DNA of 64,000 bases. It comes from Eubacterium sp. GTDB lineage: Bacteria > Bacillota > Clostridia > Oscillospirales > Acutalibacteraceae. The position numbers were made by a program, and so were the translations under genes. The stretch lies in contig JAFLRZ010000003.1 of NCBI GenBank assembly GCA_022511225.1, positions 62,001 to 126,000 of the forward strand, read 5' to 3'. Below are positions 1 to 64,000 of the stretch, one piece after another; the first letter of the stretch is position 1; each line of letters starts with the position of its first letter. Below the pieces are notes generated by a model. The model had not been told where the DNA came from. It saw only the letters and a list, made by a program, of their open reading frames with translations, and made no database searches.

Positions 1-133
1 AATGCTTCGCGTAACTATTGAGGATGCACAAAGAGCATCTGAAAACTTCTCAATTCTTATGGGCGACAACGTTGAGCCGAGAAGAGAATTTATTGAAAAG
101 AATGCAAAGTTTGTAGAAAATCTGGATGTATAA
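1..133 (+). CDS. gyrB: DNA gyrase subunit B, C-terminal fragment
   Basis: Only the last 43 codons are in the window; the gene enters from the left edge and stops at TAA 131-133. The visible peptide contains [20 protein letters not shown] and ends ENLDV, which is the conserved C-terminal end of the TOPRIM/GyrB tail that contacts GyrA. GyrB is the ATPase subunit of the A2B2 gyrase that introduces negative supercoils. It is followed directly by a small membrane-protein gene and then gyrA, so the subunits are probably co-transcribed. The assignment rests on a short but very characteristic tail. Confidence 0.93.
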
Positions 134-134
134 T

Positions 135-1226
135 ATGAATAAAATCAAAATATTTATGTCGGAAGATGATTATTGCAAGGGTTTCAAGTTCAAATTAAAC
201 AAGCTTGGATTTAAGGAAAAAAGCAATATAATTTTTATGATTATTCTCAGTACTGTCATTACAGTGATTACGACAGTGCTTAAGCTGGACTATTTTGCGT
301 ATATAGTTTCTGCAGTATTTATGCTTACGGCAGTTATGATGACTATATCTCCTACCAAAAAGAGTTTAATCGGTGATTATCATACTTCTCCTTTTACTAA
401 AAAAGAAAAATCAATACTCTTTGATGATTACAAATTAAGCTTTATTTCTTCTTTTGAAAAGGTTGAAATGCTCATAGAAGATATATTTGCTTATGAAATC
501 GACAACGACAGTATAATTATCCAGCCGCTTGCAAGCAGTGAGTTTTACGTTATAAATAAAAGCAAAAATCAGGGCTTTGAGGTTGACAAGCTTTGCGAGC
601 TTCTTAAATCAAAATGTAAAAAAATAAACGTCAGCAATAATACTTACGTTACAGAAAGTGAGATTTCTAATCCTCATACAGACGAAACAGAAGTGACTGT
701 TCCCTTTTCGTTTGAAACTCAGATTACTCACAACGACTGCATTGAAAACCAGAAGCTTGCAGTAAGAAGAAACAGAAGTATGGCTGCAAACTACGTTTTT
801 ATTATGTTTTATATTGCCTTTGGAGCGTACAGCTATATCACAAGCAGAGATATAAAAATGCTCATAACAATATTTATTATAGCTGCTTCGATAGCGATAC
901 TCGCTCTTTACAACAACTTTATCGCAGTCAGAATAATGGCAAAAAAAGTAGAGAAAAACGATAAATTCGGCTCGCTTAAAAGGCATATTACCGTAAACAG
1001 CTCTTTTATAGAAACAGTAATTGAGTCAGCAGAAAAAAACGTTAACATTAACAGAGTAATTCCATTCGGTTATATAAGCATTGCAATGGAAAACGAGAAG
1101 TATATTTCAATAATAGCCGGAAGCGAAAGTCATATTTTTATACCAAAAAGATATTTAACGGCAGAGATGAATAAAAAGCTGACAGAAATACTAACTCACA
1201 AATGCCGATATATAAAGATGAAATAA
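135..1226 (+). CDS. YcxB-like tandem-domain membrane protein
   Basis: 363-residue protein of unknown function lying between gyrB and gyrA. It has two similar halves. Each starts with a short polar segment, then a pair of hydrophobic helices (about residues 33-73 and 219-265), then a cytosolic-looking beta-rich segment. The C-terminal half ends with a FIPKRYL motif, as in the YcxB-like family, so it may be an internal duplication. I chose ATG 135; an upstream in-frame ATG at 126 would overlap the gyrB stop by 8 bases. Neither has a strong Shine-Dalgarno site, so translational coupling to gyrB is likely. The YcxB assignment is by pattern only. Confidence 0.7.
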   Translation: MNKIKIFMSEDDYCKGFKFKLNKLGFKEKSNIIFMIILSTVITVITTVLKLDYFAYIVSAVFMLTAVMMTISPTKKSLIGDYHTSPFTKKEKSILFDDYKLSFISSFEKVEMLIEDIFAYEIDNDSIIIQPLASSEFYVINKSKNQGFEVDKLCELLKSKCKKINVSNNTYVTESEISNPHTDETEVTVPFSFETQITHNDCIENQKLAVRRNRSMAANYVFIMFYIAFGAYSYITSRDIKMLITIFIIAASIAILALYNNFIAVRIMAKKVEKNDKFGSLKRHITVNSSFIETVIESAEKNVNINRVIPFGYISIAMENEKYISIIAGSESHIFIPKRYLTAEMNKKLTEILTHKCRYIKMK

Positions 1227-1256
1227 ACTAAAAGAATCCTAAAGGAGTTGGATTTA

Positions 1257-3749
1257 ATGGATAATAATGAAATTCGTTATGACAACCAAAAAATTATTGA
1301 CGTTGAGATAAGCAGTGAAATAAGAAAAGCGTTTCTTGACTATTCAATGAGCGTTATCGTATCCCGTGCACTGCCTGACGTTCGTGACGGCTTAAAGCCA
1401 GTTCACAGAAGAATACTCTATGCAATGTACGACAATAATCTTTACCCTACTAATCCTTACCGTAAGTGCGCAACTACCGTCGGTGAAGTGCTCGGTCACT
1501 ATCATCCTCACGGTGACGCTTCCGTTTACGATGCAATGGTAAGGCTTGCTCAGCCGTTTTCAATGAGGCATACTCTTGTTGACGGTCACGGCAACTTCGG
1601 TTCTGTTGACGGCGATCCGCCTGCAGCATACCGTTACACGGAGTCAAGAATGAGCAAGACCTCAATGAAGCTCCTTGAGGATATTAAGAAAGACACCGTC
1701 GACTTTATATCAAACTTTGACGATACGTCAACAGAGCCTACGGTTTTGCCTGCACGTTTTCCAAACCTGCTTGTAAACGGCTCTTCGGGTATAGCCGTTG
1801 GTATGGCTACAAACATTCCTCCTCACAATATGAGCGAGGTAGTTGAGGGAATGTGCTGCCTTATTGACAATCCCGAGGCAGAGCTTGACGAGCTTATGCA
1901 GTACATAAAGGGTCCTGACTTCCCGACAGCCGGAATTATTATGGGTGCACGCGGAATAAGAGAAGCTTACGCAACAGGAAGAGGTAAAATTTACGTTCGT
2001 GCAAAGGCAGAAATTATCGAAACAAAGGGCGACAGATTCAAAATCGTTGTCACGGAAATTCCTTACGGCGTAAACAAGGCAAGACTAATCACAAGAATTG
2101 CAGAGCTTGTTAAGGAAAAAAGACTTGAGGGCGTTGCCGACGTTCAGGATTATTCCGACAGACGAGGAATGCATATTGAGATTACTGTTAAGAGAGATGC
2201 AAACGCTCAGGTCGTGCTTAATAATCTTTACAAGATGACTGATATGCAGGTAACCTTCGGCGCAATTCTTCTTGCGCTTGATGACGGTGTGCCTAAGATA
2301 CTCACACTCAAGCAGATTCTTGAAAAATATATTGATTTCCAAAAGGAAATAATAAGAAGAAGAACTGCATTTGATTTGAAGAAGGCTCAGGAAAGAGCAC
2401 ATATTTTAGAGGGTCTTGCAAAGGCTATTGATATAGTTGACGACGTTATTGCAACTATCCGTGCCTGCCGAGGCGGTCAGTCCGAGGCAAAAGCCGCTAT
2501 TATGGAAAAATTCGGCTTTGATGACCCTCAGGCAAGTGCAATCGTTGCTTACCGTCTTGGTCAGCTTGCAGGACTTGAAATTGAAAAAATCCTCAATGAA
2601 TTAGACGAGCTTCACGAAAAAATCAAGGATTTAACCGATATTCTTCAGAATGAGCAGAGAATACTTGACATTATTAAGGCAGAGGCAAGAGCTATTGCCG
2701 AAAAATTCGGTGACGAAAGAAGAACGGAAATCTCTGCATTTACGGGCGACGTTGATGATGAGGATCTTATTCCTGTAGAGGACTGTATTCTTACTCTCAC
2801 CGAAAAGGGATATATGAAGCGCCAGACTGTTGACACCTACAAGGCGCAGAACCGCGGCGGCAGAGGAATATCAGGTATGAGCAGAAGAGAAGAGGACGTT
2901 GCAAAGACAATGTTCACCTGCTCTACGCACGATTATATTATGATATTTACAAACTTCGGCAAGGTGTTCAAGCTTAAGGGCTATGAAATTCCCGAAAGCA
3001 GCCGTACAAGCAAGGGTATGAACGTTGTAAACATTCTTCCGCTTGAAAACGGTGAGCAGGTCAGTGCAATGGTACCTGTTCCTAAGGATGAGAGCAGAGC
3101 ATATCTTTGTATGATTACAAGAAACGGCGTTATCAAGAGAACTGCACTTGACCAGTACAACAACATCAGAAAGTCGGGTATTATTGCCATCAATCTTGAC
3201 GAGGGTGACGAGCTTTGCTGGGTAGAGATTACCGACGGCGAAAGAGATTTAATCGTTGCAACCCACGACGGTATGAGCATTTGCTTTAAGGAGTCTGATG
3301 CAAGACTTATCGGCAGAACTGCAAGAGGTGTTCGTGCAATCGAGCTTAAAGAAAACGACTACGTTGTTGGCTTTGCAGTTAAGCTTGACGGATATAAGCT
3401 TCTCACCGTTACCGAAACAGGCTACGGACGTAAGAGCGAATACGATGATTACCGTGTGCAGAACCGTGCAGGTAAGGGTCTTATCAACTATCATACCGAG
3501 AAGTTCGGCAAGGTTGCTATGATTGCGCCTGTTACTGACGATAACGACGTTATTATGATTTCGTCTGACGGAATTATTATACGTACTCACGTTGACCAGA
3601 TTTCAACCCTCCAGCGTGGTGCAAAGGGTGTAAAGGTTATGAGAGTAAACGAGGGCGAAAAGCTTGCTACAATTTCGGTTGTAGACAGAGCTTTGGAAGA
3701 AGATGACGACGAAACCGAGGAAGCAGAAGCACCTCAGGCAGAAGAATAA
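1257..3749 (+). CDS. gyrA: DNA gyrase subunit A
   Basis: 830-residue catalytic subunit of gyrase, which cleaves and religates DNA. ATG 1257 is preceded by AAAGGAG at 1241-1247; an in-frame TTG at 1248 lies too close to that site. The breakage-reunion domain covers the first ~500 residues, with the active-site Tyr at about residue 127 ([11 protein letters not shown]). The C-terminal beta-pinwheel carries a GyrA-box (QNRGGRG), which separates gyrase from topoisomerase IV ParC. The tail is acidic ([17 protein letters not shown]). The quinolone-determining helix reads [12 protein letters not shown], with Ala where E. coli has Ser83. It sits in the gyrB-YcxB-gyrA string. Confidence 0.97.
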
Positions 3750-3797
3750 GTCATTAATTCTTCTAAAATCCTTTCACTGTAATAAGGGGGATTAAAT

Positions 3798-4265
3798 TTG
3801 AAAAATAAATCAATAGTAATAATGTTTATTGTTATTGCTGTTATTGCAATTCTTGTAACTTTTCGAATTTTTAGCAATGAAGAAGCTAAGGCTGATACAG
3901 CCGCCAATGCTTTGTCTTTTGGTGCATTTATGGATTATGAAATCCCTTCTTATATTATAGATGAAATAAAATTGGACAACGATATGCAGCTTTGTATATA
4001 TTTAACAGAAGCTGATACTATAGGTATTGCATATATTGATTGTTCTGACATTTATGAATATTATGTAATTGAAAAACGAAGTATGGCTATAACTGAAATT
4101 CAAAATGGTATATTTAATAATTCTCAGTTTAGTTATTTTAACAGACAAGATGTAAAATATTCACTTACTTCTGAATATGTTTCTGACAGTAAAGAATACA
4201 ATGTTGTTCTCAGTGATAACACAGACTTTACATTTTATTTTTCATATAATCAAGATAATCTCTAA
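3798..4265 (+). CDS. Small membrane-anchored hypothetical protein
   Basis: 155-residue protein that I do not recognise. TTG 3798 is preceded by AAGGGGG at 3784-3790, a good Shine-Dalgarno site, and no ATG lies near. One N-terminal hydrophobic helix (residues 6-24) acts as signal anchor. The remaining ~125 residues are hydrophilic with alternating aromatic and polar positions and are probably outside the membrane. There is no lipobox, Cys pair or catalytic motif. The gene is visibly more AT-rich and uses more A/T-ending codons than gyrA next to it, so it may be an accessory insertion between gyrA and the LCP gene. Confidence 0.6.
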   Translation: MKNKSIVIMFIVIAVIAILVTFRIFSNEEAKADTAANALSFGAFMDYEIPSYIIDEIKLDNDMQLCIYLTEADTIGIAYIDCSDIYEYYVIEKRSMAITEIQNGIFNNSQFSYFNRQDVKYSLTSEYVSDSKEYNVVLSDNTDFTFYFSYNQDNL

Positions 4266-4357
4266 CTTAAATCTATTTGCGGGGAATGATTAATTACCAT
4301 ATTATATAACTTGAATTTTATTCACAAATAGTTTATATTATGTTTAACATTGCAGTG

Positions 4358-4363
4358 TATAAT
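4358..4363 (+). promoter_or_regulatory. Probable extended -10 promoter element for the LCP gene
   Basis: TATAAT directly preceded by TG lies 38 bases before ATG 4401. The -35 is poor (TTTATA-like at about 4332). A transcript starting near 4370 would leave little room for the ATG at 4374 and favours the start at 4401. Confidence 0.4.
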
Positions 4364-4400
4364 AGGTGACACGATGAAAAGTCCGAAGGAGAATATACCT

Positions 4401-6080
4401 ATGGAAAAAGAATCCTATAGCATAGACGATATACTGTCCGAGGTAAAAAAGAGAAGAGATAACGATTCTTCCGACCCTACCGAAAATGACGTAACCGAGA
4501 CGGAAGAAAAGGCAAACAGCGAAAAAGACTCTCAGCCGGTGGCAGAAGATACTGCAGAAGATACACCTGAGGAGGCTGCAATCGAGGGTGACCTTGAGGA
4601 AGCAGTTGAAAGCTCTGACTCGGAGGAAATTCAGCCTGAGCAGACCGAAGCAGACAGCTTTGAGCCTGAAATCGTTGAAAAAGAGCCGGAAAATAATACT
4701 AAAGACGCTGAAGCTGAAAAAACTGACGGAATGGTAGATCTGTTTGCTCTCGGAAATGACGACAGTATTCTTGAAGAAGAGAAAGCAGAAGATACTGCGC
4801 CTGAAAAGCAGAAGTTTTTTGCTACCAAAAAAGGCAAAATATTAAAAGCAGTCATAATATGCCTCGTTATCCTAATTTTAGGTGCAGGAATATTTTTGGG
4901 GGTAAAACTTTACAAGCAGATCGACAATATGACAGATAAAAATCCTGACTCCTCTGTACAGCAGGAGGAATGGAAGGGCATGGGCGAGCTTGAAGAGGAA
5001 TACCCTGAAATCATAGAAACCGATGCAACTCAGCTATCCTCACTTCAGGATATGATAAAGACGTGGTACTATAACGGCGAGCCGTGCCACTCAACTCACG
5101 TGCTGAACGTTCTTCTTTTGGGTGAGGACACACGAGGAAATGAAATTTTAGAGGAGGGCACGAGAGCAGACTCTTCAATTATTGTAAGCATTAATACCGA
5201 CACGGGCAAGATAACGCTTACTTCGGTGCTCAGAGATGCTTATGCATATTGGGAGGCAAAGCCTGGTGACGAAAGCACGGGTATTTTCGGCAAAATCAAC
5301 GGCTCGATGAATCTTGAAGGCGGTAACGTTAACACGTATATTAATGCTATTGAAAGGCTCTACAAGGTTAATATTGATAATTACGTAATCGTTAATTTTG
5401 ATTCCTTCAAGAAGATTATTGACGCAATGGGCGGAGTAACGCTTGAGCTTACTTCTGCTGAGATAAGAGAAATTAACAATCATCCTAAGAGATACGGCGA
5501 CGTATATATTGAGCAGACCTTTGACGGAAACAAGGGAGAAATGCTCCTCAACGGTAAGCAGGCACTTGCATATTGCAGAATAAGAAAGCTTGACAGCGAC
5601 AATATGAGAGCTGACAGGCAAAAAACTACGCTTATGGCAATCTTTCAGCAGGCAAAGGGCGAAAGCAAAGCAACGCTTGCCAAAATAGCAAACGCTCTTA
5701 TGCCATACGTAAAGACAGGATTCAGCGCAAAAAATATTATTTCTATCGTAACGTATGCCTTTACCGAAGGTTGGCTGGGATATGACACTCAGATGATATC
5801 AGTTCCTAATGCAAGGATAAACGAGATAGGCGGAATGTCATACGGTGCATGGTGCTGGCGACCTGACTTCCCGCAGGATGCGCATTATCTGCAGACTCTT
5901 CTCTACGGAAAGACAGGAATAAAGCTTGCACAGACAAGAGTTGACGTTGCTAAATGCGAGGATTACGGCTTTTTCAGTGAGGGCGGTTATTCCGTTTCAC
6001 GAACAATTTATAACAATGCGTACGGCGAAACGACAACGTATGAAGAGATGACAAAAAAGCAGGAATCCACTTCAAATTAA
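4401..6080 (+). CDS. LytR-CpsA-Psr (LCP) family wall-polymer ligase
   Basis: 559-residue single-pass membrane protein. LCP enzymes transfer lipid-linked anionic glycopolymers onto peptidoglycan at the outer membrane face. Residues 1-140 are a long, acidic, low-complexity cytoplasmic tail starting with SYSIDDILSEVKKR. A transmembrane helix spans about 147-170. The LCP domain follows with LLLGEDTRGN, the RADSSIIVSI strand, TLTSVLRDAY, the NFDSFKKIIDAMGGV segment and the YCRIRKLDSDNMRADRQ signature with its conserved Arg residues. I chose ATG 4401 because AAGGAG sits at 4386-4391; ATG 4374 is the alternative. A rho-independent terminator follows the stop. The polymer substrate cannot be told. 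Confidence 0.9.
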   Translation: MEKESYSIDDILSEVKKRRDNDSSDPTENDVTETEEKANSEKDSQPVAEDTAEDTPEEAAIEGDLEEAVESSDSEEIQPEQTEADSFEPEIVEKEPENNTKDAEAEKTDGMVDLFALGNDDSILEEEKAEDTAPEKQKFFATKKGKILKAVIICLVILILGAGIFLGVKLYKQIDNMTDKNPDSSVQQEEWKGMGELEEEYPEIIETDATQLSSLQDMIKTWYYNGEPCHSTHVLNVLLLGEDTRGNEILEEGTRADSSIIVSINTDTGKITLTSVLRDAYAYWEAKPGDESTGIFGKINGSMNLEGGNVNTYINAIERLYKVNIDNYVIVNFDSFKKIIDAMGGVTLELTSAEIREINNHPKRYGDVYIEQTFDGNKGEMLLNGKQALAYCRIRKLDSDNMRADRQKTTLMAIFQQAKGESKATLAKIANALMPYVKTGFSAKNIISIVTYAFTEGWLGYDTQMISVPNARINEIGGMSYGAWCWRPDFPQDAHYLQTLLYGKTGIKLAQTRVDVAKCEDYGFFSEGGYSVSRTIYNNAYGETTTYEEMTKKQESTSN

Positions 6081-6100
6081 CAAACGAATACCACAAAACA

Positions 6101-6128
6101 AACCCCTTATCTGTTACGATAAGGGGTT
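6101..6128. terminator. Hairpin between convergent genes
   Basis: AACCCCTTAT and ATAAGGGGTT form a perfect 10-bp stem with an 8-base loop, just after the LCP gene and facing the convergent phosphatase gene. The T tract on either side is weak, so it probably acts on both strands. Confidence 0.75.
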
Positions 6129-6152
6129 AAATTTATTTGCATAAGTGTGCCA

Positions 6153-6182
6153 TCGGCGCAGTGTGCGTTGTACGCGCGCCGA
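6153..6182 (+). repeat. Dispersed 30-nt hairpin repeat, copy A
   Basis: TCGGCGCAGTGTGC then GTTGTACGCGCGCCGA. It folds into a 13-bp stem (two G-T wobbles, one bulged A, 3-base loop). It is identical to copy B (28283-28312) and differs at two sites from the inverted copy C (49615-49644). It lies in the gap between two convergent genes. Confidence 0.85.
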
Positions 6183-6189
6183 GGAAGCA

Positions 6190-6822
6190 TTATTCATTTT
6201 CTTTTGTTAAGCTTATTGGTGATGTATCAACAACCTCGAGTTTTTTTGCCTGCATCCAGAGTGAAGGCGTAATGCGAAGCTTATAGCCGTAGCCGGCATC
6301 CATTTGCCAGTGCGCCATAGGGGCTTCGGGAATACCAAAGCACGAAAGTATCGTCATAAGCACACCTGCGTGGCCGACAATCGCAAAGGTCTGTGTGCCT
6401 GTTTTTACACAGCCGTCAACCACCTTTTCAAACGCATTGCAGATTCGCTCTATAAAATGAGCGTTGCTTTCACCGAACGGGGCAGACGTATTTATATCCC
6501 CTCTCAGCCACTTCTGAAAATCCTCGTTGCCCTCAAGCTCCTTTGCCGTAAGACCTTCAAATTCACCAAAATCGTATTCAATAAAATCATTTATTACAAT
6601 AATGTTATTTTTTGGAAACATAATTGAGGCAGAGTCCTTGCACCTCTTAAGGGGCGACGAAAACACTGCATCGACTATCGGGTAATGATGCTTTGCCTTG
6701 ATAGAATGAAGCGAAGATATACTATCTGTAGTGAGTGGCAAATCTGTATGCCCAATATACTGTGCGTTTAAGTTTCCCTTAGTCAGTCCGTGCCTGAACA
6801 GGTAAATAGTATAGGTTTTCAT
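6190..6822 (-). CDS. Histidine phosphatase (phosphoglycerate mutase superfamily)
   Basis: 210-residue cytosolic protein of the branch-1 histidine phosphatase family, similar in size to GpmB and CobC. The phosphate-accepting RHG is at residues 10-12 (YLFRHGLTKGN). SSPLKRCKDSA carries the second conserved Arg, the acid/base Glu lies in DFGEFEGLT, and the second catalytic His is in IVGHAG. ATG 6822 has a good AAGGAGG site upstream. It stands alone, convergent with the LCP gene and divergent from an XRE regulator. The natural substrate cannot be set from sequence; sugar phosphates or a cobalamin or nucleotide intermediate are all possible. Confidence 0.85.
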   Translation of the reverse strand: MKTYTIYLFRHGLTKGNLNAQYIGHTDLPLTTDSISSLHSIKAKHHYPIVDAVFSSPLKRCKDSASIMFPKNNIIVINDFIEYDFGEFEGLTAKELEGNEDFQKWLRGDINTSAPFGESNAHFIERICNAFEKVVDGCVKTGTQTFAIVGHAGVLMTILSCFGIPEAPMAHWQMDAGYGYKLRITPSLWMQAKKLEVVDTSPISLTKENE

Positions 6823-6882
6823 AGCGTAAAACCTCCTTATAAGTCGAAATATTACAATTAGATAACAAAATCAGCTTCGCAC

Positions 6883-6910
6883 TTTACAATCAGTAATACG
6901 GTGATATAAT
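6883..6910 (+). promoter_or_regulatory. Sigma-A type promoter of the XRE gene at 6948
   Basis: TTTACA at 6883-6888, a 16-base spacer and TATAAT at 6905-6910. The expected start near 6917 gives a leader of about 30 bases. Confidence 0.7.
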
Positions 6911-6947
6911 ACTATTTGTATTATTAACGAAACGGAATTGATAATTT

Positions 6948-7562
6948 ATGGAGAATAAAGAAAAGGTTTCAAAGTTTGCAACGGTGCTTTCCCAGCTCAG
7001 AAAGGAAAGAGGTATCAGCCAGAAACAGGCTGCGGCAGATCTTAAAATAAGTCAGGCACTCCTGAGCCATTACGAAAAGGGCATTCGCGAATGCGGACTT
7101 GATTTTGTAATAAGATGCAGCGAATATTACGGGGTAACCGCCGATTATCTTCTCGGAATAAGCGACAGCAGAACGGGAATTGACGCTATCGGAAGCTGTG
7201 ACTGCAAGGACGGAGAAAAATCCAAGTTAGCATTTCTTGCAGATGCAACCAGAATGCTCCTCAGCCTTATGCCGTCAACGAGAGATGAAAAGGTAACAAA
7301 ATACGTTTACGATTACTACACTCTTTGCGTCTACCGAGGTGCAGTTACTATGGCGAGGGCAGGCATCCTCCCAAAAGAAATGTTCAAGTTTGACTTTAAT
7401 TTAGGCAGAGAGCTTGCTTCAGCGGCAATTGCCGTAGAGGATGCAAAATTTGTATTTATTGAGGACAAATCCCGTACTGGCTCCGATCTCGGCGAAAAGA
7501 CTTCGCTTCACAGCTTAATTGAAAGCGCAGAAGAGCTGATACTTACAAACTTCGTTGTCTGA
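6948..7562 (+). CDS. XRE-family helix-turn-helix regulator
   Basis: 204-residue protein. Residues ~9-66 form a Cro/CI-type helix-turn-helix (LSQLRKERGISQKQAAADLK, then SQALLSHYEKGIRECGLDFV). The YYGVTADYLLGISD ending is typical of Firmicutes XRE regulators. The remaining ~130 residues are an alpha-helical domain without a recognisable ligand motif. It has its own promoter at 6883-6910. It points at the convergent mtnN gene and is divergent from the phosphatase gene, so a target cannot be inferred from context. Ribosome binding is weak (GGAATTG before ATG 6948). Confidence 0.82.
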   Translation: MENKEKVSKFATVLSQLRKERGISQKQAAADLKISQALLSHYEKGIRECGLDFVIRCSEYYGVTADYLLGISDSRTGIDAIGSCDCKDGEKSKLAFLADATRMLLSLMPSTRDEKVTKYVYDYYTLCVYRGAVTMARAGILPKEMFKFDFNLGRELASAAIAVEDAKFVFIEDKSRTGSDLGEKTSLHSLIESAEELILTNFVV

Positions 7563-7579
7563 TATAAGCGGGCAAACGC

Positions 7580-8290
7580 TTAGTATAAGCTGATCTGCTC
7601 TTGTTCAGTTTTAATAAAATCTACTATGATAGCCGTGGAAATATCTGCGGCTATTTTTTTGAAGGTGGGATAATCAATCTGTGCTGCTGATTCATCACCG
7701 CCGTCACTTATTGAGCGAAGCACTGCAAACGGAATATTGTTTGCCGCACAGGCGTGACCGATTGCACCACCCTCCATTTCTCCGCATATGGCGCCGAAAT
7801 CAGATGAAAGCGAATTTTTCAGCTCACTGCTCGCAATAAAAACATCTCCGCTTGCGATTGTACCGCGGTGGATTTTTTCGCCTGAGTTGATTGCACAGCG
7901 CGAGAGCTTATCGGAAAGCTCCTTGTCTGTTTTTATCTTAACAGTATTGAGTCCGTCAATAAAGCCTTTAGGGTCACCGAGAGGTGTTATATCTATATCG
8001 TGCTCGCAGACGTCTGTTGCAATTACGACATTTTTTATCACCACGTCAGGACTGAGCGAGCAGGCACAGCCGATATTGATAATCTTGTCAATATCGAAAT
8101 TATCTATCATAGCCTGAGTGCATATAGCGGCATTCACCTTGCCGATTCCGCACTGCGCAACGCATACCATAACGTCCTCAATAAAACCGCATACAAATTC
8201 AACACCTGCAAAGCTTGCTGTAGTTTTGCTCTTAACCCTTGCCTTAAGCGCATTAACCTCAACATCCATTGCACCGATAATACCAAGCAT
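7580..8290 (-). CDS. mtnN: 5'-methylthioadenosine/S-adenosylhomocysteine nucleosidase
   Basis: 236-residue enzyme that hydrolyses MTA and SAH to adenine plus the thioribose or ribosyl-homocysteine, in the activated-methyl cycle. The N-terminus IIGAMDVEV carries the catalytic Glu (residue 11). QCGIGKVNAA is the phosphorylase-fold core. CGEMEGGAIGHAC binds the ribose hydroxyls, and SISDGGD holds the catalytic Asp. The length matches the family (~230). It is monocistronic, convergent with the XRE gene and divergent from the rpmH operon. A short stem (TAAGCG/CGCTTA) overlaps its stop codon. Confidence 0.94.
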   Translation of the reverse strand: MLGIIGAMDVEVNALKARVKSKTTASFAGVEFVCGFIEDVMVCVAQCGIGKVNAAICTQAMIDNFDIDKIINIGCACSLSPDVVIKNVVIATDVCEHDIDITPLGDPKGFIDGLNTVKIKTDKELSDKLSRCAINSGEKIHRGTIASGDVFIASSELKNSLSSDFGAICGEMEGGAIGHACAANNIPFAVLRSISDGGDESAAQIDYPTFKKIAADISTAIIVDFIKTEQEQISLY

Positions 8291-8399
8291 AATTTAACTC
8301 CTTTAAAATTTGTCTTGGGTACGGATAAAAGTCTATACCCAACATATAGTGTTATTATAATATATTATATTAATAATTACAAGAATGTAAATATTTTTA

Positions 8400-8429
8400 T
8401 TGACAAGGTGAAAGCAAATAATATATAAT
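8400..8429 (+). promoter_or_regulatory. Strong promoter of the rpmH-rnpA operon
   Basis: Consensus TTGACA at 8400-8405, an 18-base spacer and TATAAT at 8424-8429. The predicted start near 8436 gives a leader of about 140 bases before rpmH. No DnaA boxes (TTATCCACA) are seen in this gap. Confidence 0.75.
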
Positions 8430-8576
8430 AATGAGCGATATTGTGAAGAGGTGTTTATTGGCTCAAGTTTTGTTACCATAATCACCTTTCATAAATACAA
8501 ATTGCCTGCATTATACCCATGCAGAGATTATAAAAGATTAAGACGAGTTTAGTCTTTTGATTGGAGTGAAAAGAGA

Positions 8577-8711
8577 ATGAAGAGAACTTTCCAGCCTAAG
8601 AAGAGACATGCAAAGAAGGAGCATGGCTTCAGAAAGAGAATGTCAACAAGAAATGGTAGAAAGGTACTTGCTCGCCGTCGTGCAAAGGGCAGAAAAAAGC
8701 TTTCTTACTAA
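8577..8711 (+). CDS. rpmH: 50S ribosomal protein L34
   Basis: 44-residue, very basic protein starting [20 protein letters not shown] and ending [12 protein letters not shown], the standard bacterial L34 sequence and length. It is a structural protein of the large subunit near the exit tunnel. ATG 8577 has GGAG at 8563-8566. It is the first gene of the operon with rnpA, yidD, yidC and jag, a gene order conserved across bacteria next to the replication origin. Confidence 0.98.
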
Positions 8712-8732
8712 TTACCGAATGGGAGTGATTAG

Positions 8733-9065
8733 GTGAAAAGCACCACCTTGAAAGAGAATAAGGATTTTCGCCGTCTTTACTATAGAGGAAAGAGCGAAGC
8801 ATCCTCCTGTCTTGTTACCTATGTAGCAAAAAATAATCTCGGTGAAAGCCGTGTCGGCATAACGAGCGGCAAGAAAATCGGTAACGCCGTCAAGCGTAAC
8901 CGTGCAAGACGAGTAATACGTGCCGCATTCAGCAGAAACGAGAACAAGCTTAAAGGTAACTACGACATAGTTTTTGTTGCAAGAACGAAAACAACGATTG
9001 TTAAAATGCAGGAGGTTGAAAAGCAGATGACCATGCATCTGAAAAACTTGGGAGTGATAGATTGA
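8733..9065 (+). CDS. rnpA: Ribonuclease P protein component
   Basis: 110-residue basic protein that assists the catalytic RNA of RNase P in tRNA 5' processing. The family signature is clear: [13 protein letters not shown] at the N-terminus and the RNR helix [24 protein letters not shown] 8733 is the start, with GGGAG at 8721-8725. The gene begins 21 bases after rpmH and overlaps yidD by 4 bases (TTGA), so translation is probably coupled. Confidence 0.97.
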
Positions 9066-9310
9066 AGGGGCTTATAAAAAAGGTTATGGTTTTTTTAATC
9101 AGAACCTATCAGCTTACTATCAGTCCGCGCTTTTCTCACGGCAGCTGCAGATTTAATCCTACCTGTTCTCAGTATGCCATTGAGGCTATAGAAATTCACG
9201 GAATTTTAAAAGGCACTGCTCTGGCAGTATGGAGAATTATGAGGTGTAATCCCTTTTGCAAGGGTGGCTGGGACCCTGTTCCCCCCAAAAAAACAAATGA
9301 GGACAAATAA
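9062..9310 (+). CDS. yidD: Membrane protein insertion efficiency factor YidD
   Basis: 82-residue protein with the family signature: [10 protein letters not shown], the conserved [15 protein letters not shown] cysteine motif and the [17 protein letters not shown] ending. It has an N-terminal amphipathic helix that places it at the inner face of the membrane, where it helps YidC-dependent insertion. The start is TTG 9062 inside the rnpA stop. Its own stop overlaps the yidC ATG by one base, so rnpA, yidD and yidC are stitched together. Confidence 0.95.
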
Positions 9311-10344
9311 TGAACAATATTTTACTCGCAGCTTTTAGCGGTACGGGCTTTTTGGCACCGCTATACTGGGTTTTCGGTAAGTGTATGGCATTTCTTATGG
9401 AGCTTATCGGAAATCAGTATTTCATAGCCATTATTATATTCACTTTTGTGACAAGGCTTCTGCTTTTGCCTCTTAATATAAGACAGCAGAAGACTATGGC
9501 TAAGACTACAAGACTGCAGCCTAAAATCAAGAAGATACAGGATAAGTACAGATATACCGGAAACGACCCGAGAGAACGCCAGAAAAATCAGCAGAAAATG
9601 AACGAAGAGATGCAGAATCTCTATGCTCGTGAGGGTCACAACCCTATGCAGATGGGTTGCGGACCAATGCTGTTTCAGATGCTTTTCCTTATGGGAATTA
9701 TCGGTATAATCTACTACCCTATTTCCTACGTGCTCGGTGCAAGTGCCTTTTCGGACAATTCAGAAGCTATTATGAAAACAATACTTCCTATTTATCAGGG
9801 CATAGTAGGTGACGATACGGCAAAAATTCAGAATATTCAGCTGAATATTCTGGAGCATTTTGACTCGTATAAAACAGCCCTTCAGAGCGGTTTTGCAGGT
9901 ATATTCACCGACTCAATGTGTGAAAAAATCAAGCTTTACCGTGACGGTATGAGCCTGTTTTCTCTTGATATGACTGCTATTCCTCACTGGAAGAATGAGA
10001 GCGGAGGATTTAACACTCTCGTTATTATCCCGATTCTAAGTCTTGTAACCTCACTCGGCTCAAGCGTAGTATCTACAAGAATTCAGAAAAAGAATAATCC
10101 TGCAATGCAGCAGCAAGGTCAGATGATGTTGATGATGCTTATGATGCCATTCTTCTCATTTTACATTGCTTTTAGGGTACCTGCGGCAGTCGGCTTTTAC
10201 TGGATTATTTCAAATATCGTTGCAATTTTGCAGCAGATATTTATTTTCAAGCAATATCCACCTCGCAAGGCACAGGCAAAAATAATGGTAGAAAACACTA
10301 TTGAGCGCCGTTCTCGTGAGGAAAATATCAAGAAAACTAAATAA
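9310..10344 (+). CDS. yidC: Membrane protein insertase YidC/Oxa1
   Basis: 344-residue polytopic insertase of the Gram-positive SpoIIIJ/YidC1 type, without the large periplasmic domain of enterobacterial YidC. The functional Arg in the hydrophilic groove is residue 49 (FVTRLLLLPLNIRQQK). It is followed by a charged cytoplasmic helical hairpin (about 60-105) and the helices QMLFLMGIIGIIYYPISY and the methionine-rich MMLMMLMMPFFSF. An insert of about 80 residues after the third helix is somewhat long. I see no lipobox in the N-terminal region. The ATG overlaps the yidD stop, and jag follows 15 bases later. Confidence 0.95.
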   Translation: MNNILLAAFSGTGFLAPLYWVFGKCMAFLMELIGNQYFIAIIIFTFVTRLLLLPLNIRQQKTMAKTTRLQPKIKKIQDKYRYTGNDPRERQKNQQKMNEEMQNLYAREGHNPMQMGCGPMLFQMLFLMGIIGIIYYPISYVLGASAFSDNSEAIMKTILPIYQGIVGDDTAKIQNIQLNILEHFDSYKTALQSGFAGIFTDSMCEKIKLYRDGMSLFSLDMTAIPHWKNESGGFNTLVIIPILSLVTSLGSSVVSTRIQKKNNPAMQQQGQMMLMMLMMPFFSFYIAFRVPAAVGFYWIISNIVAILQQIFIFKQYPPRKAQAKIMVENTIERRSREENIKKTK

Positions 10345-10359
10345 TTATCGGAGGATTAT

Positions 10360-11277
10360 ATGATAAAGGAAGCAATCGGTACCGGTAAAACTATTGAAGA
10401 GGCAACTGAAAATGCCAAAGCATTGCTTAATGCACCGGAAACTGCTTTCGTAAGCACTGAGGTTATCCAAATGCCTAAGAAAAAGGTGCTCGGATTATTC
10501 GGTGGCGCTGATGCACAGGTTAAGGTAAGCTTTGATGACGGCAAAAAGCCACCGAAAAAGAAGGCTGAAAAGCCTGCTAAAAAAACATCAAAGCCTGCTC
10601 AGAAGCCTGAAAAGGCGGTTAAGACTTACGAAGCAAAACCAGAGACGTCACCTAAGAAGGAAGAGGACGTGCTTACAGAAGGCGACGTTGATTTAAGCTA
10701 TGCGTGCAATTACCTTGAAACTATCATCAAGGGTCTTAAGATTGATGATGCAAAGGTAAGTGCAAAGGTAGCTGACGGTGTTGTTGAGATGGAGGTTGAC
10801 TGCGAAAACTACGGTATCATTATCGGCAGACGCGGTGAAACTCTTGATGCTCTTCAGTATCTTACAGGTCTTGCTCTTAAGAATTGTACTTCAAAGTACG
10901 TTCGTGTAACTATTAACGTTGGTGATTACAGAGCAAAGAGAGAAGAAACACTTAAGGCTCTTGCAGTTAAGAATGCAAATTACGTGCTCAGAACAGGCAG
11001 AAGATACACCTTTGAGCCTATGAATCCGTATGAAAGAAGAATTATTCATACAGCAATTCAGGAGGTTGAGGGCGTAACTTCCCGTTCAGTCGGAAGCGGT
11101 ATGGACAGAAAGGTTGTTATCGAGCCTGAAGGCGGCGTAAGACGTTCAAACGGCGGCAACCGCAGGAGAGGAAACGCACCTAAGGCTGCACCGGCAGACC
11201 CGAACAGAGAAAAGCACGTTGATAGAGCAGATATTCCGAAATTCGGAAAAATTGAAGTCAACAAGCCACAGGCATAG
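10360..11277 (+). CDS. jag: Jag/KhpB RNA-binding protein (Jag_N-KH-R3H)
   Basis: 305-residue RNA-binding protein usually paired with YidC and involved in post-transcriptional control of cell elongation. The Jag_N domain covers residues 1-50 (GTGKTIEEATENA ... KKVLGLFGG). A Lys/Pro/Ala-rich linker spans about 58-105. The KH domain has the GxxG-like loop IIIGRRGETLDAL, and the R3H domain has NPYERRIIHTAIQ. A basic Gly/Asn/Arg tail (GGNRRRGN) after the R3H is an added disordered region. It ends the rpmH operon, and a strong terminator follows. Confidence 0.95.
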   Translation: MIKEAIGTGKTIEEATENAKALLNAPETAFVSTEVIQMPKKKVLGLFGGADAQVKVSFDDGKKPPKKKAEKPAKKTSKPAQKPEKAVKTYEAKPETSPKKEEDVLTEGDVDLSYACNYLETIIKGLKIDDAKVSAKVADGVVEMEVDCENYGIIIGRRGETLDALQYLTGLALKNCTSKYVRVTINVGDYRAKREETLKALAVKNANYVLRTGRRYTFEPMNPYERRIIHTAIQEVEGVTSRSVGSGMDRKVVIEPEGGVRRSNGGNRRRGNAPKAAPADPNREKHVDRADIPKFGKIEVNKPQA

Positions 11278-11297
11278 CCTGTTTTTAACAAGAATTA

Positions 11298-11331
11298 AAG
11301 GTGGGCTTTTGTGTGCCCACCTTGTTTTTTT
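11298..11331 (+). terminator. Rho-independent terminator of the rpmH-jag operon
   Basis: AAGGTGGGC (11298-11306) pairs with GCCCACCTT (11315-11323) over an 8-base loop, and a T-rich run follows (GTTTTTTT). Confidence 0.92.
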
Positions 11332-11371
11332 ATATACCTATATTAATTTACTATTTGAAAGGAGAGCCGAT

Positions 11372-12736
11372 ATGTCAAAAACTATCGCAGCTGTCGCTAC
11401 GGGAAACAGTGCGGCAGGTATTGGTGTTATCCGCATAAGCGGTGACGATGCAATTGCTATTGCCGACAAGGTGTTTAAGCCACTTGACGGCACTCCCCTT
11501 ACAGAAGTAAAGGGCTACACTGCAAAATACGGCAACGTTATCACAGACGGCGAAGCGTTTGACAATGCGATTGCTCTCATTTTTCGTGAGCCGAGAAGCT
11601 ATACGGGTGAAAACGTAGTTGAAATTTCTGTTCACGGAGGAATATTTATTGTTGAAAAAACCTTGCAGTCCGTTTTCAGCGCAGGCGCAATTCCTGCTGA
11701 AGCAGGCGAGTTTACTAAGCGCGCATTCCTAAACGGAAAGCTTGATCTTACTCAGGCAGAAAGCGTTGCAGAGCTTATTTCAGCACAGGGACAGGAGGCT
11801 GCAAAGGCATCCTTTAATCTATTGCAAGGCTCTTTGAGCAATAAAATCAATAAAATTCTTGATTCTCTTATAGATTGCAGTGCCACTATGGCAGCTTGGG
11901 TTGATTATCCTGACGAAGAAATCCCCGAGCTTTCGGACGAAAGCCTTAACGAAACGCTGTTAACTGCACGCAATTCACTTTCCGATTTGATTAAAAATTA
12001 CGAAAGTGGTATAGTAATGACACAGGGTATCGACACTGCGATAGTCGGCAAGCCGAACGTAGGAAAATCAACGCTTATGAATATGCTTTCAGGCGAGGAA
12101 AAGAGCATCGTTACTCACATCGAGGGAACAACCCGTGACGTTGTTGAAGGCTCGGTGAAGCTTGGAAACCTTGTGCTTCATCTTTCCGATACTGCCGGAA
12201 TCAGAGAGAGCGATAATATCGTTGAAGCGATCGGCATCAAGCGTGCAAAGGAAAAAATCGACACGGCTTCACTTGTACTGGCAGTTTTCGACAGCTCCTC
12301 CCCTCTTTCGACTGAGGACAGAGGGTTGATTTCAAAATGCAGTGGCAAGCAGTCAGTTGCAGTTATCAATAAATCTGACCTTGACGCAAAGCTTGACATA
12401 AGCGAGATAGAAAAAGCCTTTGAGCACGTTGTCTATATTTCTGCAAAACAGGGTGACGGCGCAGAAGCTCTTGAAAAAGAGATAAAAAATCTGCTTGGTG
12501 TAAACGGTTTTGACTCTTCTCAGCCGCTTCTTGCAAATCAGAGGCAGAAGAATTGTGTAGTGAACGCGCTTGCGCATATCAATTCTGCAATCGAGGGAGC
12601 GCAGATGGGTATAACGTTTGACGCGATTAACGTTATGATAGACAGTGCTGTGGACGAGCTCCTTTCTCTCACTGGCAAAAAGGCAACTGAAGAGGTTGTA
12701 AATAATATATTCTCACGATTTTGCGTAGGTAAATAA
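11372..12736 (+). CDS. mnmE: tRNA modification GTPase MnmE
   Basis: 454-residue GTPase that works with MnmG to place (carboxymethyl)aminomethyl groups on U34 of tRNAs. The formyl-THF-binding N-domain covers residues 1-118. A helical domain with an inserted Ras-like G domain follows: G1 GKPNVGKST at 226-234, G2 TTRD, G3 DTAG and G4 NKSD. It ends FCVGK, a conservative variant of the catalytic FCIGK tail. ATG 11372 has AAAGGAG at 11358-11364; an upstream in-frame TTG extension would run through the operon terminator and is rejected. mnmG follows after 4 bases. Confidence 0.97.
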
Positions 12737-12740
12737 CGGT

Positions 12741-14612
12741 ATGGAATATTTTGCAGAACATTATGATGTAATAGTTATAGGCGCAGGGCACGCAGGGATT
12801 GAAGCGTGTCTTGCTTCCGCGCGCCTTGGGTGCCGTACTGCCGTGTTTACCATAAACCTTGACTGGGTTGGCAATATGCCGTGCAACCCTTCAATCGGCG
12901 GAACATCAAAGGGTCATCTTGTTCGTGAGATTGATGCACTCGGCGGAGAGATGGGCAAGGCGGCAGACAAATATTCACTTCAATCAAGGATGCTCAATCT
13001 CGGAAAGGGTCCTGCTGTTCACTCACTTCGTGCACAGATTGACCGGCGCGAATACTCCGCAGGAATGAAGCATACCCTTGAGCTTGAGCAAAATCTCGAC
13101 ATCAGGCAGGGTGAAATTGTTGACCTTGTAAAGCTTGATAACGGACTCTGGCAGGTAAAGACACGGCTCGAAGCCTTGTTTACTGCGAAGGCAGTCATAA
13201 TCGCAACAGGTACTTTTCTTGGCGGAAGAGTTTACATAGGTGACGTATCGTACGAAAGCGGACCTGACGGAATGTTCCCTTCTATCGACCTTGCAAAAGC
13301 ACTTAAAAAGCTCGATATTCCGCTTCGCCGTTTCAAAACAGGCACACCGTCACGTGTAAACCGTCAGTCGATTGACTTTTCAAAAATGGAGGAACAGCTT
13401 GGCGATGACGAAACCGTTGCGTTCAGCTTCGACACGGATACTCCGCCTGAAAATAAGGTGTCCTGCCATATTACGTACACGAATGAGCAGACGAAGCAGA
13501 TTATTCTCGATAATCTTCACAGAAGTCCTATGTATTCAGGCAAAATCGAAGGCAAGGGACCACGCTACTGTCCGTCTTTTGAGGATAAAATAGTTAGGTT
13601 TTCAGATAAACAAAGGCATCAGCTATTTGTAGAGCCATGCGGTCTTAATACTGAAGAGATGTATTTACAAGGCTTGTCCTCCTCTCTTCCCGAGGACGTT
13701 CAGCTTGCATTTATTCACACTATCCCCGGTCTTGAAAATGCACAGGTTATGAGAACTGCATACGCTATCGAGTATGACTGCGTCGATCCGACTGCTCTTA
13801 ATGCAACGCTTGAATTTAACGATATTGAGGGACTTTACGGCGCAGGGCAGTTCAACGGCTCAAGCGGTTACGAGGAAGCGGCTGCTCAGGGTCTTGTTGC
13901 CGGAATCAACGCGGCACTGAAGATTACGGGCAAGGAGCCATTGATACTTGATCGCGGCGGCTCTTATATCGGAACGCTGATTGATGATCTTGTAACGAAG
14001 GGTTGTACTGACCCTTACCGTATGATGACAAGCCGAAGTGAGTACAGGCTTGTGCTCCGTCAGGACAATGCCGACGTGCGTTTAACTCCGACAGGTTATA
14101 AAATAGGCTTGATTTCGCAGGAAAGATATGATAAATTTTTAAATAAAGAGCAAATGGTCAAGGATGAGCTCAAAAGAATAAGCGAAAAATCTATTCCGCT
14201 TACGGAAAAGCTTCAGCAGATTATGGTTGACTGCGGTACCACTCCCCTCGAGCGGGGCTGCAAAATGCTCGAGCTTATCAAAAGACCTCAGATTACGTAT
14301 AAGGCACTGACTGAAATTGATGATGACCGACCCGATTATCCTAACGAAGTGTTTGAACAGGTTGAAATTGCCGTTAAGTACGAGGGATATATTGCAAGGC
14401 AGGAGCAACAGATTAAGGAAATGCGCCGAATTGAAAGCAAGAAGATACCTGATAATATCGATTACACCGCTCTAAAGGGATTAAGGCTTGAAGCTGTTGA
14501 AAAGCTTTCAAAAATCAGACCGTCCAACCTTGGGCAGGCAAGCCGAATCAGTGGAGTAAATCCGGCAGACATTGCAGCACTTAATATAATATTGGAGTCA
14601 TTTTATGATTAA
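12741..14612 (+). CDS. mnmG: tRNA uridine-34 modification enzyme MnmG
   Basis: 623-residue FAD enzyme, partner of MnmE in xnm5U34 synthesis. It has a Rossmann FAD motif [11 protein letters not shown] near the N-terminus, [22 protein letters not shown], a RFKTGTPSR segment, the second FAD region with [19 protein letters not shown], and a C-terminal helical MnmE/tRNA-binding domain with [20 protein letters not shown]. The length fits the family. Ribosome binding is weak, which suggests coupling to mnmE four bases upstream. Its end overlaps rsmG by 8 bases. Confidence 0.97.
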
Positions 14613-15315
14613 TTATGAATTCTTGAAAGACGAAGCAAACAAGCTCGGCGTATCACTCGTCGACTATGCGGCAGATAGGTTTGACGTGTACGCGGAACGG
14701 CTTGTGAGATGGAATAATCACGTTAATCTCACTGCTATAACCGAGCCTGACGATATTGTTATCAAGCATTTTGTCGATTGCCTTAATATATGCAGATTTG
14801 TCAGCTTTAATAAGGGAGATAAAGTTATTGATATCGGAACCGGAGCAGGCTTTCCCGGTATGCCGCTTCTTATTGCAAATCCTGAGATTGATATGACATT
14901 TGTTGACAGTATCGGCAAAAAGCTTGCGTTTATCAAGGATGTTATGCGAAATAACGGACTTGTGGGCGAAATTATCAAGGCAAGAGCCGAGGAGCTTGGT
15001 AAAAACGGAAGCCACAGGGAGCAGTATGACTTCGCCACCGCAAGAGCCGTTGCGCCAATGAACGTTTTGTGCGAGTACTGCTTACCTTTTGTAAAGGTAG
15101 GCGGCAGATTTATTGCAATGAAAGGCGCTTCAGTTAAACAAGAGGTTGAAGAAGCTGAAAAAGCAATAGCAGTTTTAGGAGGGGCTCTTGAAAAGCTTGA
15201 AGAATTTGAGCTTCCAAACGGTGACAAGCGAGGAATAGTAATTATAAAAAAGATTTCGCAGACTCCGACAAAATATCCCAGAAAGTCGAAAAAAATTGAT
15301 ACCAAGCCATTATAA
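14605..15315 (+). CDS. rsmG: 16S rRNA (guanine-527-N7) methyltransferase
   Basis: 236-residue SAM-dependent methyltransferase that makes m7G527 in 16S rRNA; its loss can give low-level streptomycin resistance. Visible motifs are [18 protein letters not shown], the SAM-binding loop [21 protein letters not shown] and [19 protein letters not shown] Lys-rich tail ([14 protein letters not shown]) closes it. It overlaps mnmG by 8 bases, giving the classical mnmE-mnmG-rsmG string, and a terminator follows. Confidence 0.96.
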
Positions 15316-15338
15316 TTATAAATGAATATGTCGAAGGA

Positions 15339-15375
15339 AAAGGATTTCTCACGATGAGAAATCCTTTATTTATGC
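15339..15375 (+). terminator. Rho-independent terminator after rsmG
   Basis: AAAGGATTTCTC (15339-15350) and GAGAAATCCTTT (15356-15367) form a 12-bp stem with a 5-base loop, followed by ATTTAT. Confidence 0.88.
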
Positions 15376-15439
15376 TAAACAATGTGGTATAGTTAAATCA
15401 ACGAAAAAAGTGTACAAGCAGTTGTCAGGAGGGTTTGAG

Positions 15440-16219
15440 ATGCAAGAGGTAATTGAAATACCTACAGAAAAACTCCTCCCCAACCCCTATCAACCGAGAA
15501 AGCAGTTCAAAAGTGAAGAAATGCTTTCGCTTGCAAGCTCGGTCAGAGAAAACGGAATTATTCAGCCGCTCCTCTGCCGAAAAATGAATTGCAGTGATTA
15601 CTATGAGCTTGTCGCAGGTGAACGCAGACTGCGAGCCGCGATACTTGCTAATCTCAGAACTGTTCCGTGCTTGGTAATGGATTGTGACTACGAAGACAGT
15701 GCTGTTTATTCAATTATCGAGAATATTCAGCGAAGCAATCTTGATTTCTTTGAGGAAGCACAGGCAATCAGTCAGCTTATGTCGTTGTTTGGATTAACAC
15801 AGGACGAAATTGGCAAAAAATTAGGGAAAAGCCAGTCTACCCTGTCGAATAAGCTCAGATTACTAAGACTTCCTGTAGACGTAAGGTATTTTATCGAAAA
15901 AGAAGGATTAACCGAACGCCACGCAAGAGCGCTTTTACAATTATCCTGCGAAAATCAAATGTGGAATACGCTTAAGATAATCGTAGAAAAGCATATGAAC
16001 GTTGAGCAGACCGAGGCATACATAGACTCAATTGTTAATCCTGAGAGAAAAAGGCACAAAAAAGCTATTAGAGTATTTAAGGACGTAAGAATTTTCGTAA
16101 ACACTGTAGATAAAGCGATAAAAACAATGCTTGATTCAGGTATTGACGCTGAATCAGATAAAACAGAAACAGACGACTATATTGAATATCGGGTAAGAAT
16201 ACCAAAAATCGCACGTTAG
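15440..16219 (+). CDS. ParB-family protein, Noc-like
   Basis: 259-residue paralogue of ParB in the place normally held by noc (after rsmG, before soj). The CTP-binding ParB N-domain holds NPYQPRK, AGERRLRA (residues 59-66) and ENIQRSNLDFFEEAQ. A helix-turn-helix follows (LTQDEIGKKLGKSQSTLSNK), then a C-terminal dimer-type segment. It has neither the LGKGL motif used by ParB to touch ParA nor the hydrophobic N-terminal membrane helix known from Bacillus Noc. ATG 15440 has AGGAGG at 15427-15432. It is probably a DNA-spreading CTPase, but whether it acts in nucleoid occlusion is open. Confidence 0.82.
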   Translation: MQEVIEIPTEKLLPNPYQPRKQFKSEEMLSLASSVRENGIIQPLLCRKMNCSDYYELVAGERRLRAAILANLRTVPCLVMDCDYEDSAVYSIIENIQRSNLDFFEEAQAISQLMSLFGLTQDEIGKKLGKSQSTLSNKLRLLRLPVDVRYFIEKEGLTERHARALLQLSCENQMWNTLKIIVEKHMNVEQTEAYIDSIVNPERKRHKKAIRVFKDVRIFVNTVDKAIKTMLDSGIDAESDKTETDDYIEYRVRIPKIAR

Positions 16220-16233
16220 TGCAGCTAACCAGC

Positions 16234-16308
16234 TTAAAACGGGAAACCGTTTTAACATATTCTCCTCTTTTCATCACGTGGAAAAAACGGGCTTTCGCTC
16301 GTTTTTTC
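16234..16308 (+). terminator. Two hairpins after the noc-like gene
   Basis: The first is TTAAAACGG-GAAA-CCGTTTTAA (16234-16255), a perfect 9-bp stem with a GNRA-type loop. The second lies at about 16282-16308, where AAAAAACG pairs with CGTTTTTT around a short GC stem and ends in a T run; it is the likely terminator. Confidence 0.8.
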
Positions 16309-16354
16309 TGCTTTTAAAGGGATTCATATATAAAACTCATATTATTATCTTTGT

Positions 16355-16370
16355 TGTTTCACGTGAAACA
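16355..16370. promoter_or_regulatory. parS centromere site, perfect palindrome
   Basis: TGTTTCACGTGAAACA, a perfect 16-bp palindrome matching the bacterial parS consensus. The symmetry extends to 24 bp (16351-16374). It lies between the two parB-family genes and upstream of soj. This is a ParB loading site for chromosome segregation. Confidence 0.96.
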
Positions 16371-16426
16371 ACAAGATGTAGTAGACAACTACCCTGTCAA
16401 CACAATTTAAAAAATAAATTTTCGAA

Positions 16427-16442
16427 TGTTTCATGTGAAACA
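16427..16442. promoter_or_regulatory. Second parS-like site, one central change
   Basis: TGTTTCATGTGAAACA differs from site 1 only in the central CG (TG here). It is 72 bases downstream of site 1 and ends one base before the soj -35 box, so bound ParB or Noc could affect soj transcription. Confidence 0.8.
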
Positions 16443-16443
16443 C

Positions 16444-16472
16444 TTGCACAGCACTAATCTGTGATGTATAAT
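16444..16472 (+). promoter_or_regulatory. Promoter of the soj-spo0J-serS operon
   Basis: TTGCAC at 16444-16449, a 17-base spacer and TGTATAAT ending at 16472. It directly abuts the second parS-like site, which suggests feedback control. Confidence 0.78.
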
Positions 16473-16494
16473 TAATGCAAACGGAGGTGACAAT

Positions 16495-17256
16495 ATGGGT
16501 AAAACCGTTTCAATATTTAATCAAAAGGGTGGTGTCGGCAAAACAACTACCTGCGTAAACTTTGCCGCTTCTCTCGGCGCAAAGGGACAAAGCGTGCTTT
16601 TGATTGATTTAGATCCGCAGGGCAATTCTACAAGCGGTGTCGGCTTTGATAAGTCAGAGATTGAAACGTCTGTATACGACGTGCTTATAAATGACGTTCC
16701 CGCAAAGGACGCTGTAATAGTGAGTGCATACAAAGGAGTTTCCCTGCTCCCTGCTAATATGAATCTTGCCGGAGCAGAATTAGAGCTTGCAGAGGCTGAG
16801 GACAGATTCAGGGTGCTAAAAAAAGCACTTGCTCCGATAGTAATGTCATACAATTATATTATTATAGACTGTCCGCCGAGCTTAGGACTTCTCAGTCTTA
16901 ACGCTTTAACTGCATCCGATACGCTTATCGTACCTCTTCAGTGCGAATACTACGCTTTGGAGGGCTTAAGTCAGCTTCTCGGCACAGTTCGTACCGTTAA
17001 GCAATACTATAACGAACATTTAGAGCTTGAAGGCGTGCTTTTTACTATGTATGACACAAGACTTAAGCTTAATCAGCAGGTTATGGCTGAGGTTGACAAG
17101 TTTTTCCCTAATAAAGCATACAAGACGGTTATTCCTCGAAGCGTTAAGCTTGCAGAGGCGCCAAGCTTCGGTATGCCGATAATATACTACGAAAAATATT
17201 CGAAGCCTTCATTTGCATACAAAAAATTTGCAGATGAGTTCTTGAAAAAGCAATAA
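16495..17256 (+). CDS. soj: Chromosome-partitioning ATPase ParA/Soj
   Basis: 253-residue ParA-type ATPase acting with Spo0J and parS in chromosome segregation and origin control. The deviant Walker A KGGVGKTT is at residues 11-18. Switch motifs are LLIDLDPQGNST and IIDCPPSLGLLSLNAL. It is the short chromosomal form without an N-terminal DNA-binding extension. ATG 16495 has GGAGG at 16483-16487. spo0J follows after 41 bases. Confidence 0.96.
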   Translation: MGKTVSIFNQKGGVGKTTTCVNFAASLGAKGQSVLLIDLDPQGNSTSGVGFDKSEIETSVYDVLINDVPAKDAVIVSAYKGVSLLPANMNLAGAELELAEAEDRFRVLKKALAPIVMSYNYIIIDCPPSLGLLSLNALTASDTLIVPLQCEYYALEGLSQLLGTVRTVKQYYNEHLELEGVLFTMYDTRLKLNQQVMAEVDKFFPNKAYKTVIPRSVKLAEAPSFGMPIIYYEKYSKPSFAYKKFADEFLKKQ

Positions 17257-17297
17257 AATATACACGTTTACAGGATATTATACAAAGGAGGAGAAAA

Positions 17298-18149
17298 ATG
17301 GCAAAGAAACAATCAGGTCTTGGCAAGGGCTTGAATGCGCTTATGTTTGAAAATTCACTCGAAGATATAGAAAATCCGAGCACACTGCCGATAAATGACA
17401 TAGTTCCAAACAAGGATCAGCCTCGAAAAACCTTTGACGAGGGTGCTTTAATGGAATTAGCTGACAGTATTAAGCAACACGGAGTGCTTCAGCCGCTTCT
17501 TGTAAGGCCTATTATGTCAGGCGGATATCAGCTTGTAGCCGGTGAGCGCAGATGGAGAGCGTCAAGAATGGCAGGTCTTAAAGAAGTACCCGTTGTTATC
17601 AGAGAGCTTTCCGACGTTGAAACGATGGAGATTGCTATCATAGAGAATCTTCAGCGTGAGGATTTGAATCCTATTGAAGAAGCTGAGGGCTTACAGGCAC
17701 TTATAGACAAGTGTGGCTTTACTCAGGAACAAATAGCTGTTTCAGTTGGAAAGTCACGGCCTGCTATCGCAAATGCACTGCGTTTGCTCAGACTTCCCGA
17801 AAGTACGCGTAAATTAACGCGAGACGGAGTTATTTCTGCAGGTCATGCGAGAGCACTTCTTGCGTTTGACAATGATCTTATTATCGAAGAAGTTGCAACA
17901 AATATCGTCGAGCGAGGAATGACGGTTCGTGACGTTGAGCGTCTTGCCAAGCAGGCAACGAGGGACACAAAACCGCAGAGAACAACGAAAAGGCGCGATT
18001 CGTTTTATGACGAGGTTGAAATCAGCCTTTCCGAGGTTTTAGGCACAAAGGTTAAGGTTTACAACGGTAGAGGCAAGGGCACTCTCGAAATAGAATTTTA
18101 TTCACTTGAACAATTAAAGGACTTTGCAAATAAGTTAGGAGAAGAATAA
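17298..18149 (+). CDS. spo0J: Chromosome-partitioning protein ParB/Spo0J
   Basis: 283-residue CTP-dependent DNA clamp that loads at parS. The N-terminus KKQSGLGKGLNALM carries the ParA-stimulating motif. The ParB domain has NKDQPRKTF, AGERRWRASR (81-90) and ENLQREDLNPIEEAEG; the helix-turn-helix has FTQEQIAVSVGKSRPAIANA. The C-terminal dimer domain ends EIEFYSLEQLKDFANKLG. It has a strong AAAGGAGGAG ribosome site, and its stop overlaps the serS ATG by one base. Confidence 0.96.
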   Translation: MAKKQSGLGKGLNALMFENSLEDIENPSTLPINDIVPNKDQPRKTFDEGALMELADSIKQHGVLQPLLVRPIMSGGYQLVAGERRWRASRMAGLKEVPVVIRELSDVETMEIAIIENLQREDLNPIEEAEGLQALIDKCGFTQEQIAVSVGKSRPAIANALRLLRLPESTRKLTRDGVISAGHARALLAFDNDLIIEEVATNIVERGMTVRDVERLAKQATRDTKPQRTTKRRDSFYDEVEISLSEVLGTKVKVYNGRGKGTLEIEFYSLEQLKDFANKLGEE

Positions 18150-19435
18150 TGTTAGATATTAAATTTGTCAGGGAAAACCCTGAAATCGTTAAGGAAAATA
18201 TAAAGAAAAAGTTTCAGGACGCTAAGCTTCCTCTCGTTGATGAGGTAATTGAGCTTGATGAAAAGAGAAGAGCCGCAATGTCAAGAGCTGACGAGCTTCG
18301 TGCCAACAGAAACAAGTTATCAAAAGAAATCGGCATCCTTATGTCACAGGGCAAAAAGGAAGAGGGTATGGCAATTCGTGAGCAGGTAAATGCTCAGGCG
18401 AAGGAGCTTGAGGAGCTTGCTGCAGAAGAAAAGGAGCTCAACGAAAAGGTTACAGAGATAATGATGCGCATACCAAATATCATTGAGGACAGTGTGCCTA
18501 TCGGTAAGGATGACAGTGAAAATGTTGAAGTTAAACGTTATGGCGAGCCTGTAGTACCTGAGTACGAAGTGCCATATCATACAGATATAATGGAAACGTT
18601 TGACGGAATTGACCTTGAGTCTGCCGGCAGAGTTGCAGGCAACGGCTTCTACTATCTTATGGGAGACATCGCAAGACTTCACAGTGCAGTAATCAGCTAC
18701 GCAAGAGATTTTATGATTGACAGGGGATTTACCTACGTAGTTCCGCCGTTTATGATTCGTTCAAACGTTGTAACAGGTGTTATGAGCTTTGAGGAAATGG
18801 ATGCAATGATGTATAAAATTGAGGGAGAGGATCTCTATCTCATCGGCACCTCTGAGCATTCAATGATAGGAAAATTCATTGACACGATTACTCCTGAAAG
18901 CGAGCTTCCTAAGACTCTTACTTCATATTCTCCGTGCTTCCGCAAGGAGAAGGGTGCTCACGGCATTGAGGAGAGAGGCGTTTACCGTATTCATCAGTTT
19001 GAAAAGCAGGAAATGGTTGTTGTCTGCAAGCCTGAGGAATCAAAAATGTGGTTTGACAAGCTCTGGCAGAACACTGTTGACCTCTTCGTAAGCCTTGATA
19101 TCCCTGTTCGTACTCTCGAATGTTGTTCAGGCGACCTTGCAGACCTTAAGGTAAAGAGTGTTGACGTTGAAGCGTGGTCACCAAGACAGCAGAAATATTT
19201 TGAGGTTGGCTCTTGCTCTAACCTCACTGATGCACAGGCAAGACGACTTAAAATCAGAGTAAAGGGTGAAAACGGCAACTACCTTGCTCATACGCTCAAC
19301 AATACGGTAGTAGCTCCGCCGAGAATGCTTATTGCGTTTCTTGAAAACAATCTTCAGGCTGACGGCTCCGTGCTCATTCCTGAGGCGCTTCGTATGTATA
19401 TGGGTGGCAAGGACAGGATTGTGCCGAAGAAATAA
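18149..19435 (+). CDS. serS: Seryl-tRNA synthetase (divergent subtype)
   Basis: 428-residue class II synthetase that charges tRNA-Ser. It has an N-terminal coiled-coil arm (about residues 30-105), motif 2 CFRKEKGAHGIEERGVYRIH and motif 3 with NNTVVAPPRMLIAFLENN. The serine-pocket segment reads IGTSEHSMIG rather than the usual bacterial TAEVPLT, and RIHQFEKQE and VCKPEES also look closer to archaeal-type SerS, so this is a divergent branch. Motifs appear complete, so it should be active. It is co-transcribed with soj-spo0J and overlaps both neighbours by one base. No T-box leader is present. Confidence 0.93.
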   Translation: MLDIKFVRENPEIVKENIKKKFQDAKLPLVDEVIELDEKRRAAMSRADELRANRNKLSKEIGILMSQGKKEEGMAIREQVNAQAKELEELAAEEKELNEKVTEIMMRIPNIIEDSVPIGKDDSENVEVKRYGEPVVPEYEVPYHTDIMETFDGIDLESAGRVAGNGFYYLMGDIARLHSAVISYARDFMIDRGFTYVVPPFMIRSNVVTGVMSFEEMDAMMYKIEGEDLYLIGTSEHSMIGKFIDTITPESELPKTLTSYSPCFRKEKGAHGIEERGVYRIHQFEKQEMVVVCKPEESKMWFDKLWQNTVDLFVSLDIPVRTLECCSGDLADLKVKSVDVEAWSPRQQKYFEVGSCSNLTDAQARRLKIRVKGENGNYLAHTLNNTVVAPPRMLIAFLENNLQADGSVLIPEALRMYMGGKDRIVPKK

Positions 19436-20151
19436 TGAAAATTCTGCTTATTATAATAGGTATAATTCTGCTTACCTGCTTTTTTCTGCCGTTATTTTCT
19501 CGGGTATTTAACTTAGGAAATTTAAGTGGAATAGCGCTTGGTATAATGTTTTTCATCGCAGGAATCAAGCTTGAAGATATGAGCTTTACTGTAAAGAAAT
19601 GGAGCTTTTTCGTTCTGTTTTTGTCGCTTTGGGCAGTAGTCGTATCGTCGTATTATATCCTGTTACACGGCAAAAGTACGGCTCGGGACGAGAAAGTTCT
19701 CATTGTACTCGGCTGCAAGGTCAGGGGTGACGAGCCGAGCCTTGCACTTGTGAAAAGGGTGAACAGTGCGTATAATCACTTGCTATGCAACCCTGAATCT
19801 GTTGCGATTTTAAGCGGTGGTCAGGGAAGAGATGAAAATCTTTCCGAAGCACTTTGTATGAAGCAGATGCTCTGCGACAGGGGCATCAGTGAAAGCAGAT
19901 TATTATTAGAGGATAAGAGCATAAACACTGACGAAAATATACGCTTTTCGGCTGAAATAATAAAGCGTGAGAATTTGCAAAGCAATGTAGCAGTAGTAAG
20001 CAGTGAATATCACCTCTACCGGGCAAAAAGAATTTGCCGGAAATACGGACTGAACGCTGCAGGGGTAAATTCACGCACACGGCTTGATTTGCTGCCGACG
20101 TTTCTTCTAAGAGAAGCAATGGCAGTAGTCAAAGATTTTATTATAAAATAA
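19435..20151 (+). CDS. YdcF-family (DUF218) membrane protein
   Basis: 238-residue protein. The N-terminus has about three hydrophobic helices (1-24, 28-46, 56-77). A DUF218/SanA-type domain follows: EKVLIVLGCKVRGDEPS, SLALVKRVNSAYNHL, AILSGGQGRDEN, INTDENIRFSAEII and VVSSEYHLYRAKRI. The family is linked to envelope integrity and possible SAM or phosphate-type ligand binding, but the biochemical role is unknown. Its ATG overlaps the serS stop (TAATG), so it is the last gene of the soj operon before a terminator. Confidence 0.85.
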   Translation: MKILLIIIGIILLTCFFLPLFSRVFNLGNLSGIALGIMFFIAGIKLEDMSFTVKKWSFFVLFLSLWAVVVSSYYILLHGKSTARDEKVLIVLGCKVRGDEPSLALVKRVNSAYNHLLCNPESVAILSGGQGRDENLSEALCMKQMLCDRGISESRLLLEDKSINTDENIRFSAEIIKRENLQSNVAVVSSEYHLYRAKRICRKYGLNAAGVNSRTRLDLLPTFLLREAMAVVKDFIIK

Positions 20152-20158
20152 AGTAACT

Positions 20159-20202
20159 AAAAAGGCTATGAGTTCGCTTTTTAACGACTTATAGCCTTTT
20201 TT
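20159..20202 (+). terminator. Terminator of the soj-serS-ydcF operon
   Basis: AAAAAGGCTAT (20159-20169) pairs with ATAGCCTTTTTT (20191-20202). The inner loop is partly paired (AGT/ACT). Confidence 0.9.
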
Positions 20203-20224
20203 ACACTTAAAAGCTCAACCAACA

Positions 20225-20241
20225 GTTGAATTTTGTTCAAC
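20225..20241. promoter_or_regulatory. Inverted repeat overlapping a possible -35 box
   Basis: GTTGAA-TTTTG-TTCAAC, 79 bases before the XRE start. A weak promoter (TTGTTC at 20233, AATAAT at about 20255) overlaps it, so it could be an autoregulatory operator. Confidence 0.35.
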
Positions 20242-20319
20242 AGCTAAGTTATTGAATAATAAGGCAAGATGAATTATTATGAAATCAAAGAGCTCTTAAT
20301 ACTATTTGAGGTGAAATAT

Positions 20320-21408
20320 ATGAATATCTATTTGAGCGAAAACATTAAAATGCTTCGCAAACAGAGAGGGTTGACTCAGGAAGGACTTGCAGATTTGCTC
20401 GGTGTAACGTTTCAGGCGGTGAGCAAATGGGAACGGGGAGAGAGCTTTCCTGATGTTGCGCTGCTGCCTGTTATTGCAGATTTTTTGGGCACAACAATTG
20501 ATGATTTATTTGGTGTTGATAAGGCTAAAAACGAAGAACAAATCAATGAATATCTTGAGCTCTATGATAAAGAATGTTCAAAAAACAGGGCATTGACGTT
20601 TGAGAAATTCAAACAGGCAGTTAAGGAATTTCCTTATGACTTTCGGATTTTAGTGAGATATATGGAGCTTTTAAAGGAAGAAAAGATTCATTCCTATGCT
20701 TCTGATTTTGAAGAAACATCAGAAGAGATGATGCTGATTTATGAAAAAATACAAAATAGCTGCACGGATGACAACATAAGAATATGGTCAAAGCGTATAA
20801 TTTGCGAGCATTTGATATATAAATTTGACTGCCTCGGTTTTGACGAAAAGTATCTCAGTCAGGCTGAAGAGATTATGAGTACGCTTCCTGCAATGTGCGA
20901 TTCACGAGAGTACCTTTCAATGTGCTTTAACAGGGATATCTCAAAACGGTACGAAGCACACGAAGTTGCCATAGAGGAGCTGTTATACTTACTTCAAAAC
21001 ACAATAACAGGATACTGCTACTATGACGATAAATTTTCGGCAGAATACAAAATCAATGTTATAAAGAATCTGAACAGGCTTTTCAAAATTATTGACAGTG
21101 ATAACAAGTACAGCAAAAATCGAGTGCAAATTATTTATAATTACGGTCATTTAGGGCGTTTGTATTTTGAGCTGGATGATACTCAAAACGCATTAAAACA
21201 TCTTAAAATTTGCGCTGAGTATGCAAAGGATTTAGACTCACACCCTGATGAATTTGAGAGAATAGCCAAATACTATGAAAAAGAAAAGCCGATTCTCAAT
21301 TTAAGTATGTGCGAGCGAATGACAAAGCTTATGACAGAGCATTATAAGCTTTCGGACGAGTTCAAAAAATCAGAGCAGTTTAAGGAAATAATTGATATTA
21401 TGAAATAG
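20320..21408 (+). CDS. XRE-family regulator with helical C-terminal domain
   Basis: 362-residue protein. Residues 5-65 form an XRE helix-turn-helix (NIKMLRKQRGLTQEGLADLL, FQAVSKWERGESFPD, then the typical GTTIDDLFGV). The remaining ~290 residues are helical, with paired-helix spacing resembling TPR repeats (for example YGHLGRLYFELDDTQNALKH), a layout seen in Firmicutes regulators that sense peptides or proteins. I chose ATG 20320, which has GAGGTGA just upstream, over an in-frame ATG at 20269. A convergent terminator separates it from the GtrA gene. Confidence 0.85.
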   Translation: MNIYLSENIKMLRKQRGLTQEGLADLLGVTFQAVSKWERGESFPDVALLPVIADFLGTTIDDLFGVDKAKNEEQINEYLELYDKECSKNRALTFEKFKQAVKEFPYDFRILVRYMELLKEEKIHSYASDFEETSEEMMLIYEKIQNSCTDDNIRIWSKRIICEHLIYKFDCLGFDEKYLSQAEEIMSTLPAMCDSREYLSMCFNRDISKRYEAHEVAIEELLYLLQNTITGYCYYDDKFSAEYKINVIKNLNRLFKIIDSDNKYSKNRVQIIYNYGHLGRLYFELDDTQNALKHLKICAEYAKDLDSHPDEFERIAKYYEKEKPILNLSMCERMTKLMTEHYKLSDEFKKSEQFKEIIDIMK

Positions 21409-21411
21409 TAT

Positions 21412-21447
21412 AAAAGCGTTGGAGGTAATTATCTCCAACGCCTTTTT
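21412..21447. terminator. Bidirectional terminator between XRE and GtrA genes
   Basis: AGCGTTGGAG and CTCCAACGC form a stem with A-rich and T-rich flanks on both sides. It is placed between the two convergent stop codons (21408 and 21452). Confidence 0.9.
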
Positions 21448-21451
21448 GAAT

Positions 21452-21904
21452 TTAATCATTTTTTTTCTTAAAAATAACCAGCTTGCTGAAAATATAATTG
21501 AGAATTACAACAATAACCGCAAGAATGACTTTAGCAATCAGCGTGCCCGTAATTTCAAATCCGAGAAGTTTGAATGAAAATTTGTCGAAGTGCATAACGT
21601 TTACAAACAGGAAGAGTCCACCTTCCTCAACTGCAAGGCTGAATAGTCTGGCGCCTACAAACTCGGGGATTTCCTTGCCGATAACCTTCAGCTTCCAGCT
21701 TTTTGACTCAAACACCCATAGCTTATTAGTTACATACGCAAATATTACGCTGACAATCCACGCTATTACGTTATTAAGAAGATAAAGTTTTTCACCGAGC
21801 ACAAGATTCATCAGCCAGAAAGTGACGAAATTAACGGCAGTAGTAAGCACACCGAAAATAATATAAGTAATCAGTTCTTTATATTTTATAAGCAACTTCT
21901 TCAT
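21452..21904 (-). CDS. GtrA-like membrane protein
   Basis: 150-residue protein with four hydrophobic helices, the GtrA family layout. It starts YKELITYIIFGVLTTAVNFV, has a charged middle segment WVFESKSWKL and ends NYIFSKLVIFKKK. GtrA proteins are thought to help flip lipid-linked sugars for surface polysaccharide or teichoic acid decoration. The ATG overlaps the stop of the Fe-ADH gene by one base, so it is the last gene of the birA/Fe-ADH operon. There is no glycosyltransferase beside it, so its partner is unknown. Confidence 0.88.
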   Translation of the reverse strand: MKKLLIKYKELITYIIFGVLTTAVNFVTFWLMNLVLGEKLYLLNNVIAWIVSVIFAYVTNKLWVFESKSWKLKVIGKEIPEFVGARLFSLAVEEGGLFLFVNVMHFDKFSFKLLGFEITGTLIAKVILAVIVVILNYIFSKLVIFKKKND

Positions 21905-23034
21905 TATCTTAACTCCATATACATATCAAAAATATTTTCTTTAGTAAGAGGTATAGGGTTTCTCTCCATCAGCATTGACATACTTTTTTCGGTGAGCTCG
22001 CTGATTTGCTCGTTAGTAGTGCAACCGATTTCAGCAAGTGTAGTTCTCATACCCATTCGCTTTTTCATAGCCATAATTTCATCAGCCATTTCATCAGGAG
22101 AAGCAAATCCGCAGTCCTTTGCAAGAGCAGTGATTCTGCCGTCACTATCAGCATACTTTGCATTGAATTTTATAAAATAATCAAGCGTAAAGGCGCACGC
22201 CTCACCGTGAGGTACGCCGTAAATATTAGTCAGCGGAAACGAGCAAGCGTGCGAGCCTGTAGTCCTCGGGTGAGAAAATGCAACCCCTGCAACTATTGAT
22301 GCCTCAGCCATTTTCTCGCGGGCAGTTAAATCGTCGGGATTGTTATATGCCCTTTCGAGCCATTTAAACACGAGCCTTGCACTGTAGATTGAGCAGGCAG
22401 AGCAGACAGGCTGATGAATAGTTGCCCAGTAGCTTTCAACTGCGTGAGCAAGCACGTCAAGTCCTGTTGATGCCGTAATCTGAGGCGGAACGGTTAGCGT
22501 AAGCTCGGGGTCAATGATTGCAATTTTAGGGTACATTGCAGGGTCGTTCATCGGATTTTTCAGATTTTTTGATAAGTCGGTAAGCACTGAGATGTTAGTA
22601 ACCTCGCTTGCCGTACCTGAGGTAGTAGTAACGGCAATCATAGGTATTGCCTCAATAGGATTTATCGGTTTGCCGCCTGTGTGATACGAGCTGATGACGT
22701 CATTTCCTTTTGCGATAGCACACGCTGCCTTGCAGCAGTCCATAGGTGAGCCGCCGCCGAGTGCAACTGCGAAATCGGCATTTATCTTTCTCATAAGAGC
22801 TACGCAGTCATCAACGTTATCTGTAGTCGGATTTGGTCTGACGTCGCTGAAAATTTCGGCAAGAAGCCCGTCGCTTGCCTTGATAAATTCATCGGCAATG
22901 CCGTTTTTTGCAAAAGAGCGTGAGCAGACAAGAACACCCTTTGTTCCGCCGATTTCGTCAATATATGATTTTATAGCCTTGCTTTTTCCGTTTCCGAACA
23001 CAAGCTTTACAGGCAGGTTAAATTCCCAGTTCAT
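21904..23034 (-). CDS. Iron-containing alcohol dehydrogenase
   Basis: 376-residue group III alcohol dehydrogenase. The NAD(P)-binding N-domain has VALGGGSPMDCCKA and TTSGTASEVT. Metal ligands are visible as the Asp and His of GLDVLAHAVESYW, the His of GSHACSF and the His of GVPHGEACAF, so the iron site is intact. Substrate specificity (butanol, lactaldehyde, hydroxybutyrate or other) cannot be assigned. It sits between birA (19 bases upstream) and gtrA (1-base overlap) in one operon. Confidence 0.92.
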   Translation of the reverse strand: MNWEFNLPVKLVFGNGKSKAIKSYIDEIGGTKGVLVCSRSFAKNGIADEFIKASDGLLAEIFSDVRPNPTTDNVDDCVALMRKINADFAVALGGGSPMDCCKAACAIAKGNDVISSYHTGGKPINPIEAIPMIAVTTTSGTASEVTNISVLTDLSKNLKNPMNDPAMYPKIAIIDPELTLTVPPQITASTGLDVLAHAVESYWATIHQPVCSACSIYSARLVFKWLERAYNNPDDLTAREKMAEASIVAGVAFSHPRTTGSHACSFPLTNIYGVPHGEACAFTLDYFIKFNAKYADSDGRITALAKDCGFASPDEMADEIMAMKKRMGMRTTLAEIGCTTNEQISELTEKSMSMLMERNPIPLTKENIFDMYMELR

Positions 23035-23053
23035 AATTCTTACCTCGCTACAT

Positions 23054-23995
23054 TTACTTTAATCTAACGCTTATTTCTCCGCTTCGAAGTGTAGTGGTGC
23101 TATTGTCATCAAGCTCTACAACAAGTCCGCCTGACTCGTCAATAGCAATAGCCGTTGCGGGAGTGACTTTTCCGTTTTTTATAAAATTGATTTTCTTGCC
23201 GAGAACATAGGAATGACTGCGGTAGTAATCAATAAATTCATCATATTCTGCATCTGCGATTCCCATAAGCTCGTCAACAACGCCGGCAACAAGCTGATTA
23301 CGGTTTACGTCAGCATCGAGCGAGCCTGCATGACTCAGTGCTTGCGGAAAATTGGCAGTTGAAACGTTTATTCCTATTCCGATTATCACACTGTCAACAG
23401 TGCCCTCCTCAAAATTAGTAACAGCTTCGGTGAGAATACCGCAGATTTTTTTGCCATCAAGATAAACGTCGTTCACCCATTTGATTTGAGGCTTCTTGTC
23501 AGTCAGCTTTTCTATAGCTCTGCACACTGCGACTGCGGCGGCAGTCGTTGCAGTAACGGCATTTTGCAGACTTGTGTTAGGTCTGAGCACGAGGGAGAAA
23601 TAAATTCCCGTGTCAGCAGGAGAGTAAAAGCTTTTGCCCTGCCTGCCTCTGCCCGACGTCTGCTGATTTGCCGCAACGAGAAAAGCACCGCTTCTTCCGT
23701 CGGCAAGCATTCTTTTGCAGACGTTATTTGTGGAGTCAACTTCGGAGAAATATTCGACAGTTATATCGTTTTTTAAGTATGCCCTGATACCCTGAGCAGA
23801 TACAAGATTTTTGCTGTCGGTAAGCTTATAGCCTAAATGTGTCTGCGCCGTAATTCCGTAGCCGTCAGCCTTAAGAGATTTTATTGCCTTCCATACTGCC
23901 GCACGGCTTTTGCCAAATCTTGCGGCAATATCTTCACCGCTTACATAGCCGTCAGCAGATAAAAGGAGCGACAAAATTTCGTTTTTAAGTGTCAT
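23054..23995 (-). CDS. birA: Bifunctional biotin ligase / biotin operon repressor BirA
   Basis: 313-residue protein. It has an N-terminal winged helix (LLLSADGYVSGEDIAARFGK, SRAAVWKAIKSLKADGYGI), then the ligase domain with the biotinyl-AMP loop SGRGRQGKSF, the KWVNDVYLDGKKICGILTEA core and the C-terminal SH3-like domain. It attaches biotin to carboxylase subunits, and with the helix-turn-helix can repress biotin genes. I chose ATG 23995, preceded by GAGGT; an upstream in-frame ATG at 24082 adds 29 unrelated residues. No bio genes are in the window, so its operator lies elsewhere. Confidence 0.94.
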   Translation of the reverse strand: MTLKNEILSLLLSADGYVSGEDIAARFGKSRAAVWKAIKSLKADGYGITAQTHLGYKLTDSKNLVSAQGIRAYLKNDITVEYFSEVDSTNNVCKRMLADGRSGAFLVAANQQTSGRGRQGKSFYSPADTGIYFSLVLRPNTSLQNAVTATTAAAVAVCRAIEKLTDKKPQIKWVNDVYLDGKKICGILTEAVTNFEEGTVDSVIIGIGINVSTANFPQALSHAGSLDADVNRNQLVAGVVDELMGIADAEYDEFIDYYRSHSYVLGKKINFIKNGKVTPATAIAIDESGGLVVELDDNSTTTLRSGEISVRLK

Positions 23996-24140
23996 TTGTG
24001 ACCTCGCATAATTTTTTACGATATAACCATTATATATAGTTTTGCAGATTTTTTCAATACGGTGACGTAACACAAAATGCAAAAAGCAGAGTTTTCAACT
24101 AACGCAACCGTAAGTTTACATTTTGAATACTGAATTTCGA

Positions 24141-24169
24141 TTGATATTTATAATCAGCTTTGCTATGAT
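24141..24169 (+). promoter_or_regulatory. Promoter of the membrane-anchored XRE gene
   Basis: TTGATA at 24141-24146, a 17-base spacer and TATGAT at 24164-24169. The leader is about 18 bases. Confidence 0.7.
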
Positions 24170-24193
24170 TAGATTAACAAAGAGGTGATTTAT

Positions 24194-25396
24194 TTGAAAT
24201 TTGATGAAAACCTGAGAAATCTCAGAAAAGAAAAGGATTATTCTCAGGAATACTTAGCTTTAAAATTAGGTGTCACAAGGCAGACCATTTCAAAATGGGA
24301 AAATGCAACAGCCATGCCTGATTTAAAAAAGCTGACTGAAATTGCCGATTTCTTCGAGGTGTCAATGGATACTTTGTTGGGTATGGAGTTTGCAACTCCT
24401 GATGACGGCAATACGGACAATCAAAATAGCGAGCAATATCAAAAGCAGTATGCCGAGCAGCTTCTTTCCGTAGTAAGTCAGAATCAAAATGAGCAGAATC
24501 ACGCTAATCAAAAAACGGTTAAAGTATTGGCTGTAATCCTTGCTATTGCCATAATTTGTGTGATTTTTGTACTGATTTCGCTTTCAAACATCTTTGATGA
24601 TAAGATGCAAAATCTGCAAAATCAGATTAATATGCTTTCCGGAGAAATAAACCGTAATCAGAATTATAATGACGATTATTACAACGACAATGAATTTGAA
24701 TACAACTTTTTAAGCTTTGATAAAGAAAAGAATTATATGGTGAATACCGAATTGAAGTATATGCCAAGCACGTATCCGAAAAATGCGTCCGTTTATTTTT
24801 CCATTATCAATAAAGACGGCACAACGCAAAAAATTGATGCAACAGAGGATAACGGCGTATTCGTCGGAACTGCAAACATTGACGTCACTGCTGTAGAGAA
24901 CGGTTACGTTTATATTGATGACGGAGAGGTTGTCACAAAAGAGAACGTGTTTTGGGGATTTACGGGCACAGACTTCATATCACTTAACACAAGTCCTTTT
25001 TCATTTCGCTGTTCAACAGGAGGCTCAGGCGCATCATATGAAAATAATATGGGCGGCGAGGTGTGTATTCAGTACTATTTGAATTATGAAATAACAGATG
25101 CCTATCTGGTAGCAGAGAAGAACGGCAAGGAAATTTATAGCGAGAAGCTTGAATTTGCACACGATCCGGAGGATACAACGGGACATACTTATATAGTTAA
25201 TACTCCTGATTTTCTGATTAAAGACAGTCTGGGCATAAGAGATGTATATTTAAAGCTTGTTGATGAAAACGGAATAATATATAAGTTTTATGCCGAAATA
25301 GACGGCATATATGAGATAGACGAAGATTATGTACCAACCTATGCGGAAAAAGGGATAGTATTTTCTGATAACAAAGTTTTAGAAATGATTTATTAA
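24194..25396 (+). CDS. Membrane-anchored XRE-type regulator with outside domain
   Basis: 400-residue protein. The XRE helix-turn-helix is at residues 3-64 (LRKEKDYSQEYLALKLGVTR, ISKWENATAMPDLKK, VSMDTLLGM). A Gln/Asn-rich linker (70-107), one transmembrane helix (about 109-131), a short coiled coil (KMQNLQNQINMLSGEINRN) and a ~250-residue extracytoplasmic domain rich in beta-type sequence follow. The layout suggests a one-piece transmembrane sensor that binds DNA directly. TTG 24194 is chosen because GAGGTGA sits 5 bases before it; GTG 24185 overlaps that site. A terminator follows. Confidence 0.8.
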   Translation: MKFDENLRNLRKEKDYSQEYLALKLGVTRQTISKWENATAMPDLKKLTEIADFFEVSMDTLLGMEFATPDDGNTDNQNSEQYQKQYAEQLLSVVSQNQNEQNHANQKTVKVLAVILAIAIICVIFVLISLSNIFDDKMQNLQNQINMLSGEINRNQNYNDDYYNDNEFEYNFLSFDKEKNYMVNTELKYMPSTYPKNASVYFSIINKDGTTQKIDATEDNGVFVGTANIDVTAVENGYVYIDDGEVVTKENVFWGFTGTDFISLNTSPFSFRCSTGGSGASYENNMGGEVCIQYYLNYEITDAYLVAEKNGKEIYSEKLEFAHDPEDTTGHTYIVNTPDFLIKDSLGIRDVYLKLVDENGIIYKFYAEIDGIYEIDEDYVPTYAEKGIVFSDNKVLEMIY

Positions 25397-25401
25397 TAAA
25401 C

Positions 25402-25440
25402 AAAGCACTATCTTGTTTGAAAGATAGTGCTTTATTTTAT
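25402..25440. terminator. Bidirectional terminator between XRE and csoR-like genes
   Basis: AAAGCACTATCTT (25402-25414) and AAGATAGTGCTTT (25421-25433) make a 13-bp stem with a 6-base loop and a T-rich tail. It lies between convergent stop codons. Confidence 0.9.
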
Positions 25441-25441
25441 T

Positions 25442-25741
25442 TCATTTCATAAATTTATCTATTGCGGTGTTGAGCTCGTCGAGCATTTTTTCGTCGCCGT
25501 CCTCGACTGCGTGAACGATGCAATGCTCAAGGTGATCCTTAAGTATCAGCTTGCCTGTATTGTTGATAGCAGATTTGACTGCCGCAAGCTGTATGAGCAC
25601 GTCGGAGCAGTCATCACCGCTTTCAACCATCTGCTTTACCTTTTGCAAATGGCCGATAGCTCTCGCAAGGCGGTTTGAAACCTCCTTGGTGTGTGCGTGT
25701 GAGTGAACGTGATTCGGCTTATCGTTTATTTCTCTGCTCAT
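25442..25741 (-). CDS. CsoR/FrmR-family metal-sensing repressor
   Basis: 99-residue all-helical repressor (DUF156). The ligand pattern of copper sensor CsoR is present: Cys in GDDCSDVLIQ, then His and Cys in KDHLEHC (C-x24-H-x3-C). The conserved QLAAVKSAIN helix follows the first Cys. The N-terminus is His-rich (NHVHSHAHT), an extra feature. It overlaps the metY gene by 4 bases and is the last gene of apgM-metY-csoR, so it is tied to sulfur amino-acid synthesis rather than to a copper pump. The retained His argues against the persulfide sensor CstR. The ligand is not certain. Confidence 0.85.
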   Translation of the reverse strand: MSREINDKPNHVHSHAHTKEVSNRLARAIGHLQKVKQMVESGDDCSDVLIQLAAVKSAINNTGKLILKDHLEHCIVHAVEDGDEKMLDELNTAIDKFMK

Positions 25742-27006
25742 ATCTTTGCCAAAGCCTGCTCAATGTCGCTGATAATATCGTCGGCATCCTCTATACCAAC
25801 GCTGAAGCGTACAAGGTCAGGACTTACACCGCACTCTTCAAGCTGTTCGTCTGTAAGCTGACGGTGCGTTGTTGAAGCAGGATGCAGACAGCAGGTGCGT
25901 GCATCTGCAACGTGGGTTACGATAGCGGCAAGCTTTAATGAATCCATAAAGGTAGTCGCAGCCTCTCTGCCACCCTTAATACCGAAGGAAACAACACCAC
26001 ACGTACCCTTTGGCATATACTTTTTAGCAAGCTCGTACTGCTCATCATCAGGGAGCATAGCACATTTTACCCAGCTGATTTTGTCGTGCGTTTTAAGATA
26101 ATTTGCAACCTTAAGAGCGTTTTCGCAGTGTCTCGGCACTCTTAAATGGAGCGTTTCAAGTCCGAGATTAAGAAGAAATGAGTTCTGCGGTGCAGGAATT
26201 GAGCCGAGATCCCTCATAAGCTGAACGGTAGCCTTTGTGATGTATGCGCCCTTGCCGAAGGAGTCAGTATAAGTGATTCCGTGGTAGCTGTCATCAGGAG
26301 TGGTAAGACCGGGGAATTTGTCGTTCTGCGTCCAGTCAAAATTACCGCTGTCAACAATAGCACCGCCTACTGTAGAAGCGTGACCCTCCATATATTTAGT
26401 AGTTGAATGAGTTACAACGTCACATCCAAACTCGAAAGGACGGCAGTTGATAGGGGTTGCAAACGTGTTGTCGATAATGAGTGGAACGCCGTTTTTGTGC
26501 GCAATATTTGCAAATTTTTCTATATCAAGAATATCAAGGCTCGGATTTGAAATCGTTTCACCGAAAACCGCTTTGGTATTCGGTTTGAAAGCTGCCTGAA
26601 TTTCCTCTTCTGTAGCGTGAGGGCTGACAAACGTAAAGTCAATGCCCAGCTTGCGCATAGTTACGTTAAAGAGATTGAACGTACCACCGTAAATTGCTGA
26701 TGATGAAACGATATGATCGCCTGCCTGAGCAATGTTGAACACTGCATAGAAGTTTGCCGCCTGACCTGATGAGGTAAGCATACCTGCCACACCGCCTTCA
26801 AGCATAGCAATTTTCTGCGCTGCGTAATCGTTTGTGGGATTCTGAAGTCTTGTATAGAAATAGCCTGAAGCCTTAAGGTCGAATAAATCACCCATCGCTT
26901 CACTTGAATCGTATTTGTACGTAGTGCTTTGTATAATCGGAATTACTCTCGGCTCGCCGTTTTTCGGTTCGTAAGCACCTTGTACACAAATTGAATCCGG
27001 TTTCAT
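25738..27006 (-). CDS. metY: O-acetylhomoserine sulfhydrylase
   Basis: 422-residue PLP enzyme of the Cys/Met metabolism family, which makes homocysteine directly from O-acetylhomoserine and sulfide. The N-terminal PIIQSTTYKY and TRLQNPTNDYAAQKIA are typical. PLP is held by SSGQAANFYAV and IIDNTFATPINCRPFEFG, and the Schiff-base Lys lies in HSTTKYMEGH. The length (420-430) and AMLPDDEQYELAKKYMPKG insert fit sulfhydrylases better than the ~390-residue cystathionine lyases. It sits 35 bases after apgM and overlaps the csoR-like gene. No S-box riboswitch is seen. Confidence 0.92.
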   Translation of the reverse strand: MKPDSICVQGAYEPKNGEPRVIPIIQSTTYKYDSSEAMGDLFDLKASGYFYTRLQNPTNDYAAQKIAMLEGGVAGMLTSSGQAANFYAVFNIAQAGDHIVSSSAIYGGTFNLFNVTMRKLGIDFTFVSPHATEEEIQAAFKPNTKAVFGETISNPSLDILDIEKFANIAHKNGVPLIIDNTFATPINCRPFEFGCDVVTHSTTKYMEGHASTVGGAIVDSGNFDWTQNDKFPGLTTPDDSYHGITYTDSFGKGAYITKATVQLMRDLGSIPAPQNSFLLNLGLETLHLRVPRHCENALKVANYLKTHDKISWVKCAMLPDDEQYELAKKYMPKGTCGVVSFGIKGGREAATTFMDSLKLAAIVTHVADARTCCLHPASTTHRQLTDEQLEECGVSPDLVRFSVGIEDADDIISDIEQALAKI

Positions 27007-27041
27007 ATAATCTCTCCTTTACATAAGAGGTTAGAAAAGTA

Positions 27042-28250
27042 TCAGTCCTCTAAAAAATGCTTCATAATGCTTGGACCGTGGTCGATATAGTTTCCTGTTT
27101 CCTTTGCAGTTTCCTCGTTGATAGTGTCAACACCTGTGATTTCCTTATTCTTGTGGTAAATGAGATAAGGCACGGGGTCGCTTGCGTGAGTACGTGTAAC
27201 AATAGGTGTAGGATGATCGGGAAGAACCATAATCTTGTAATCATCATATTTTTCAAGACCCTTGAAGAGAATAGGCAAAACCCTCTCGTCAATCATCTCG
27301 ATAGCACGCACCTTGTTTTCGGGCTCGTTTCTGTGTCCGCATTCATCAGGTGCTTCAAAGTGCATATATACGAGGTCGTTTCTTTCTAAAAGCTCAAGAG
27401 CGGCATCAGCCTTGCCCTCAAAATTAGTGTCGATATATCCTGTTGCACCTTCAACCTCGGCTACCTCCATTTTTGCGCAACCGCCGATACCTTTAATCAA
27501 ATCAACGGCAGAAACTACTGCACCCTTGATGCCGTAGATTTCCTCAAACGGTGCAAGTGCAGGGCGCTTGCCCTCGCCCCAGAGCCATATTGAGTTTGCA
27601 GGACGCTTACCGTTCTTTTTTCTCTCGATATTAACGGGATGATCTTTGAGCAAATCATAAGATTTTTCCATAAGCTCGATGAGCGGCTTAGCATTTTCGG
27701 CAGTCGAAAGATAATCGGTAATCACCTTGCCTGTAATATCGTGAGGCGGAGTCATTTTTCCGAGGTCTGTCGTGCCGTTGTCCCAGATAAGGCAGTGACG
27801 GTAGGATACACCTGAGTAAAACTTAAATTCATCCGTGCCGAGCTTTTCATCAATATATTTTATAAGAATTTCTGCTTCTTCCGTAGAAATATCATCAGCG
27901 CAGTAATCCTCAATAGTCTTTTGATTGTACGGCAAATCGTCTTCCGAAAGAGTGACGAGATTTGTACGAAGCGAAACGTCTGTCGGCTTCATATCAATAC
28001 CGATTGAAGCAGCCTCAAGCGGACTTCTGCCTGTGTAAAACTTCATAGGGTCAAAGCCCATAACGCTCATATTTGCCACGTCAGACCCCGGCTTTAAGCC
28101 CTCGGCAACAGTGCGGATAAGACCGACCTCGGATTTTTGTGCAAGCATATCTAAATTCGGCTTTTTTGCGCACATCATAGGTGTTTTGCCATCGAGTGCC
28201 GGCACGGGATAGTCAGCCATACCGTCATATAATACTACAACGTATTTCAA
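27042..28250 (-). CDS. ApgM-type phosphoglycerate mutase homologue, possible homoserine kinase
   Basis: 402-residue alkaline-phosphatase-superfamily enzyme of the archaeal-type cofactor-independent mutase group. Metal-site segments include VVLYDGMADYPV, PGSDVANMSVMGFDP, YMHFEAPDECGHRNE and MVLPDHPTPI. A bacterial clade of this family has been proposed to act as homoserine kinase. Here it lies directly upstream of metY, which also draws on homoserine, so kinase function is plausible but unproven. TTG 28250 is chosen because GGAGG lies 9 bases before it; the upstream TTG at 28265 overlaps that site. Confidence 0.85.
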   Translation of the reverse strand: MKYVVVLYDGMADYPVPALDGKTPMMCAKKPNLDMLAQKSEVGLIRTVAEGLKPGSDVANMSVMGFDPMKFYTGRSPLEAASIGIDMKPTDVSLRTNLVTLSEDDLPYNQKTIEDYCADDISTEEAEILIKYIDEKLGTDEFKFYSGVSYRHCLIWDNGTTDLGKMTPPHDITGKVITDYLSTAENAKPLIELMEKSYDLLKDHPVNIERKKNGKRPANSIWLWGEGKRPALAPFEEIYGIKGAVVSAVDLIKGIGGCAKMEVAEVEGATGYIDTNFEGKADAALELLERNDLVYMHFEAPDECGHRNEPENKVRAIEMIDERVLPILFKGLEKYDDYKIMVLPDHPTPIVTRTHASDPVPYLIYHKNKEITGVDTINEETAKETGNYIDHGPSIMKHFLED

Positions 28251-28282
28251 TTTGTATTCCTCCAAATATGAAAATTGTTCTC

Positions 28283-28312
28283 TCGGCGCAGTGTGCGTTG
28301 TACGCGCGCCGA
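28283..28312 (+). repeat. Dispersed 30-nt hairpin repeat, copy B
   Basis: Identical to copy A at 6153-6182 (TCGGCGCAGTGTGC, then GTTGTACGCGCGCCGA). It sits between the apgM start and the purL stop. Confidence 0.85.
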
Positions 28313-28326
28313 CACAATGAGGGGTT

Positions 28327-28429
28327 GTTAGGGGGAATAGGCGAATGCCTTTCCACTAACTCGTTTTCTTGGTATCGTTCTTTTGCGACTCAAAAGAATG
28401 ATACGAATTCTTCTGCGAAGCAGAGAATT
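28327..28429. repeat. Chain of three imperfect hairpins 3' of purL
   Basis: Three inverted repeats follow each other. GTTAG/CTAAC at 28327-28360 encloses GGC-GAAT-GCC. GTATCGTTCTTTTG/CAAAAGAATGATAC at 28372-28404 is a 14-bp stem. AATTCTTCTGC/GCAGAGAATT is at 28406-28429. Together with copy B this fills the gap. On the minus strand they follow the purL stop and may terminate it, but none has a long T run. They look like worn intergenic repeat elements. Confidence 0.6.
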
Positions 28430-28476
28430 TTAAATATAAATTATAATCTACAATCTATAATCCCGATGTTATTACT

Positions 28477-31400
28477 TTACTTAAAGTAATTAACACCACT
28501 TTCAAATATCTTCATATCCTTTTCAAACGGAACGTTTGCGTAAAGGTTGTCGCCCTTTCTCTCGCTGTGTCCCATCTTACCGAGAACTCTGCCGTCAGGA
28601 GAGGTGATACCCTCAACTGCGCATACGGAGCCGTTTGGATTAAACGGCATATCGGCAACAGGTGTGCCGTCAGGATTTACGTACTGTGTTGCAATCTGTC
28701 CGTTTTCGATAAGCTTTTTCATAACGTCGTCATTAGCAACGAATCGTCCTTCGCCGTGGCTGATAGGAATTGCAAACATATCACCTGCGTTTACACTGCT
28801 AAACCAAGGTGATTTTACGCTTGATACTCTCGTGTATGCCATAGATGAAATATGTCTGCCGATAGTGTTGAAGGTAAGGGTTGGATCGCTTTCCTTGATT
28901 TCGGTAATTTCGCCGTAAGGCACAAGACCAAGCTTAATAAGAGCCTGAAAACCGTTACAAATACCGAGCATAAGACCGTCCCTGCAGTTAAGAAGCTTTG
29001 TTACAGCCTCCTTAACCTTTGGATTTCTGAAGGTAGTTGCAATGAATTTACCTGATCCCTCAGGCTCGTCACCACCGCTGAAGCCACCGGGGAGCATAAT
29101 AATCTGTGATTTTTCGATTTCCTCAACCATTTTGTCGATAGTTTCGTTGATAGCGGCAGAGGAAAGGTTGTTTACAACAAGGATTGAAGCGTCTGCTCCT
29201 GCCTTTTCAAATGCTCTTGCACTGTCTACCTCGCAGTTAGTACCGGGGAAAGCAGGAATAAATACCTTTGGCTTTGCAACCTTGTTTTTAGCAATGAATA
29301 TAGAACGCTCCTTGTAAAGAGGAACATCATACGGCATATTCGCATTCTTCTTTGAGTCGGTAGCAAATACTTTTTCAAGCTTACCTGTCCATAAGTCAAT
29401 AAGCTCATCAACAGTCTGTACCTCACCGTCAATGATGAATACTCCGTTGTCGTTTGTCTTGCCGAGAGTGATACCGTCAAAGCTGTTCTTCTCTGCAAGC
29501 TCAACAACGAAGCTTGCTTCCTTAGCGGCAAAGAGTGTTTCCTTATCAAGTCCCTGTTCAAAGGTGAAGCCTGTCTTGTTGCCGAATGCCATTTTGCATA
29601 CGCAGGCAGCGGCACCGCCCTCCTTAACAACGGAAGCGGCAAGGATTTCGCCTGATCTTACACCCTCGTAAACCTTAACCATAAGCTCCATTGCTTTTTC
29701 AAAATCAGGAAGTCCTGAATTTTCATCAACAGGGAGAGGAAGAAGCTTTACTACAGAGCCGCTTCTCTTAAACTGAGATGATACTGTTTTTGAAGCCTCG
29801 CTCATACCAACTGCAAATGAAACGAGAGTAGGCGGTACGTCAAGCTCATTGAATGAGCCGCTCATAGAGTCCTTACCGCCGATAGACGGACACTTGTAGC
29901 CGAGCTGTGCCTTAAGCGCACCGAGAAGTGCGGCAGCAGGCTTGCCCCAGCGTGAAGGCTCATTATTAAGTCTTTCGAAATACTCTTGGAACGTAAGTCT
30001 TGCCTTTGCAGGATTACAGCCGACAGCAGCAAGCTTTGCAAGTGATTCACTGACAGCATATGCAGCTGAATGGAAAGGTGACCAGCGTGAAAGCTTAGGA
30101 ATAAAACCGTATGCCATAACTGATGCCGTATCTGTTTCGCCCTCAAGAAGCGGAATTTTTGCAACCATTGCTTCCTCAGGGGTGAGCTGATATTTACCTG
30201 CGTACGGCATAAGAACTGTAGCTGCGCCGATTGATGAGTCGAAACGCTCAACAAGTCCCTTTTGTGAGCACACCTCAAGCCTTGTAAGGTTTGCTTTGAG
30301 TGCATCTGCATTTGAAAGCGCTGCAAGCTCCTCGGGAACGTGCTTTGTGTAATCACTGCTGTCGTCAATTTCTTCAATCTCTACAACTGCGTGCTGTGTA
30401 ACACCGTTTGTATTGAGGAAATCTCTGCTGATGTCAACAATCTTGTCGCCTCTCCAAATCATTTCAAGACGGTTTTTGTCTGTTACAACTGCAACAGGAG
30501 TTGCTTCGAGATTTTCTTCGTTTGAGAGTGCAATAAATTTATCTACGTCATTTTTATCAAGAACAACAGCCATTCTCTCCTGCGATTCGGAAATAGCAAG
30601 CTCTGTTCCGTCAAGTCCGTCATATTTCTTTGGTACCTTGTCGAGGTTGACGGTAAGTCCGTCTGCAAGCTCGCCGATAGCAACTGATACGCCGCCTGCA
30701 CCAAAGTCATTACAACGCTTTATCATCTTGGCAACCTCTGCCTTGCGGAAAAGTCGCTGAATCTTTCTTTCGGTAGGGGGATTACCCTTCTGCACCTCTG
30801 CACCGCAGTTTTCGATAGAGGAGGAGTCGTGTGCCTTTGACGAGCCTGTAGCACCGCCGCAGCCGTCACGTCCTGTTCTGCCGCCGAGAAGTACGATTAC
30901 GTCGTCCTTTTGCGGACATTCTCTTATAACGTTTTCCTTTGGTGAAGCGCCGATAACTGCACCGATTTCCATTCGCTTTGCAACGTAACCGCTGTCATAA
31001 AGCTCTGTAACCTGACCCGTTGCAAGACCAATCTGATTGCCGTAGCTTGAATAACCTGCTGCAGCACCTGTTGTAATTTTGCTCTGAGGAAGCTTTGCGT
31101 CAAGTGTTTCCTCAAACGGAGTGGTCGGATCACCTGAGCCTGTTACACGCATAGCCTGATATACGTATGCTCTGCCTGAAAGCGGATCACGGATTGCACC
31201 GCCAAGGCAGGTAGCAGCACCGCCGAACGGCTCAATTTCTGTAGGGTGATTGTGTGTTTCATTCTTAAACTGAACGAGCCACGGCTCTTTCTTGCCGTCA
31301 ATTTCTACTTCAACGTTAATTGAGCAGGCGTTGATTTCGTCACTTTCGTCAAGATCGTCTACGTAACCTCTCTTTTTAAGTACCTTTGTTCCGATGCACG

Positions 31401-32238
31401 CCATATCCATAAGGCATACGATTTTGTCCTTACGGTCGCCGTATACCTCTGCACGCACCTTAAAATATTCGTTAAGCGCATCTTCGATAGCCTTGTTATA
31501 TTTACTGACGGTGTTCTGCTGAGTGATAGTGTCAAGCTCTGTAGCAAAAGTAGTATGACGGCAGTGGTCAGACCAATAGGTGTCAATAACCTTAAGCTCC
31601 GTAAGGCTCGGATCTCTGCCCTCGTCTTTAGCAAAATAATCTCTTACCCAGCATAAATCTGCTACGCTCATTGCAAAGCCCATCTCGCCGTGGTACTGAG
31701 CAATCTCGTCATCACTCTTAGAGATAAAGCCTTCAATTCTGATAATATCAGCAGGAACGTCTGCCTTCATATTAAGGCTTTCGGGAATATCCCATGATGC
31801 GATTCTTGACTCAACAGGGTTGATGATATATGACTTAATCTTGTCAAATTCTTCGTCGGTGATATTTCCTTTGACCGCGATAACCTTTGCAGAAAGCACG
31901 TCAGGTCGCTCGCCTGCAGTAAGAAGCTGAATACACTGAGCAGCAGAGTCAGCTCTCTGGTCGTACTGACCGGGGAGATATTCTGTTACAAAGCTTCTCC
32001 AGTCCTCGGGAATGTCAAGCTCAAAGCTCACGTTATCAAGATTAGGCTCGGAAAGAATCGTCTTTACTGCTAAGTTAAATTCCTCCTCGCTTAAGCCCTG
32101 TGCATCATAACGGTTGATTATTCTTAAATCCTCAAGTGCCGTAATGCCCAAGTTGTTTCTAAGGTCGGACAGACTTTGCCCAGCCTCAATGTCATTGCCT
32201 TTTTTCTTTTCGACAAATACACGATAAACCTTTGACAT
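28477..32238 (-). CDS. purL: Phosphoribosylformylglycinamidine synthase, single-chain
   Basis: 1253-residue FGAM synthase that converts FGAR to FGAM in purine synthesis with ATP and glutamine. Order: a PurS-like N-domain (1-150), the linker with DLCWVRDYFAKDEGRDPSLTE, two AIRS-like halves (NETHNHPTEIEPFGGAATC; GGRTGRDGCGGATGSS; GGKDSMSGSF) and a class I glutaminase with nucleophile Cys in LGICNGFQAL and SHGEGRF. This is the fused long form rather than the three-subunit PurSQL of Bacillus. ATG 32238 has AAGGAG upstream. A 12-bp tandem duplication lies just before the ribosome site. Confidence 0.97.
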   Translation of the reverse strand: MSKVYRVFVEKKKGNDIEAGQSLSDLRNNLGITALEDLRIINRYDAQGLSEEEFNLAVKTILSEPNLDNVSFELDIPEDWRSFVTEYLPGQYDQRADSAAQCIQLLTAGERPDVLSAKVIAVKGNITDEEFDKIKSYIINPVESRIASWDIPESLNMKADVPADIIRIEGFISKSDDEIAQYHGEMGFAMSVADLCWVRDYFAKDEGRDPSLTELKVIDTYWSDHCRHTTFATELDTITQQNTVSKYNKAIEDALNEYFKVRAEVYGDRKDKIVCLMDMACIGTKVLKKRGYVDDLDESDEINACSINVEVEIDGKKEPWLVQFKNETHNHPTEIEPFGGAATCLGGAIRDPLSGRAYVYQAMRVTGSGDPTTPFEETLDAKLPQSKITTGAAAGYSSYGNQIGLATGQVTELYDSGYVAKRMEIGAVIGASPKENVIRECPQKDDVIVLLGGRTGRDGCGGATGSSKAHDSSSIENCGAEVQKGNPPTERKIQRLFRKAEVAKMIKRCNDFGAGGVSVAIGELADGLTVNLDKVPKKYDGLDGTELAISESQERMAVVLDKNDVDKFIALSNEENLEATPVAVVTDKNRLEMIWRGDKIVDISRDFLNTNGVTQHAVVEIEEIDDSSDYTKHVPEELAALSNADALKANLTRLEVCSQKGLVERFDSSIGAATVLMPYAGKYQLTPEEAMVAKIPLLEGETDTASVMAYGFIPKLSRWSPFHSAAYAVSESLAKLAAVGCNPAKARLTFQEYFERLNNEPSRWGKPAAALLGALKAQLGYKCPSIGGKDSMSGSFNELDVPPTLVSFAVGMSEASKTVSSQFKRSGSVVKLLPLPVDENSGLPDFEKAMELMVKVYEGVRSGEILAASVVKEGGAAACVCKMAFGNKTGFTFEQGLDKETLFAAKEASFVVELAEKNSFDGITLGKTNDNGVFIIDGEVQTVDELIDLWTGKLEKVFATDSKKNANMPYDVPLYKERSIFIAKNKVAKPKVFIPAFPGTNCEVDSARAFEKAGADASILVVNNLSSAAINETIDKMVEEIEKSQIIMLPGGFSGGDEPEGSGKFIATTFRNPKVKEAVTKLLNCRDGLMLGICNGFQALIKLGLVPYGEITEIKESDPTLTFNTIGRHISSMAYTRVSSVKSPWFSSVNAGDMFAIPISHGEGRFVANDDVMKKLIENGQIATQYVNPDGTPVADMPFNPNGSVCAVEGITSPDGRVLGKMGHSERKGDNLYANVPFEKDMKIFESGVNYFK

Positions 32239-32248
32239 AATATTCTCC

Positions 32249-32272
32249 TTATAATAATACTTATAATAATAC
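32249..32272. repeat. 12-bp tandem duplication upstream of purL
   Basis: TTATAATAATAC occurs twice in a row (32249-32260, 32261-32272) and partly a third time. It touches the purL ribosome-binding site on the minus strand. Confidence 0.7.
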
Positions 32273-32365
32273 TTATATATAATAGCATAAATAATTTAAA
32301 TTGCATATACCTTTTTATCTACAAATTTTACAAAAATATTATTTATATTTTGTTAACATAAACTA

Positions 32366-32394
32366 TTAACTTCTATTCACAATTGTGTTATACT
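32366..32394 (+). promoter_or_regulatory. Promoter of the PAS-protein gene
   Basis: TTAACT at 32366-32371, a 17-base spacer and TATACT at 32389-32394. The leader is about 70 bases. Confidence 0.6.
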
Positions 32395-32470
32395 GTTGAG
32401 TTGGCGAAAGTCATAATAATATGCGAATAATGAGTACTGTTTTGAAATAGATTTATAGGGAGGTGAGCTT

Positions 32471-33223
32471 TTGAAAGAGGATATGGATGAATATAGCTAC
32501 GAGGTTGAATTTATGAATCTCGTCGTAGACAAGGCAGACAATCTGCGCGTGGTGGATTCCGACAGTCATTTTAGCGAATTTGCAGGCGTACACAAGTCTA
32601 AAATCAAACAGGGCAAGCTTTTTCTTCACGATTTGATTATGCCTGCTTACCGTGAAGAAATTATGAAAGCTCTATGTAAAAAGCATTCTCCCTACGTATA
32701 CTTTGATGCTGAGTTTATAGACCGTAATGCGAACGAGGTCTTTATTCACTGCTGCGGTCAGAATTTTGAGGGCTCAACTCTTTGCCGTCTTACGCTTGTA
32801 GACGTGTCAAAGTCAAGAGAAATGCAGCAGGCACTTCAAAAGCAGGCGCTGGAGATGGATTATCTGATTGACCTTGTAAACGGCGGAGTATGTCTGTTTA
32901 AGGTTACGAGTGATATGCATATTGTTGTGCAGTATCTCAATAAGGGCGGCTGCAAGCTTTTCGGCACTTCGAAAAACGTATACGGCAAAAAGGAATACAG
33001 GCTTGATGATTTGATTCATCCTATGGATATAAGCACGGTATTTCAGGCAATCGGCAGGGCAATGGCTACTGACGAGCCGATAGATATTGAGTTCAGAACG
33101 GTTGTGCATAAGGACGAATACCGCTGGTGCAAGATGAATGCCTCGATAATGAAGTATGATGAGGACAATTCGCCTGTTTTCCACGCAATGCTGACAGATA
33201 TTACAAACGTTATGTGTTCTTAA
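32471..33223 (+). CDS. PAS-domain protein without output domain
   Basis: 250-residue soluble protein made of two PAS-like domains joined by a short coiled coil (SREMQQALQKQALEMDYLID, about residues 117-136). The first is a divergent PAS ending in CRLTLVDVSKS. The second runs from LVNGGVCLFKVTSD to the typical PAC ending DEYRWCKMNASIMKY and HAMLTDIT. No GGDEF, EAL, kinase or helix-turn-helix follows. TTG 32471 has a strong GGGAGGTGAG site; ATG 32483 is an alternative. It has its own promoter and a terminator, so it is a single-gene unit. It may pass a signal by protein contact. Confidence 0.78.
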   Translation: MKEDMDEYSYEVEFMNLVVDKADNLRVVDSDSHFSEFAGVHKSKIKQGKLFLHDLIMPAYREEIMKALCKKHSPYVYFDAEFIDRNANEVFIHCCGQNFEGSTLCRLTLVDVSKSREMQQALQKQALEMDYLIDLVNGGVCLFKVTSDMHIVVQYLNKGGCKLFGTSKNVYGKKEYRLDDLIHPMDISTVFQAIGRAMATDEPIDIEFRTVVHKDEYRWCKMNASIMKYDEDNSPVFHAMLTDITNVMCS

Positions 33224-33248
33224 AAATATACAAATGAATAAAAATTAT

Positions 33249-33285
33249 GCTCCCCCGATGCAATGCGAGGGAGCGTTTTCGTTTT
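33249..33285. terminator. Terminator between PAS and GH25 genes
   Basis: GCTCCCCCG and CGAGGGAGC form a 9-bp stem with one mismatch, followed by TTTTCGTTTT. It lies between convergent stop codons. Confidence 0.85.
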
Positions 33286-33297
33286 GTTAAGTTATTA

Positions 33298-34086
33298 TTA
33301 AGCAAACCAATAATTCAAATCAACGTACTTGCTTGAAACGGCATTTGATTTGCCCTTTTCGCTATACTGCCATACGGTATAATCAACGTCAAACGTAACT
33401 TTGCTGTTGTAATCTGCTGCCCATATTACAGCATTATCATCAAGCTTGTTCATGGAAATGCGGTCGTGAAGCACGCTTGACGACGCATACAAGCCGTAGG
33501 CATAGCCCTTATTTTCAACGGTGTCAAAAAAAGCGTTTATGATTGTTGCATTATCGTCAGCCGTAAGATTGGCGTCCACAAGCCTGCCCACCTGCTTGCC
33601 GTTACTGTTGCACGGATACTCAAAATCTATCATAATCGGAAGGTCAATTTTATACTTTTTCGCAATTTTAATTGCAAATGACGCTTCCTTTTGAGCTTCT
33701 CTTTCGGTTGTCGCCTGCGAATAAAAATATACGCCTACAGGGATACCTGCTTTATTTGCGGCTTCAAGATTTGCTGCTGCGTATTTATCCTCGGAAATAA
33801 CTCCTTTTTCGCTGTATCCGCGGTAACCGACGCGGATAAATGCAAAGTCAAACTCCTTTGCAAGTGCGTCCCAGTCAATTTCTCCGTTATGCTCAGACAC
33901 GTCAACACCGTGAGCCTTTTTCTTGTTAAAGCTGTATATTTCGGCACTTGGATGCCTTGCCATAAGGCTTACACTGCTTGCAATTATTGCAATTAAAACA
34001 CACACGGCAACAGCTATTACTATAATCTTCGGTTTTACGGCAATTTTATTAACTTTTTTATTCTTTGTTTTTACCTTCGTCGCCAT
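33298..34086 (-). CDS. GH25-family lysozyme (N,O-diacetylmuramidase), membrane-anchored
   Basis: 262-residue protein. A Lys-rich cytoplasmic tail (1-17), one transmembrane helix (about 18-41) and a GH25 barrel follow. The domain starts AHGVDVSEHNGEIDWDAL. It has FAFIRVGYRGYSEKG, GVYFYSQATTEREAQKEA and the catalytic Asp-x-Glu pair in IMIDFEYP, and ends near DYTVWQYSEKGK. It probably cuts peptidoglycan outside the membrane in wall turnover. ATG 34086 is chosen for its GAGGAAG site; an upstream ATG at 34128 is less likely. It is divergent from the DAHP synthase gene. Confidence 0.9.
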   Translation of the reverse strand: MATKVKTKNKKVNKIAVKPKIIVIAVAVCVLIAIIASSVSLMARHPSAEIYSFNKKKAHGVDVSEHNGEIDWDALAKEFDFAFIRVGYRGYSEKGVISEDKYAAANLEAANKAGIPVGVYFYSQATTEREAQKEASFAIKIAKKYKIDLPIMIDFEYPCNSNGKQVGRLVDANLTADDNATIINAFFDTVENKGYAYGLYASSSVLHDRISMNKLDDNAVIWAADYNSKVTFDVDYTVWQYSEKGKSNAVSSKYVDLNYWFA

Positions 34087-34177
34087 ATTTCTTCCTCTTT
34101 CGCTGGATTTTATTCTAACACAAAACAATGAGAAATGCTATATGGTAAATTATGAATTTTAATTTTGCACTTGTTGC

Positions 34178-34205
34178 TTGACATATTTCACTATTATATT
34201 ATAAT
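34178..34205 (+). promoter_or_regulatory. Strong promoter of the DAHP synthase gene
   Basis: Consensus TTGACA at 34178-34183, a 16-base spacer and TATAAT at 34200-34205. The leader is only about 22 bases, so no attenuator or riboswitch fits between. Confidence 0.82.
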
Positions 34206-34233
34206 TATTCTAATAGACAAACGGGGTGATGTT

Positions 34234-35277
34234 ATGGATAATATGACAAACAGTGAATTTAAACGTAAGCTTCCTGTACCTAAGGAAATCAAGGCGGAAA
34301 TGCCTCTTTCTAAGGAAGCCGAAGCAATAAAGGACGCAAGAGATGCCGAGATTGCAAAGGTATTTAAGGGAGAGAGCGACAAGTTTCTTCTCATTATAGG
34401 TCCGTGCTCTGCCGACAGGGCAGACAGTGTGCTTGACTACGTAGGCAGACTTGCAAAAATACAGGAGGAGGTCAGCGATAAGCTGATTATAATTCCGAGA
34501 ATTTATACGGGCAAGCCGAGAACTACAGGCGCAGGCTACAAGGGTATGCTTCATCAGCCTGACCCTGACAAGAAGCCTGATATGCTTGAGGGTATCAAGG
34601 CAATCCGTTCACTTCACAAGGACGCAATCGAGCAGACAGGACTTACCTGTGCAGACGAAATGCTTTATCCTGAGAACTACAGGTATCTTTCAGATCTTCT
34701 TTCATACGTGGCAATCGGCGCACGCTCTGTAGAAAATCAGGAGCACAGGCTCGTTTCTTCAGGTCTTGACATTCCTGTTGGTATGAAAAATCCTACAAGC
34801 GGTGACCTTTCAATTATGCTCAACGCAATCAAGGCGGCACAGAGCAGTCACATATTCCTTTACCGCGGCTGGGAGGTTGAATCAAAGGGTAATCCTTTTG
34901 CTCACGCAATTTTAAGAGGCAGTGTCAGCAAGCACGGAAACAACCACGCAAACTATCACTACGAGGATTTAAGACAGCTTTACGATATGTATTGTAACGG
35001 AGGCTTTGAAAATCCTGCTCTTGTTGTTGATACAAACCACTCAAACTCCGGCAAGAAGTATCTTGAGCAAATCAGAATTGCAAACGAGGTACTCCATTCA
35101 ATGCGCCACAGTGCAGACGTAAAGAAGCTTGTAAAGGGCTTTATGATTGAGTCTTATATCGAAGACGGAGCACAGGCAGTTGAGGACTGTGTATACGGAA
35201 AGTCTATTACAGACCCGTGCATCGGCTGGGACAAAACAAAGGATATGATTTATTCTATCGCAGACCAGATTGAATAA
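34234..35277 (+). CDS. 3-deoxy-7-phosphoheptulonate synthase, class I
   Basis: 347-residue DAHP synthase, the first enzyme of the shikimate pathway (PEP + erythrose-4-phosphate). It is the E. coli AroFGH type: LLIIGPCSADR, the IPRIYTGKPRTTGAGYKGML loop (usually VYFEKPRTT), GARSVENQEHR, GMKNPTSGDL, LRGSVSKHGNNHANYHY and VVDTNHSNSGKK with metal ligands. The length matches (~350). ATG 34234 has GGGGTGA just upstream and fits the promoter. Feedback type (Phe, Tyr or Trp) cannot be read. A GH27 gene follows after 36 bases without a terminator. Confidence 0.94.
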   Translation: MDNMTNSEFKRKLPVPKEIKAEMPLSKEAEAIKDARDAEIAKVFKGESDKFLLIIGPCSADRADSVLDYVGRLAKIQEEVSDKLIIIPRIYTGKPRTTGAGYKGMLHQPDPDKKPDMLEGIKAIRSLHKDAIEQTGLTCADEMLYPENYRYLSDLLSYVAIGARSVENQEHRLVSSGLDIPVGMKNPTSGDLSIMLNAIKAAQSSHIFLYRGWEVESKGNPFAHAILRGSVSKHGNNHANYHYEDLRQLYDMYCNGGFENPALVVDTNHSNSGKKYLEQIRIANEVLHSMRHSADVKKLVKGFMIESYIEDGAQAVEDCVYGKSITDPCIGWDKTKDMIYSIADQIE

Positions 35278-35313
35278 TTTTATAATTTATCAAAATAACT
35301 TGTGAGGTTTTTT

Positions 35314-36618
35314 ATGCACAGAAATTTTGCTCCTACTGCACCGCTCGGCTGGAATAGCTGGGACTGCTTTGGTGCAGCAGTAACCGAAGAACAGTTAAAG
35401 GCTAATGCCGATTATATGGCTAAGCACCTAAAGCCGTACGGCTGGGAATATATCGTTTGTGATATTCAGTGGTATGAGCCGAAGGCGAAGGACAATGATT
35501 ATTTCAGCTTTACAGAGCTTGAAATGGACGAGTACGGCAGACTTCTTCCTGCCGAAAACCGTTTCCCGAGCGCAAAGGACGGCAAGGGCTTTAAGGCAAT
35601 TGCCGATTACGTTCACAGCCTCGGTCTTAAGTTCGGTATTCATATAATGCGTGGTATTCCCCGTCAGGCGGCGGCTAAGAATACTCCGATTAAGGGCAGT
35701 GAATTTACCGCAAGGAATGCGGCTCACCACTTCTCAGTATGCGCTTGGAATACTGATATGTACGGTATGTACAACAATCAGGCGGCACAGGATTACTACA
35801 ACAGCATTATTGAGCTTTATGCAAGCTGGGACGTTGATTTCATCAAGTGTGACGATATCTGTGTAACAGAATTTCGCAAGTGGGATAATCCGTATTCAGC
35901 CTACTACGAGGTTGAAATGATAAGAAAGGCAATTGACAATTGCGGCAGAGAGATTGTGCTTTCCCTTTCTCCCGGACCTGCTGAGCTTTCAGTTGCAAAG
36001 CACCTTGCCGACAATGCAAATATGTGGCGAATGACAGGCGATTTCTGGGATGACTGGGGAAAGCTTCACGATATGTTCGACCGCTGTTATAAGTGGCAGA
36101 GCTACGTTAAGAAAGGCAATTATCCCGATTGCGATATGCTTCCTCTCGGCAGACTTTCTAAAAACGGCACCTGCCACGGACCGAGGGATCGAATGACTCA
36201 GTTTACTAAGCCTGAGCAGATTACGATGATGTCGCTTTGGGGTATTTTCAAAAGTCCTCTTATGATGGGCGGAAATATGCCTGATAATGACGAGTGGACA
36301 CTTTCACTGCTTACAAACGCTGAATATATGAAAATGCACCGTGAATGCAGCGGCTCTCATCAATATTACAGAAACGAGAAAAACGGCAAGGGTACTGTTA
36401 TCTGGATTGCAAACGGCAAGGGCTGCAAGTATGCGGCACTGTTCAACACTAAGGATAAAGCGCAGACAATCAAGCTCGATCTTGCAGATGTTCTTATGCC
36501 TGACGATACGTACACCGTTTACGATATATGGAACAAGCAGACGGTGGGAAGCTTCAAAAACACCTTTAAGGCAACAGTTGAACCCCACGGAGCAATGCTC
36601 ATTAAAATAACGAAATAA
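35314..36618 (+). CDS. GH27 glycoside hydrolase (alpha-galactosidase-like), cytosolic
   Basis: 434-residue retaining glycosidase without signal peptide. The N-terminus TAPLGWNSWDCFG is the GH27 signature. The nucleophile is Asp 180 in DFIKCDDIC, and the acid/base is likely Asp 243 in WRMTGDFWDDW. A C-terminal beta-sandwich (NPDNGKG-type loops, VEPHGAMLIKI) ends it. The KCDD in place of KYDNC and the IMRGIPRQAAAKNTP loop place it in a divergent subgroup, so beta-L-arabinopyranosidase or another activity is possible. ATG 35314 is chosen over GTG 35302, which overlaps the ribosome site. A terminator follows. Confidence 0.87.
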   Translation: MHRNFAPTAPLGWNSWDCFGAAVTEEQLKANADYMAKHLKPYGWEYIVCDIQWYEPKAKDNDYFSFTELEMDEYGRLLPAENRFPSAKDGKGFKAIADYVHSLGLKFGIHIMRGIPRQAAAKNTPIKGSEFTARNAAHHFSVCAWNTDMYGMYNNQAAQDYYNSIIELYASWDVDFIKCDDICVTEFRKWDNPYSAYYEVEMIRKAIDNCGREIVLSLSPGPAELSVAKHLADNANMWRMTGDFWDDWGKLHDMFDRCYKWQSYVKKGNYPDCDMLPLGRLSKNGTCHGPRDRMTQFTKPEQITMMSLWGIFKSPLMMGGNMPDNDEWTLSLLTNAEYMKMHRECSGSHQYYRNEKNGKGTVIWIANGKGCKYAALFNTKDKAQTIKLDLADVLMPDDTYTVYDIWNKQTVGSFKNTFKATVEPHGAMLIKITK

Positions 36619-36626
36619 GAATAAAA

Positions 36627-36665
36627 GAACACACGAGTGATACAAAATCACCCGTGTGTTTTTTA
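36627..36665 (+). terminator. Terminator after the GH27 gene
   Basis: AACACACG-A-GTGAT and ATCAC-C-CGTGTGTT form a long stem with one mismatch and a 5-base loop, followed by TTTT. Confidence 0.9.
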
Positions 36666-36692
36666 CTGCATTAAGCTGTGTGAAAGTTTATT

Positions 36693-38186
36693 TTAAAACT
36701 TCTGCTTTGATGGAATCTGCTCTATTCCGACTGACTTATCAATATCATAAAACAGCTTAAATCTCGTTTTCCATACGTCTTCTTCGAGTTCACTGCACCA
36801 GACATAATCCTTATACGGAAGTTCCTCTACCTGAATTATATCTGCTCCTGCTTGTGCATCCTGCTTAGCTTTTTCTACTCTTTCGTTATTGCAAATTGCA
36901 ATCGTGCCGTAGACATAGAAAAGAAAAATCAGTCCTACAGACGCAGTGATAATCGTTAACCTTGATACTTTTGCGCATTTTTCCTTTATTTCATCATCAA
37001 ATATGCTGTAAAATTCCATACCGAGATAAATCATCATCACATACGGCGCAAAAAAGCATCTGCTTCCAATCGGTGTTACTACAAGCAGAGGAGCAATCAT
37101 ACAACCGGTGCTTCCGAGAATAAAAAACAGCTTTACCTTTTGCGTAATTTCAATCGGCAGTATAAATAAAAATACGATAAACGCAATAATGTAAGCGACT
37201 GTGGCAGCACCCTGTGCCATAGCCAATAAGCGTAACGGCTTAACTCCGCTTGCATTAACTATTATAATTGAGCTTGAAGCAAATGCAGTCATAACTGTAA
37301 TTGCCAACGCACCGAGTATTTTAGGTACTTTTGAAAGCTTATCCTTAACGCCAAACCATACGATGATGCACACTGCAACGAGAAAGACGTTTAAAACAAA
37401 ATTGCCGATAAAGCCTTCGGGCACGATTGTATCAAGATACGCATTAATTGCATTTGATATAACGCCCTTGTTACCGCCGATTGTTCTATAGCTGTCACTG
37501 CCGTCAGCAACCGAGCTGTAAACAGAATTTGAGAACATAAGCACCGTGCCGGCAACAGTACCGATAAAATATGCAATATGCTGAATATAAAGCTTTTTGA
37601 ACTTAATTATTGTAAATACGATTACATAAACCGCAAGAACAACGTTATACAGTGTCAGGTGCTCAACAATCAGGGTGTTTGCCGCGCCGAGAATAAGCAG
37701 GGGCACGGCAGCGAGAGGTGACTGCTTAGGCTTATCATCACCATAAATATTATTCACGTAATAAATATATATCAGAGTAAGAAAAATTGACGTGGTATAA
37801 TTTGCAAAACCGCTTGTCCATACAATTGACTGTCTGAGCAGGGTAGTAGGCATAAGGACTAATATTGTCGATATTATAAATACTCCGTTTTTCTGCTCAC
37901 CGGTAAGCTTGTTGCAAAGAGCAATTATACCTGTCAGACTAAAAGACATCACAAAGGATTTAAGCAGATTTGAACGCGTAAGTGCAAGTACAATAAGATT
38001 GCCGAAATAACGTCCGCTGTAGTTATCAAACCAGTTAGAAAGGCGATCAAGACCTATCTGACTTCCCCATGCCCAGTCATCCCCGCTATACGGAAACAGC
38101 ATACACAGGAAAAATAAAAGGACAAAAATAATTCCATAAGCAAAAATGATTTTGCTTTGTGATTTTTTATCAGTCAATTTATTCAT
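36693..38186 (-). CDS. Polytopic membrane protein, DUF6056/GT-C-like
   Basis: 497-residue protein with about 11-12 hydrophobic helices and a ~60-residue soluble C-terminus. After the first helix the sequence PYSGDDWAWGSQIG places an acidic pair in the first outside loop, as in GT-C glycosyltransferases, and NWFDNYSGRYFGNL follows. This resembles the DUF6056 family. It may transfer a sugar from a lipid donor to a surface polymer, but no donor or acceptor can be named. No glycan cluster surrounds it. The following gene (minus strand) is a small Cys protein 24 bases upstream of its start. Confidence 0.7.
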   Translation of the reverse strand: MNKLTDKKSQSKIIFAYGIIFVLLFFLCMLFPYSGDDWAWGSQIGLDRLSNWFDNYSGRYFGNLIVLALTRSNLLKSFVMSFSLTGIIALCNKLTGEQKNGVFIISTILVLMPTTLLRQSIVWTSGFANYTTSIFLTLIYIYYVNNIYGDDKPKQSPLAAVPLLILGAANTLIVEHLTLYNVVLAVYVIVFTIIKFKKLYIQHIAYFIGTVAGTVLMFSNSVYSSVADGSDSYRTIGGNKGVISNAINAYLDTIVPEGFIGNFVLNVFLVAVCIIVWFGVKDKLSKVPKILGALAITVMTAFASSSIIIVNASGVKPLRLLAMAQGAATVAYIIAFIVFLFILPIEITQKVKLFFILGSTGCMIAPLLVVTPIGSRCFFAPYVMMIYLGMEFYSIFDDEIKEKCAKVSRLTIITASVGLIFLFYVYGTIAICNNERVEKAKQDAQAGADIIQVEELPYKDYVWCSELEEDVWKTRFKLFYDIDKSVGIEQIPSKQKF

Positions 38187-38210
38187 AATACACCTCAGAT
38201 ATTATTATTT

Positions 38211-38390
38211 TTAATTCTGCTTTTTTACAATGTCATATTCGCTGCCGTCAGGGCGAAAGTATCGGCAGGTTTTGTTCTGCTCACTAAGCAGACGCACGTA
38301 TTCATCCTCATCAAGCACGAGCGAGCAGAAGTCGTCCTGTGTTTCCTCGTCATATTCGTTATACCAACAGTTTTCACATAAATTATCCAT
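38211..38390 (-). CDS. Small four-cysteine protein, probable zinc binder
   Basis: 59-residue acidic protein starting MDNLCENCWYNEYDEE, with Cys at 5, 8, 22 and 42 (CxxC...C...C), a pattern fit to hold one metal ion. Similar short proteins (DUF6472-like) occur in Clostridia, function unknown. ATG 38390 lies inside the end of the ygjV-like gene (8-base overlap ATGGATAA), so translation is coupled. A longer reading from 38420 is possible but would overlap more. The GT-C-like gene follows 24 bases later. Confidence 0.7.
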   Translation of the reverse strand: MDNLCENCWYNEYDEETQDDFCSLVLDEDEYVRLLSEQNKTCRYFRPDGSEYDIVKKQN

Positions 38391-38910
38391 TAACGGTATT
38401 ATCCTCTTTTTTACAATCAAATCTGAAATATGCAGTCGCGATTGATGCCAGCGTGAACACTTCTGTCAGCACTCCTGCAGGCGAGCCTGATATTGCGTCA
38501 TATACTCCCCATACCAAACAGACAGGAATCGTCATCAGTCTTACGGTTTTAGGCTTTTTGAACGCATACGACAGCGTTGAAAGGAGCTTGCCGACTATCG
38601 CAAGAAGGCTGATAGGTCCACTCCACGTTACAACTCCGCCGAGCAATATTATCAGCGAAAATATAACTACGGCAGTGACAACGCTTTTCTTTTTTTCAAC
38701 AAGCTGAGCGTATACGATATTTCGCACACAGCCGATGCCGTTCATTATAGCACCCGTGTACGCACCGAGCAGTATAAACTGAATGACGAACATTGCATCG
38801 GACGCGCATTTTATGAGAGTAATATTCTTGTGCTTGTTTGACTGAAAGGTTGCGACTGCAAGGAAAAATCCGACAAATCCGATTATTTGAGTAATAATTT
38901 TAAGAATCAT
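38383..38910 (-). CDS. YgjV-family membrane protein
   Basis: 175-residue protein with about five or six hydrophobic helices. The pattern IGFVGFFLAVATFQSNKHKN, LIKCASDAMFVIQFILLGAYTGA and MNGIGCVRNIVYA is that of the YgjV (Imp-YgjV) family. The role is unknown. ATG 38910 has GGAG upstream; the in-frame ATG at 38958 would run through the purH terminator and is rejected. It is the first gene of a short string with the small Cys protein and the GT-C-like protein. Confidence 0.85.
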   Translation of the reverse strand: MILKIITQIIGFVGFFLAVATFQSNKHKNITLIKCASDAMFVIQFILLGAYTGAIMNGIGCVRNIVYAQLVEKKKSVVTAVVIFSLIILLGGVVTWSGPISLLAIVGKLLSTLSYAFKKPKTVRLMTIPVCLVWGVYDAISGSPAGVLTEVFTLASIATAYFRFDCKKEDNTVNG

Positions 38911-38927
38911 TATCTCTCCTTTTTTAC

Positions 38928-38956
38928 TCAAAAAGGCAGGATGAACGCATCCTGCC
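38928..38956 (-). terminator. Terminator of purH
   Basis: On the minus strand GGCAGGATG-CGTT-CATCCTGCC is followed by TTTTTGAG: a perfect 9-bp stem with a 4-base loop, 12 bases after the purH stop. Confidence 0.93.
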
Positions 38957-38967
38957 AATAGTTATAA

Positions 38968-40143
38968 TTAATGATGGAACAGGCGGATTCCTGTCATAGT
39001 CATTGCAATGCCAAAGCTGTCACAGCAATCAATTACTGCCTGATCTCTTACAGAGCCGCCCGGCTGAGCTATGTACTTAACACCGCTTCTTACTGCTCTT
39101 TCGATATTATCTTCGAACGGGAAGAATGCGTCTGAGCCGAGAGCAACGTTTGTCATCTTCTCGTGCCAAGCAATTTTTTCTTCCTTTGTAAAAGGCTCAG
39201 GGCAGGTGGTGAAATATCTCTGCCATACGCCGTCCTTGAGTAAATCCTCGTAATCGTCTGAAATGTAAAGGTCGATAGCATTGTCGGCATCGCACTTTCT
39301 TATACCCTCAATGAATGGGAGGTTCAGCACCTTTTCGCTTCTGCGAAGCCAGAGATTATCTGCCTTATTTCCTGCAAGTCTTGTGCAGTGGATTCTGCTC
39401 TGCTGACCTGCGCCTACGCCGATTGTCTGTCCGCCCATTGCGTAGCAAACTGAATTTGACTGTGTATATTTAAGCGTGATAAGCGAAATGAGCAAATCAA
39501 TCTTTGCAATTTCAGGAATATCCTTAACCTTTGTAGGCATATCGCTGAAGAGGTCCATTGTCATTTTAGCGTCATTTCTCTTCTGCTCAAACTTAATGCC
39601 GAAAACCTGCTTCGTTTCGGAAAGCTCAGGCTCGTAATCAGGGTCAATTTTGATGATAAGATAATTTCCTCTTCTCTTGGATTTGAGAATTTCAAGTGCC
39701 TCGTCGGTGTAAGACGGAGCAATAATGCCGTCGCTTACTTCTTTAACAAGAAATTCAGCTACAGACGCATCACATTCGTCAGAAAGTGCTGCAAAATCAC
39801 CGAAGGAAGAAACTCTGTCGCATCCTCTTGCACGAACATACGCCTGAGCAATCGGTGAAAGCTCAAGTCCGTCAGGCACCATACATACCTTTCGCTCTAC
39901 CTCGTCAAGCTCCTTTGCAACTGCCGCACCTGCCGGTGAAACGTGCTTGAAGGAAGCGGCACTCGGAAGTCCTGTAGCCTCCTTAAGCTCACGGACAAGC
40001 TGCCATGAGTTAAACGCATCAAGGAGATTGATGTAGCCTGCAGAGCCGTTGATTATTTCAAATGGAAGCTCTTTGCCGTCCATATGTATTTTTGCGGGAT
40101 TCTGATTAGGATTACAGCCGTACTTTAACTTATACTCTGTCAT
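38968..40143 (-). CDS. purH: AICAR transformylase, stand-alone (no IMP cyclohydrolase domain)
   Basis: 391-residue enzyme that formylates AICAR to FAICAR with 10-formyl-THF. The transformylase core is complete: KYGCNPNQNPAKI, the catalytic Lys-His in SFKHVSPAGAAV, RVSSFGDFAALS, SNSVCYAMGGQTIGVGAGQQSR and the closing AQPGGSVRDQ. The usual N-terminal MGS-like cyclohydrolase domain of ~520-residue PurH is absent, and the start MTEYKLKYGCNP is natural, so it is not a truncation. Another protein must close the IMP ring. It is divergent from the ATP-grasp pair. Confidence 0.93.
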   Translation of the reverse strand: MTEYKLKYGCNPNQNPAKIHMDGKELPFEIINGSAGYINLLDAFNSWQLVRELKEATGLPSAASFKHVSPAGAAVAKELDEVERKVCMVPDGLELSPIAQAYVRARGCDRVSSFGDFAALSDECDASVAEFLVKEVSDGIIAPSYTDEALEILKSKRRGNYLIIKIDPDYEPELSETKQVFGIKFEQKRNDAKMTMDLFSDMPTKVKDIPEIAKIDLLISLITLKYTQSNSVCYAMGGQTIGVGAGQQSRIHCTRLAGNKADNLWLRRSEKVLNLPFIEGIRKCDADNAIDLYISDDYEDLLKDGVWQRYFTTCPEPFTKEEKIAWHEKMTNVALGSDAFFPFEDNIERAVRSGVKYIAQPGGSVRDQAVIDCCDSFGIAMTMTGIRLFHH

Positions 40144-40201
40144 TACAATTCCTCTTTCCTGTAATTAATAATTTATAATACAGATATTTTATACTATTAC
40201 A

Positions 40202-40230
40202 TTGAAAAATGCAAGACACAATGATAGAAT
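40202..40230 (+). promoter_or_regulatory. Promoter placing the transcript start at the ATG
   Basis: TTGAAA at 40202-40207, a 17-base spacer and TAGAAT at 40225-40230. The expected +1 is about 40237, the A of the ATG, and no Shine-Dalgarno site precedes it, so a leaderless transcript is predicted. Confidence 0.65.
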
Positions 40231-40236
40231 ATATTT

Positions 40237-41052
40237 ATGAACGGAATTTTAGTTACTAATCATTTTCTTAAGACTGAAAAATTTGATGAGCTCCACAGCC
40301 ATATTATCGCAACCGCCGAAAATATGGGAATAAGCCTTGAGCACAAAACGAATTTGCAGCTTGCCACCGAAAAAGTTAATACTGACTTCGTTTTGTTCTG
40401 GGATAAGGATGTAAACCTTGCACGCAGACTTGAAGTGCAGGGGGTGCCGGTATTCAACAGTTCATCAGCAATTGAGCTATGCGACGACAAGGCGAGGACC
40501 TATATTCACCTGCTTGGAACAGTTGAACAGCCGAAAACAATTATCGCGCCTAAGACCTTTTTCACTGCCGATATGACAGAATTTATCGAAAAGGCTGTGG
40601 AGGTTTTAGGCTTGCCGTTAGTCTTTAAGGAATGTTTCGGCTCCTTCGGTGCACAGGTGCATTTGTGCAGAAGTATTGACGAGATAAAGTCGCTTGTAAG
40701 CGAAAAACCGTTTATTTTGCAGGAGTTTGCAGAGATAAGCGCAGGGCGTGACATCAGGCTTGAGGTAGTCGGTGACAGAGTAGTGAGTGCTGTGAAAAGG
40801 TGCAATTCAAGCGATTTTCGCTCTAACGTGACAAGCGGCGGTACGATGGAAGCGTACACCCCAACCGAGGAGCAGTGCCAAATTGCCGTTATTGCCTGCA
40901 AAAAATTAGGACTTGACTTCGGCGGTGTTGATATTTTGCTTAACAATCAGGTGTGCGAGGTAAATTCGAATGCACACATAATGAATATTATGAAGGCAAG
41001 CGGTGTGGATATTGCACCGATGATATTTGAAAGAATTTTAGAGAAAATATGA
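40237..41052 (+). CDS. RimK-type ATP-grasp ligase (first of a pair)
   Basis: 271-residue ATP-grasp enzyme similar to RimK/LysX ligases, which join amino acids or peptides to a carboxylate. The N-terminal segment has DFVLFWDKDVNLARRLEVQG and VFNSSSAIELCDDKARTY. ATP-binding residues lie in PLVFKECFGSFGAQV and FILQEFAEISAGRDIRLEV. The DFRSNVTSGG motif matches the RimK DFRxN loop, and metal ligands are in FGGVDILL and CEVNSNAH. The start is leaderless. It overlaps the second ATP-grasp gene by 4 bases. The substrate is unknown, and no precursor-peptide gene is visible. Confidence 0.85.
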   Translation: MNGILVTNHFLKTEKFDELHSHIIATAENMGISLEHKTNLQLATEKVNTDFVLFWDKDVNLARRLEVQGVPVFNSSSAIELCDDKARTYIHLLGTVEQPKTIIAPKTFFTADMTEFIEKAVEVLGLPLVFKECFGSFGAQVHLCRSIDEIKSLVSEKPFILQEFAEISAGRDIRLEVVGDRVVSAVKRCNSSDFRSNVTSGGTMEAYTPTEEQCQIAVIACKKLGLDFGGVDILLNNQVCEVNSNAHIMNIMKASGVDIAPMIFERILEKI

Positions 41053-41768
41053 GCGGAATACTTGTTTATACTGAAAAAGAAGCGAGGCGCAATGCCTTTG
41101 CAGTGAAGAAGTTTACCGAGGAGCTTGGCGTCATTCTTGTTGATGAAAATTATGACGGTGATGCTGATTTTGTAATCAACCGCACCAACGATTACCGTGT
41201 TGCAGAACGATTTGAGCAAAGGGGCATCAAGGTTTTCAATTCCTCAGGGCTTTCGAAAATAGCGAATGACAAGCAGCTTTGCTACGACGTTATGGAAAAG
41301 AATGATATTCCGATAATGCAAACGAGATATAAGGGCGCACCTGTTATCAAAAAGGCTGTTGGCGGCAGTGGCGGTACTCAGGTTTATATGCTTGAGAGCA
41401 GTGAGGAGTTTGAGGACGGCTTTGTTTATCAGAAGCCGTGCGACACGCTCGGCAAGGATTTGCGCGTATGGCTTGTCGGGGGAGAGATAATTGCTTCCAT
41501 TCTTCGTGAGAGTGATACAGATTTTCGCTCTAACTACTGCCTTGGCGGAAGTGCCGTGCTCTATGAGCTCAGCAGGGAAGAAGCAGAGCTTGTGAAAAGG
41601 ATAGCAGACATGGCGAACGGTGATTATATAGGAATAGATTTTATTTTCAATGACGGCAAACTCGTTTTTAACGAAATAGAGGACACCGTCGGCGCACGAA
41701 TGGTTTACGATAAGACGGGGATTGATATAATAAAAATATATTGTGACTACATAAAAAAGCAATTCTGA
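41049..41768 (+). CDS. RimK-type ATP-grasp ligase (second of a pair)
   Basis: 239-residue ATP-grasp protein, a shorter paralogue of the gene before it. The parallels are RRNAFAVKKFTEELG, FVINRTNDYRVAERFEQRG, VFNSSGLSKIANDKQLCY, PVIKKAVGGSGGTQVYML, VYQKPCDTLGKDLRVWLVGG, the DFRSNYCLGG loop and YIGIDFIFNDGKLVFNEIED. Metal and ATP residues look kept, so both may be active, perhaps on successive steps or as a heterodimer. The ATG overlaps the first gene by 4 bases. A terminator containing its own stop codon ends the unit. Confidence 0.85.
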   Translation: MSGILVYTEKEARRNAFAVKKFTEELGVILVDENYDGDADFVINRTNDYRVAERFEQRGIKVFNSSGLSKIANDKQLCYDVMEKNDIPIMQTRYKGAPVIKKAVGGSGGTQVYMLESSEEFEDGFVYQKPCDTLGKDLRVWLVGGEIIASILRESDTDFRSNYCLGGSAVLYELSREEAELVKRIADMANGDYIGIDFIFNDGKLVFNEIEDTVGARMVYDKTGIDIIKIYCDYIKKQF

Positions 41769-41792
41769 TGTGATTATCAGAATTGCTTTTTT
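41753..41792 (+). terminator. Terminator of the ATP-grasp pair
   Basis: AAAAAAGCAATTCTGAT (41753-41769) pairs with ATCAGAATTGCTTTTTT (41776-41792). The stop TGA of the second gene lies in the stem. Confidence 0.92.
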
Positions 41793-41827
41793 CAGACTGT
41801 CGAAAACGCATAAGCACAATGTATTTA

Positions 41828-41903
41828 CGGGAGGATAATATCCTCCACTACGAGCAAACAATGAAGTTTCTGTTATATTGCAGGGGAGGCAATCTGCCTC
41901 ACG
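41828..41903 (+). repeat. 76-nt MITE-like repeat, copy 1
   Basis: Begins CGGGAGGATAATATCCTCC, a hairpin in itself, and ends GGAGGCAATCTGCCTCACG, another hairpin. The ends are inverted to each other. It is about 80% identical by eye over the same length to the inverted copy at 43716-43791. It lies between the ATP-grasp unit and the pyrG stop and has no coding potential. Confidence 0.85.
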
Positions 41904-41957
41904 TTCTAATTGCAAAGAAATTCTGCAACTTTTTCAAAAGTCTGCCAGCGTTAATGT

Positions 41958-43565
41958 TTAATTCTTCTTATTCTCAAGTGCTGCCGTTACAAAACCGCGG
42001 AAAAGGGGATGCGGTTTGTTCGGCCTTGATTTAAATTCGGGGTGAAACTGCCCTGCAACAAACCACGGATGATCGGCAATTTCCACCATTTCAACGATAT
42101 GATTATCAGGCGAAGTGCCTGCAAAAATCATACCGCCTTTAAGTAAAGCATCACGATAATCGTTATTAACCTCATATCTGTGCCTGTGACGCTCATAAAT
42201 CATTGACGAGCCGTAAAGCTGAAAAGCCTTTGACTCGGGATTAAGAGTACAGGGGTACTGACCAAGGCGCATCGTACCGCCCATATCGGTGATATCCTTT
42301 TGCTCAGGCAGAATATCAATAACAGGGTACGGCGTGTCGGGATTTATTTCGGCAGAGTTTGCGCCGTCAAGTCCGAGCACGTTCCTTGCAAATTCAATAA
42401 TAGCTATCTGCATACCAAGGCAGATACCGAGGTACGGTACGTTATTTTCTCTTGCGTATTTGCAGGCTTTGATTTTGCCCTCGATACCTCTTGAGCCGAA
42501 GCCGCCGGGAACGAGAATACCATCCATTTTGCCGAGAATAGCCTCCACGTCAGCATCACCCTCAAGGCTTTCACTGTCTATCCATTCGATTTTGACAGCG
42601 CTGTGAGTATCTATACCGCCGTGCTTGAGAGCTTCGTTGACCGAGATGTAAGAATCGTGAAGCTCAACGTACTTTCCGACCATACCGATAGTAACGGTCT
42701 GCTTGGGATTGCGAAGGGCGAAGAGCATATTTTCCCAGTCAGCAAGATCGGGCTCACCGCATTCAATGCCAAGCTTTTTGATAACCACCTCGTCCATTTT
42801 CTGCTCCTTGAGCATCATAGGCACGGCATAAAGAATATCGCAGTTATTGTTTTCGATAACACATTCCTTGTCAACGTTGCAGAAAAGAGCAATCTTGTTC
42901 TTGATATCGTCGGTGAGAGGGTGCTCGGTGCGGCATACAATAATGTCAGGGTGAATACCGAGAGAGAGCATTTCCTTAACCGAGTGTTGTGTCGGCTTCG
43001 ACTTAAGCTCGTCGGATGCCGCAAGGTAAGGCACAAGCGTTACGTGAACGAACAAGCAGTTTTCCCTGCCAACGTCAACAGAAAACTGTCTTATAGCTTC
43101 GAGAAAAGGCTGTGACTCGATATCGCCGATCGTACCACCGATTTCAACAAGGCACACGTCTGCGCCCGTTTCCTCGTTTTTATTAATATATCTCTTAATC
43201 TCGTTAGTTACGTGGGGGATAATCTGAATCGTCTGTCCGCCGTAGACACCCTTTCGCTCATCGCTGATAACCTTCCAGTAAACTCGTCCGCTTGTAAGGT
43301 TTGAGTTCTGCGTCAGGCTTTCATCAATAAATCTTTCGTAATGGCCGAGGTCAAGGTCTGTTTCTGCACCGTCATCCGTTACGAACACCTCGCCGTGCTG
43401 AACAGGATTCATCGTACCCGGATCAACGTTAAGATACGGGTCAAGCTTTTGTGCCGTCACCTTGAGCCCTCTTGCTTTAAGCAGTCTGCCGAGTGAAGCT
43501 GCCGTGATACCCTTGCCAAGACCTGATACTACACCGCCTGTTATAAAAATATATTTTGTGTTCAA
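41958..43565 (-). CDS. pyrG: CTP synthase
   Basis: 535-residue enzyme making CTP from UTP, ATP and glutamine. The N-terminal synthetase domain starts [20 protein letters not shown] with the ATP P-loop. It has [32 protein letters not shown], and then the class I glutaminase with VPGGFGSRG, nucleophile Cys in LGICLGMQ, and the HPEF His-Glu pair. Start TTG 43565 has GGAGGTG upstream. A promoter at 43656-43684 and a hairpin with T run at 43611-43643 precede it, so attenuation is likely. The gene is flanked by inverted copies of a 76-nt repeat. Confidence 0.97.
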
Positions 43566-43610
43566 TCAAAACACCTCCTGAATACACATTGTATATTTAT
43601 AAATATAAAA

Positions 43611-43643
43611 AGCAAAAAACGGCTGTACGAAATGCACAACCGT
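43611..43643 (-). terminator. Intrinsic terminator in the pyrG leader (attenuator)
   Basis: On the minus strand ACGGTTGTGC-ATTTC-GTACAGCCGT forms a 10-bp stem (two wobbles), followed by a run of T. It starts only a few bases after the predicted pyrG transcript start (about 43649) and before the gene, as in the Bacillus pyrG attenuator. The GGGC start needed for the Bacillus slippage mechanism is not seen. Confidence 0.8.
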
Positions 43644-43655
43644 CTGTACTTACTT

Positions 43656-43684
43656 ATTATAAAGTATATTAATACATAAATCAA
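43656..43684 (-). promoter_or_regulatory. pyrG promoter
   Basis: On the minus strand TTGATT (43684-43679), a 17-base spacer and TATAAT (43661-43656). Start expected near 43649. Confidence 0.75.
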
Positions 43685-43715
43685 GAGAAAATATTAAATT
43701 TTTATTTTTTGTTTT

Positions 43716-43791
43716 CGGGAGGCAGATTGCCTCCCCTGCGATTAAGCAGAAGTATCACTGTTTGCTTGCAGGGGTGGATATTATCCTCCCG
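43716..43791 (-). repeat. 76-nt MITE-like repeat, copy 2 (inverted)
   Basis: The reverse complement begins CGGGAGGATAATATCC and ends GGAGGCAATCTGCCTCCCG, with 7-bp perfect terminal inverted repeats CGGGAGG/CCTCCCG. It matches copy 1 at 41828-41903 over the full length with about 13 differences. It lies just upstream of the pyrG promoter and after the DUF1846 stop. Confidence 0.85.
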
Positions 43792-43817
43792 TATTTTTTA
43801 AATCACAATTAAAGCGA

Positions 43818-45293
43818 TTAATACACCTTCTTCTCCGAAGTTGCCGTGCAAGTAACATTAATTCCAAGCTTTTTGAGCACATCCTTGTCTACGCTTGAAA
43901 GAAGCACGGAGGAGTGCATTTCACATTTATTAAGCAGTGCAAGCTGTTTGAGTGCAAGCTTTGCATTGCTGTCGCTTACGGCAGAAACGGACAGCGCAAT
44001 AAGCACTTCATCAGTATGAAGCCTTGGGTTTACGCTGTGAAGTCGCGCAGTTTTAAGCTCCTGAATAGGCTTTATAATATCAGGCGAGAGCAGGAGAATT
44101 TCATCATCGATTCCGCCAAGGTGCTTCAAAGCATTAAGAAGCATTGCAGAAGCACAGCCGAGAAGCTCGGAGGTTTTGCCTGTGATAATGGTGCCGTCGT
44201 TAAGCTCGATTGCCGCAGCAGGCATCTTGGTTTCTTTAGAAAGGCTGTTTGCCGCTTTAGCACAAGGTCTGTCGTCTGCAGTCAGCGTTGCGTTATTCAT
44301 AAGAAGCTCAAGCTTGTAGATTTCATCCTTGTTATTCTTGCCTTTAAGATTATCACAGCAAGCATTGTAGTAACGTCTGATGATTTCCTGATTAGATGCC
44401 TCGCGTACGGCATCGTCATCCTCAATGCAGTTTCCTGCCATATTAACACCCATATCCGTTGGTGACTTATACGGGCATCTGCCGTAAATCTTGTCAAACG
44501 TAGCTTTGAGGACAGGGAAAATCTCAACATCTCTGTTGTAATTAACGGTAGTTTTGCCGTAGGCTTCAAGATGCCACGGGTCAATCATATTGACGTCGTT
44601 AAGGTCGGCAGTAGCAGCCTCGTAAGCAATGTTTACAGGATGATTGAGAGGAATATTCCAGATAGGGAAGGTTTCAAATTTCGCATATCCTGCCTTGATG
44701 CCTCTCTTGTTTTCGTGGTAAAGCTGAGAAAGACACGTAGCCATCTTTCCGCTTCCGGGACCGGGTGCAGTGATTACAACGAGCTCACGGGTAGTTTCAA
44801 TATAATCATTCTTGCCGTAACCGTCATCACTTACGATTTTTGATATATTGGCAGGGTAACCCTCAATAAGATAATGCCTGTAAAACGGAATTCCGTTGTT
44901 TTTAAGCCTTTGTTCAAAGGCAATAACCTTTGGCGCAGAAATATATTTTGTAAGCACTACACTGCCTACCATAAGTCCCTTACTTCTGAAAGCGTCAATA
45001 AGACGGAATACGTCTACATCATATGTAATTCCGAGGTCTCCGCGGACTTTATTTTTTTCAATATCCTGAGCGTTTATTACTATAACTATTTCTGCCTGAT
45101 CCTTGAGCTGAAGAAGCATTTGAAGCTTGCTGTCAGGCTCAAAGCCGGGCAGAACTCTCGAAGCGTGGTAGTCATCAAAGAGCTTTCCGCCGAATTCAAG
45201 ATACAGCTTTCCGCCGAATTCGCTGATTCTCTCCTTAATTCTGCTTGACTGCATTTGCAGATACTTGTTATTATCAAAACCTATTTTAAACAT
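43818..45293 (-). CDS. DUF1846-family protein
   Basis: 491-residue cytosolic protein that matches the DUF1846 family in length and sequence: KIGFDNNKYLQMQSSRIKER at the start, EIVIVINAQDIEKNKVRGDL, VITAPGPGSGKMATCLSQLY (a P-loop-like turn), YAKFETFPIWNIPLNHPVN, AATADLNDVNMIDPWHLEAYG and MGVNMAGNCIEDD. Family structures are known but the function is not; a nucleotide-dependent role is plausible. It lies 17 bases downstream of the GH27 gene, at the end of a minus-strand operon. Confidence 0.88.
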   Translation of the reverse strand: MFKIGFDNNKYLQMQSSRIKERISEFGGKLYLEFGGKLFDDYHASRVLPGFEPDSKLQMLLQLKDQAEIVIVINAQDIEKNKVRGDLGITYDVDVFRLIDAFRSKGLMVGSVVLTKYISAPKVIAFEQRLKNNGIPFYRHYLIEGYPANISKIVSDDGYGKNDYIETTRELVVITAPGPGSGKMATCLSQLYHENKRGIKAGYAKFETFPIWNIPLNHPVNIAYEAATADLNDVNMIDPWHLEAYGKTTVNYNRDVEIFPVLKATFDKIYGRCPYKSPTDMGVNMAGNCIEDDDAVREASNQEIIRRYYNACCDNLKGKNNKDEIYKLELLMNNATLTADDRPCAKAANSLSKETKMPAAAIELNDGTIITGKTSELLGCASAMLLNALKHLGGIDDEILLLSPDIIKPIQELKTARLHSVNPRLHTDEVLIALSVSAVSDSNAKLALKQLALLNKCEMHSSVLLSSVDKDVLKKLGINVTCTATSEKKVY

Positions 45294-45310
45294 ATTCTCA
45301 CCAATATATC

Positions 45311-47044
45311 CTAATCCAATGCTTTTATTCTGTAAACCTTAACACCGTGCTTTGCTACTGCGGCTGAAACAGAGGAGGCAGTGTCACGCTTGTCCTCCCA
45401 TAAATCGTGTACCTCATAGCTTGAAGCCTTCGGGAAGTTAAGGTATTCGTATTCCGACAGCTCGCTTAAATCAAAATGAGTAGTTCTTGCCGTTGAGCTC
45501 TTGTTGAATATGCAAAGAGCAACGTCACCGTTTGCAAGCGGTTTTGCAAGAATATCGGTTGTAAGGCTCTTGTGAATTCTATCAGCAGGCTTGCCGAGCG
45601 AATCCTGATCAATAGCGATAAGCTGTCTGTTTGTAACTATTTTAAGAGTAGCATTTCCTTCTACAGGCTTGCCGTTGCCGTCAACAAATTTTCTTATATC
45701 ATTGCCGAGCATTAACGGCGCAGACATCATACACCATAATGAGAAGTGTGCTCTGTTCTCCTCCTCAGTCAGCTTGCCGTTGCCGACCTCAAGCATATCA
45801 GGGTCGTTCCAGCCGCCTACGACTGCGTGCTCGTTAAGCTTCACTGTCTGATTATAAATGTACATTATGCTAAACCAATTCGGGAGGATATCGTGGGTCG
45901 TGCGCCACATATTGCCTGCCTTTGCGCCCCATTCCCACGGCTTTGCAGTACCCCACTCGCAAAGTGAAAATACAATCGGCTTTTCTTCAGTGCCGTTAAC
46001 CTCTGCCCAGAGTGATGATGCCTCTTTTAATGCTTCACCCATTCTTTTGTACTGAATGTATGACGAATCGGAAATAGTGGCAACGGGATTTTGAAGCGTT
46101 ATAACGTTGACTCCACCCTTAAGCTTAACTACGGTCTGTGTTCTGCCGTTGTCGCTGAAGCCCTTTCCTTTAGGAATAAACAGTTCGTAAAGCTTGCCGT
46201 TTACTATAAGCTGAAGATAACTGTCCTTTCTTCGAAACGTCTTTTGATGAACTACCGTGATAACGTATTCACCTGCGGTAAAGTCGTTAAGCTCAAAGGT
46301 TGCAGTTCCTGCGCCGTGATTTATGTAGCCGATTGCCTTTCCGCTCGGAAGTGACGGCATTTTTATTACCCTTGCTCTGCCTGTAAAGGAAGCCTCCTCA
46401 GGACTGAGCACGGTGTAATTATCCGTTCCTACCTTGTTAAGCTCTAAGCATTCAATTGCAGGGCAGTCACCGCTGATTAAATCGCTGTGGCAGAAATCGT
46501 ATTTGAAAAATTCACAACCCCATGAAGCAATCGTTCTTGCATCAAGAACCTCGTTTCCGAGAGATGCAGGCATATCCTCGCAGGTATTCGTGCCGTTTGA
46601 GGAATAAAGACCAACCTTAAGACCAAGCGCGTTTATATTTTTGATAAGCTCGGGAATACCGCGGCTGAAGGTTCTTAAATCACCCTGAAGCTTTCCGTCA
46701 TTATCTCGTGAGGAGCTCTGCCAGCAGTCATCAAGGTTGACGTACTTATAGCCGACGTCTGCAAGACCGCTGTTTTTCATAGCTCTTGCGACATCCATTA
46801 TCAAATCCTGATCAATATGATTTCGAAACGTATTCCAGCTTGACCAGCCCATAGGCGGAGTTTGTGCCACACCGTTGTTGTAGTCAGGCACGTCGCTTAT
46901 GTCAATAGTTATACTCCTTGGCTTTGAAAATTTTTTAAGAGCACAAAGAGGGCACTTGCCGTTTGCCTTCATAGCAAAGCACCAAGAGAAAAACAGTACC
47001 AAAAGTATTGCAACTATTGCAATTACAACAATTAAAAAAATCAT
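45311..47044 (-). CDS. GH27 alpha-galactosidase with inserted carbohydrate-binding domain, membrane-anchored
   Basis: 577-residue protein. An N-terminal hydrophobic anchor (1-25) precedes a catalytic barrel starting TPPMGWSSWNTF at 62. The nucleophile is Asp 183 in FFKYDFC, and the acid/base is near Asp 385 in WRTTHDI. Between them, residues ~208-335 form a beta-sandwich resembling CBM35/CBM6 (GYINHGAGTATFELNDFTAG, YLQLIVNGK, VKLKGGVNVITLQNP). The barrel then resumes with CEWGTAKPWEWG, and a C-terminal beta domain follows. It probably acts outside on alpha-galactosides or related glycans. The start overlaps the nucleotidyltransferase gene end by 4 bases. Confidence 0.9.
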   Translation of the reverse strand: MIFLIVVIAIVAILLVLFFSWCFAMKANGKCPLCALKKFSKPRSITIDISDVPDYNNGVAQTPPMGWSSWNTFRNHIDQDLIMDVARAMKNSGLADVGYKYVNLDDCWQSSSRDNDGKLQGDLRTFSRGIPELIKNINALGLKVGLYSSNGTNTCEDMPASLGNEVLDARTIASWGCEFFKYDFCHSDLISGDCPAIECLELNKVGTDNYTVLSPEEASFTGRARVIKMPSLPSGKAIGYINHGAGTATFELNDFTAGEYVITVVHQKTFRRKDSYLQLIVNGKLYELFIPKGKGFSDNGRTQTVVKLKGGVNVITLQNPVATISDSSYIQYKRMGEALKEASSLWAEVNGTEEKPIVFSLCEWGTAKPWEWGAKAGNMWRTTHDILPNWFSIMYIYNQTVKLNEHAVVGGWNDPDMLEVGNGKLTEEENRAHFSLWCMMSAPLMLGNDIRKFVDGNGKPVEGNATLKIVTNRQLIAIDQDSLGKPADRIHKSLTTDILAKPLANGDVALCIFNKSSTARTTHFDLSELSEYEYLNFPKASSYEVHDLWEDKRDTASSVSAAVAKHGVKVYRIKALD

Positions 47045-48213
47045 ATTATTCCTATCTCCTTAAAAAATTCAAGCTCCTCTTTTGCAAGAGCGGCTGTTTT
47101 TTCATCATCAACGTTTTTTATCGTTTCAAGCATATGATGCCTGTGGTTTTTTAGGTTATAAAAAAATCTGTACCCCCACGCGAGTGGCAGGAGGTAAGGC
47201 TTCCCGTCAAGAAAATTAATGTAGCTTGCCCTTCTGAGCAATTCATAAGAGGGGAAAGCGAGCTTCAGTTTAAGCTGCAAAGATGATTTATCAAGCCCCT
47301 TATCATCTTCGCCTAATGCCTTAAGCTGAATAAGTCGTGATACAGTGGAGCCTTTACTGTCTTTAAGTGTACCGAAAACTCCGTAGCTTACAATGTATTC
47401 TTCAAGCCTTTCGGTGTCTGCATCAAAATCCCTGCCGACCCCAAACCACTTATTGCACACAGAAAGCAGTGCCTTGCCGAAGGTGGTGAGATTTATTCTT
47501 TCAAGCATATCAAGAAGCTTGTCATAATTAATTTCATACTGCCTTTGCCATACTGCAAGGTCAAGAATAAATCGAACGCCTGCGCCCGAATTTTTCATAT
47601 GATTTGCAGTGTGTGCAATCATATACGCAAGGTGATAGTCTGAATCAAGACTTCTGCAGAAATCGCCGGTATCCGTAAAATCAAAGGGACTGCTGAATAA
47701 TTCCCTGCCATATTCCGTCATAAGATTTGTGTGCACTTCGATAAGCACATTGCCCTTGACGTAGTCATAGACTTGTCCGTTTTTCGCAGTGCAGACAAAG
47801 CCGTTATCGGTAAGAAGCTTTTTGACCTTATCCCGATTTTCTTCGTCAATTAAAACGTCTATATCTCCCATTGCACGAGCTTCGGGAACGGGATAAAGCT
47901 CCCTTATAACTGCACCCTTGAAAAAAACGTGCCTTACAGAGCCGGCACTGAGAAGTGAGCTGAGCTCTGATTTAATATTGCACTGGCACTGATACGAAAA
48001 AATATAATCCTCAAAATCCGATTTAAGCGTTCTGAGAAAATCGTCAGGGGCTCCATCCTTGTCGTAAAGAATGCAGTGACATATACCGAGCAGATTATGG
48101 TGAGCCGCAAGGGTATATAAATAATTATAATCTATATCTGTACTCAGCGTGAGCGGAGTACTGTTAAAATAAGAGCTGCAAATCGCAACTAAAAGTGCTT
48201 CTTCCTTTTTCAT
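47041..48213 (-). CDS. Nucleotidyltransferase-family protein (NTP_transf_5-like)
   Basis: 390-residue protein of the uncharacterised Pol-beta-type nucleotidyltransferase family. The core reads VRHVFFKGAVIRELYPVPEA, then RAMGDIDVLIDEENRDKV with the DxD metal pair, and LIEVHTNLM with the third acidic site. Helical N- and C-terminal domains surround it (HLAYMIAHTANHMKNSGAG). These proteins often sit with glycan or teichoic acid genes, and the role is unknown. It overlaps the GH27 gene by 4 bases and the export-type gene by 1 base, all in one operon. Confidence 0.82.
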   Translation of the reverse strand: MKKEEALLVAICSSYFNSTPLTLSTDIDYNYLYTLAAHHNLLGICHCILYDKDGAPDDFLRTLKSDFEDYIFSYQCQCNIKSELSSLLSAGSVRHVFFKGAVIRELYPVPEARAMGDIDVLIDEENRDKVKKLLTDNGFVCTAKNGQVYDYVKGNVLIEVHTNLMTEYGRELFSSPFDFTDTGDFCRSLDSDYHLAYMIAHTANHMKNSGAGVRFILDLAVWQRQYEINYDKLLDMLERINLTTFGKALLSVCNKWFGVGRDFDADTERLEEYIVSYGVFGTLKDSKGSTVSRLIQLKALGEDDKGLDKSSLQLKLKLAFPSYELLRRASYINFLDGKPYLLPLAWGYRFFYNLKNHRHHMLETIKNVDDEKTAALAKEELEFFKEIGII

Positions 48214-48716
48214 TAAAATACTACCTCGCCTAATATAAGGCTGAGAATTGTAATAATTAATCCTGCTATAAATACGCCGATTGCGATTACGCCGAAGCTC
48301 TTTTTCTTGTCAAGCTTAAGGAGTGACGCAAGCAGTGCACCTGTCCAGCCGCCTGTACCCGGAAGAGGTATTGCGACGAAGAGCAGAAGTCCCCATATTC
48401 CGTACTTGTCAATCTTATCCTTCTTTTTAAGCGTTTTCTCTTCTAACCAAAATACAATATTTTTCATTACGGGAACTTTTTTCAGAATTTCAAAAATCCA
48501 GTTAATCAGAAGAAGAATAAAGGGGATAGGTAATATGTTACCTAAAAAGCTTATTGCAAAGCCGGCAAACGGGTTCATATCGAGAAGAGCTATTGCCGTA
48601 AACATTCCAAGCCTGCATTCTAAAATAGGCAGGACTGAAATTATAAAAACTACAAGCCAGTCGGGTATTCCGTGACTTGATAAAAATTCCTGTAAGGTTC
48701 TGCAAATCTCCTGCAT
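48213..48716 (-). CDS. Small multidrug-export-type membrane protein (COG2426)
   Basis: 167-residue membrane protein with about four helices. The motifs are VVFIISVLPILECRLG, AISFLGNILPIPFILLLINW, YGIWGLLLFVAIPLPGTGGW, then TGALLASLLKLDKKKSF. This PLPGTGGWTG loop and length fit the Sm_multidrug_ex (COG2426) family. Drug export was suggested by name only, so transport function is uncertain. It lies between the Nudix gene (18 bases) and the nucleotidyltransferase gene (1-base overlap). Confidence 0.85.
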   Translation of the reverse strand: MQEICRTLQEFLSSHGIPDWLVVFIISVLPILECRLGMFTAIALLDMNPFAGFAISFLGNILPIPFILLLINWIFEILKKVPVMKNIVFWLEEKTLKKKDKIDKYGIWGLLLFVAIPLPGTGGWTGALLASLLKLDKKKSFGVIAIGVFIAGLIITILSLILGEVVF

Positions 48717-48734
48717 TAGTTGACTCCTTAAGTA

Positions 48735-49478
48735 TTAGTGTTCGTCTGAAGGCTTAATGATTCCCTCATCAATCAAAAAATGCCACGCATTAGAAAGCAC
48801 CTTTTTGTCGTTGTTAAAGGTGAGTGTGTGCTTAGCCTCATCAAAGGGGAGCCATACGTAATCGCAAAGTTCCTCCGCCTGAAGAGTTACGTTATCATCC
48901 TGACTAAACCCAACGAAGAAGGTCACAAGTTTTTTTACAGTGTGATTAGCCGTGTAAGCAGAGCTGCGTTCAAAGCCGTCGTGAAGCTGAATTTTTATGC
49001 CCGTTTCCTCAAAAACCTCGCGCTCAGCCGTTTGTACTTTTGTTTCATCTTCTTCTCTGTGTCCTTTGGGAAAGCCCCAGTTGACCGAGTTTTTGTTTTT
49101 AATAAGCAGAAAGTGGGGAACACCGTCAATATAAGTGTATGTGACAGCACCTGCACTATGCTCATAAAGGCAAATAAGCTTGTAGTCCTTGAAATTATTT
49201 TTCAAATCAAGGGCTTTGATAATGTCAACGTTAATAATGTACTTACGGCTTTTTGGTGCCATAATCCAGAAATGCTTGTCCCTCTCTGTAAGGGATTGAA
49301 GCTTTGCAATAATCATTCCGTCAAAATTTTTAACAGGGTGATCAACGCCTAAAATAAATGCAAATTCATCATTTTTAGTATCGTAAATCTTTGCCAGATT
49401 TAAGGGAAAAATATATCCTGTAGGGCTCTTTTCGCCAATAGTTCTAACAACGCTTGCTCTGACGCACATACCGAGCAT
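48735..49478 (-). CDS. Nudix hydrolase with N-terminal extension
   Basis: 247-residue protein. The C-terminal ~140 residues are a Nudix domain of the Ap4A-hydrolase type (SAGAVTYTYIDGVPHFLLIK, WGFPKGHREEDE), with a perfect Nudix box from Gly in KGHREEDETK to VQTAEREVFEETGI. The first ~100 residues (MLGMCVRASVVRTIGEKS, FILGVDHPVKNFDG) are a small extra domain I cannot name. I chose ATG 49478; GAGG lies close before it. It is the first gene of the operon leading to the export-type, nucleotidyltransferase, GH27 and DUF1846 genes. Confidence 0.88.
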   Translation of the reverse strand: MLGMCVRASVVRTIGEKSPTGYIFPLNLAKIYDTKNDEFAFILGVDHPVKNFDGMIIAKLQSLTERDKHFWIMAPKSRKYIINVDIIKALDLKNNFKDYKLICLYEHSAGAVTYTYIDGVPHFLLIKNKNSVNWGFPKGHREEDETKVQTAEREVFEETGIKIQLHDGFERSSAYTANHTVKKLVTFFVGFSQDDNVTLQAEELCDYVWLPFDEAKHTLTFNNDKKVLSNAWHFLIDEGIIKPSDEH

Positions 49479-49564
49479 AATCCTCACCACCAAGATAAAA
49501 GATATATAGGATTATTATATATAATTTATAAAGATAATACAAGTTATTTTTATTAATATGTATG

Positions 49565-49596
49565 AAAAAAGGATGACCGGTAGATCATCCTTTTTT
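49565..49596. terminator. Bidirectional terminator
   Basis: AAAAAAGGATGA and TCATCCTTTTTT form a 12-bp stem with an 8-base loop. It lies between the GNAT stop and the Nudix start; on the minus strand it ends the GNAT transcript. Confidence 0.9.
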
Positions 49597-49614
49597 AGTT
49601 ATTAATGTGATATC

Positions 49615-49644
49615 TCGGCGCGCGTACATCGTACACTGCGCCGA
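49615..49644 (-). repeat. Dispersed 30-nt hairpin repeat, copy C (inverted)
   Basis: The minus strand reads TCGGCGCAGTGTAC, then GATGTACGCGCGCCGA. It differs from copies A and B at two positions. One turns a G-T wobble into an A-T pair, the other is in the loop, so the stem is kept. Confidence 0.85.
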
Positions 49645-49692
49645 GGTAATATTGCTTGTTAGAGAATTTGCAAATAAAATTATATTACTATA

Positions 49693-50187
49693 TTACACCA
49701 ACGCAATATAGTGTGGAATTATATCCTCATAGCCTCCGTCCTTCATAAGAAATCCGTTGGGAATAACTCCAAGTTGAGTGAATCCAAGCTTTTTATAAAG
49801 TGACAGCGCAGTAGTGTTCGTTTTAACAACGGCATTAAACTGTAATATTCTGAAGCCGAGCTCCTGAGCTGTTTTCATAGAATGTCTTACAAGCATTTCG
49901 CCGATGTGATTTCCTCTTGCGCTTGCTTTAACTGCGTAGCTTGCGTTGCATATATGAGCGCATCTGCCTACGTTATTTGGATGAAGTATGTAGAGCCCGA
50001 CTACTTCATTGGCGTCAGCATTAACGGCAATGCCTGTGAAAGACTGCTCTGAAAAAAATGCATCTCCTGTGGCGTCGTCAAGCTCTTCAAGCTGAGGAAA
50101 CGCAACACCGTCAGCAACAACACTGTTCCAGATTTCGATTGCGTCGCGTACTATATTTTTATTATATTTATTAGTTACAATATTCAT
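49693..50187 (-). CDS. GNAT-family N-acetyltransferase
   Basis: 164-residue protein with the GNAT fold: IWNSVVADGVAFPQLEEL at the start, VVGLYILHPNNVGRCAHICN, the acetyl-CoA loop VKASARGNHIGEMLVRHSM (an R-G-N-H-I-G form of the Q/RxxGxG/A motif), and FNAVVKTNTTALSLYKKLGF. It is similar to single-domain acetyltransferases acting on small molecules or toxins. The substrate is unknown. It is a single gene on the minus strand with a terminator behind it. Confidence 0.9.
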   Translation of the reverse strand: MNIVTNKYNKNIVRDAIEIWNSVVADGVAFPQLEELDDATGDAFFSEQSFTGIAVNADANEVVGLYILHPNNVGRCAHICNASYAVKASARGNHIGEMLVRHSMKTAQELGFRILQFNAVVKTNTTALSLYKKLGFTQLGVIPNGFLMKDGGYEDIIPHYIALV

Positions 50188-50210
50188 TATATAACCTTTT
50201 TATGTTTACT

Positions 50211-50250
50211 AAAAAGTGGCTACCTCCGAAGAGGTAACCACCTTTTGTTT
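50211..50250 (-). terminator. Terminator of the giant minus-strand gene
   Basis: On the minus strand GTGGTTACCTC-TTCG-GAGGTAGCCAC gives an 11-bp stem (one wobble) with a UUCG tetraloop, followed by TTTTT. Confidence 0.93.
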
Positions 50251-50282
50251 ATAACAGATTTTTATCTATTACCGCTGATTCA

Positions 50283-53200
50283 TTATGAGCCAAGAGTCTG
50301 AAGAAGATCAATCAGGCTTGCGATTACCTTATCAGTATCGCCCTGAAGCTCATTAAGAACGCTGTTTACTACTTCTGAGATAGAATCATCTGCACCGCCG
50401 ATAAGTCCGCCGATGAGCGAGCTTATATTCTTGTAGTTATCACCTGTATTGATTGTAACAATGAGGTATCTGAGAACTGCAATAAGTGTCTCTGATGAAT
50501 CACCCTCAACGAAGATTCTTGCGCCGTATGTTGCAGCCTGAGAAGCACTTACGATTGTCTTGCCGTGGCTTGCAAGCTGGAGCCAATCAATGTCGTTGAG
50601 CTTAATTCCAAGAGGAGTATCCTTAATCTTGATTAAGCCGAGAACGCTATTGAGAAGCGGTACGATATTATCTGCACCGAGTACAGGCTTCAATGTCTCA
50701 AAGATATCGTAGATATCAATGTTCAAGTTTGTAATGCCAACCTTACCAAGGATTGAGTTAAGATCAACGTTAAGTGAATCAAGAACTATATCCAAAATTT
50801 CGTTGACATCTACTATCGGTCTCATAGCATCAAGAAGTGCTGAGATCGGAGTGAGGAGATTATTGATTATCTGGCAAAGACCGTCATTACCGATAAAGAG
50901 TGCAAGGTTTGGAATCATAGCTGCTACAGTCTGAAGCGGAGCAGAAAGGATATCCTCTACCTTATCCCAAAGAGGATTGATGATATCAAGAAGGATTGCA
51001 TCATACTCTTCAAGGATGTCTTCTCTGTACTGATACTGTGTCTTTACGTTGTAGCATGAGAATGCCTCAAGAAGAGGAACGATAGAAGCTGTATATCCGT
51101 TTGATCCCGGAATTCTTACGATATTGAAGATACCGAGTGATGCGCTGTTGAGAAGTACATCAAGAACACCGTAGATTGGACGAAGTGCAGCAACGAGAGC
51201 GTGCATAAAGCTATCTCTGTCTGTTACACCCCACTTAAGTGAGTCAGCTGATACGTTCTTCCAAGAGCCTGCTGATCTGATTACAGAAGCAGCGCTTTCA
51301 AACTTCTGACCGTACTTCTCATTTACAAGAAGGTTTGCAACGTTCTCTGTTGAGAAGTCAATGTCTGTCTGAGCAAGGAGTTCGGTAAGAGTACCGTCAC
51401 CAACCTTAACACCTTCTACAGCACCGTAAAGTCCTGTAACGAGTTTGCTGATGATGTCATCCTTGTAAAGTGCCTTTGCGATTGTCTCGTTGAGATCAAG
51501 GAGTGAGCCGATAAGTCCGTCAAGCATTGGAGGAAGATTCTTAAGGAAGTCAACGTCTATACCTTCCGGATAAGAGAAGCTGTATGTTCCTGTCTCATAG
51601 CTTGAGTAATCCCAGAATGCATTTGCAGGACGACCTGCAAGCAAGTAGAATACTGCTGCGACAATCTGATCTCCTGTTGAAGAGCCGATTGTTGTGAATA
51701 TGCTCTGAATGATTGACTTAAGCATATCATTTTTAGCGATAGCATCAATGCTGCAGATGAGGTTCTTAAGAACTTTTGCGTTTGCTACAAGTGTATTTGC
51801 TACGTAGCGGAGAACTGTTACTAATACCTTACCCTGATCAACGTTCTTAACAATCTTACCTGTTAAGAAGTTGCCCTTAGCATCTGTTGCCTTACTTGTG
51901 TAGGTGCCCTTAGTGCCAAGGCTGATAAGTGCGTTCCAGTCAATATCCTGAAGCTGAAGCTTTGAGAGATTCTCGTTGCTCTGTGAAGCGAGGATCATAT
52001 TAACAATCGGAATAATAACATCCTCGATGTTAAGTGTTGTAAGGTCTGAAATGTCAAGGTTAAGCACACCTTCGTCAAGACCGATAAGTCCTCCAACTAA
52101 ATCGCCGAGAGGCATACCTAATATATCTTCAAGTATGTCGTCAAGCTTGAGAGTATCTACTGCTTCGTATACGAGCTGAGTTACAGGAGCAAGAAGATTG
52201 CTGATAAACTGTGCAAGTCCGTGAGCATCAAGATACATTGCGATGTTTGGAAGAAGCTTTGTAAGCTCGCTGATTGGATTTGCTGCAAGCTTGTTAAGGA
52301 ATGATTTGCTGTTGTCGCCTACAAGCGGATTGAGAATATCGAGAAGGAGATTATCCTTTGCAGAAGCAACGTCACTCTGATACTGCTTGTAAGTCTTAAT
52401 GTTTTCGCATCCAAGAGCCTCGAGAAGAGGAATGATTGCGCTGTTGTAAGCATTTGTACCCTCAATCTTAAGGTCTGTAAGTACGTCCTTAAGTGATGTA
52501 AGGTCAAGCTTAAGCTCTGAATTCTTTGAATCCTTGCGGTTGCTTGGATCTTCTTTGAACGTAGCGGTGAATACGCCATTCTTCATCTGGTAGCTTACGT
52601 TTACCTTGATAGGAACGTCACCGTCAGAAATTGTAAGAGTTGTCTTTGTTGTCTTAACCTCGAGTGACATAATCAACTCGTAAACAACGTTGTTAAGCTC
52701 TAATGTGCCTTCGTTAAGGAATACTGCAAGAACACCTGATAACGGACGAAGAACTGCTGCAAGAGCATTTACGAAGCCCTGCTGAGCCTTGTCTGAGCCA
52801 TCCTTGAAGCCCCAGTTAACGTTCTTAACCTTGCTCCAATCACTCTGAGCCTTAATTGTGTTAGCTGCTGAAGTGTAGGTCTTGCCGTAGCTCTTATCTG
52901 TAAGGATATTAGCAATGTCCTTTGTTGAAGAAACAATTCCGAGTCCCTTAAGAGCATTCTTGATTGTTGGGTCTAAGCCGTCAAGTGCACCGTAAAGTGC
53001 AGTTGCAATTGTTGTGATAAGCTCGTTCTTAAAGAGGTTCTTGCTGATGATGCCCTGAAGGTCTGTAGCACCAAGATCCACACCGAATGAGCCGAGAAGC
53101 TTAAGTACTGAGCCGATAGCATCGTCAAGCTGAGTAACAGCTGAGTCTGCCATTGCCTTTGTAACTCCCTTAGGATAAGCAAATTTCTCTGTAAGTTCCT

Positions 53201-56200
53201 GGAGATACTGAGCGAAGGTCCAGTAAACAAGTGTTGGGCTGTCTGTAACCTCGAGTACCTTGTTGAGGAGCTCAAGTATATCAGATGAAGTAATCTTACC
53301 TGCCTTGAGTGCGTCGATAATCATTGTAACTACGTCATTGTTAATAAGCTTAGCAAGAGCAGTTAAGGTGTCGCTATCAAGGAGTGTTTCAAGTAAGTAA
53401 TCAAGTAAGTATACGAGTGCAGCAGCAGGTGTTTCAGCATTTGCAAGCTTGCTCCAGCTAATCTGCTTTAACTGGATACCTGTGTCTGCAAGTAATGTGT
53501 TAACAATAGGAATAATGTTTTTACCGCACAGGGTGTATCCGCTGATTTTGATATTCTTAACGTCAGAATACTTGTTAATTTCCTTAGCAATATTCTTAAT
53601 CGTCTTTGCAAGAGTAGGTGAAGTAGCAACAAGCTTGCTGCTCTTGATGGTGAATATCTTAGCAAGTCCTGTAAGCTCTTTGTTTATAGGAGCGAGTGCG
53701 CCCTTAAGGATTGAAGCTATTGTAGGAGTGCTGTCGTCATCAAGGATTCCTGCGATACCCTGAATTGATCTGATAAGTGTTGAAACCGGACTTGTAAGAA
53801 GTGAATCAAGCCAGCCTGAGATAGGAGCCATAAGGCCGAGAAGCACTTCGTCGTGGTAGCCGTTTGTAAGCTTAGCGTACTGCTTAGCTGTATCAACCTT
53901 TATGCCGTTCGGCTCAGCAAGTGCGCTGAGAATTGGCATAAGAACTGTTCCGTACCAGCCGGTATCTACAAGAACTACACCAAGGATTGATGTAACGAGT
54001 CTGAGTGAAGCAGCAAATGCATTGAAGAATGCATCCTTATCGCCTGCTTTGATACCCCAGTCAAGGCTGATCTTGTAGTTGCCTCTTGAGGTCTTAGCAG
54101 CTGCGTTGTGCCAGCAGTTGTACTTTGTAAGCTGCTTAGCAACCTTTTCGTAGCCGTCAAGTCTTACACAGATTGCATCAGGTGAAATAATACCTTCGAT
54201 TGCTTCAGCAATTAAGTTGTATTTTGCTGTAGAGCCATTTGCAAGCTTGTGTGTTGTAGTGAAATCGCCAAAGAGATTTTCAACAACGTTTTCAATGAGA
54301 AGGAAGGTTTCAACCATAAGTCCTGTCAGAGAATCGTTTGTATAAACCTTCTTTGCATCTACATTATTCTTGGAATCAGCCTTGTGTGTATCCTTGCCGG
54401 TAATGTAGTACAGGTATTTGTCAAGCAGATTGCCGAGCTCTGTGTAGCAGTCATTGCCGATATATCTGCTGAGGAATGAAACTGCACCTGCAAGAATATT
54501 GCTTGTAGAGTTAAGGCTGAAATCATTAAGTGTACTATCTGAAAGGAGAGAAGCTACAAGCTTATCGAGGTTATTGATAAGATCTTCTGCATTGCTTAAC
54601 TCTTTCTTTGTATAAGTCTTTGAGTTAGCCTTTGCATTTTTAATTGTAGGAGCTTTTGATGAAGCCTTTTTAGTGTTTCCTACAAGTGAGTCACCGCTGA
54701 TTGAAGCACCGCCGTTGATGTTGTCGATAAGACCTGTGATTACTTCAATAAGAGTGTCTATGTTAGCAATTAAGAAGTAAGCGTGATCCTTTGAAAGACC
54801 GGTAAGACCGTTTGCTCTCTTAGCGAATGTGAAGGATATATCGTCCTCACGCTCAATCTGGAACACACCGTTGAATAAATCTGTGATAATGCTGTCCTCA
54901 CCGAGACCGCCAAGTGCATTGAGAAGGCCTGCGATGATAGGAAGATTATTAGAAATCTGATTATCAGTTGAAATTACGTTGTTAAGTAAGCTGAATATAG
55001 CATTGAGCCAATCTTCTACGAAGATGCCTGCGAAAGCATCAAAGATACCAACGCTTCTGTTAGGATCGTCACTGCCTGCGTATGCCTTGAGAGTCTCGAG
55101 GTCAGTGTTTAATGTAGTCTTAACGTCCTTGCCGTTTCTGTCCTGCATATCCTTAGATATGATTTTGCCCTCGTAGCAATATGTCCATGCGTTCTTAGCG
55201 ATGCCGTACTTTTCTGCAGCGAGGTCTTCCATAATATCAAAGAGCTGCGGAATAGCTACAAAGACGTTGTTAAGACCGGTTCCAATTCTGCTTCCTGATG
55301 TAGAATATCTCTCTGCGCCTACGAGTGCAGGATCAGATACGAATATATCAATTGACTCTTTTAAGAGAGTAGCAATTTCTGTGATAACTTCACCAAGGAT
55401 GTTTCCGAGTGTATTATCGCCTAATGCATCAACCAACATACCCGGAATATCAGAAATGTTAATATCGCGGAGCGCCTTATCTGCAATGTAGATACCTGTA
55501 AGAACCGGTACGTTGCTTTCATATTCCATATAGAGAGTGAATACAGCATCAGGATTTGCTTCAAGTACTGTAGCAAGATCGCTGTTTGTTTTACCCATAT
55601 AAGTGTATGTAGCAACGCCGTTAACGTCTTTTCTTGTAAGCTTGTTGCCGTTCTGATCCTCGGCAAAGTAATGCTTTAAGTCGCTGCCGGTGATGGTGTC
55701 AACGTCTAATCTCTTAGAAACAAAGTTCTGGATACCGTCCTCATCAGTAACGACATCCTTAACCTCTACAATACCAAAGTCGTAGTAGTCAATACCCTGA
55801 GCCTTTGAACCTTCAAAGAGCCAGTGAAGTACGTTAGGAAGAAGCTCGTTGAGATCCCATGCGAGTCTTGTGATACCGATTTCGGAACCAGCCTCAGGAA
55901 GGAACTTCATAATGATTGAACCGCTGAAAATACCGAAGAGCTCAAGAGGAGGCTCGTCGCCTTCACCGTGGATAACGAGTGGAAGAATAAGCTCGTCAAT
56001 TGCAACTACAAGTACAGGAACAAGCTCTACAATTGTAGCAATCGGAGCATTGATAAGTCTTGACCATACGTCGCTGAGCGCAGTGGTAAGATCAACTCTT
56101 GTACTGAGAAGGCTGTTAACCATATCCTCAACAGTCTGGCCTAAAAGCTCCATGCCGATAACCTTGACAACAACTGTGTTAAGGAGCTCGTTAAGAATCT

Positions 56201-58154
56201 TAGTACCAATCTGATTTGTTAAATCAGCAGTGTTATTGAGAATATCCTTCTGCTTATCTGTGAGGTTAACCAGAACAGCACTTGTTGCAGTGCTGTCAAG
56301 GTAAGCAACAATATCAATGATAAAGTTCTGATTTGATACCTCGTCAGCGATTGAGCCCTGAATACCTGTAAGGCTTGTTGCAACCATTGAGTAAGCATAC
56401 TCTTCTGCTGCAGCCATATACTCTGAAATTGCAGCAAGATCAGGCTCATAGCCTTCCTTTATGATAGGCAATCCGTCATCGCCGGCGATAAGTGAAGAGC
56501 CTTCTGTTTCAAAAGCAGAATCCGTTGACGGAATCAAAGCACTTCTTAAGTTCTGCATGTAATCATTACTTGCAGGGTAACCGGTGATAAGTCTGAAATA
56601 ATCTGCTGTTGCTGTGCCCTTGAGCACTGCAGGAAGAGTAATATCGTAGTTAAGGTTAAGGTGATCAATATTTGTAGTCTTGCCTGCAAAATATGAATCG
56701 GCAATTTCTGCCTCTTTACCTTGTACGTTTGTAGCGTTTACAGCTAAACCGAGAGACTTGAGGTCTGCCTTGGAGAAGATGCTTGCATCAACACCTGTCT
56801 TGCCGTTAGGAAGAGTAGCTTTAACCATCTTGAGGAATTCATCGTAGCTGCTTACTTTGCCTTCCTTCATTGCAATACCTGCAAGTGCTTCCTTATAGTG
56901 AAGAGGAAGAACCTGTGTTAAATAAGAAAGGGCAAACATAGGACGGAACGATTCAAGTGCAAAGTTTCTTGTTTCGTCGTCGAGCTCAATATTAGGATCG
57001 CCAGCTAACAAAAGTCCGATAAGACCGTCAACCGTAAGCTCAATATCACCAAATATTTGGAGCTTGTTAATTCCTTCAACGAAAGGCTCGAAGAGGAGGT
57101 CCATACAATTTGCAGGAGTAACGTCCTCGTCAACGTCTACAGGAATAAGAACACCAAGACCGATTGGGTCAATACCGCCGTGAACATCTACTATGTTACC
57201 TGTTGAAGTAATGAGGGCACGGTAACGGTAAGTGGTAATATCATTTATACCTGCACCATAGTAGTAATAAAGAATCTTGTCAATTCCGTCAATGTTGATT
57301 TCGCTTGCAGAAATTCCGTAATCCTTGAGCTGAGCATTGTAGCCCTTGCATAAGCCGTCAATAATAGTCTTATCTTCAGCTTCTACAGCGAAATCAAAAT
57401 CTTCGAGCCAAGAAAGAGGAGACTCGCGGTAATCAACGCCGTTAGGATTTTCAGCGTTAAACTTGCTGCCATACTTGTTAATTACCTTCTCGATAGAAGT
57501 TCCAAGCTCTGAAAGAGGGAGGAGTGCATCCTTCCATTCTTTTAAAGTAGCTTTTTCTTCTGATGTGAGCAAGTCGCTGTTTGCATACGTATCGCAAATA
57601 GAAATAATTGCGTAGTATGACAAAGCATTATCTGTGTTGAGATAATCGAAGTTGCTCGGGTTATATCCCGGATAATACGCATTTACAAAGCTCTGCTGAT
57701 CGGTGTAAATGACTTCACCGCCTGCAATAGAGCCTGCAGCTGAGTTAATAAGCGGGATAAGCATAGGCTGTAAACCGGCAAGAGCTTCGCTCAATGTGGT
57801 TACTTCTGCAGCAGCATCCTTGACAGCGGCACGCTTTTCTTCGTCAGTAAGCTTGCTGACTTTTGTGCCGTTAGCCTTTGCATACTGTGCATAAAGCTGT
57901 TTAGCCTTTTCGGGATTGTTTTTGGCATACTTGTCGCAAATCGGACCGCCGATTACGTCGATGCCAAGGAGAACACCCGGCAAAAGATCGTCTGCCAGAC
58001 TGTTCAGTGCGTCAAAAGCATCCTGTGCTTTTGCGTCGGTAGTCCATATGCTCTTACTGTTGTCCTGCGCAAAAGCAGTGATTCCAACAGAGCAAGTGGT
58101 AACTACCATTACTACAGCTAAGAAGAAGCTGAGTAGTTTTTTGCTCGTTCTCAT
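50283..58154 (-). CDS. Giant secreted helical-repeat protein, unknown family
   Basis: 2623-residue protein that I do not recognise. ATG 58154 is chosen because AAAGGAG lies 9 bases before it (ATG 58160 is too close). A Sec signal peptide (KKLLSFFLAVVMVVTTCSVG, cut after AFA, about residue 29) is followed by long Leu/Ile-rich amphipathic helices with short beta segments. The C-terminal half holds at least three related units of roughly 410-530 residues. Recurring landmarks are a Trp-Gly turn before an ALVAALRP-like helix, IVPLLEAF/IIPLLEAL, PNLALFIGNDGLCQII, DIDW near a PLLNSVLGL-like helix, and FSYPEG/FAYPKG. I see no LPXTG, SLH, dockerin or catalytic motif, and Cys is rare. It is probably extracellular and divergent from a related giant gene. 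Confidence 0.85.
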   Translation of the reverse strand: MRTSKKLLSFFLAVVMVVTTCSVGITAFAQDNSKSIWTTDAKAQDAFDALNSLADDLLPGVLLGIDVIGGPICDKYAKNNPEKAKQLYAQYAKANGTKVSKLTDEEKRAAVKDAAAEVTTLSEALAGLQPMLIPLINSAAGSIAGGEVIYTDQQSFVNAYYPGYNPSNFDYLNTDNALSYYAIISICDTYANSDLLTSEEKATLKEWKDALLPLSELGTSIEKVINKYGSKFNAENPNGVDYRESPLSWLEDFDFAVEAEDKTIIDGLCKGYNAQLKDYGISASEINIDGIDKILYYYYGAGINDITTYRYRALITSTGNIVDVHGGIDPIGLGVLIPVDVDEDVTPANCMDLLFEPFVEGINKLQIFGDIELTVDGLIGLLLAGDPNIELDDETRNFALESFRPMFALSYLTQVLPLHYKEALAGIAMKEGKVSSYDEFLKMVKATLPNGKTGVDASIFSKADLKSLGLAVNATNVQGKEAEIADSYFAGKTTNIDHLNLNYDITLPAVLKGTATADYFRLITGYPASNDYMQNLRSALIPSTDSAFETEGSSLIAGDDGLPIIKEGYEPDLAAISEYMAAAEEYAYSMVATSLTGIQGSIADEVSNQNFIIDIVAYLDSTATSAVLVNLTDKQKDILNNTADLTNQIGTKILNELLNTVVVKVIGMELLGQTVEDMVNSLLSTRVDLTTALSDVWSRLINAPIATIVELVPVLVVAIDELILPLVIHGEGDEPPLELFGIFSGSIIMKFLPEAGSEIGITRLAWDLNELLPNVLHWLFEGSKAQGIDYYDFGIVEVKDVVTDEDGIQNFVSKRLDVDTITGSDLKHYFAEDQNGNKLTRKDVNGVATYTYMGKTNSDLATVLEANPDAVFTLYMEYESNVPVLTGIYIADKALRDINISDIPGMLVDALGDNTLGNILGEVITEIATLLKESIDIFVSDPALVGAERYSTSGSRIGTGLNNVFVAIPQLFDIMEDLAAEKYGIAKNAWTYCYEGKIISKDMQDRNGKDVKTTLNTDLETLKAYAGSDDPNRSVGIFDAFAGIFVEDWLNAIFSLLNNVISTDNQISNNLPIIAGLLNALGGLGEDSIITDLFNGVFQIEREDDISFTFAKRANGLTGLSKDHAYFLIANIDTLIEVITGLIDNINGGASISGDSLVGNTKKASSKAPTIKNAKANSKTYTKKELSNAEDLINNLDKLVASLLSDSTLNDFSLNSTSNILAGAVSFLSRYIGNDCYTELGNLLDKYLYYITGKDTHKADSKNNVDAKKVYTNDSLTGLMVETFLLIENVVENLFGDFTTTHKLANGSTAKYNLIAEAIEGIISPDAICVRLDGYEKVAKQLTKYNCWHNAAAKTSRGNYKISLDWGIKAGDKDAFFNAFAASLRLVTSILGVVLVDTGWYGTVLMPILSALAEPNGIKVDTAKQYAKLTNGYHDEVLLGLMAPISGWLDSLLTSPVSTLIRSIQGIAGILDDDSTPTIASILKGALAPINKELTGLAKIFTIKSSKLVATSPTLAKTIKNIAKEINKYSDVKNIKISGYTLCGKNIIPIVNTLLADTGIQLKQISWSKLANAETPAAALVYLLDYLLETLLDSDTLTALAKLINNDVVTMIIDALKAGKITSSDILELLNKVLEVTDSPTLVYWTFAQYLQELTEKFAYPKGVTKAMADSAVTQLDDAIGSVLKLLGSFGVDLGATDLQGIISKNLFKNELITTIATALYGALDGLDPTIKNALKGLGIVSSTKDIANILTDKSYGKTYTSAANTIKAQSDWSKVKNVNWGFKDGSDKAQQGFVNALAAVLRPLSGVLAVFLNEGTLELNNVVYELIMSLEVKTTKTTLTISDGDVPIKVNVSYQMKNGVFTATFKEDPSNRKDSKNSELKLDLTSLKDVLTDLKIEGTNAYNSAIIPLLEALGCENIKTYKQYQSDVASAKDNLLLDILNPLVGDNSKSFLNKLAANPISELTKLLPNIAMYLDAHGLAQFISNLLAPVTQLVYEAVDTLKLDDILEDILGMPLGDLVGGLIGLDEGVLNLDISDLTTLNIEDVIIPIVNMILASQSNENLSKLQLQDIDWNALISLGTKGTYTSKATDAKGNFLTGKIVKNVDQGKVLVTVLRYVANTLVANAKVLKNLICSIDAIAKNDMLKSIIQSIFTTIGSSTGDQIVAAVFYLLAGRPANAFWDYSSYETGTYSFSYPEGIDVDFLKNLPPMLDGLIGSLLDLNETIAKALYKDDIISKLVTGLYGAVEGVKVGDGTLTELLAQTDIDFSTENVANLLVNEKYGQKFESAASVIRSAGSWKNVSADSLKWGVTDRDSFMHALVAALRPIYGVLDVLLNSASLGIFNIVRIPGSNGYTASIVPLLEAFSCYNVKTQYQYREDILEEYDAILLDIINPLWDKVEDILSAPLQTVAAMIPNLALFIGNDGLCQIINNLLTPISALLDAMRPIVDVNEILDIVLDSLNVDLNSILGKVGITNLNIDIYDIFETLKPVLGADNIVPLLNSVLGLIKIKDTPLGIKLNDIDWLQLASHGKTIVSASQAATYGARIFVEGDSSETLIAVLRYLIVTINTGDNYKNISSLIGGLIGGADDSISEVVNSVLNELQGDTDKVIASLIDLLQTLGS

Positions 58155-58263
58155 AAACATTCTCTCCTTTACATATGATTTAACGGACTTTTACATCCGT
58201 TATATACGCACGGTACAAATGCCCAATCACAGTATATTGTGTACTTGGTGTATTTTTGTTCAT

Positions 58264-58279
58264 AAATTGTACACAATTT
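58264..58279. promoter_or_regulatory. Palindrome in the leader of the giant minus-strand gene
   Basis: AAATTGT-AC-ACAATTT, perfect 7-bp arms. It lies inside the predicted 5' leader of the 2623-residue protein gene. It could be an operator or RNA hairpin. Confidence 0.45.
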
Positions 58280-58329
58280 AGTGGTTAGAAAGCGCACCTA
58301 TACTCGCACGCACGAACAAATACAATTTA

Positions 58330-58358
58330 TTTATACCAAATTATATAAGCGAAGTCAA
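58330..58358 (-). promoter_or_regulatory. Promoter of the giant minus-strand gene
   Basis: On the minus strand TTGACT (58358-58353), a 17-base spacer and TATAAA (58335-58330). Predicted start near 58323, leader about 170 bases. Confidence 0.7.
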
Positions 58359-58526
58359 TACCCTTTTTGCAATTTTTGAACAAATTGTTAATAATTCGAA
58401 AATTTTTGAACGTCACGGGGGAGTATATCGCATATTCCGCTTTGTATAAGTGCAAAAACAAACAAGCAATATTCGCTAAAAATTTACAAAAATCGAACAA
58501 AAATTCGTCAAATTTCAACAGACACT

Positions 58527-58582
58527 TGTAAAGTGAATACACTTTACATTAACCGAATTTTTGTAAAGCGCTTGTGCTTTAC
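58527..58582. promoter_or_regulatory. Two adjacent inverted repeats with a shared TTGTAAAG arm
   Basis: TGTAAAGTG-AATA-CACTTTACA (58527-58548), perfect 9-bp arms. GTAAAGC-GCTTGT... GCTTTAC (58563-58582), perfect 7-bp arms. Both left arms read TTGTAAAG, 35 bases apart. They lie between the two divergent promoters and are probable regulator sites. Confidence 0.55.
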
Positions 58583-58720
58583 CTGGAGTTGTAACCACAA
58601 CATCTTGTAAAATTAATGAAAATTATTTGTGAACAAAATATTAACAATTGGTCACATTGACAAAAATTTAACATCGTTTTTGGACAATTTGCCGATTTTG
58701 ATTACAGACTCCTTACGGCA

Positions 58721-58749
58721 TTGACTTTCGTGCTTATTTATGTAATAAT
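58721..58749 (+). promoter_or_regulatory. Promoter of the giant plus-strand gene
   Basis: TTGACT at 58721-58726, a 17-base spacer and an extended -10 TGTAATAAT ending at 58749. Predicted start near 58756. Confidence 0.72.
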
Positions 58750-58784
58750 CTTAGTGTGTTTAATGAGCACTTTGCGCCCTTTTT

Positions 58785-58895
58785 CACCTATGGGGAGCTA
58801 TTCCACTTATGCTAATTCGGATTGCCCGATGGTCAGAGATCACGACACATAGGCTGGGACGTAATTGTGCTGGTACACTAAATAAATGTATTTAG
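58785..58895 (+). ncRNA. Possible structured 5' leader, unassigned
   Basis: Within the predicted leader, CCTATG (58787-58792) pairs with CATAGG (58848-58853) and encloses TCGG/CCGA and TGGTC-AGA-GATCA stems. Just before the GGAGG ribosome site a second hairpin CTAAATA-AATG-TATTTAG (58878-58895) occurs. I compared it from memory with c-di-GMP, c-di-AMP, THF, guanidine and fluoride riboswitch cores and found no match. It may be a new element or chance pairing. Confidence 0.35.
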
Positions 58896-58915
58896 AATGG
58901 AGGCAAATAAATACG

Positions 58916-61900
58916 ATGCATAAAAAAGCTAAAAAGTTTTCCCGTAAATTGCTTGCTCTCTTAATGGCAATTGTTATGGGTATTACTTGCTTCAGCGGAG
59001 TGCTTTCTGCTTCAGCTGCATCAAAAGATGTTAAGTATCACGATGAATATGTAGAGTATAACAATCTTGCTTGGAGAGTTCTCTCTGACGAGCAGACTGC
59101 TACAGCTCTTCTCGACTATCTTGACATCGTGCTTGCAGACGTAGGTCCGACCATTACAAAGGGTCTTGGTAAGTCACTCTCTAACGTTAATCTTGGTACA
59201 AGCGCAGTTAAGCTTACATGGAATGCAAATGCAAGACAGATCAAGCTTAGCGTAATCAGTCTTATCAACGCAACGATTGATGTTAAGTTACACAGCGTTG
59301 ACGAATTACTTGAAACTATCGAAAGCGTAGCAAGCGTTATTGATAGATTCGGTAACCTTCTCGGCGACGCAGGTAACCTTCAGCTCACTGCTACAAGCGG
59401 CATGAGAAGAGCTAAGAATTCTTCAATAGAAATTCTTACAGCTGTTATCGGTCTTCTTCAGAAGAACTCAGCTGACTATAATGGTAAAGACGTACTCGGT
59501 CAGTTTCTTCGTGGTAATTTCGGCCTTGGTACTGTAGGAAACACTGCAAACCTTGATGTTTACAAACTTGTCGGTGACATGATTGGTATCGACAGTAATA
59601 CATTTAAGGCAGATCCTGTCTACAACCTTGTTAAGCACATCCTTATGACCAATACAAATTGGTTTACAGATGAAGAAAAGGCTGCTTACAACGACGGCTC
59701 TAAAACATTTGTATTTGATGAAGTTCTTCTTGAGAAGATGACAACACAGCTTCTTACAAAGATCAACGCTGAAATCACATACAAGGGTGCTGATCAGGCT
59801 ACAGTTTCTTCCAGAGTTCGTTACGAAGAGATTAAGGCTAAGGCTGAGGCATCAGGCACAACCTTTAAGCAGGCTGCTGCTTCTCTCGGTTATGACCCTG
59901 AAATCGCATACACAGATGACGGTAACGTATACATCTTTGTATATGGTACAAACGATGACGGTTCTGTAGCAGACAATGCGCAGAAGGTTTCTCTTACAAA
60001 GGGCGATAGCTTATTCAAGTTCGGCTTGGATGCTCTCAAGGTTGCTTGGAAGACAGCTCTTGCTCCGACACTTGAAACTCTTCGTGTAAACTATGACGTA
60101 GATCGCGGTCACGGCTCAAACTTTGATAATGCATACTATTATTGGTATCTTGCAAACCTTGCTTCAACTACTCCTTGGAATACCAAGAATCTTGATGCAA
60201 TGTATGCAGAAGCTAACGTTAAGGCTTGGGCAGCAGACGTTGCAAAGAGCTACGGCGCTGCAGACGCTGACGAATTCTTAGCTTGGGTTAAGAACAACTA
60301 TGAATTTGATCGTGACGCTGACGAAGATTCAAAAGGCGCTTGGTCTGACATTGATGAGACAACACTCTTCAACAAGATCAGATACAGCCCACTTGTAGAT
60401 TACTACTTCGCTAAGCAGGACGACGCAATGAAGACAGGTCCTGTAAACCTTTACTTCATGCAGACAGGTGCTCCTAATATCGAAGCATTCTTCTCAGATT
60501 CTAACTTAGCAAAATACAGCTCATTAGGTGCTGGTCTTAACGATGCTCTTGTTGCAGCAGTTAAGGACCTCTTCGTGAACAGAGATAATGTTTACGGCGA
60601 TGCAAAATATCCTGAATTAGCTACAACAGGCAACTTCACCAAGATCGACGCTAATGCTGTTACAAAAATAGCTACAACATTAACAAAGAATGCAGCTGCT
60701 GTTATCGAATACACAGCTGATTCAATGGATGCTAATATCCTTAAGGCTTTCCACGATAATCATCCGGGAGAAGCTCTTTCAGAGTCAAATCTTGAAGAAG
60801 CTATGCTTCCGTTACTTATCGCTGTTATCGGACAGATTAACCTTAACGGCTATAAGATGGAGCAGTACATCCACCCAGAAGATTGGGATGCTTGTAAGGA
60901 CGCAGAGGGCGTTATCTTCGTAGCTCTCAGAGAGTATCTCTCATACATCCTTCCTAATAAGGACTACAACGTACTCGTTTCTAAGGACAATAACGATAAG
61001 TTCAACGTTACATTAGAGGGTACAATTCTTCCAATGGCTCGTGATGCAGTTGTTTACGTAATGCAGGGTTATGTTCCTGTAGACGGTAAGGACGGCAAGG
61101 CTTATGATGTATATAAGAGACCTGTTGACGATCCTACAACAATCTTCGAGCTTCTTAACTCAGTAGTTGCTTACTATGGCGGCGAGTACACATTCAAGAA
61201 CGGCAACATTGCTAAGAGCGTAGGCGCTATGGCTGTTGGTGCACTTCTTGGTGTATGCGATGACAATGGTAAGAGCTTAATCACTAAAGAAAATACACTT
61301 TGGCAGAACATTGACTTAGTTGCTAAAAAGCTTATGCCTGTACTTGGTACACTCCAGTACGGTGACGCTGGCAAGAAGGGTGAGTTCAGCTCAGAGAAAC
61401 TTATCTGGAACGATATCGTTAAGGGCGTACTCAACATTGCTGACACTACAACAAACAACGGTGTTGAAATGGGCGGTGTTACAAACTTCATTTATCAGTT
61501 CCTTACAATCGTTTCTGCAGAGCCTATCCAGACAACTCCGATTATCGGTACTGTTTACGATTTCCTTGCTGACTTCGTTAACGGACTCTTTGGTGCTCGT
61601 TACTCAAGCAGAAGAAATCATGACAATCAGGATTGGGTAAATGTTATTCCTGCAAGAACATCTGCAACTCCGTTTGATGCTCTCCTTAAGAAGCAAGTAC
61701 TTGGCGGTACAGACGGTAAGAACGTAGGTGCTATTCAGAAGTTCATCTGTAACATCGGTGAAGCTGCAGGCTATTCAAACGTAAAGGTTCCTGACTCAAT
61801 TATGAGAGGACTTATGTTTGCAATCACAGCAGTTCAGAGCTTCGTACCGGGTATCCTTGATTCTATCGGTGATCACGACCTCAGAACAGCTTCTGCAGAG

Positions 61901-64000
61901 TTTGCTTCAATGACAGTTCAGGGTTGTACTGTTAACAAGCAGGTTGATACAGACCTTAACTTCACTAATGACTCAATCGGTATCAACAACGGTTACGTTA
62001 AGAATGGCGGAGTTGAGCAGATTGGTAGATATTGGATGCAGATTACAGGTGCTACAATTGTGGCTTCTGATAACGCAAAAGCATCAATAACAAACATTCC
62101 AAGTCAGCTCGTAGCTCCATCTGAAACAGTTGCTCTTAAAGCACACGTAACATACGTTGGTGGCGACGATAATGCTACAACAGCTCACGCAGTTATCACT
62201 TATGATATCTATGAGAGAACTGCTGACGGCAACACAACAAAGCTTTATACAGGTCTTAAGACAAATGCTTACCAGTATCTCTCAGGTGAGCAGAGCTGGA
62301 GAGACGCTGTATATCCTCAGGGTGCCGGTGCGCATGCACTCAGCGCTGACTTCAAGAGCTCTATTACAAGCGATCAGTCAAACAAAACAAAGACTGCAGG
62401 CGGTTACAACATTTACTCTTCATCAAGAACAAACGATCTCTACATCAGCTATCCTGAGTACATTGTTATCGGTACAGCTAACCTTTATGAGATTAGTGAC
62501 TACCAGTTTAACGTATTCACAGGTGCTAACGGTACCTTTGGTAGTAACAAGTCAACTGACGGTCTCTACTGCTATGATGTTAAGACGGTTGTTAACGACT
62601 GGAACAACGGTAATGTAAACGTTAACCAGAACAATGCTATTCCTGTATTCGACAGAGTTACAGGTGACATTCTTAAGTATGGTCTTTATGACTATTCTAC
62701 AGACGGCGGTGTAACTTGGAGCCGTGGCCCTGCAGATGATAGTACCGGTGGTTGGAGCGAGTCTGATGCTTCAGCTGCAATTTCAGGTGCAGCAGATGGT
62801 ATGGGCAAGGTTCGTACCCACGTTGCATATACCTGGGATGAGGCATACAACAGCGGCATGATCGCAGCTCACCATAAGAATCCTAACACCGGTCTTTATG
62901 AGTACATTTATCTCCAGAACAGCAACGACAATCCTTATAGTGATGTTCTTAGCAGAATTTCTTGCCGTGGTCCTGTAGACGGTATCTACATCAACCCGAC
63001 GAAGATGACTATTCCTAAGGGCTACAACTATGAGACTACTAACAGTCTCCTCAATTATGACGGCTCAACACCAATTAAGGCCGGTTCATATCCTCTTCAG
63101 TTAGCATACTATACAAACTCCGGTGCAGGTACAATGAACAGAGGTTCTTGTACTCTCGTTATCGGTGCTAACGATGCTGCTGATGCAATTACAGAATCAT
63201 ACGACAGAATTCTTGACGTTCTCAACAGATACAGAGATCAGGACTACTTAGACATTTCTGTAAAGGAACCTGCATCTGATGCACTTCTTGCATCACTTTC
63301 AGCTCAGGCTGCAGTTATGACTCCTACATCAGCTGCTGCACTTTCTGACCAGACTGAGCTTACAGCTTCATACGATGTAGTTGCTACTGAGTATGGTGAT
63401 ACTGCATACAAGCCATTTGCTAACGTATCAGGTATCGCAGGTACAGTTTACTATGATGGTGTATTACCTGGTACTGTATATGCTGATGCAACAATCGGCA
63501 AAGACAACCTCCTCTACTTCGATGAGGCTTGCACAATGCCAATCTACTCAAGCTCACGTCTTACAAAGGCTGACGTTACTAACGGTAAAGATGCTGCAGG
63601 TAAGGCTGTAATTGCTGATGAGAAGGGAGTTTACTATCTCCTCAATGCACCTCATTATGCAACAGAGTGGACAGAATCACCGAACACTTACTTGGATTCT
63701 ACAGGTACGATTTCAAAGCCTGTTCATTGGAGAACAATTGTAAAGAAGAACGGTCAGCCTGTTCAGGATAAGAACGACAACGGCGAGCTTCTTTACGAAA
63801 AGATTCAGTATGTATATCGTGACAAGGCAGGCGTCAAGGTTAACTCAGACTTTGTTTGGGCTTGTAAGTTCCCTGTTACTGCATACACATTAATTCCTAA
63901 CGATCCTGACGGAAAGAAAGACTACCGTGGTAGAATTACTCAGATGTCAGACGAGCTTGCTTGGATCCTCGAGCAGGTAGAGGTTGCAATTAACCCATCT
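58916..64000 (+). CDS. Giant secreted protein, partial (runs off the window), unknown family
   Basis: Open from ATG 58916 to the last base (1695 codons, no stop). GGAGG is at 58899-58903. The Sec signal peptide (RKLLALLMAIVMGITCFSGV, cut near ASA-A, about residue 34) resembles that of the divergent giant gene. Residues ~40-690 are mostly helical; a stretch near 625-687 (MLPLLIAVIGQI ... PEDW ... VALREYLSYI) resembles the PLLNSVLGL...DIDW...VLRYL module of the minus-strand protein. From about 1000 on the sequence turns beta-rich, like Ig or beta-sandwich domains (VALKAHVTYVGG, FDRVTGDILKYGLYDYSTDG), with a helical spacer near 1420-1465. No anchor motif is seen before the edge. Confidence 0.85.
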   Translation, partial: MHKKAKKFSRKLLALLMAIVMGITCFSGVLSASAASKDVKYHDEYVEYNNLAWRVLSDEQTATALLDYLDIVLADVGPTITKGLGKSLSNVNLGTSAVKLTWNANARQIKLSVISLINATIDVKLHSVDELLETIESVASVIDRFGNLLGDAGNLQLTATSGMRRAKNSSIEILTAVIGLLQKNSADYNGKDVLGQFLRGNFGLGTVGNTANLDVYKLVGDMIGIDSNTFKADPVYNLVKHILMTNTNWFTDEEKAAYNDGSKTFVFDEVLLEKMTTQLLTKINAEITYKGADQATVSSRVRYEEIKAKAEASGTTFKQAAASLGYDPEIAYTDDGNVYIFVYGTNDDGSVADNAQKVSLTKGDSLFKFGLDALKVAWKTALAPTLETLRVNYDVDRGHGSNFDNAYYYWYLANLASTTPWNTKNLDAMYAEANVKAWAADVAKSYGAADADEFLAWVKNNYEFDRDADEDSKGAWSDIDETTLFNKIRYSPLVDYYFAKQDDAMKTGPVNLYFMQTGAPNIEAFFSDSNLAKYSSLGAGLNDALVAAVKDLFVNRDNVYGDAKYPELATTGNFTKIDANAVTKIATTLTKNAAAVIEYTADSMDANILKAFHDNHPGEALSESNLEEAMLPLLIAVIGQINLNGYKMEQYIHPEDWDACKDAEGVIFVALREYLSYILPNKDYNVLVSKDNNDKFNVTLEGTILPMARDAVVYVMQGYVPVDGKDGKAYDVYKRPVDDPTTIFELLNSVVAYYGGEYTFKNGNIAKSVGAMAVGALLGVCDDNGKSLITKENTLWQNIDLVAKKLMPVLGTLQYGDAGKKGEFSSEKLIWNDIVKGVLNIADTTTNNGVEMGGVTNFIYQFLTIVSAEPIQTTPIIGTVYDFLADFVNGLFGARYSSRRNHDNQDWVNVIPARTSATPFDALLKKQVLGGTDGKNVGAIQKFICNIGEAAGYSNVKVPDSIMRGLMFAITAVQSFVPGILDSIGDHDLRTASAEFASMTVQGCTVNKQVDTDLNFTNDSIGINNGYVKNGGVEQIGRYWMQITGATIVASDNAKASITNIPSQLVAPSETVALKAHVTYVGGDDNATTAHAVITYDIYERTADGNTTKLYTGLKTNAYQYLSGEQSWRDAVYPQGAGAHALSADFKSSITSDQSNKTKTAGGYNIYSSSRTNDLYISYPEYIVIGTANLYEISDYQFNVFTGANGTFGSNKSTDGLYCYDVKTVVNDWNNGNVNVNQNNAIPVFDRVTGDILKYGLYDYSTDGGVTWSRGPADDSTGGWSESDASAAISGAADGMGKVRTHVAYTWDEAYNSGMIAAHHKNPNTGLYEYIYLQNSNDNPYSDVLSRISCRGPVDGIYINPTKMTIPKGYNYETTNSLLNYDGSTPIKAGSYPLQLAYYTNSGAGTMNRGSCTLVIGANDAADAITESYDRILDVLNRYRDQDYLDISVKEPASDALLASLSAQAAVMTPTSAAALSDQTELTASYDVVATEYGDTAYKPFANVSGIAGTVYYDGVLPGTVYADATIGKDNLLYFDEACTMPIYSSSRLTKADVTNGKDAAGKAVIADEKGVYYLLNAPHYATEWTESPNTYLDSTGTISKPVHWRTIVKKNGQPVQDKNDNGELLYEKIQYVYRDKAGVKVNSDFVWACKFPVTAYTLIPNDPDGKKDYRGRITQMSDELAWILEQVEVAINPS

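Follow-up and report, generated by a model that had tools for sequence, protein, structure and literature searches.

A four-gene locus of giant secreted proteins in Eubacterium sp., probably encoding an enzyme-free cohesin-dockerin assembly whose docking loops differ between species

Layout and conservation of the locus

We analysed a stretch of 64,000 nucleotides (the window; G000:C23:62001-126000) from a Eubacterium sp. genome of 2.2 Mb that is 98.65% complete. It carries part of a conserved four-gene locus, in which the gene for one giant protein (left giant) points away from three genes that lie close together on the opposite strand and encode a second giant (right giant), an adaptor and a third protein. 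The features are listed below, with positions referring to the window.

50283..58160, minus strand: left giant; longest frame 2625 aa (2623 aa from the third codon), with signal peptide and alpha-rich repeats
50289..51770, minus strand: repeat unit 3 of the left giant, residues 2131-2624
51774..53243, minus strand: repeat unit 2 of the left giant, residues 1640-2129
53436..54152, minus strand: repeat unit 1 of the left giant, partial and degenerate, residues 1337-1575 (i-E 5.7e-15 with the unit-3 profile)
58161..58885, no strand: shared intergenic region, 725 bp between the longest frames, with two conserved non-coding blocks
58886..64000, plus strand: in-window part of the right giant, 1705 of 2231 aa, frame open at the window end
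59018..61880, plus strand: body of the right giant, residues 45 to about 999, mostly helical, family not found
61883..62215, plus strand: Ig-like beta-sandwich of the right giant, residues about 1000-1110
downstream of the right giant, beyond the window, plus strand: adaptor, about 370-390 aa depending on the choice of start, secreted, with cohesin-like domain, X-module and dockerin
after the adaptor, beyond the window, plus strand: third protein, 1125 aa, part masked, secreted, with a putative type-II-like cohesin domain

Both long frames described in the initial annotation, 50283-58160 (-) and 58886-64000 (+), are present and transcribed away from each other. The sizes given there, 2623 aa, 1695 aa and a gap of 761 bp, hold if internal ATG codons are the starts (the third codon of the left giant and the eleventh of the right), which is plausible for both, whereas the longest frames leave a gap of 725 bp. 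Blastn against the intergenic regions of relatives identified conserved non-coding blocks at about 58292-58409 and 58718-58840; in the longer matches the two blocks are ~70-85% identical to those of relatives, and each is positioned nearer to one of the two starts. A promoter-like TTGACT-17-AATAAT sequence is present at 58721-58749, such matches being no commoner than in shuffled sequences, and an Rfam search of the intergenic region gave no match.

Among 80 genomes of the genus, own genome included, 66 have a match to the left giant and 58 of these were counted as left giants. The eight excluded matches (G022, G036, G051, G060, G066, G074, G075 and G079) are module matches elsewhere or fragments, those in G022 and G060 possibly being true fragments. 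The right giant was matched in 54 of the 80, two by the tail only (G049 and G066), leaving 52. Both giants are present in 50 genomes (own included), on the same contig in 47 and on separate contigs in three, and the same-contig pairs are divergent in 47/47 cases; the pair is hence kept together in relatives. Eight genomes have the left giant without the right, which was not found elsewhere in these genomes either, and in seven of them the start of the left giant is at the contig edge or ≤640 bp from it. In G041 (L073/L133), a genome in about 3 contigs, the left giant is kept while no match to the right giant or adaptor was found.

Left giant, right giant, adaptor and third gene appear in this order in 26 of 40 fetched regions, which include some from genomes already matched in the search of named relatives. 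In two regions only the third gene is missing from the part fetched, whereas 12 are less complete. Eight of these 12 had been chosen as left-only cases, three run into the end of a contig, and in one (L057) the adaptor is genuinely absent; in that genome (G026) the right giant comes without a dockerin and without an adaptor. Moreover, the giant pair, the dockerin tails and the adaptor (with masked bases in G105) also occur at one locus in each of two other genera (G105 and G133), and G133 also has the third gene. The named relatives with a left giant (11 loci) are metagenome assemblies labelled as uncultured Clostridia, Eubacterium, Eubacteriaceae, Ruminococcaceae UBA7080, Candidatus Eubacterium faecigallinarum and, once, Bacteroides sp.

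Since the pair is conserved together, the idea of a jointly placed extracellular system with scaffold-like parts stands, and the right giant does have a docking module (see below); the system is, however, not two-part but comprises at least four genes. In those parts of the literature that we covered, neither a description of the four-gene locus nor a paper on concerted evolution of dockerins was found, and the initial annotation was right in holding that an undescribed extracellular system is present.

The two giants and the question of their kinship

Repeat units 2 and 3 of the left giant match each other (hhalign 100%, E 9.5e-75). The repeats are ~490 aa long and helical, with an AF2 model of residues 1640-2625 reaching a pLDDT of 84.1 and a pTM of 0.71. 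No Pfam match over cut-off was found for the left giant, family matches among 39 relatives of its repeat region comprised two single-member rows only, and neither a dockerin nor an anchor was found in it. The repeats define an unnamed helical module, which was detected in 19 of the 107 genera sampled from the family, in frames of up to 11,501 aa. The large repeat proteins of the same family (e.g. 8730 and 11501 aa) carry the module of the left giant but are encoded at other loci, and by eye the C-terminus of several of them is either a transmembrane segment or an amphipathic tail rich in Lys. Eight of the relatives (L114, L116-L119, L122, L129 and L130) have such a Lys-rich C-terminal tail in common, often preceded by NWFQ or similar (by eye), and this tail is possibly a membrane-binding or sorting signal.

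The right giant is 2231 aa long and continues to contig position C23:127578, 1.6 kb beyond the window. Its C-terminus, residues about 2075-2231, consists of an X-module followed by a dockerin and lies outside the window; the apparent absence of any anchor or signature from both giants therefore reflects that the window edge cuts the right giant. An AF2 model of residues 45-1110 has a pLDDT of 85.6 and a pTM of 0.80. For the body, Pfam gave no match, among 39 relatives two single-member rows were matched, and a search against PDB sequences returned nothing up to E 1.

It had been claimed that the two giants are relatives that share a module, with a profile match between them as the check. The signal peptides are indeed alike (profile 97.8%, E 1e-12), but that of the third gene also matches that of the left giant (95.8%, E 7e-9), and for this reason the likeness is no sign of kinship. 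Slices of both giants were compared using hhalign (572 slice pairs, 39-47 sequences per side). Set A1 of left rows comprised the window protein and 38 of the 46 others, chosen by coverage and length, and set A2 the window protein and 38 others. The claimed shared stretch (left 2497-2529, right 638-670) scored 8%, E 0.004 for one comparison, while in an earlier run with 11-12 sequences it had scored 10.5% and was there the best non-signal pair. In the 572 pairs the best non-signal match is another one, left 1676-1764 with right 807-908 at 37.8%. As whole profiles, the main bodies scored 7.2%, which is not significant and is at a different place from the claimed stretch. With no significant profile match outside the signal peptides, the claim of kinship falls by its own test. 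That the giants are homologous and build a single fibre or coat of two parts by way of a common module is therefore very improbable in our view: the divergent pairing is conserved and sub-threshold slice matches reach 37.8% compared to about 1% for non-signal control slices, but neither the bodies nor the claimed stretch gave anything significant.

Docking modules, dockerin loops and a candidate socket

The tail of the right giant matches that of the adaptor when compared as profiles (99.96%, E 3.6e-39). For the right giant alone, Dockerin_1 scores 17.2 bits (E 0.006), below the cut-off of 22.9, and it exceeds the cut-off (32.2 bits) in the genome scan only together with its neighbours in frame; among the adaptors, 16/34 match Dockerin_1 at E≤0.01. 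The adaptor family profile matches solved scaffoldin X-dockerin dyads (4u3s, 4wi0, 2b59, 3kcp and 5g5d; E 9.6e-13 to 2e-11), the X-module part of this match being a generic beta-sandwich for which NOMO2 and SdrD score too. By these matches the tails qualify as dockerins with two calcium-loop repeats.

Pfam Cohesin (PF00963) gives no match in the own genome; the cohesin assignments are based on family profiles. The N-terminal domain of the adaptor is recognised by Pfam Cohesin in 4/34 members (best 1.7e-6), and a scan of the genus, which detected the domain in 44 genomes, matched ten adaptor frames, 5 of them over cut-off. As a profile, this domain matches that of the third gene (83.5%, E 8e-6) and nine Pfam-recognised cohesins of the genus (57%, the left-giant control being 0.2%); against the PDB it matched no cohesin, the best match being a flagellin (E 0.06). 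For the third gene, Pfam Cohesin recognises the domain in 2/30, and the eight best PDB rows for its first 360 residues are all cohesins (E 0.001 to 0.095, one below E 0.01). Beyond the cohesin domain follow Cys-containing repeats and beta-type domains; in 18 frames read the gene has 759-1266 codons, and no anchor is evident by eye.

Alternatively, the locus could encode a scaffold for carbohydrate degradation, similar to a cellulosome or amylosome, in which the giants would serve for binding or as spacers. Scaffoldins have X-dockerin and cohesin modules of this type, and the genome has other dockerin proteins, one of which resembles a glycoside hydrolase by eye. However, no enzyme or carbohydrate-binding family was found over cut-off in any of the four proteins, the other six dockerins of the genome have a different, NAKD-type loop, and the cohesin-like domains are single only. 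The own genome has one adaptor-type domain and one third-gene domain, while 14 other matches to the third-gene profile cover N-terminal parts only; a multi-cohesin scaffoldin was not found by these profiles, which could miss remote cohesins. We therefore regard a carbohydrate-degrading scaffold as quite improbable. Likewise, no LPXTG or SLH anchor was found in the four proteins by family scan or by inspection of the C-termini.

Some neighbouring features may be mentioned here. Three loci of the genus, L036, L038 and L040 (G065:C18, G014:C15 and G013:C30), have several clustered Pfam-recognised cohesins that are absent from the genome of the window. A secreted protein of 2015 aa in the own genome (L082; G000:C45), by eye of the leucine-rich-repeat (BspA-like) type, has a NAKD-type dockerin, and similar tails occur elsewhere in the genus. 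Moreover, the third gene is followed by a gene for a calcium-type P-type ATPase (L001:12830-15520; TIGR01116 E 1.3e-192, below its cut-off), which is 80-85% identical in 5 of 19 downstream regions from relatives; dockerins require calcium, and the link to this neighbour may for that reason be more than chance.

Both dockerin tails were available for 37 loci, of which 34 were left after the repeats L044, L046 and L049 had been dropped. Over 12 dockerin-loop residues, identity between right giant and adaptor is 0.907 when both come from one genome and about 0.31 between species, an agreement within genomes reached by 0/10000 permutations; the corresponding values for the X-module are 0.558 and 0.29-0.31. 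The own adaptor is strictly nearest for 28/34 loops (with 4 ties) compared to 10/34 X-modules. The first-loop hexamers of the right giants are all distinct among the 34. Furthermore, the two loops of the right-giant dockerin are alike (0.871 excluding the fixed Asp, 31 loci; no second loop could be aligned for L058, L059 and L063), compared to 0.138 in 16 control dockerins. These controls also have 16 distinct first loops, and their identity between species is 0.242 for the first loop without the fixed Asp (0.179 here) and 0.387 for the second (0.157 here). Because the controls vary between species as well, what stands out is less the variation as such than the fact that two genes agree in each genome.

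Could gene conversion account for the matching dockerins, with the cohesin encoded elsewhere or nothing specific bound, and hence no private code? In four loci (L053, L054, L062 and L071) one dockerin seems to have been copied onto the other not long ago, the X-module is likewise more alike within than between species, and other dockerins of the genus vary in the first loop too. Against this, identical residues are encoded by another codon at 130/350 loop positions (0.371), close to the fraction for the X-module (515/1240, 0.415), which speaks against simple or recent copying in most loci. In addition, the right giant is nearer to the right giant of another species than to its own adaptor for 22/34 X-modules but for 2/34 loops, and the loops track the cohesin-like domain of the third gene, as described next. 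Taken together, we consider gene conversion an unlikely explanation.

Co-variation was examined over those 28 of the 34 loci for which rows of the left giant and the third gene were available as well; the left giant stood in for species distance, and the alignments are noisy. Given the left giant, loop distance correlates with the cohesin-like domain of the third gene (r 0.337, 0/5000) and not with the adaptor domain (r 0.057, 870/5000) or the right giant body (r -0.017, 2989/5000). The signal of the third gene is not exclusive, since the X-module also co-varies with the loops (r 0.258, 0/5000) and the third gene's domain co-varies with the adaptor N-domain (r 0.375, 0/5000), exceeding its correlation with the loops. 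When both giants, the adaptor domain and the X-module are all taken as covariates, the value for the third gene drops to r 0.211 (2/5000). The sign is the same in both clades taken apart, with r 0.506 (12/5000) for the third gene and 0.228 (506/5000) for the adaptor domain in a clade of 13 loci, and 0.289 (36/5000) and 0.019 (2148/5000), respectively, in a clade of 15. The cohesin-like domain of the third protein is therefore a likely candidate for the socket of both dockerins.

Proposed assembly and comparison with known systems

On sequence evidence, we think it rather probable that the four-gene secreted locus encodes a species-private cohesin-dockerin assembly of giant proteins; as a whole it looks like an assembly without enzymes whose docking loops are particular to each species. 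The right giant and the adaptor would plug their dockerins into the cohesin of the third protein outside the cell, and the third protein would in this way keep the large helical body within an extracellular structure. Dockerin surface and cohesin would co-evolve, giving each species its own fit. The left giant, a conserved partner in the locus for which no docking part was found, would act in the same structure, a role that we infer from its position at the shared control region. Its repeats are part of a broader family of modules, which some relatives have on long, apparently membrane-anchored proteins. Going further, the giants might be assembled throughout the genus by a docking code invented anew by every species, with plugs and socket changing together and neighbouring species of one habitat unable to mix parts, i.e. 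a molecular self-recognition code for the extracellular structure; this we find rather doubtful.

The locus resembles the cellulosomal scaffoldins, with their type II X-dockerin dyads and anchoring cohesins (4u3s, 2b59, 3kcp and 5g5d), in having an X-module beside a C-terminal dockerin and a putative type-II-like cohesin encoded nearby. It differs in that the tail is carried by a protein of 2231 aa whose helical body is unassigned and by a one-cohesin adaptor, and in that the locus has no enzymes, nor was a multi-cohesin scaffoldin or anchor found. Adaptor scaffoldins, small proteins with a cohesin and a dockerin, are a known concept. The small adaptor of the locus resembles them in having one cohesin-like domain and a dockerin, but its dockerin code is common to the giant neighbour and its cohesin-like domain is remote. 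Most, though not all, mesophilic clostridial cellulosomes are reported to have cross-species recognition residues in common (PMC5748583), while the loops here differ in all 34 species.

Cohesin-dockerin pairs have been described chiefly from complexes that degrade plant fibre, in which related species often have the same recognition residues. Here, plug and socket seem to serve enzyme-free giants, with two plugs that change in step and a candidate socket adjoining them, and the helical repeat module of the left giant recurs in very long open frames across the bacterial family. If true, the loci would amount to a naturally occurring collection of orthogonal docking pairs, and extracellular assembly private to each species could be tested on them directly.
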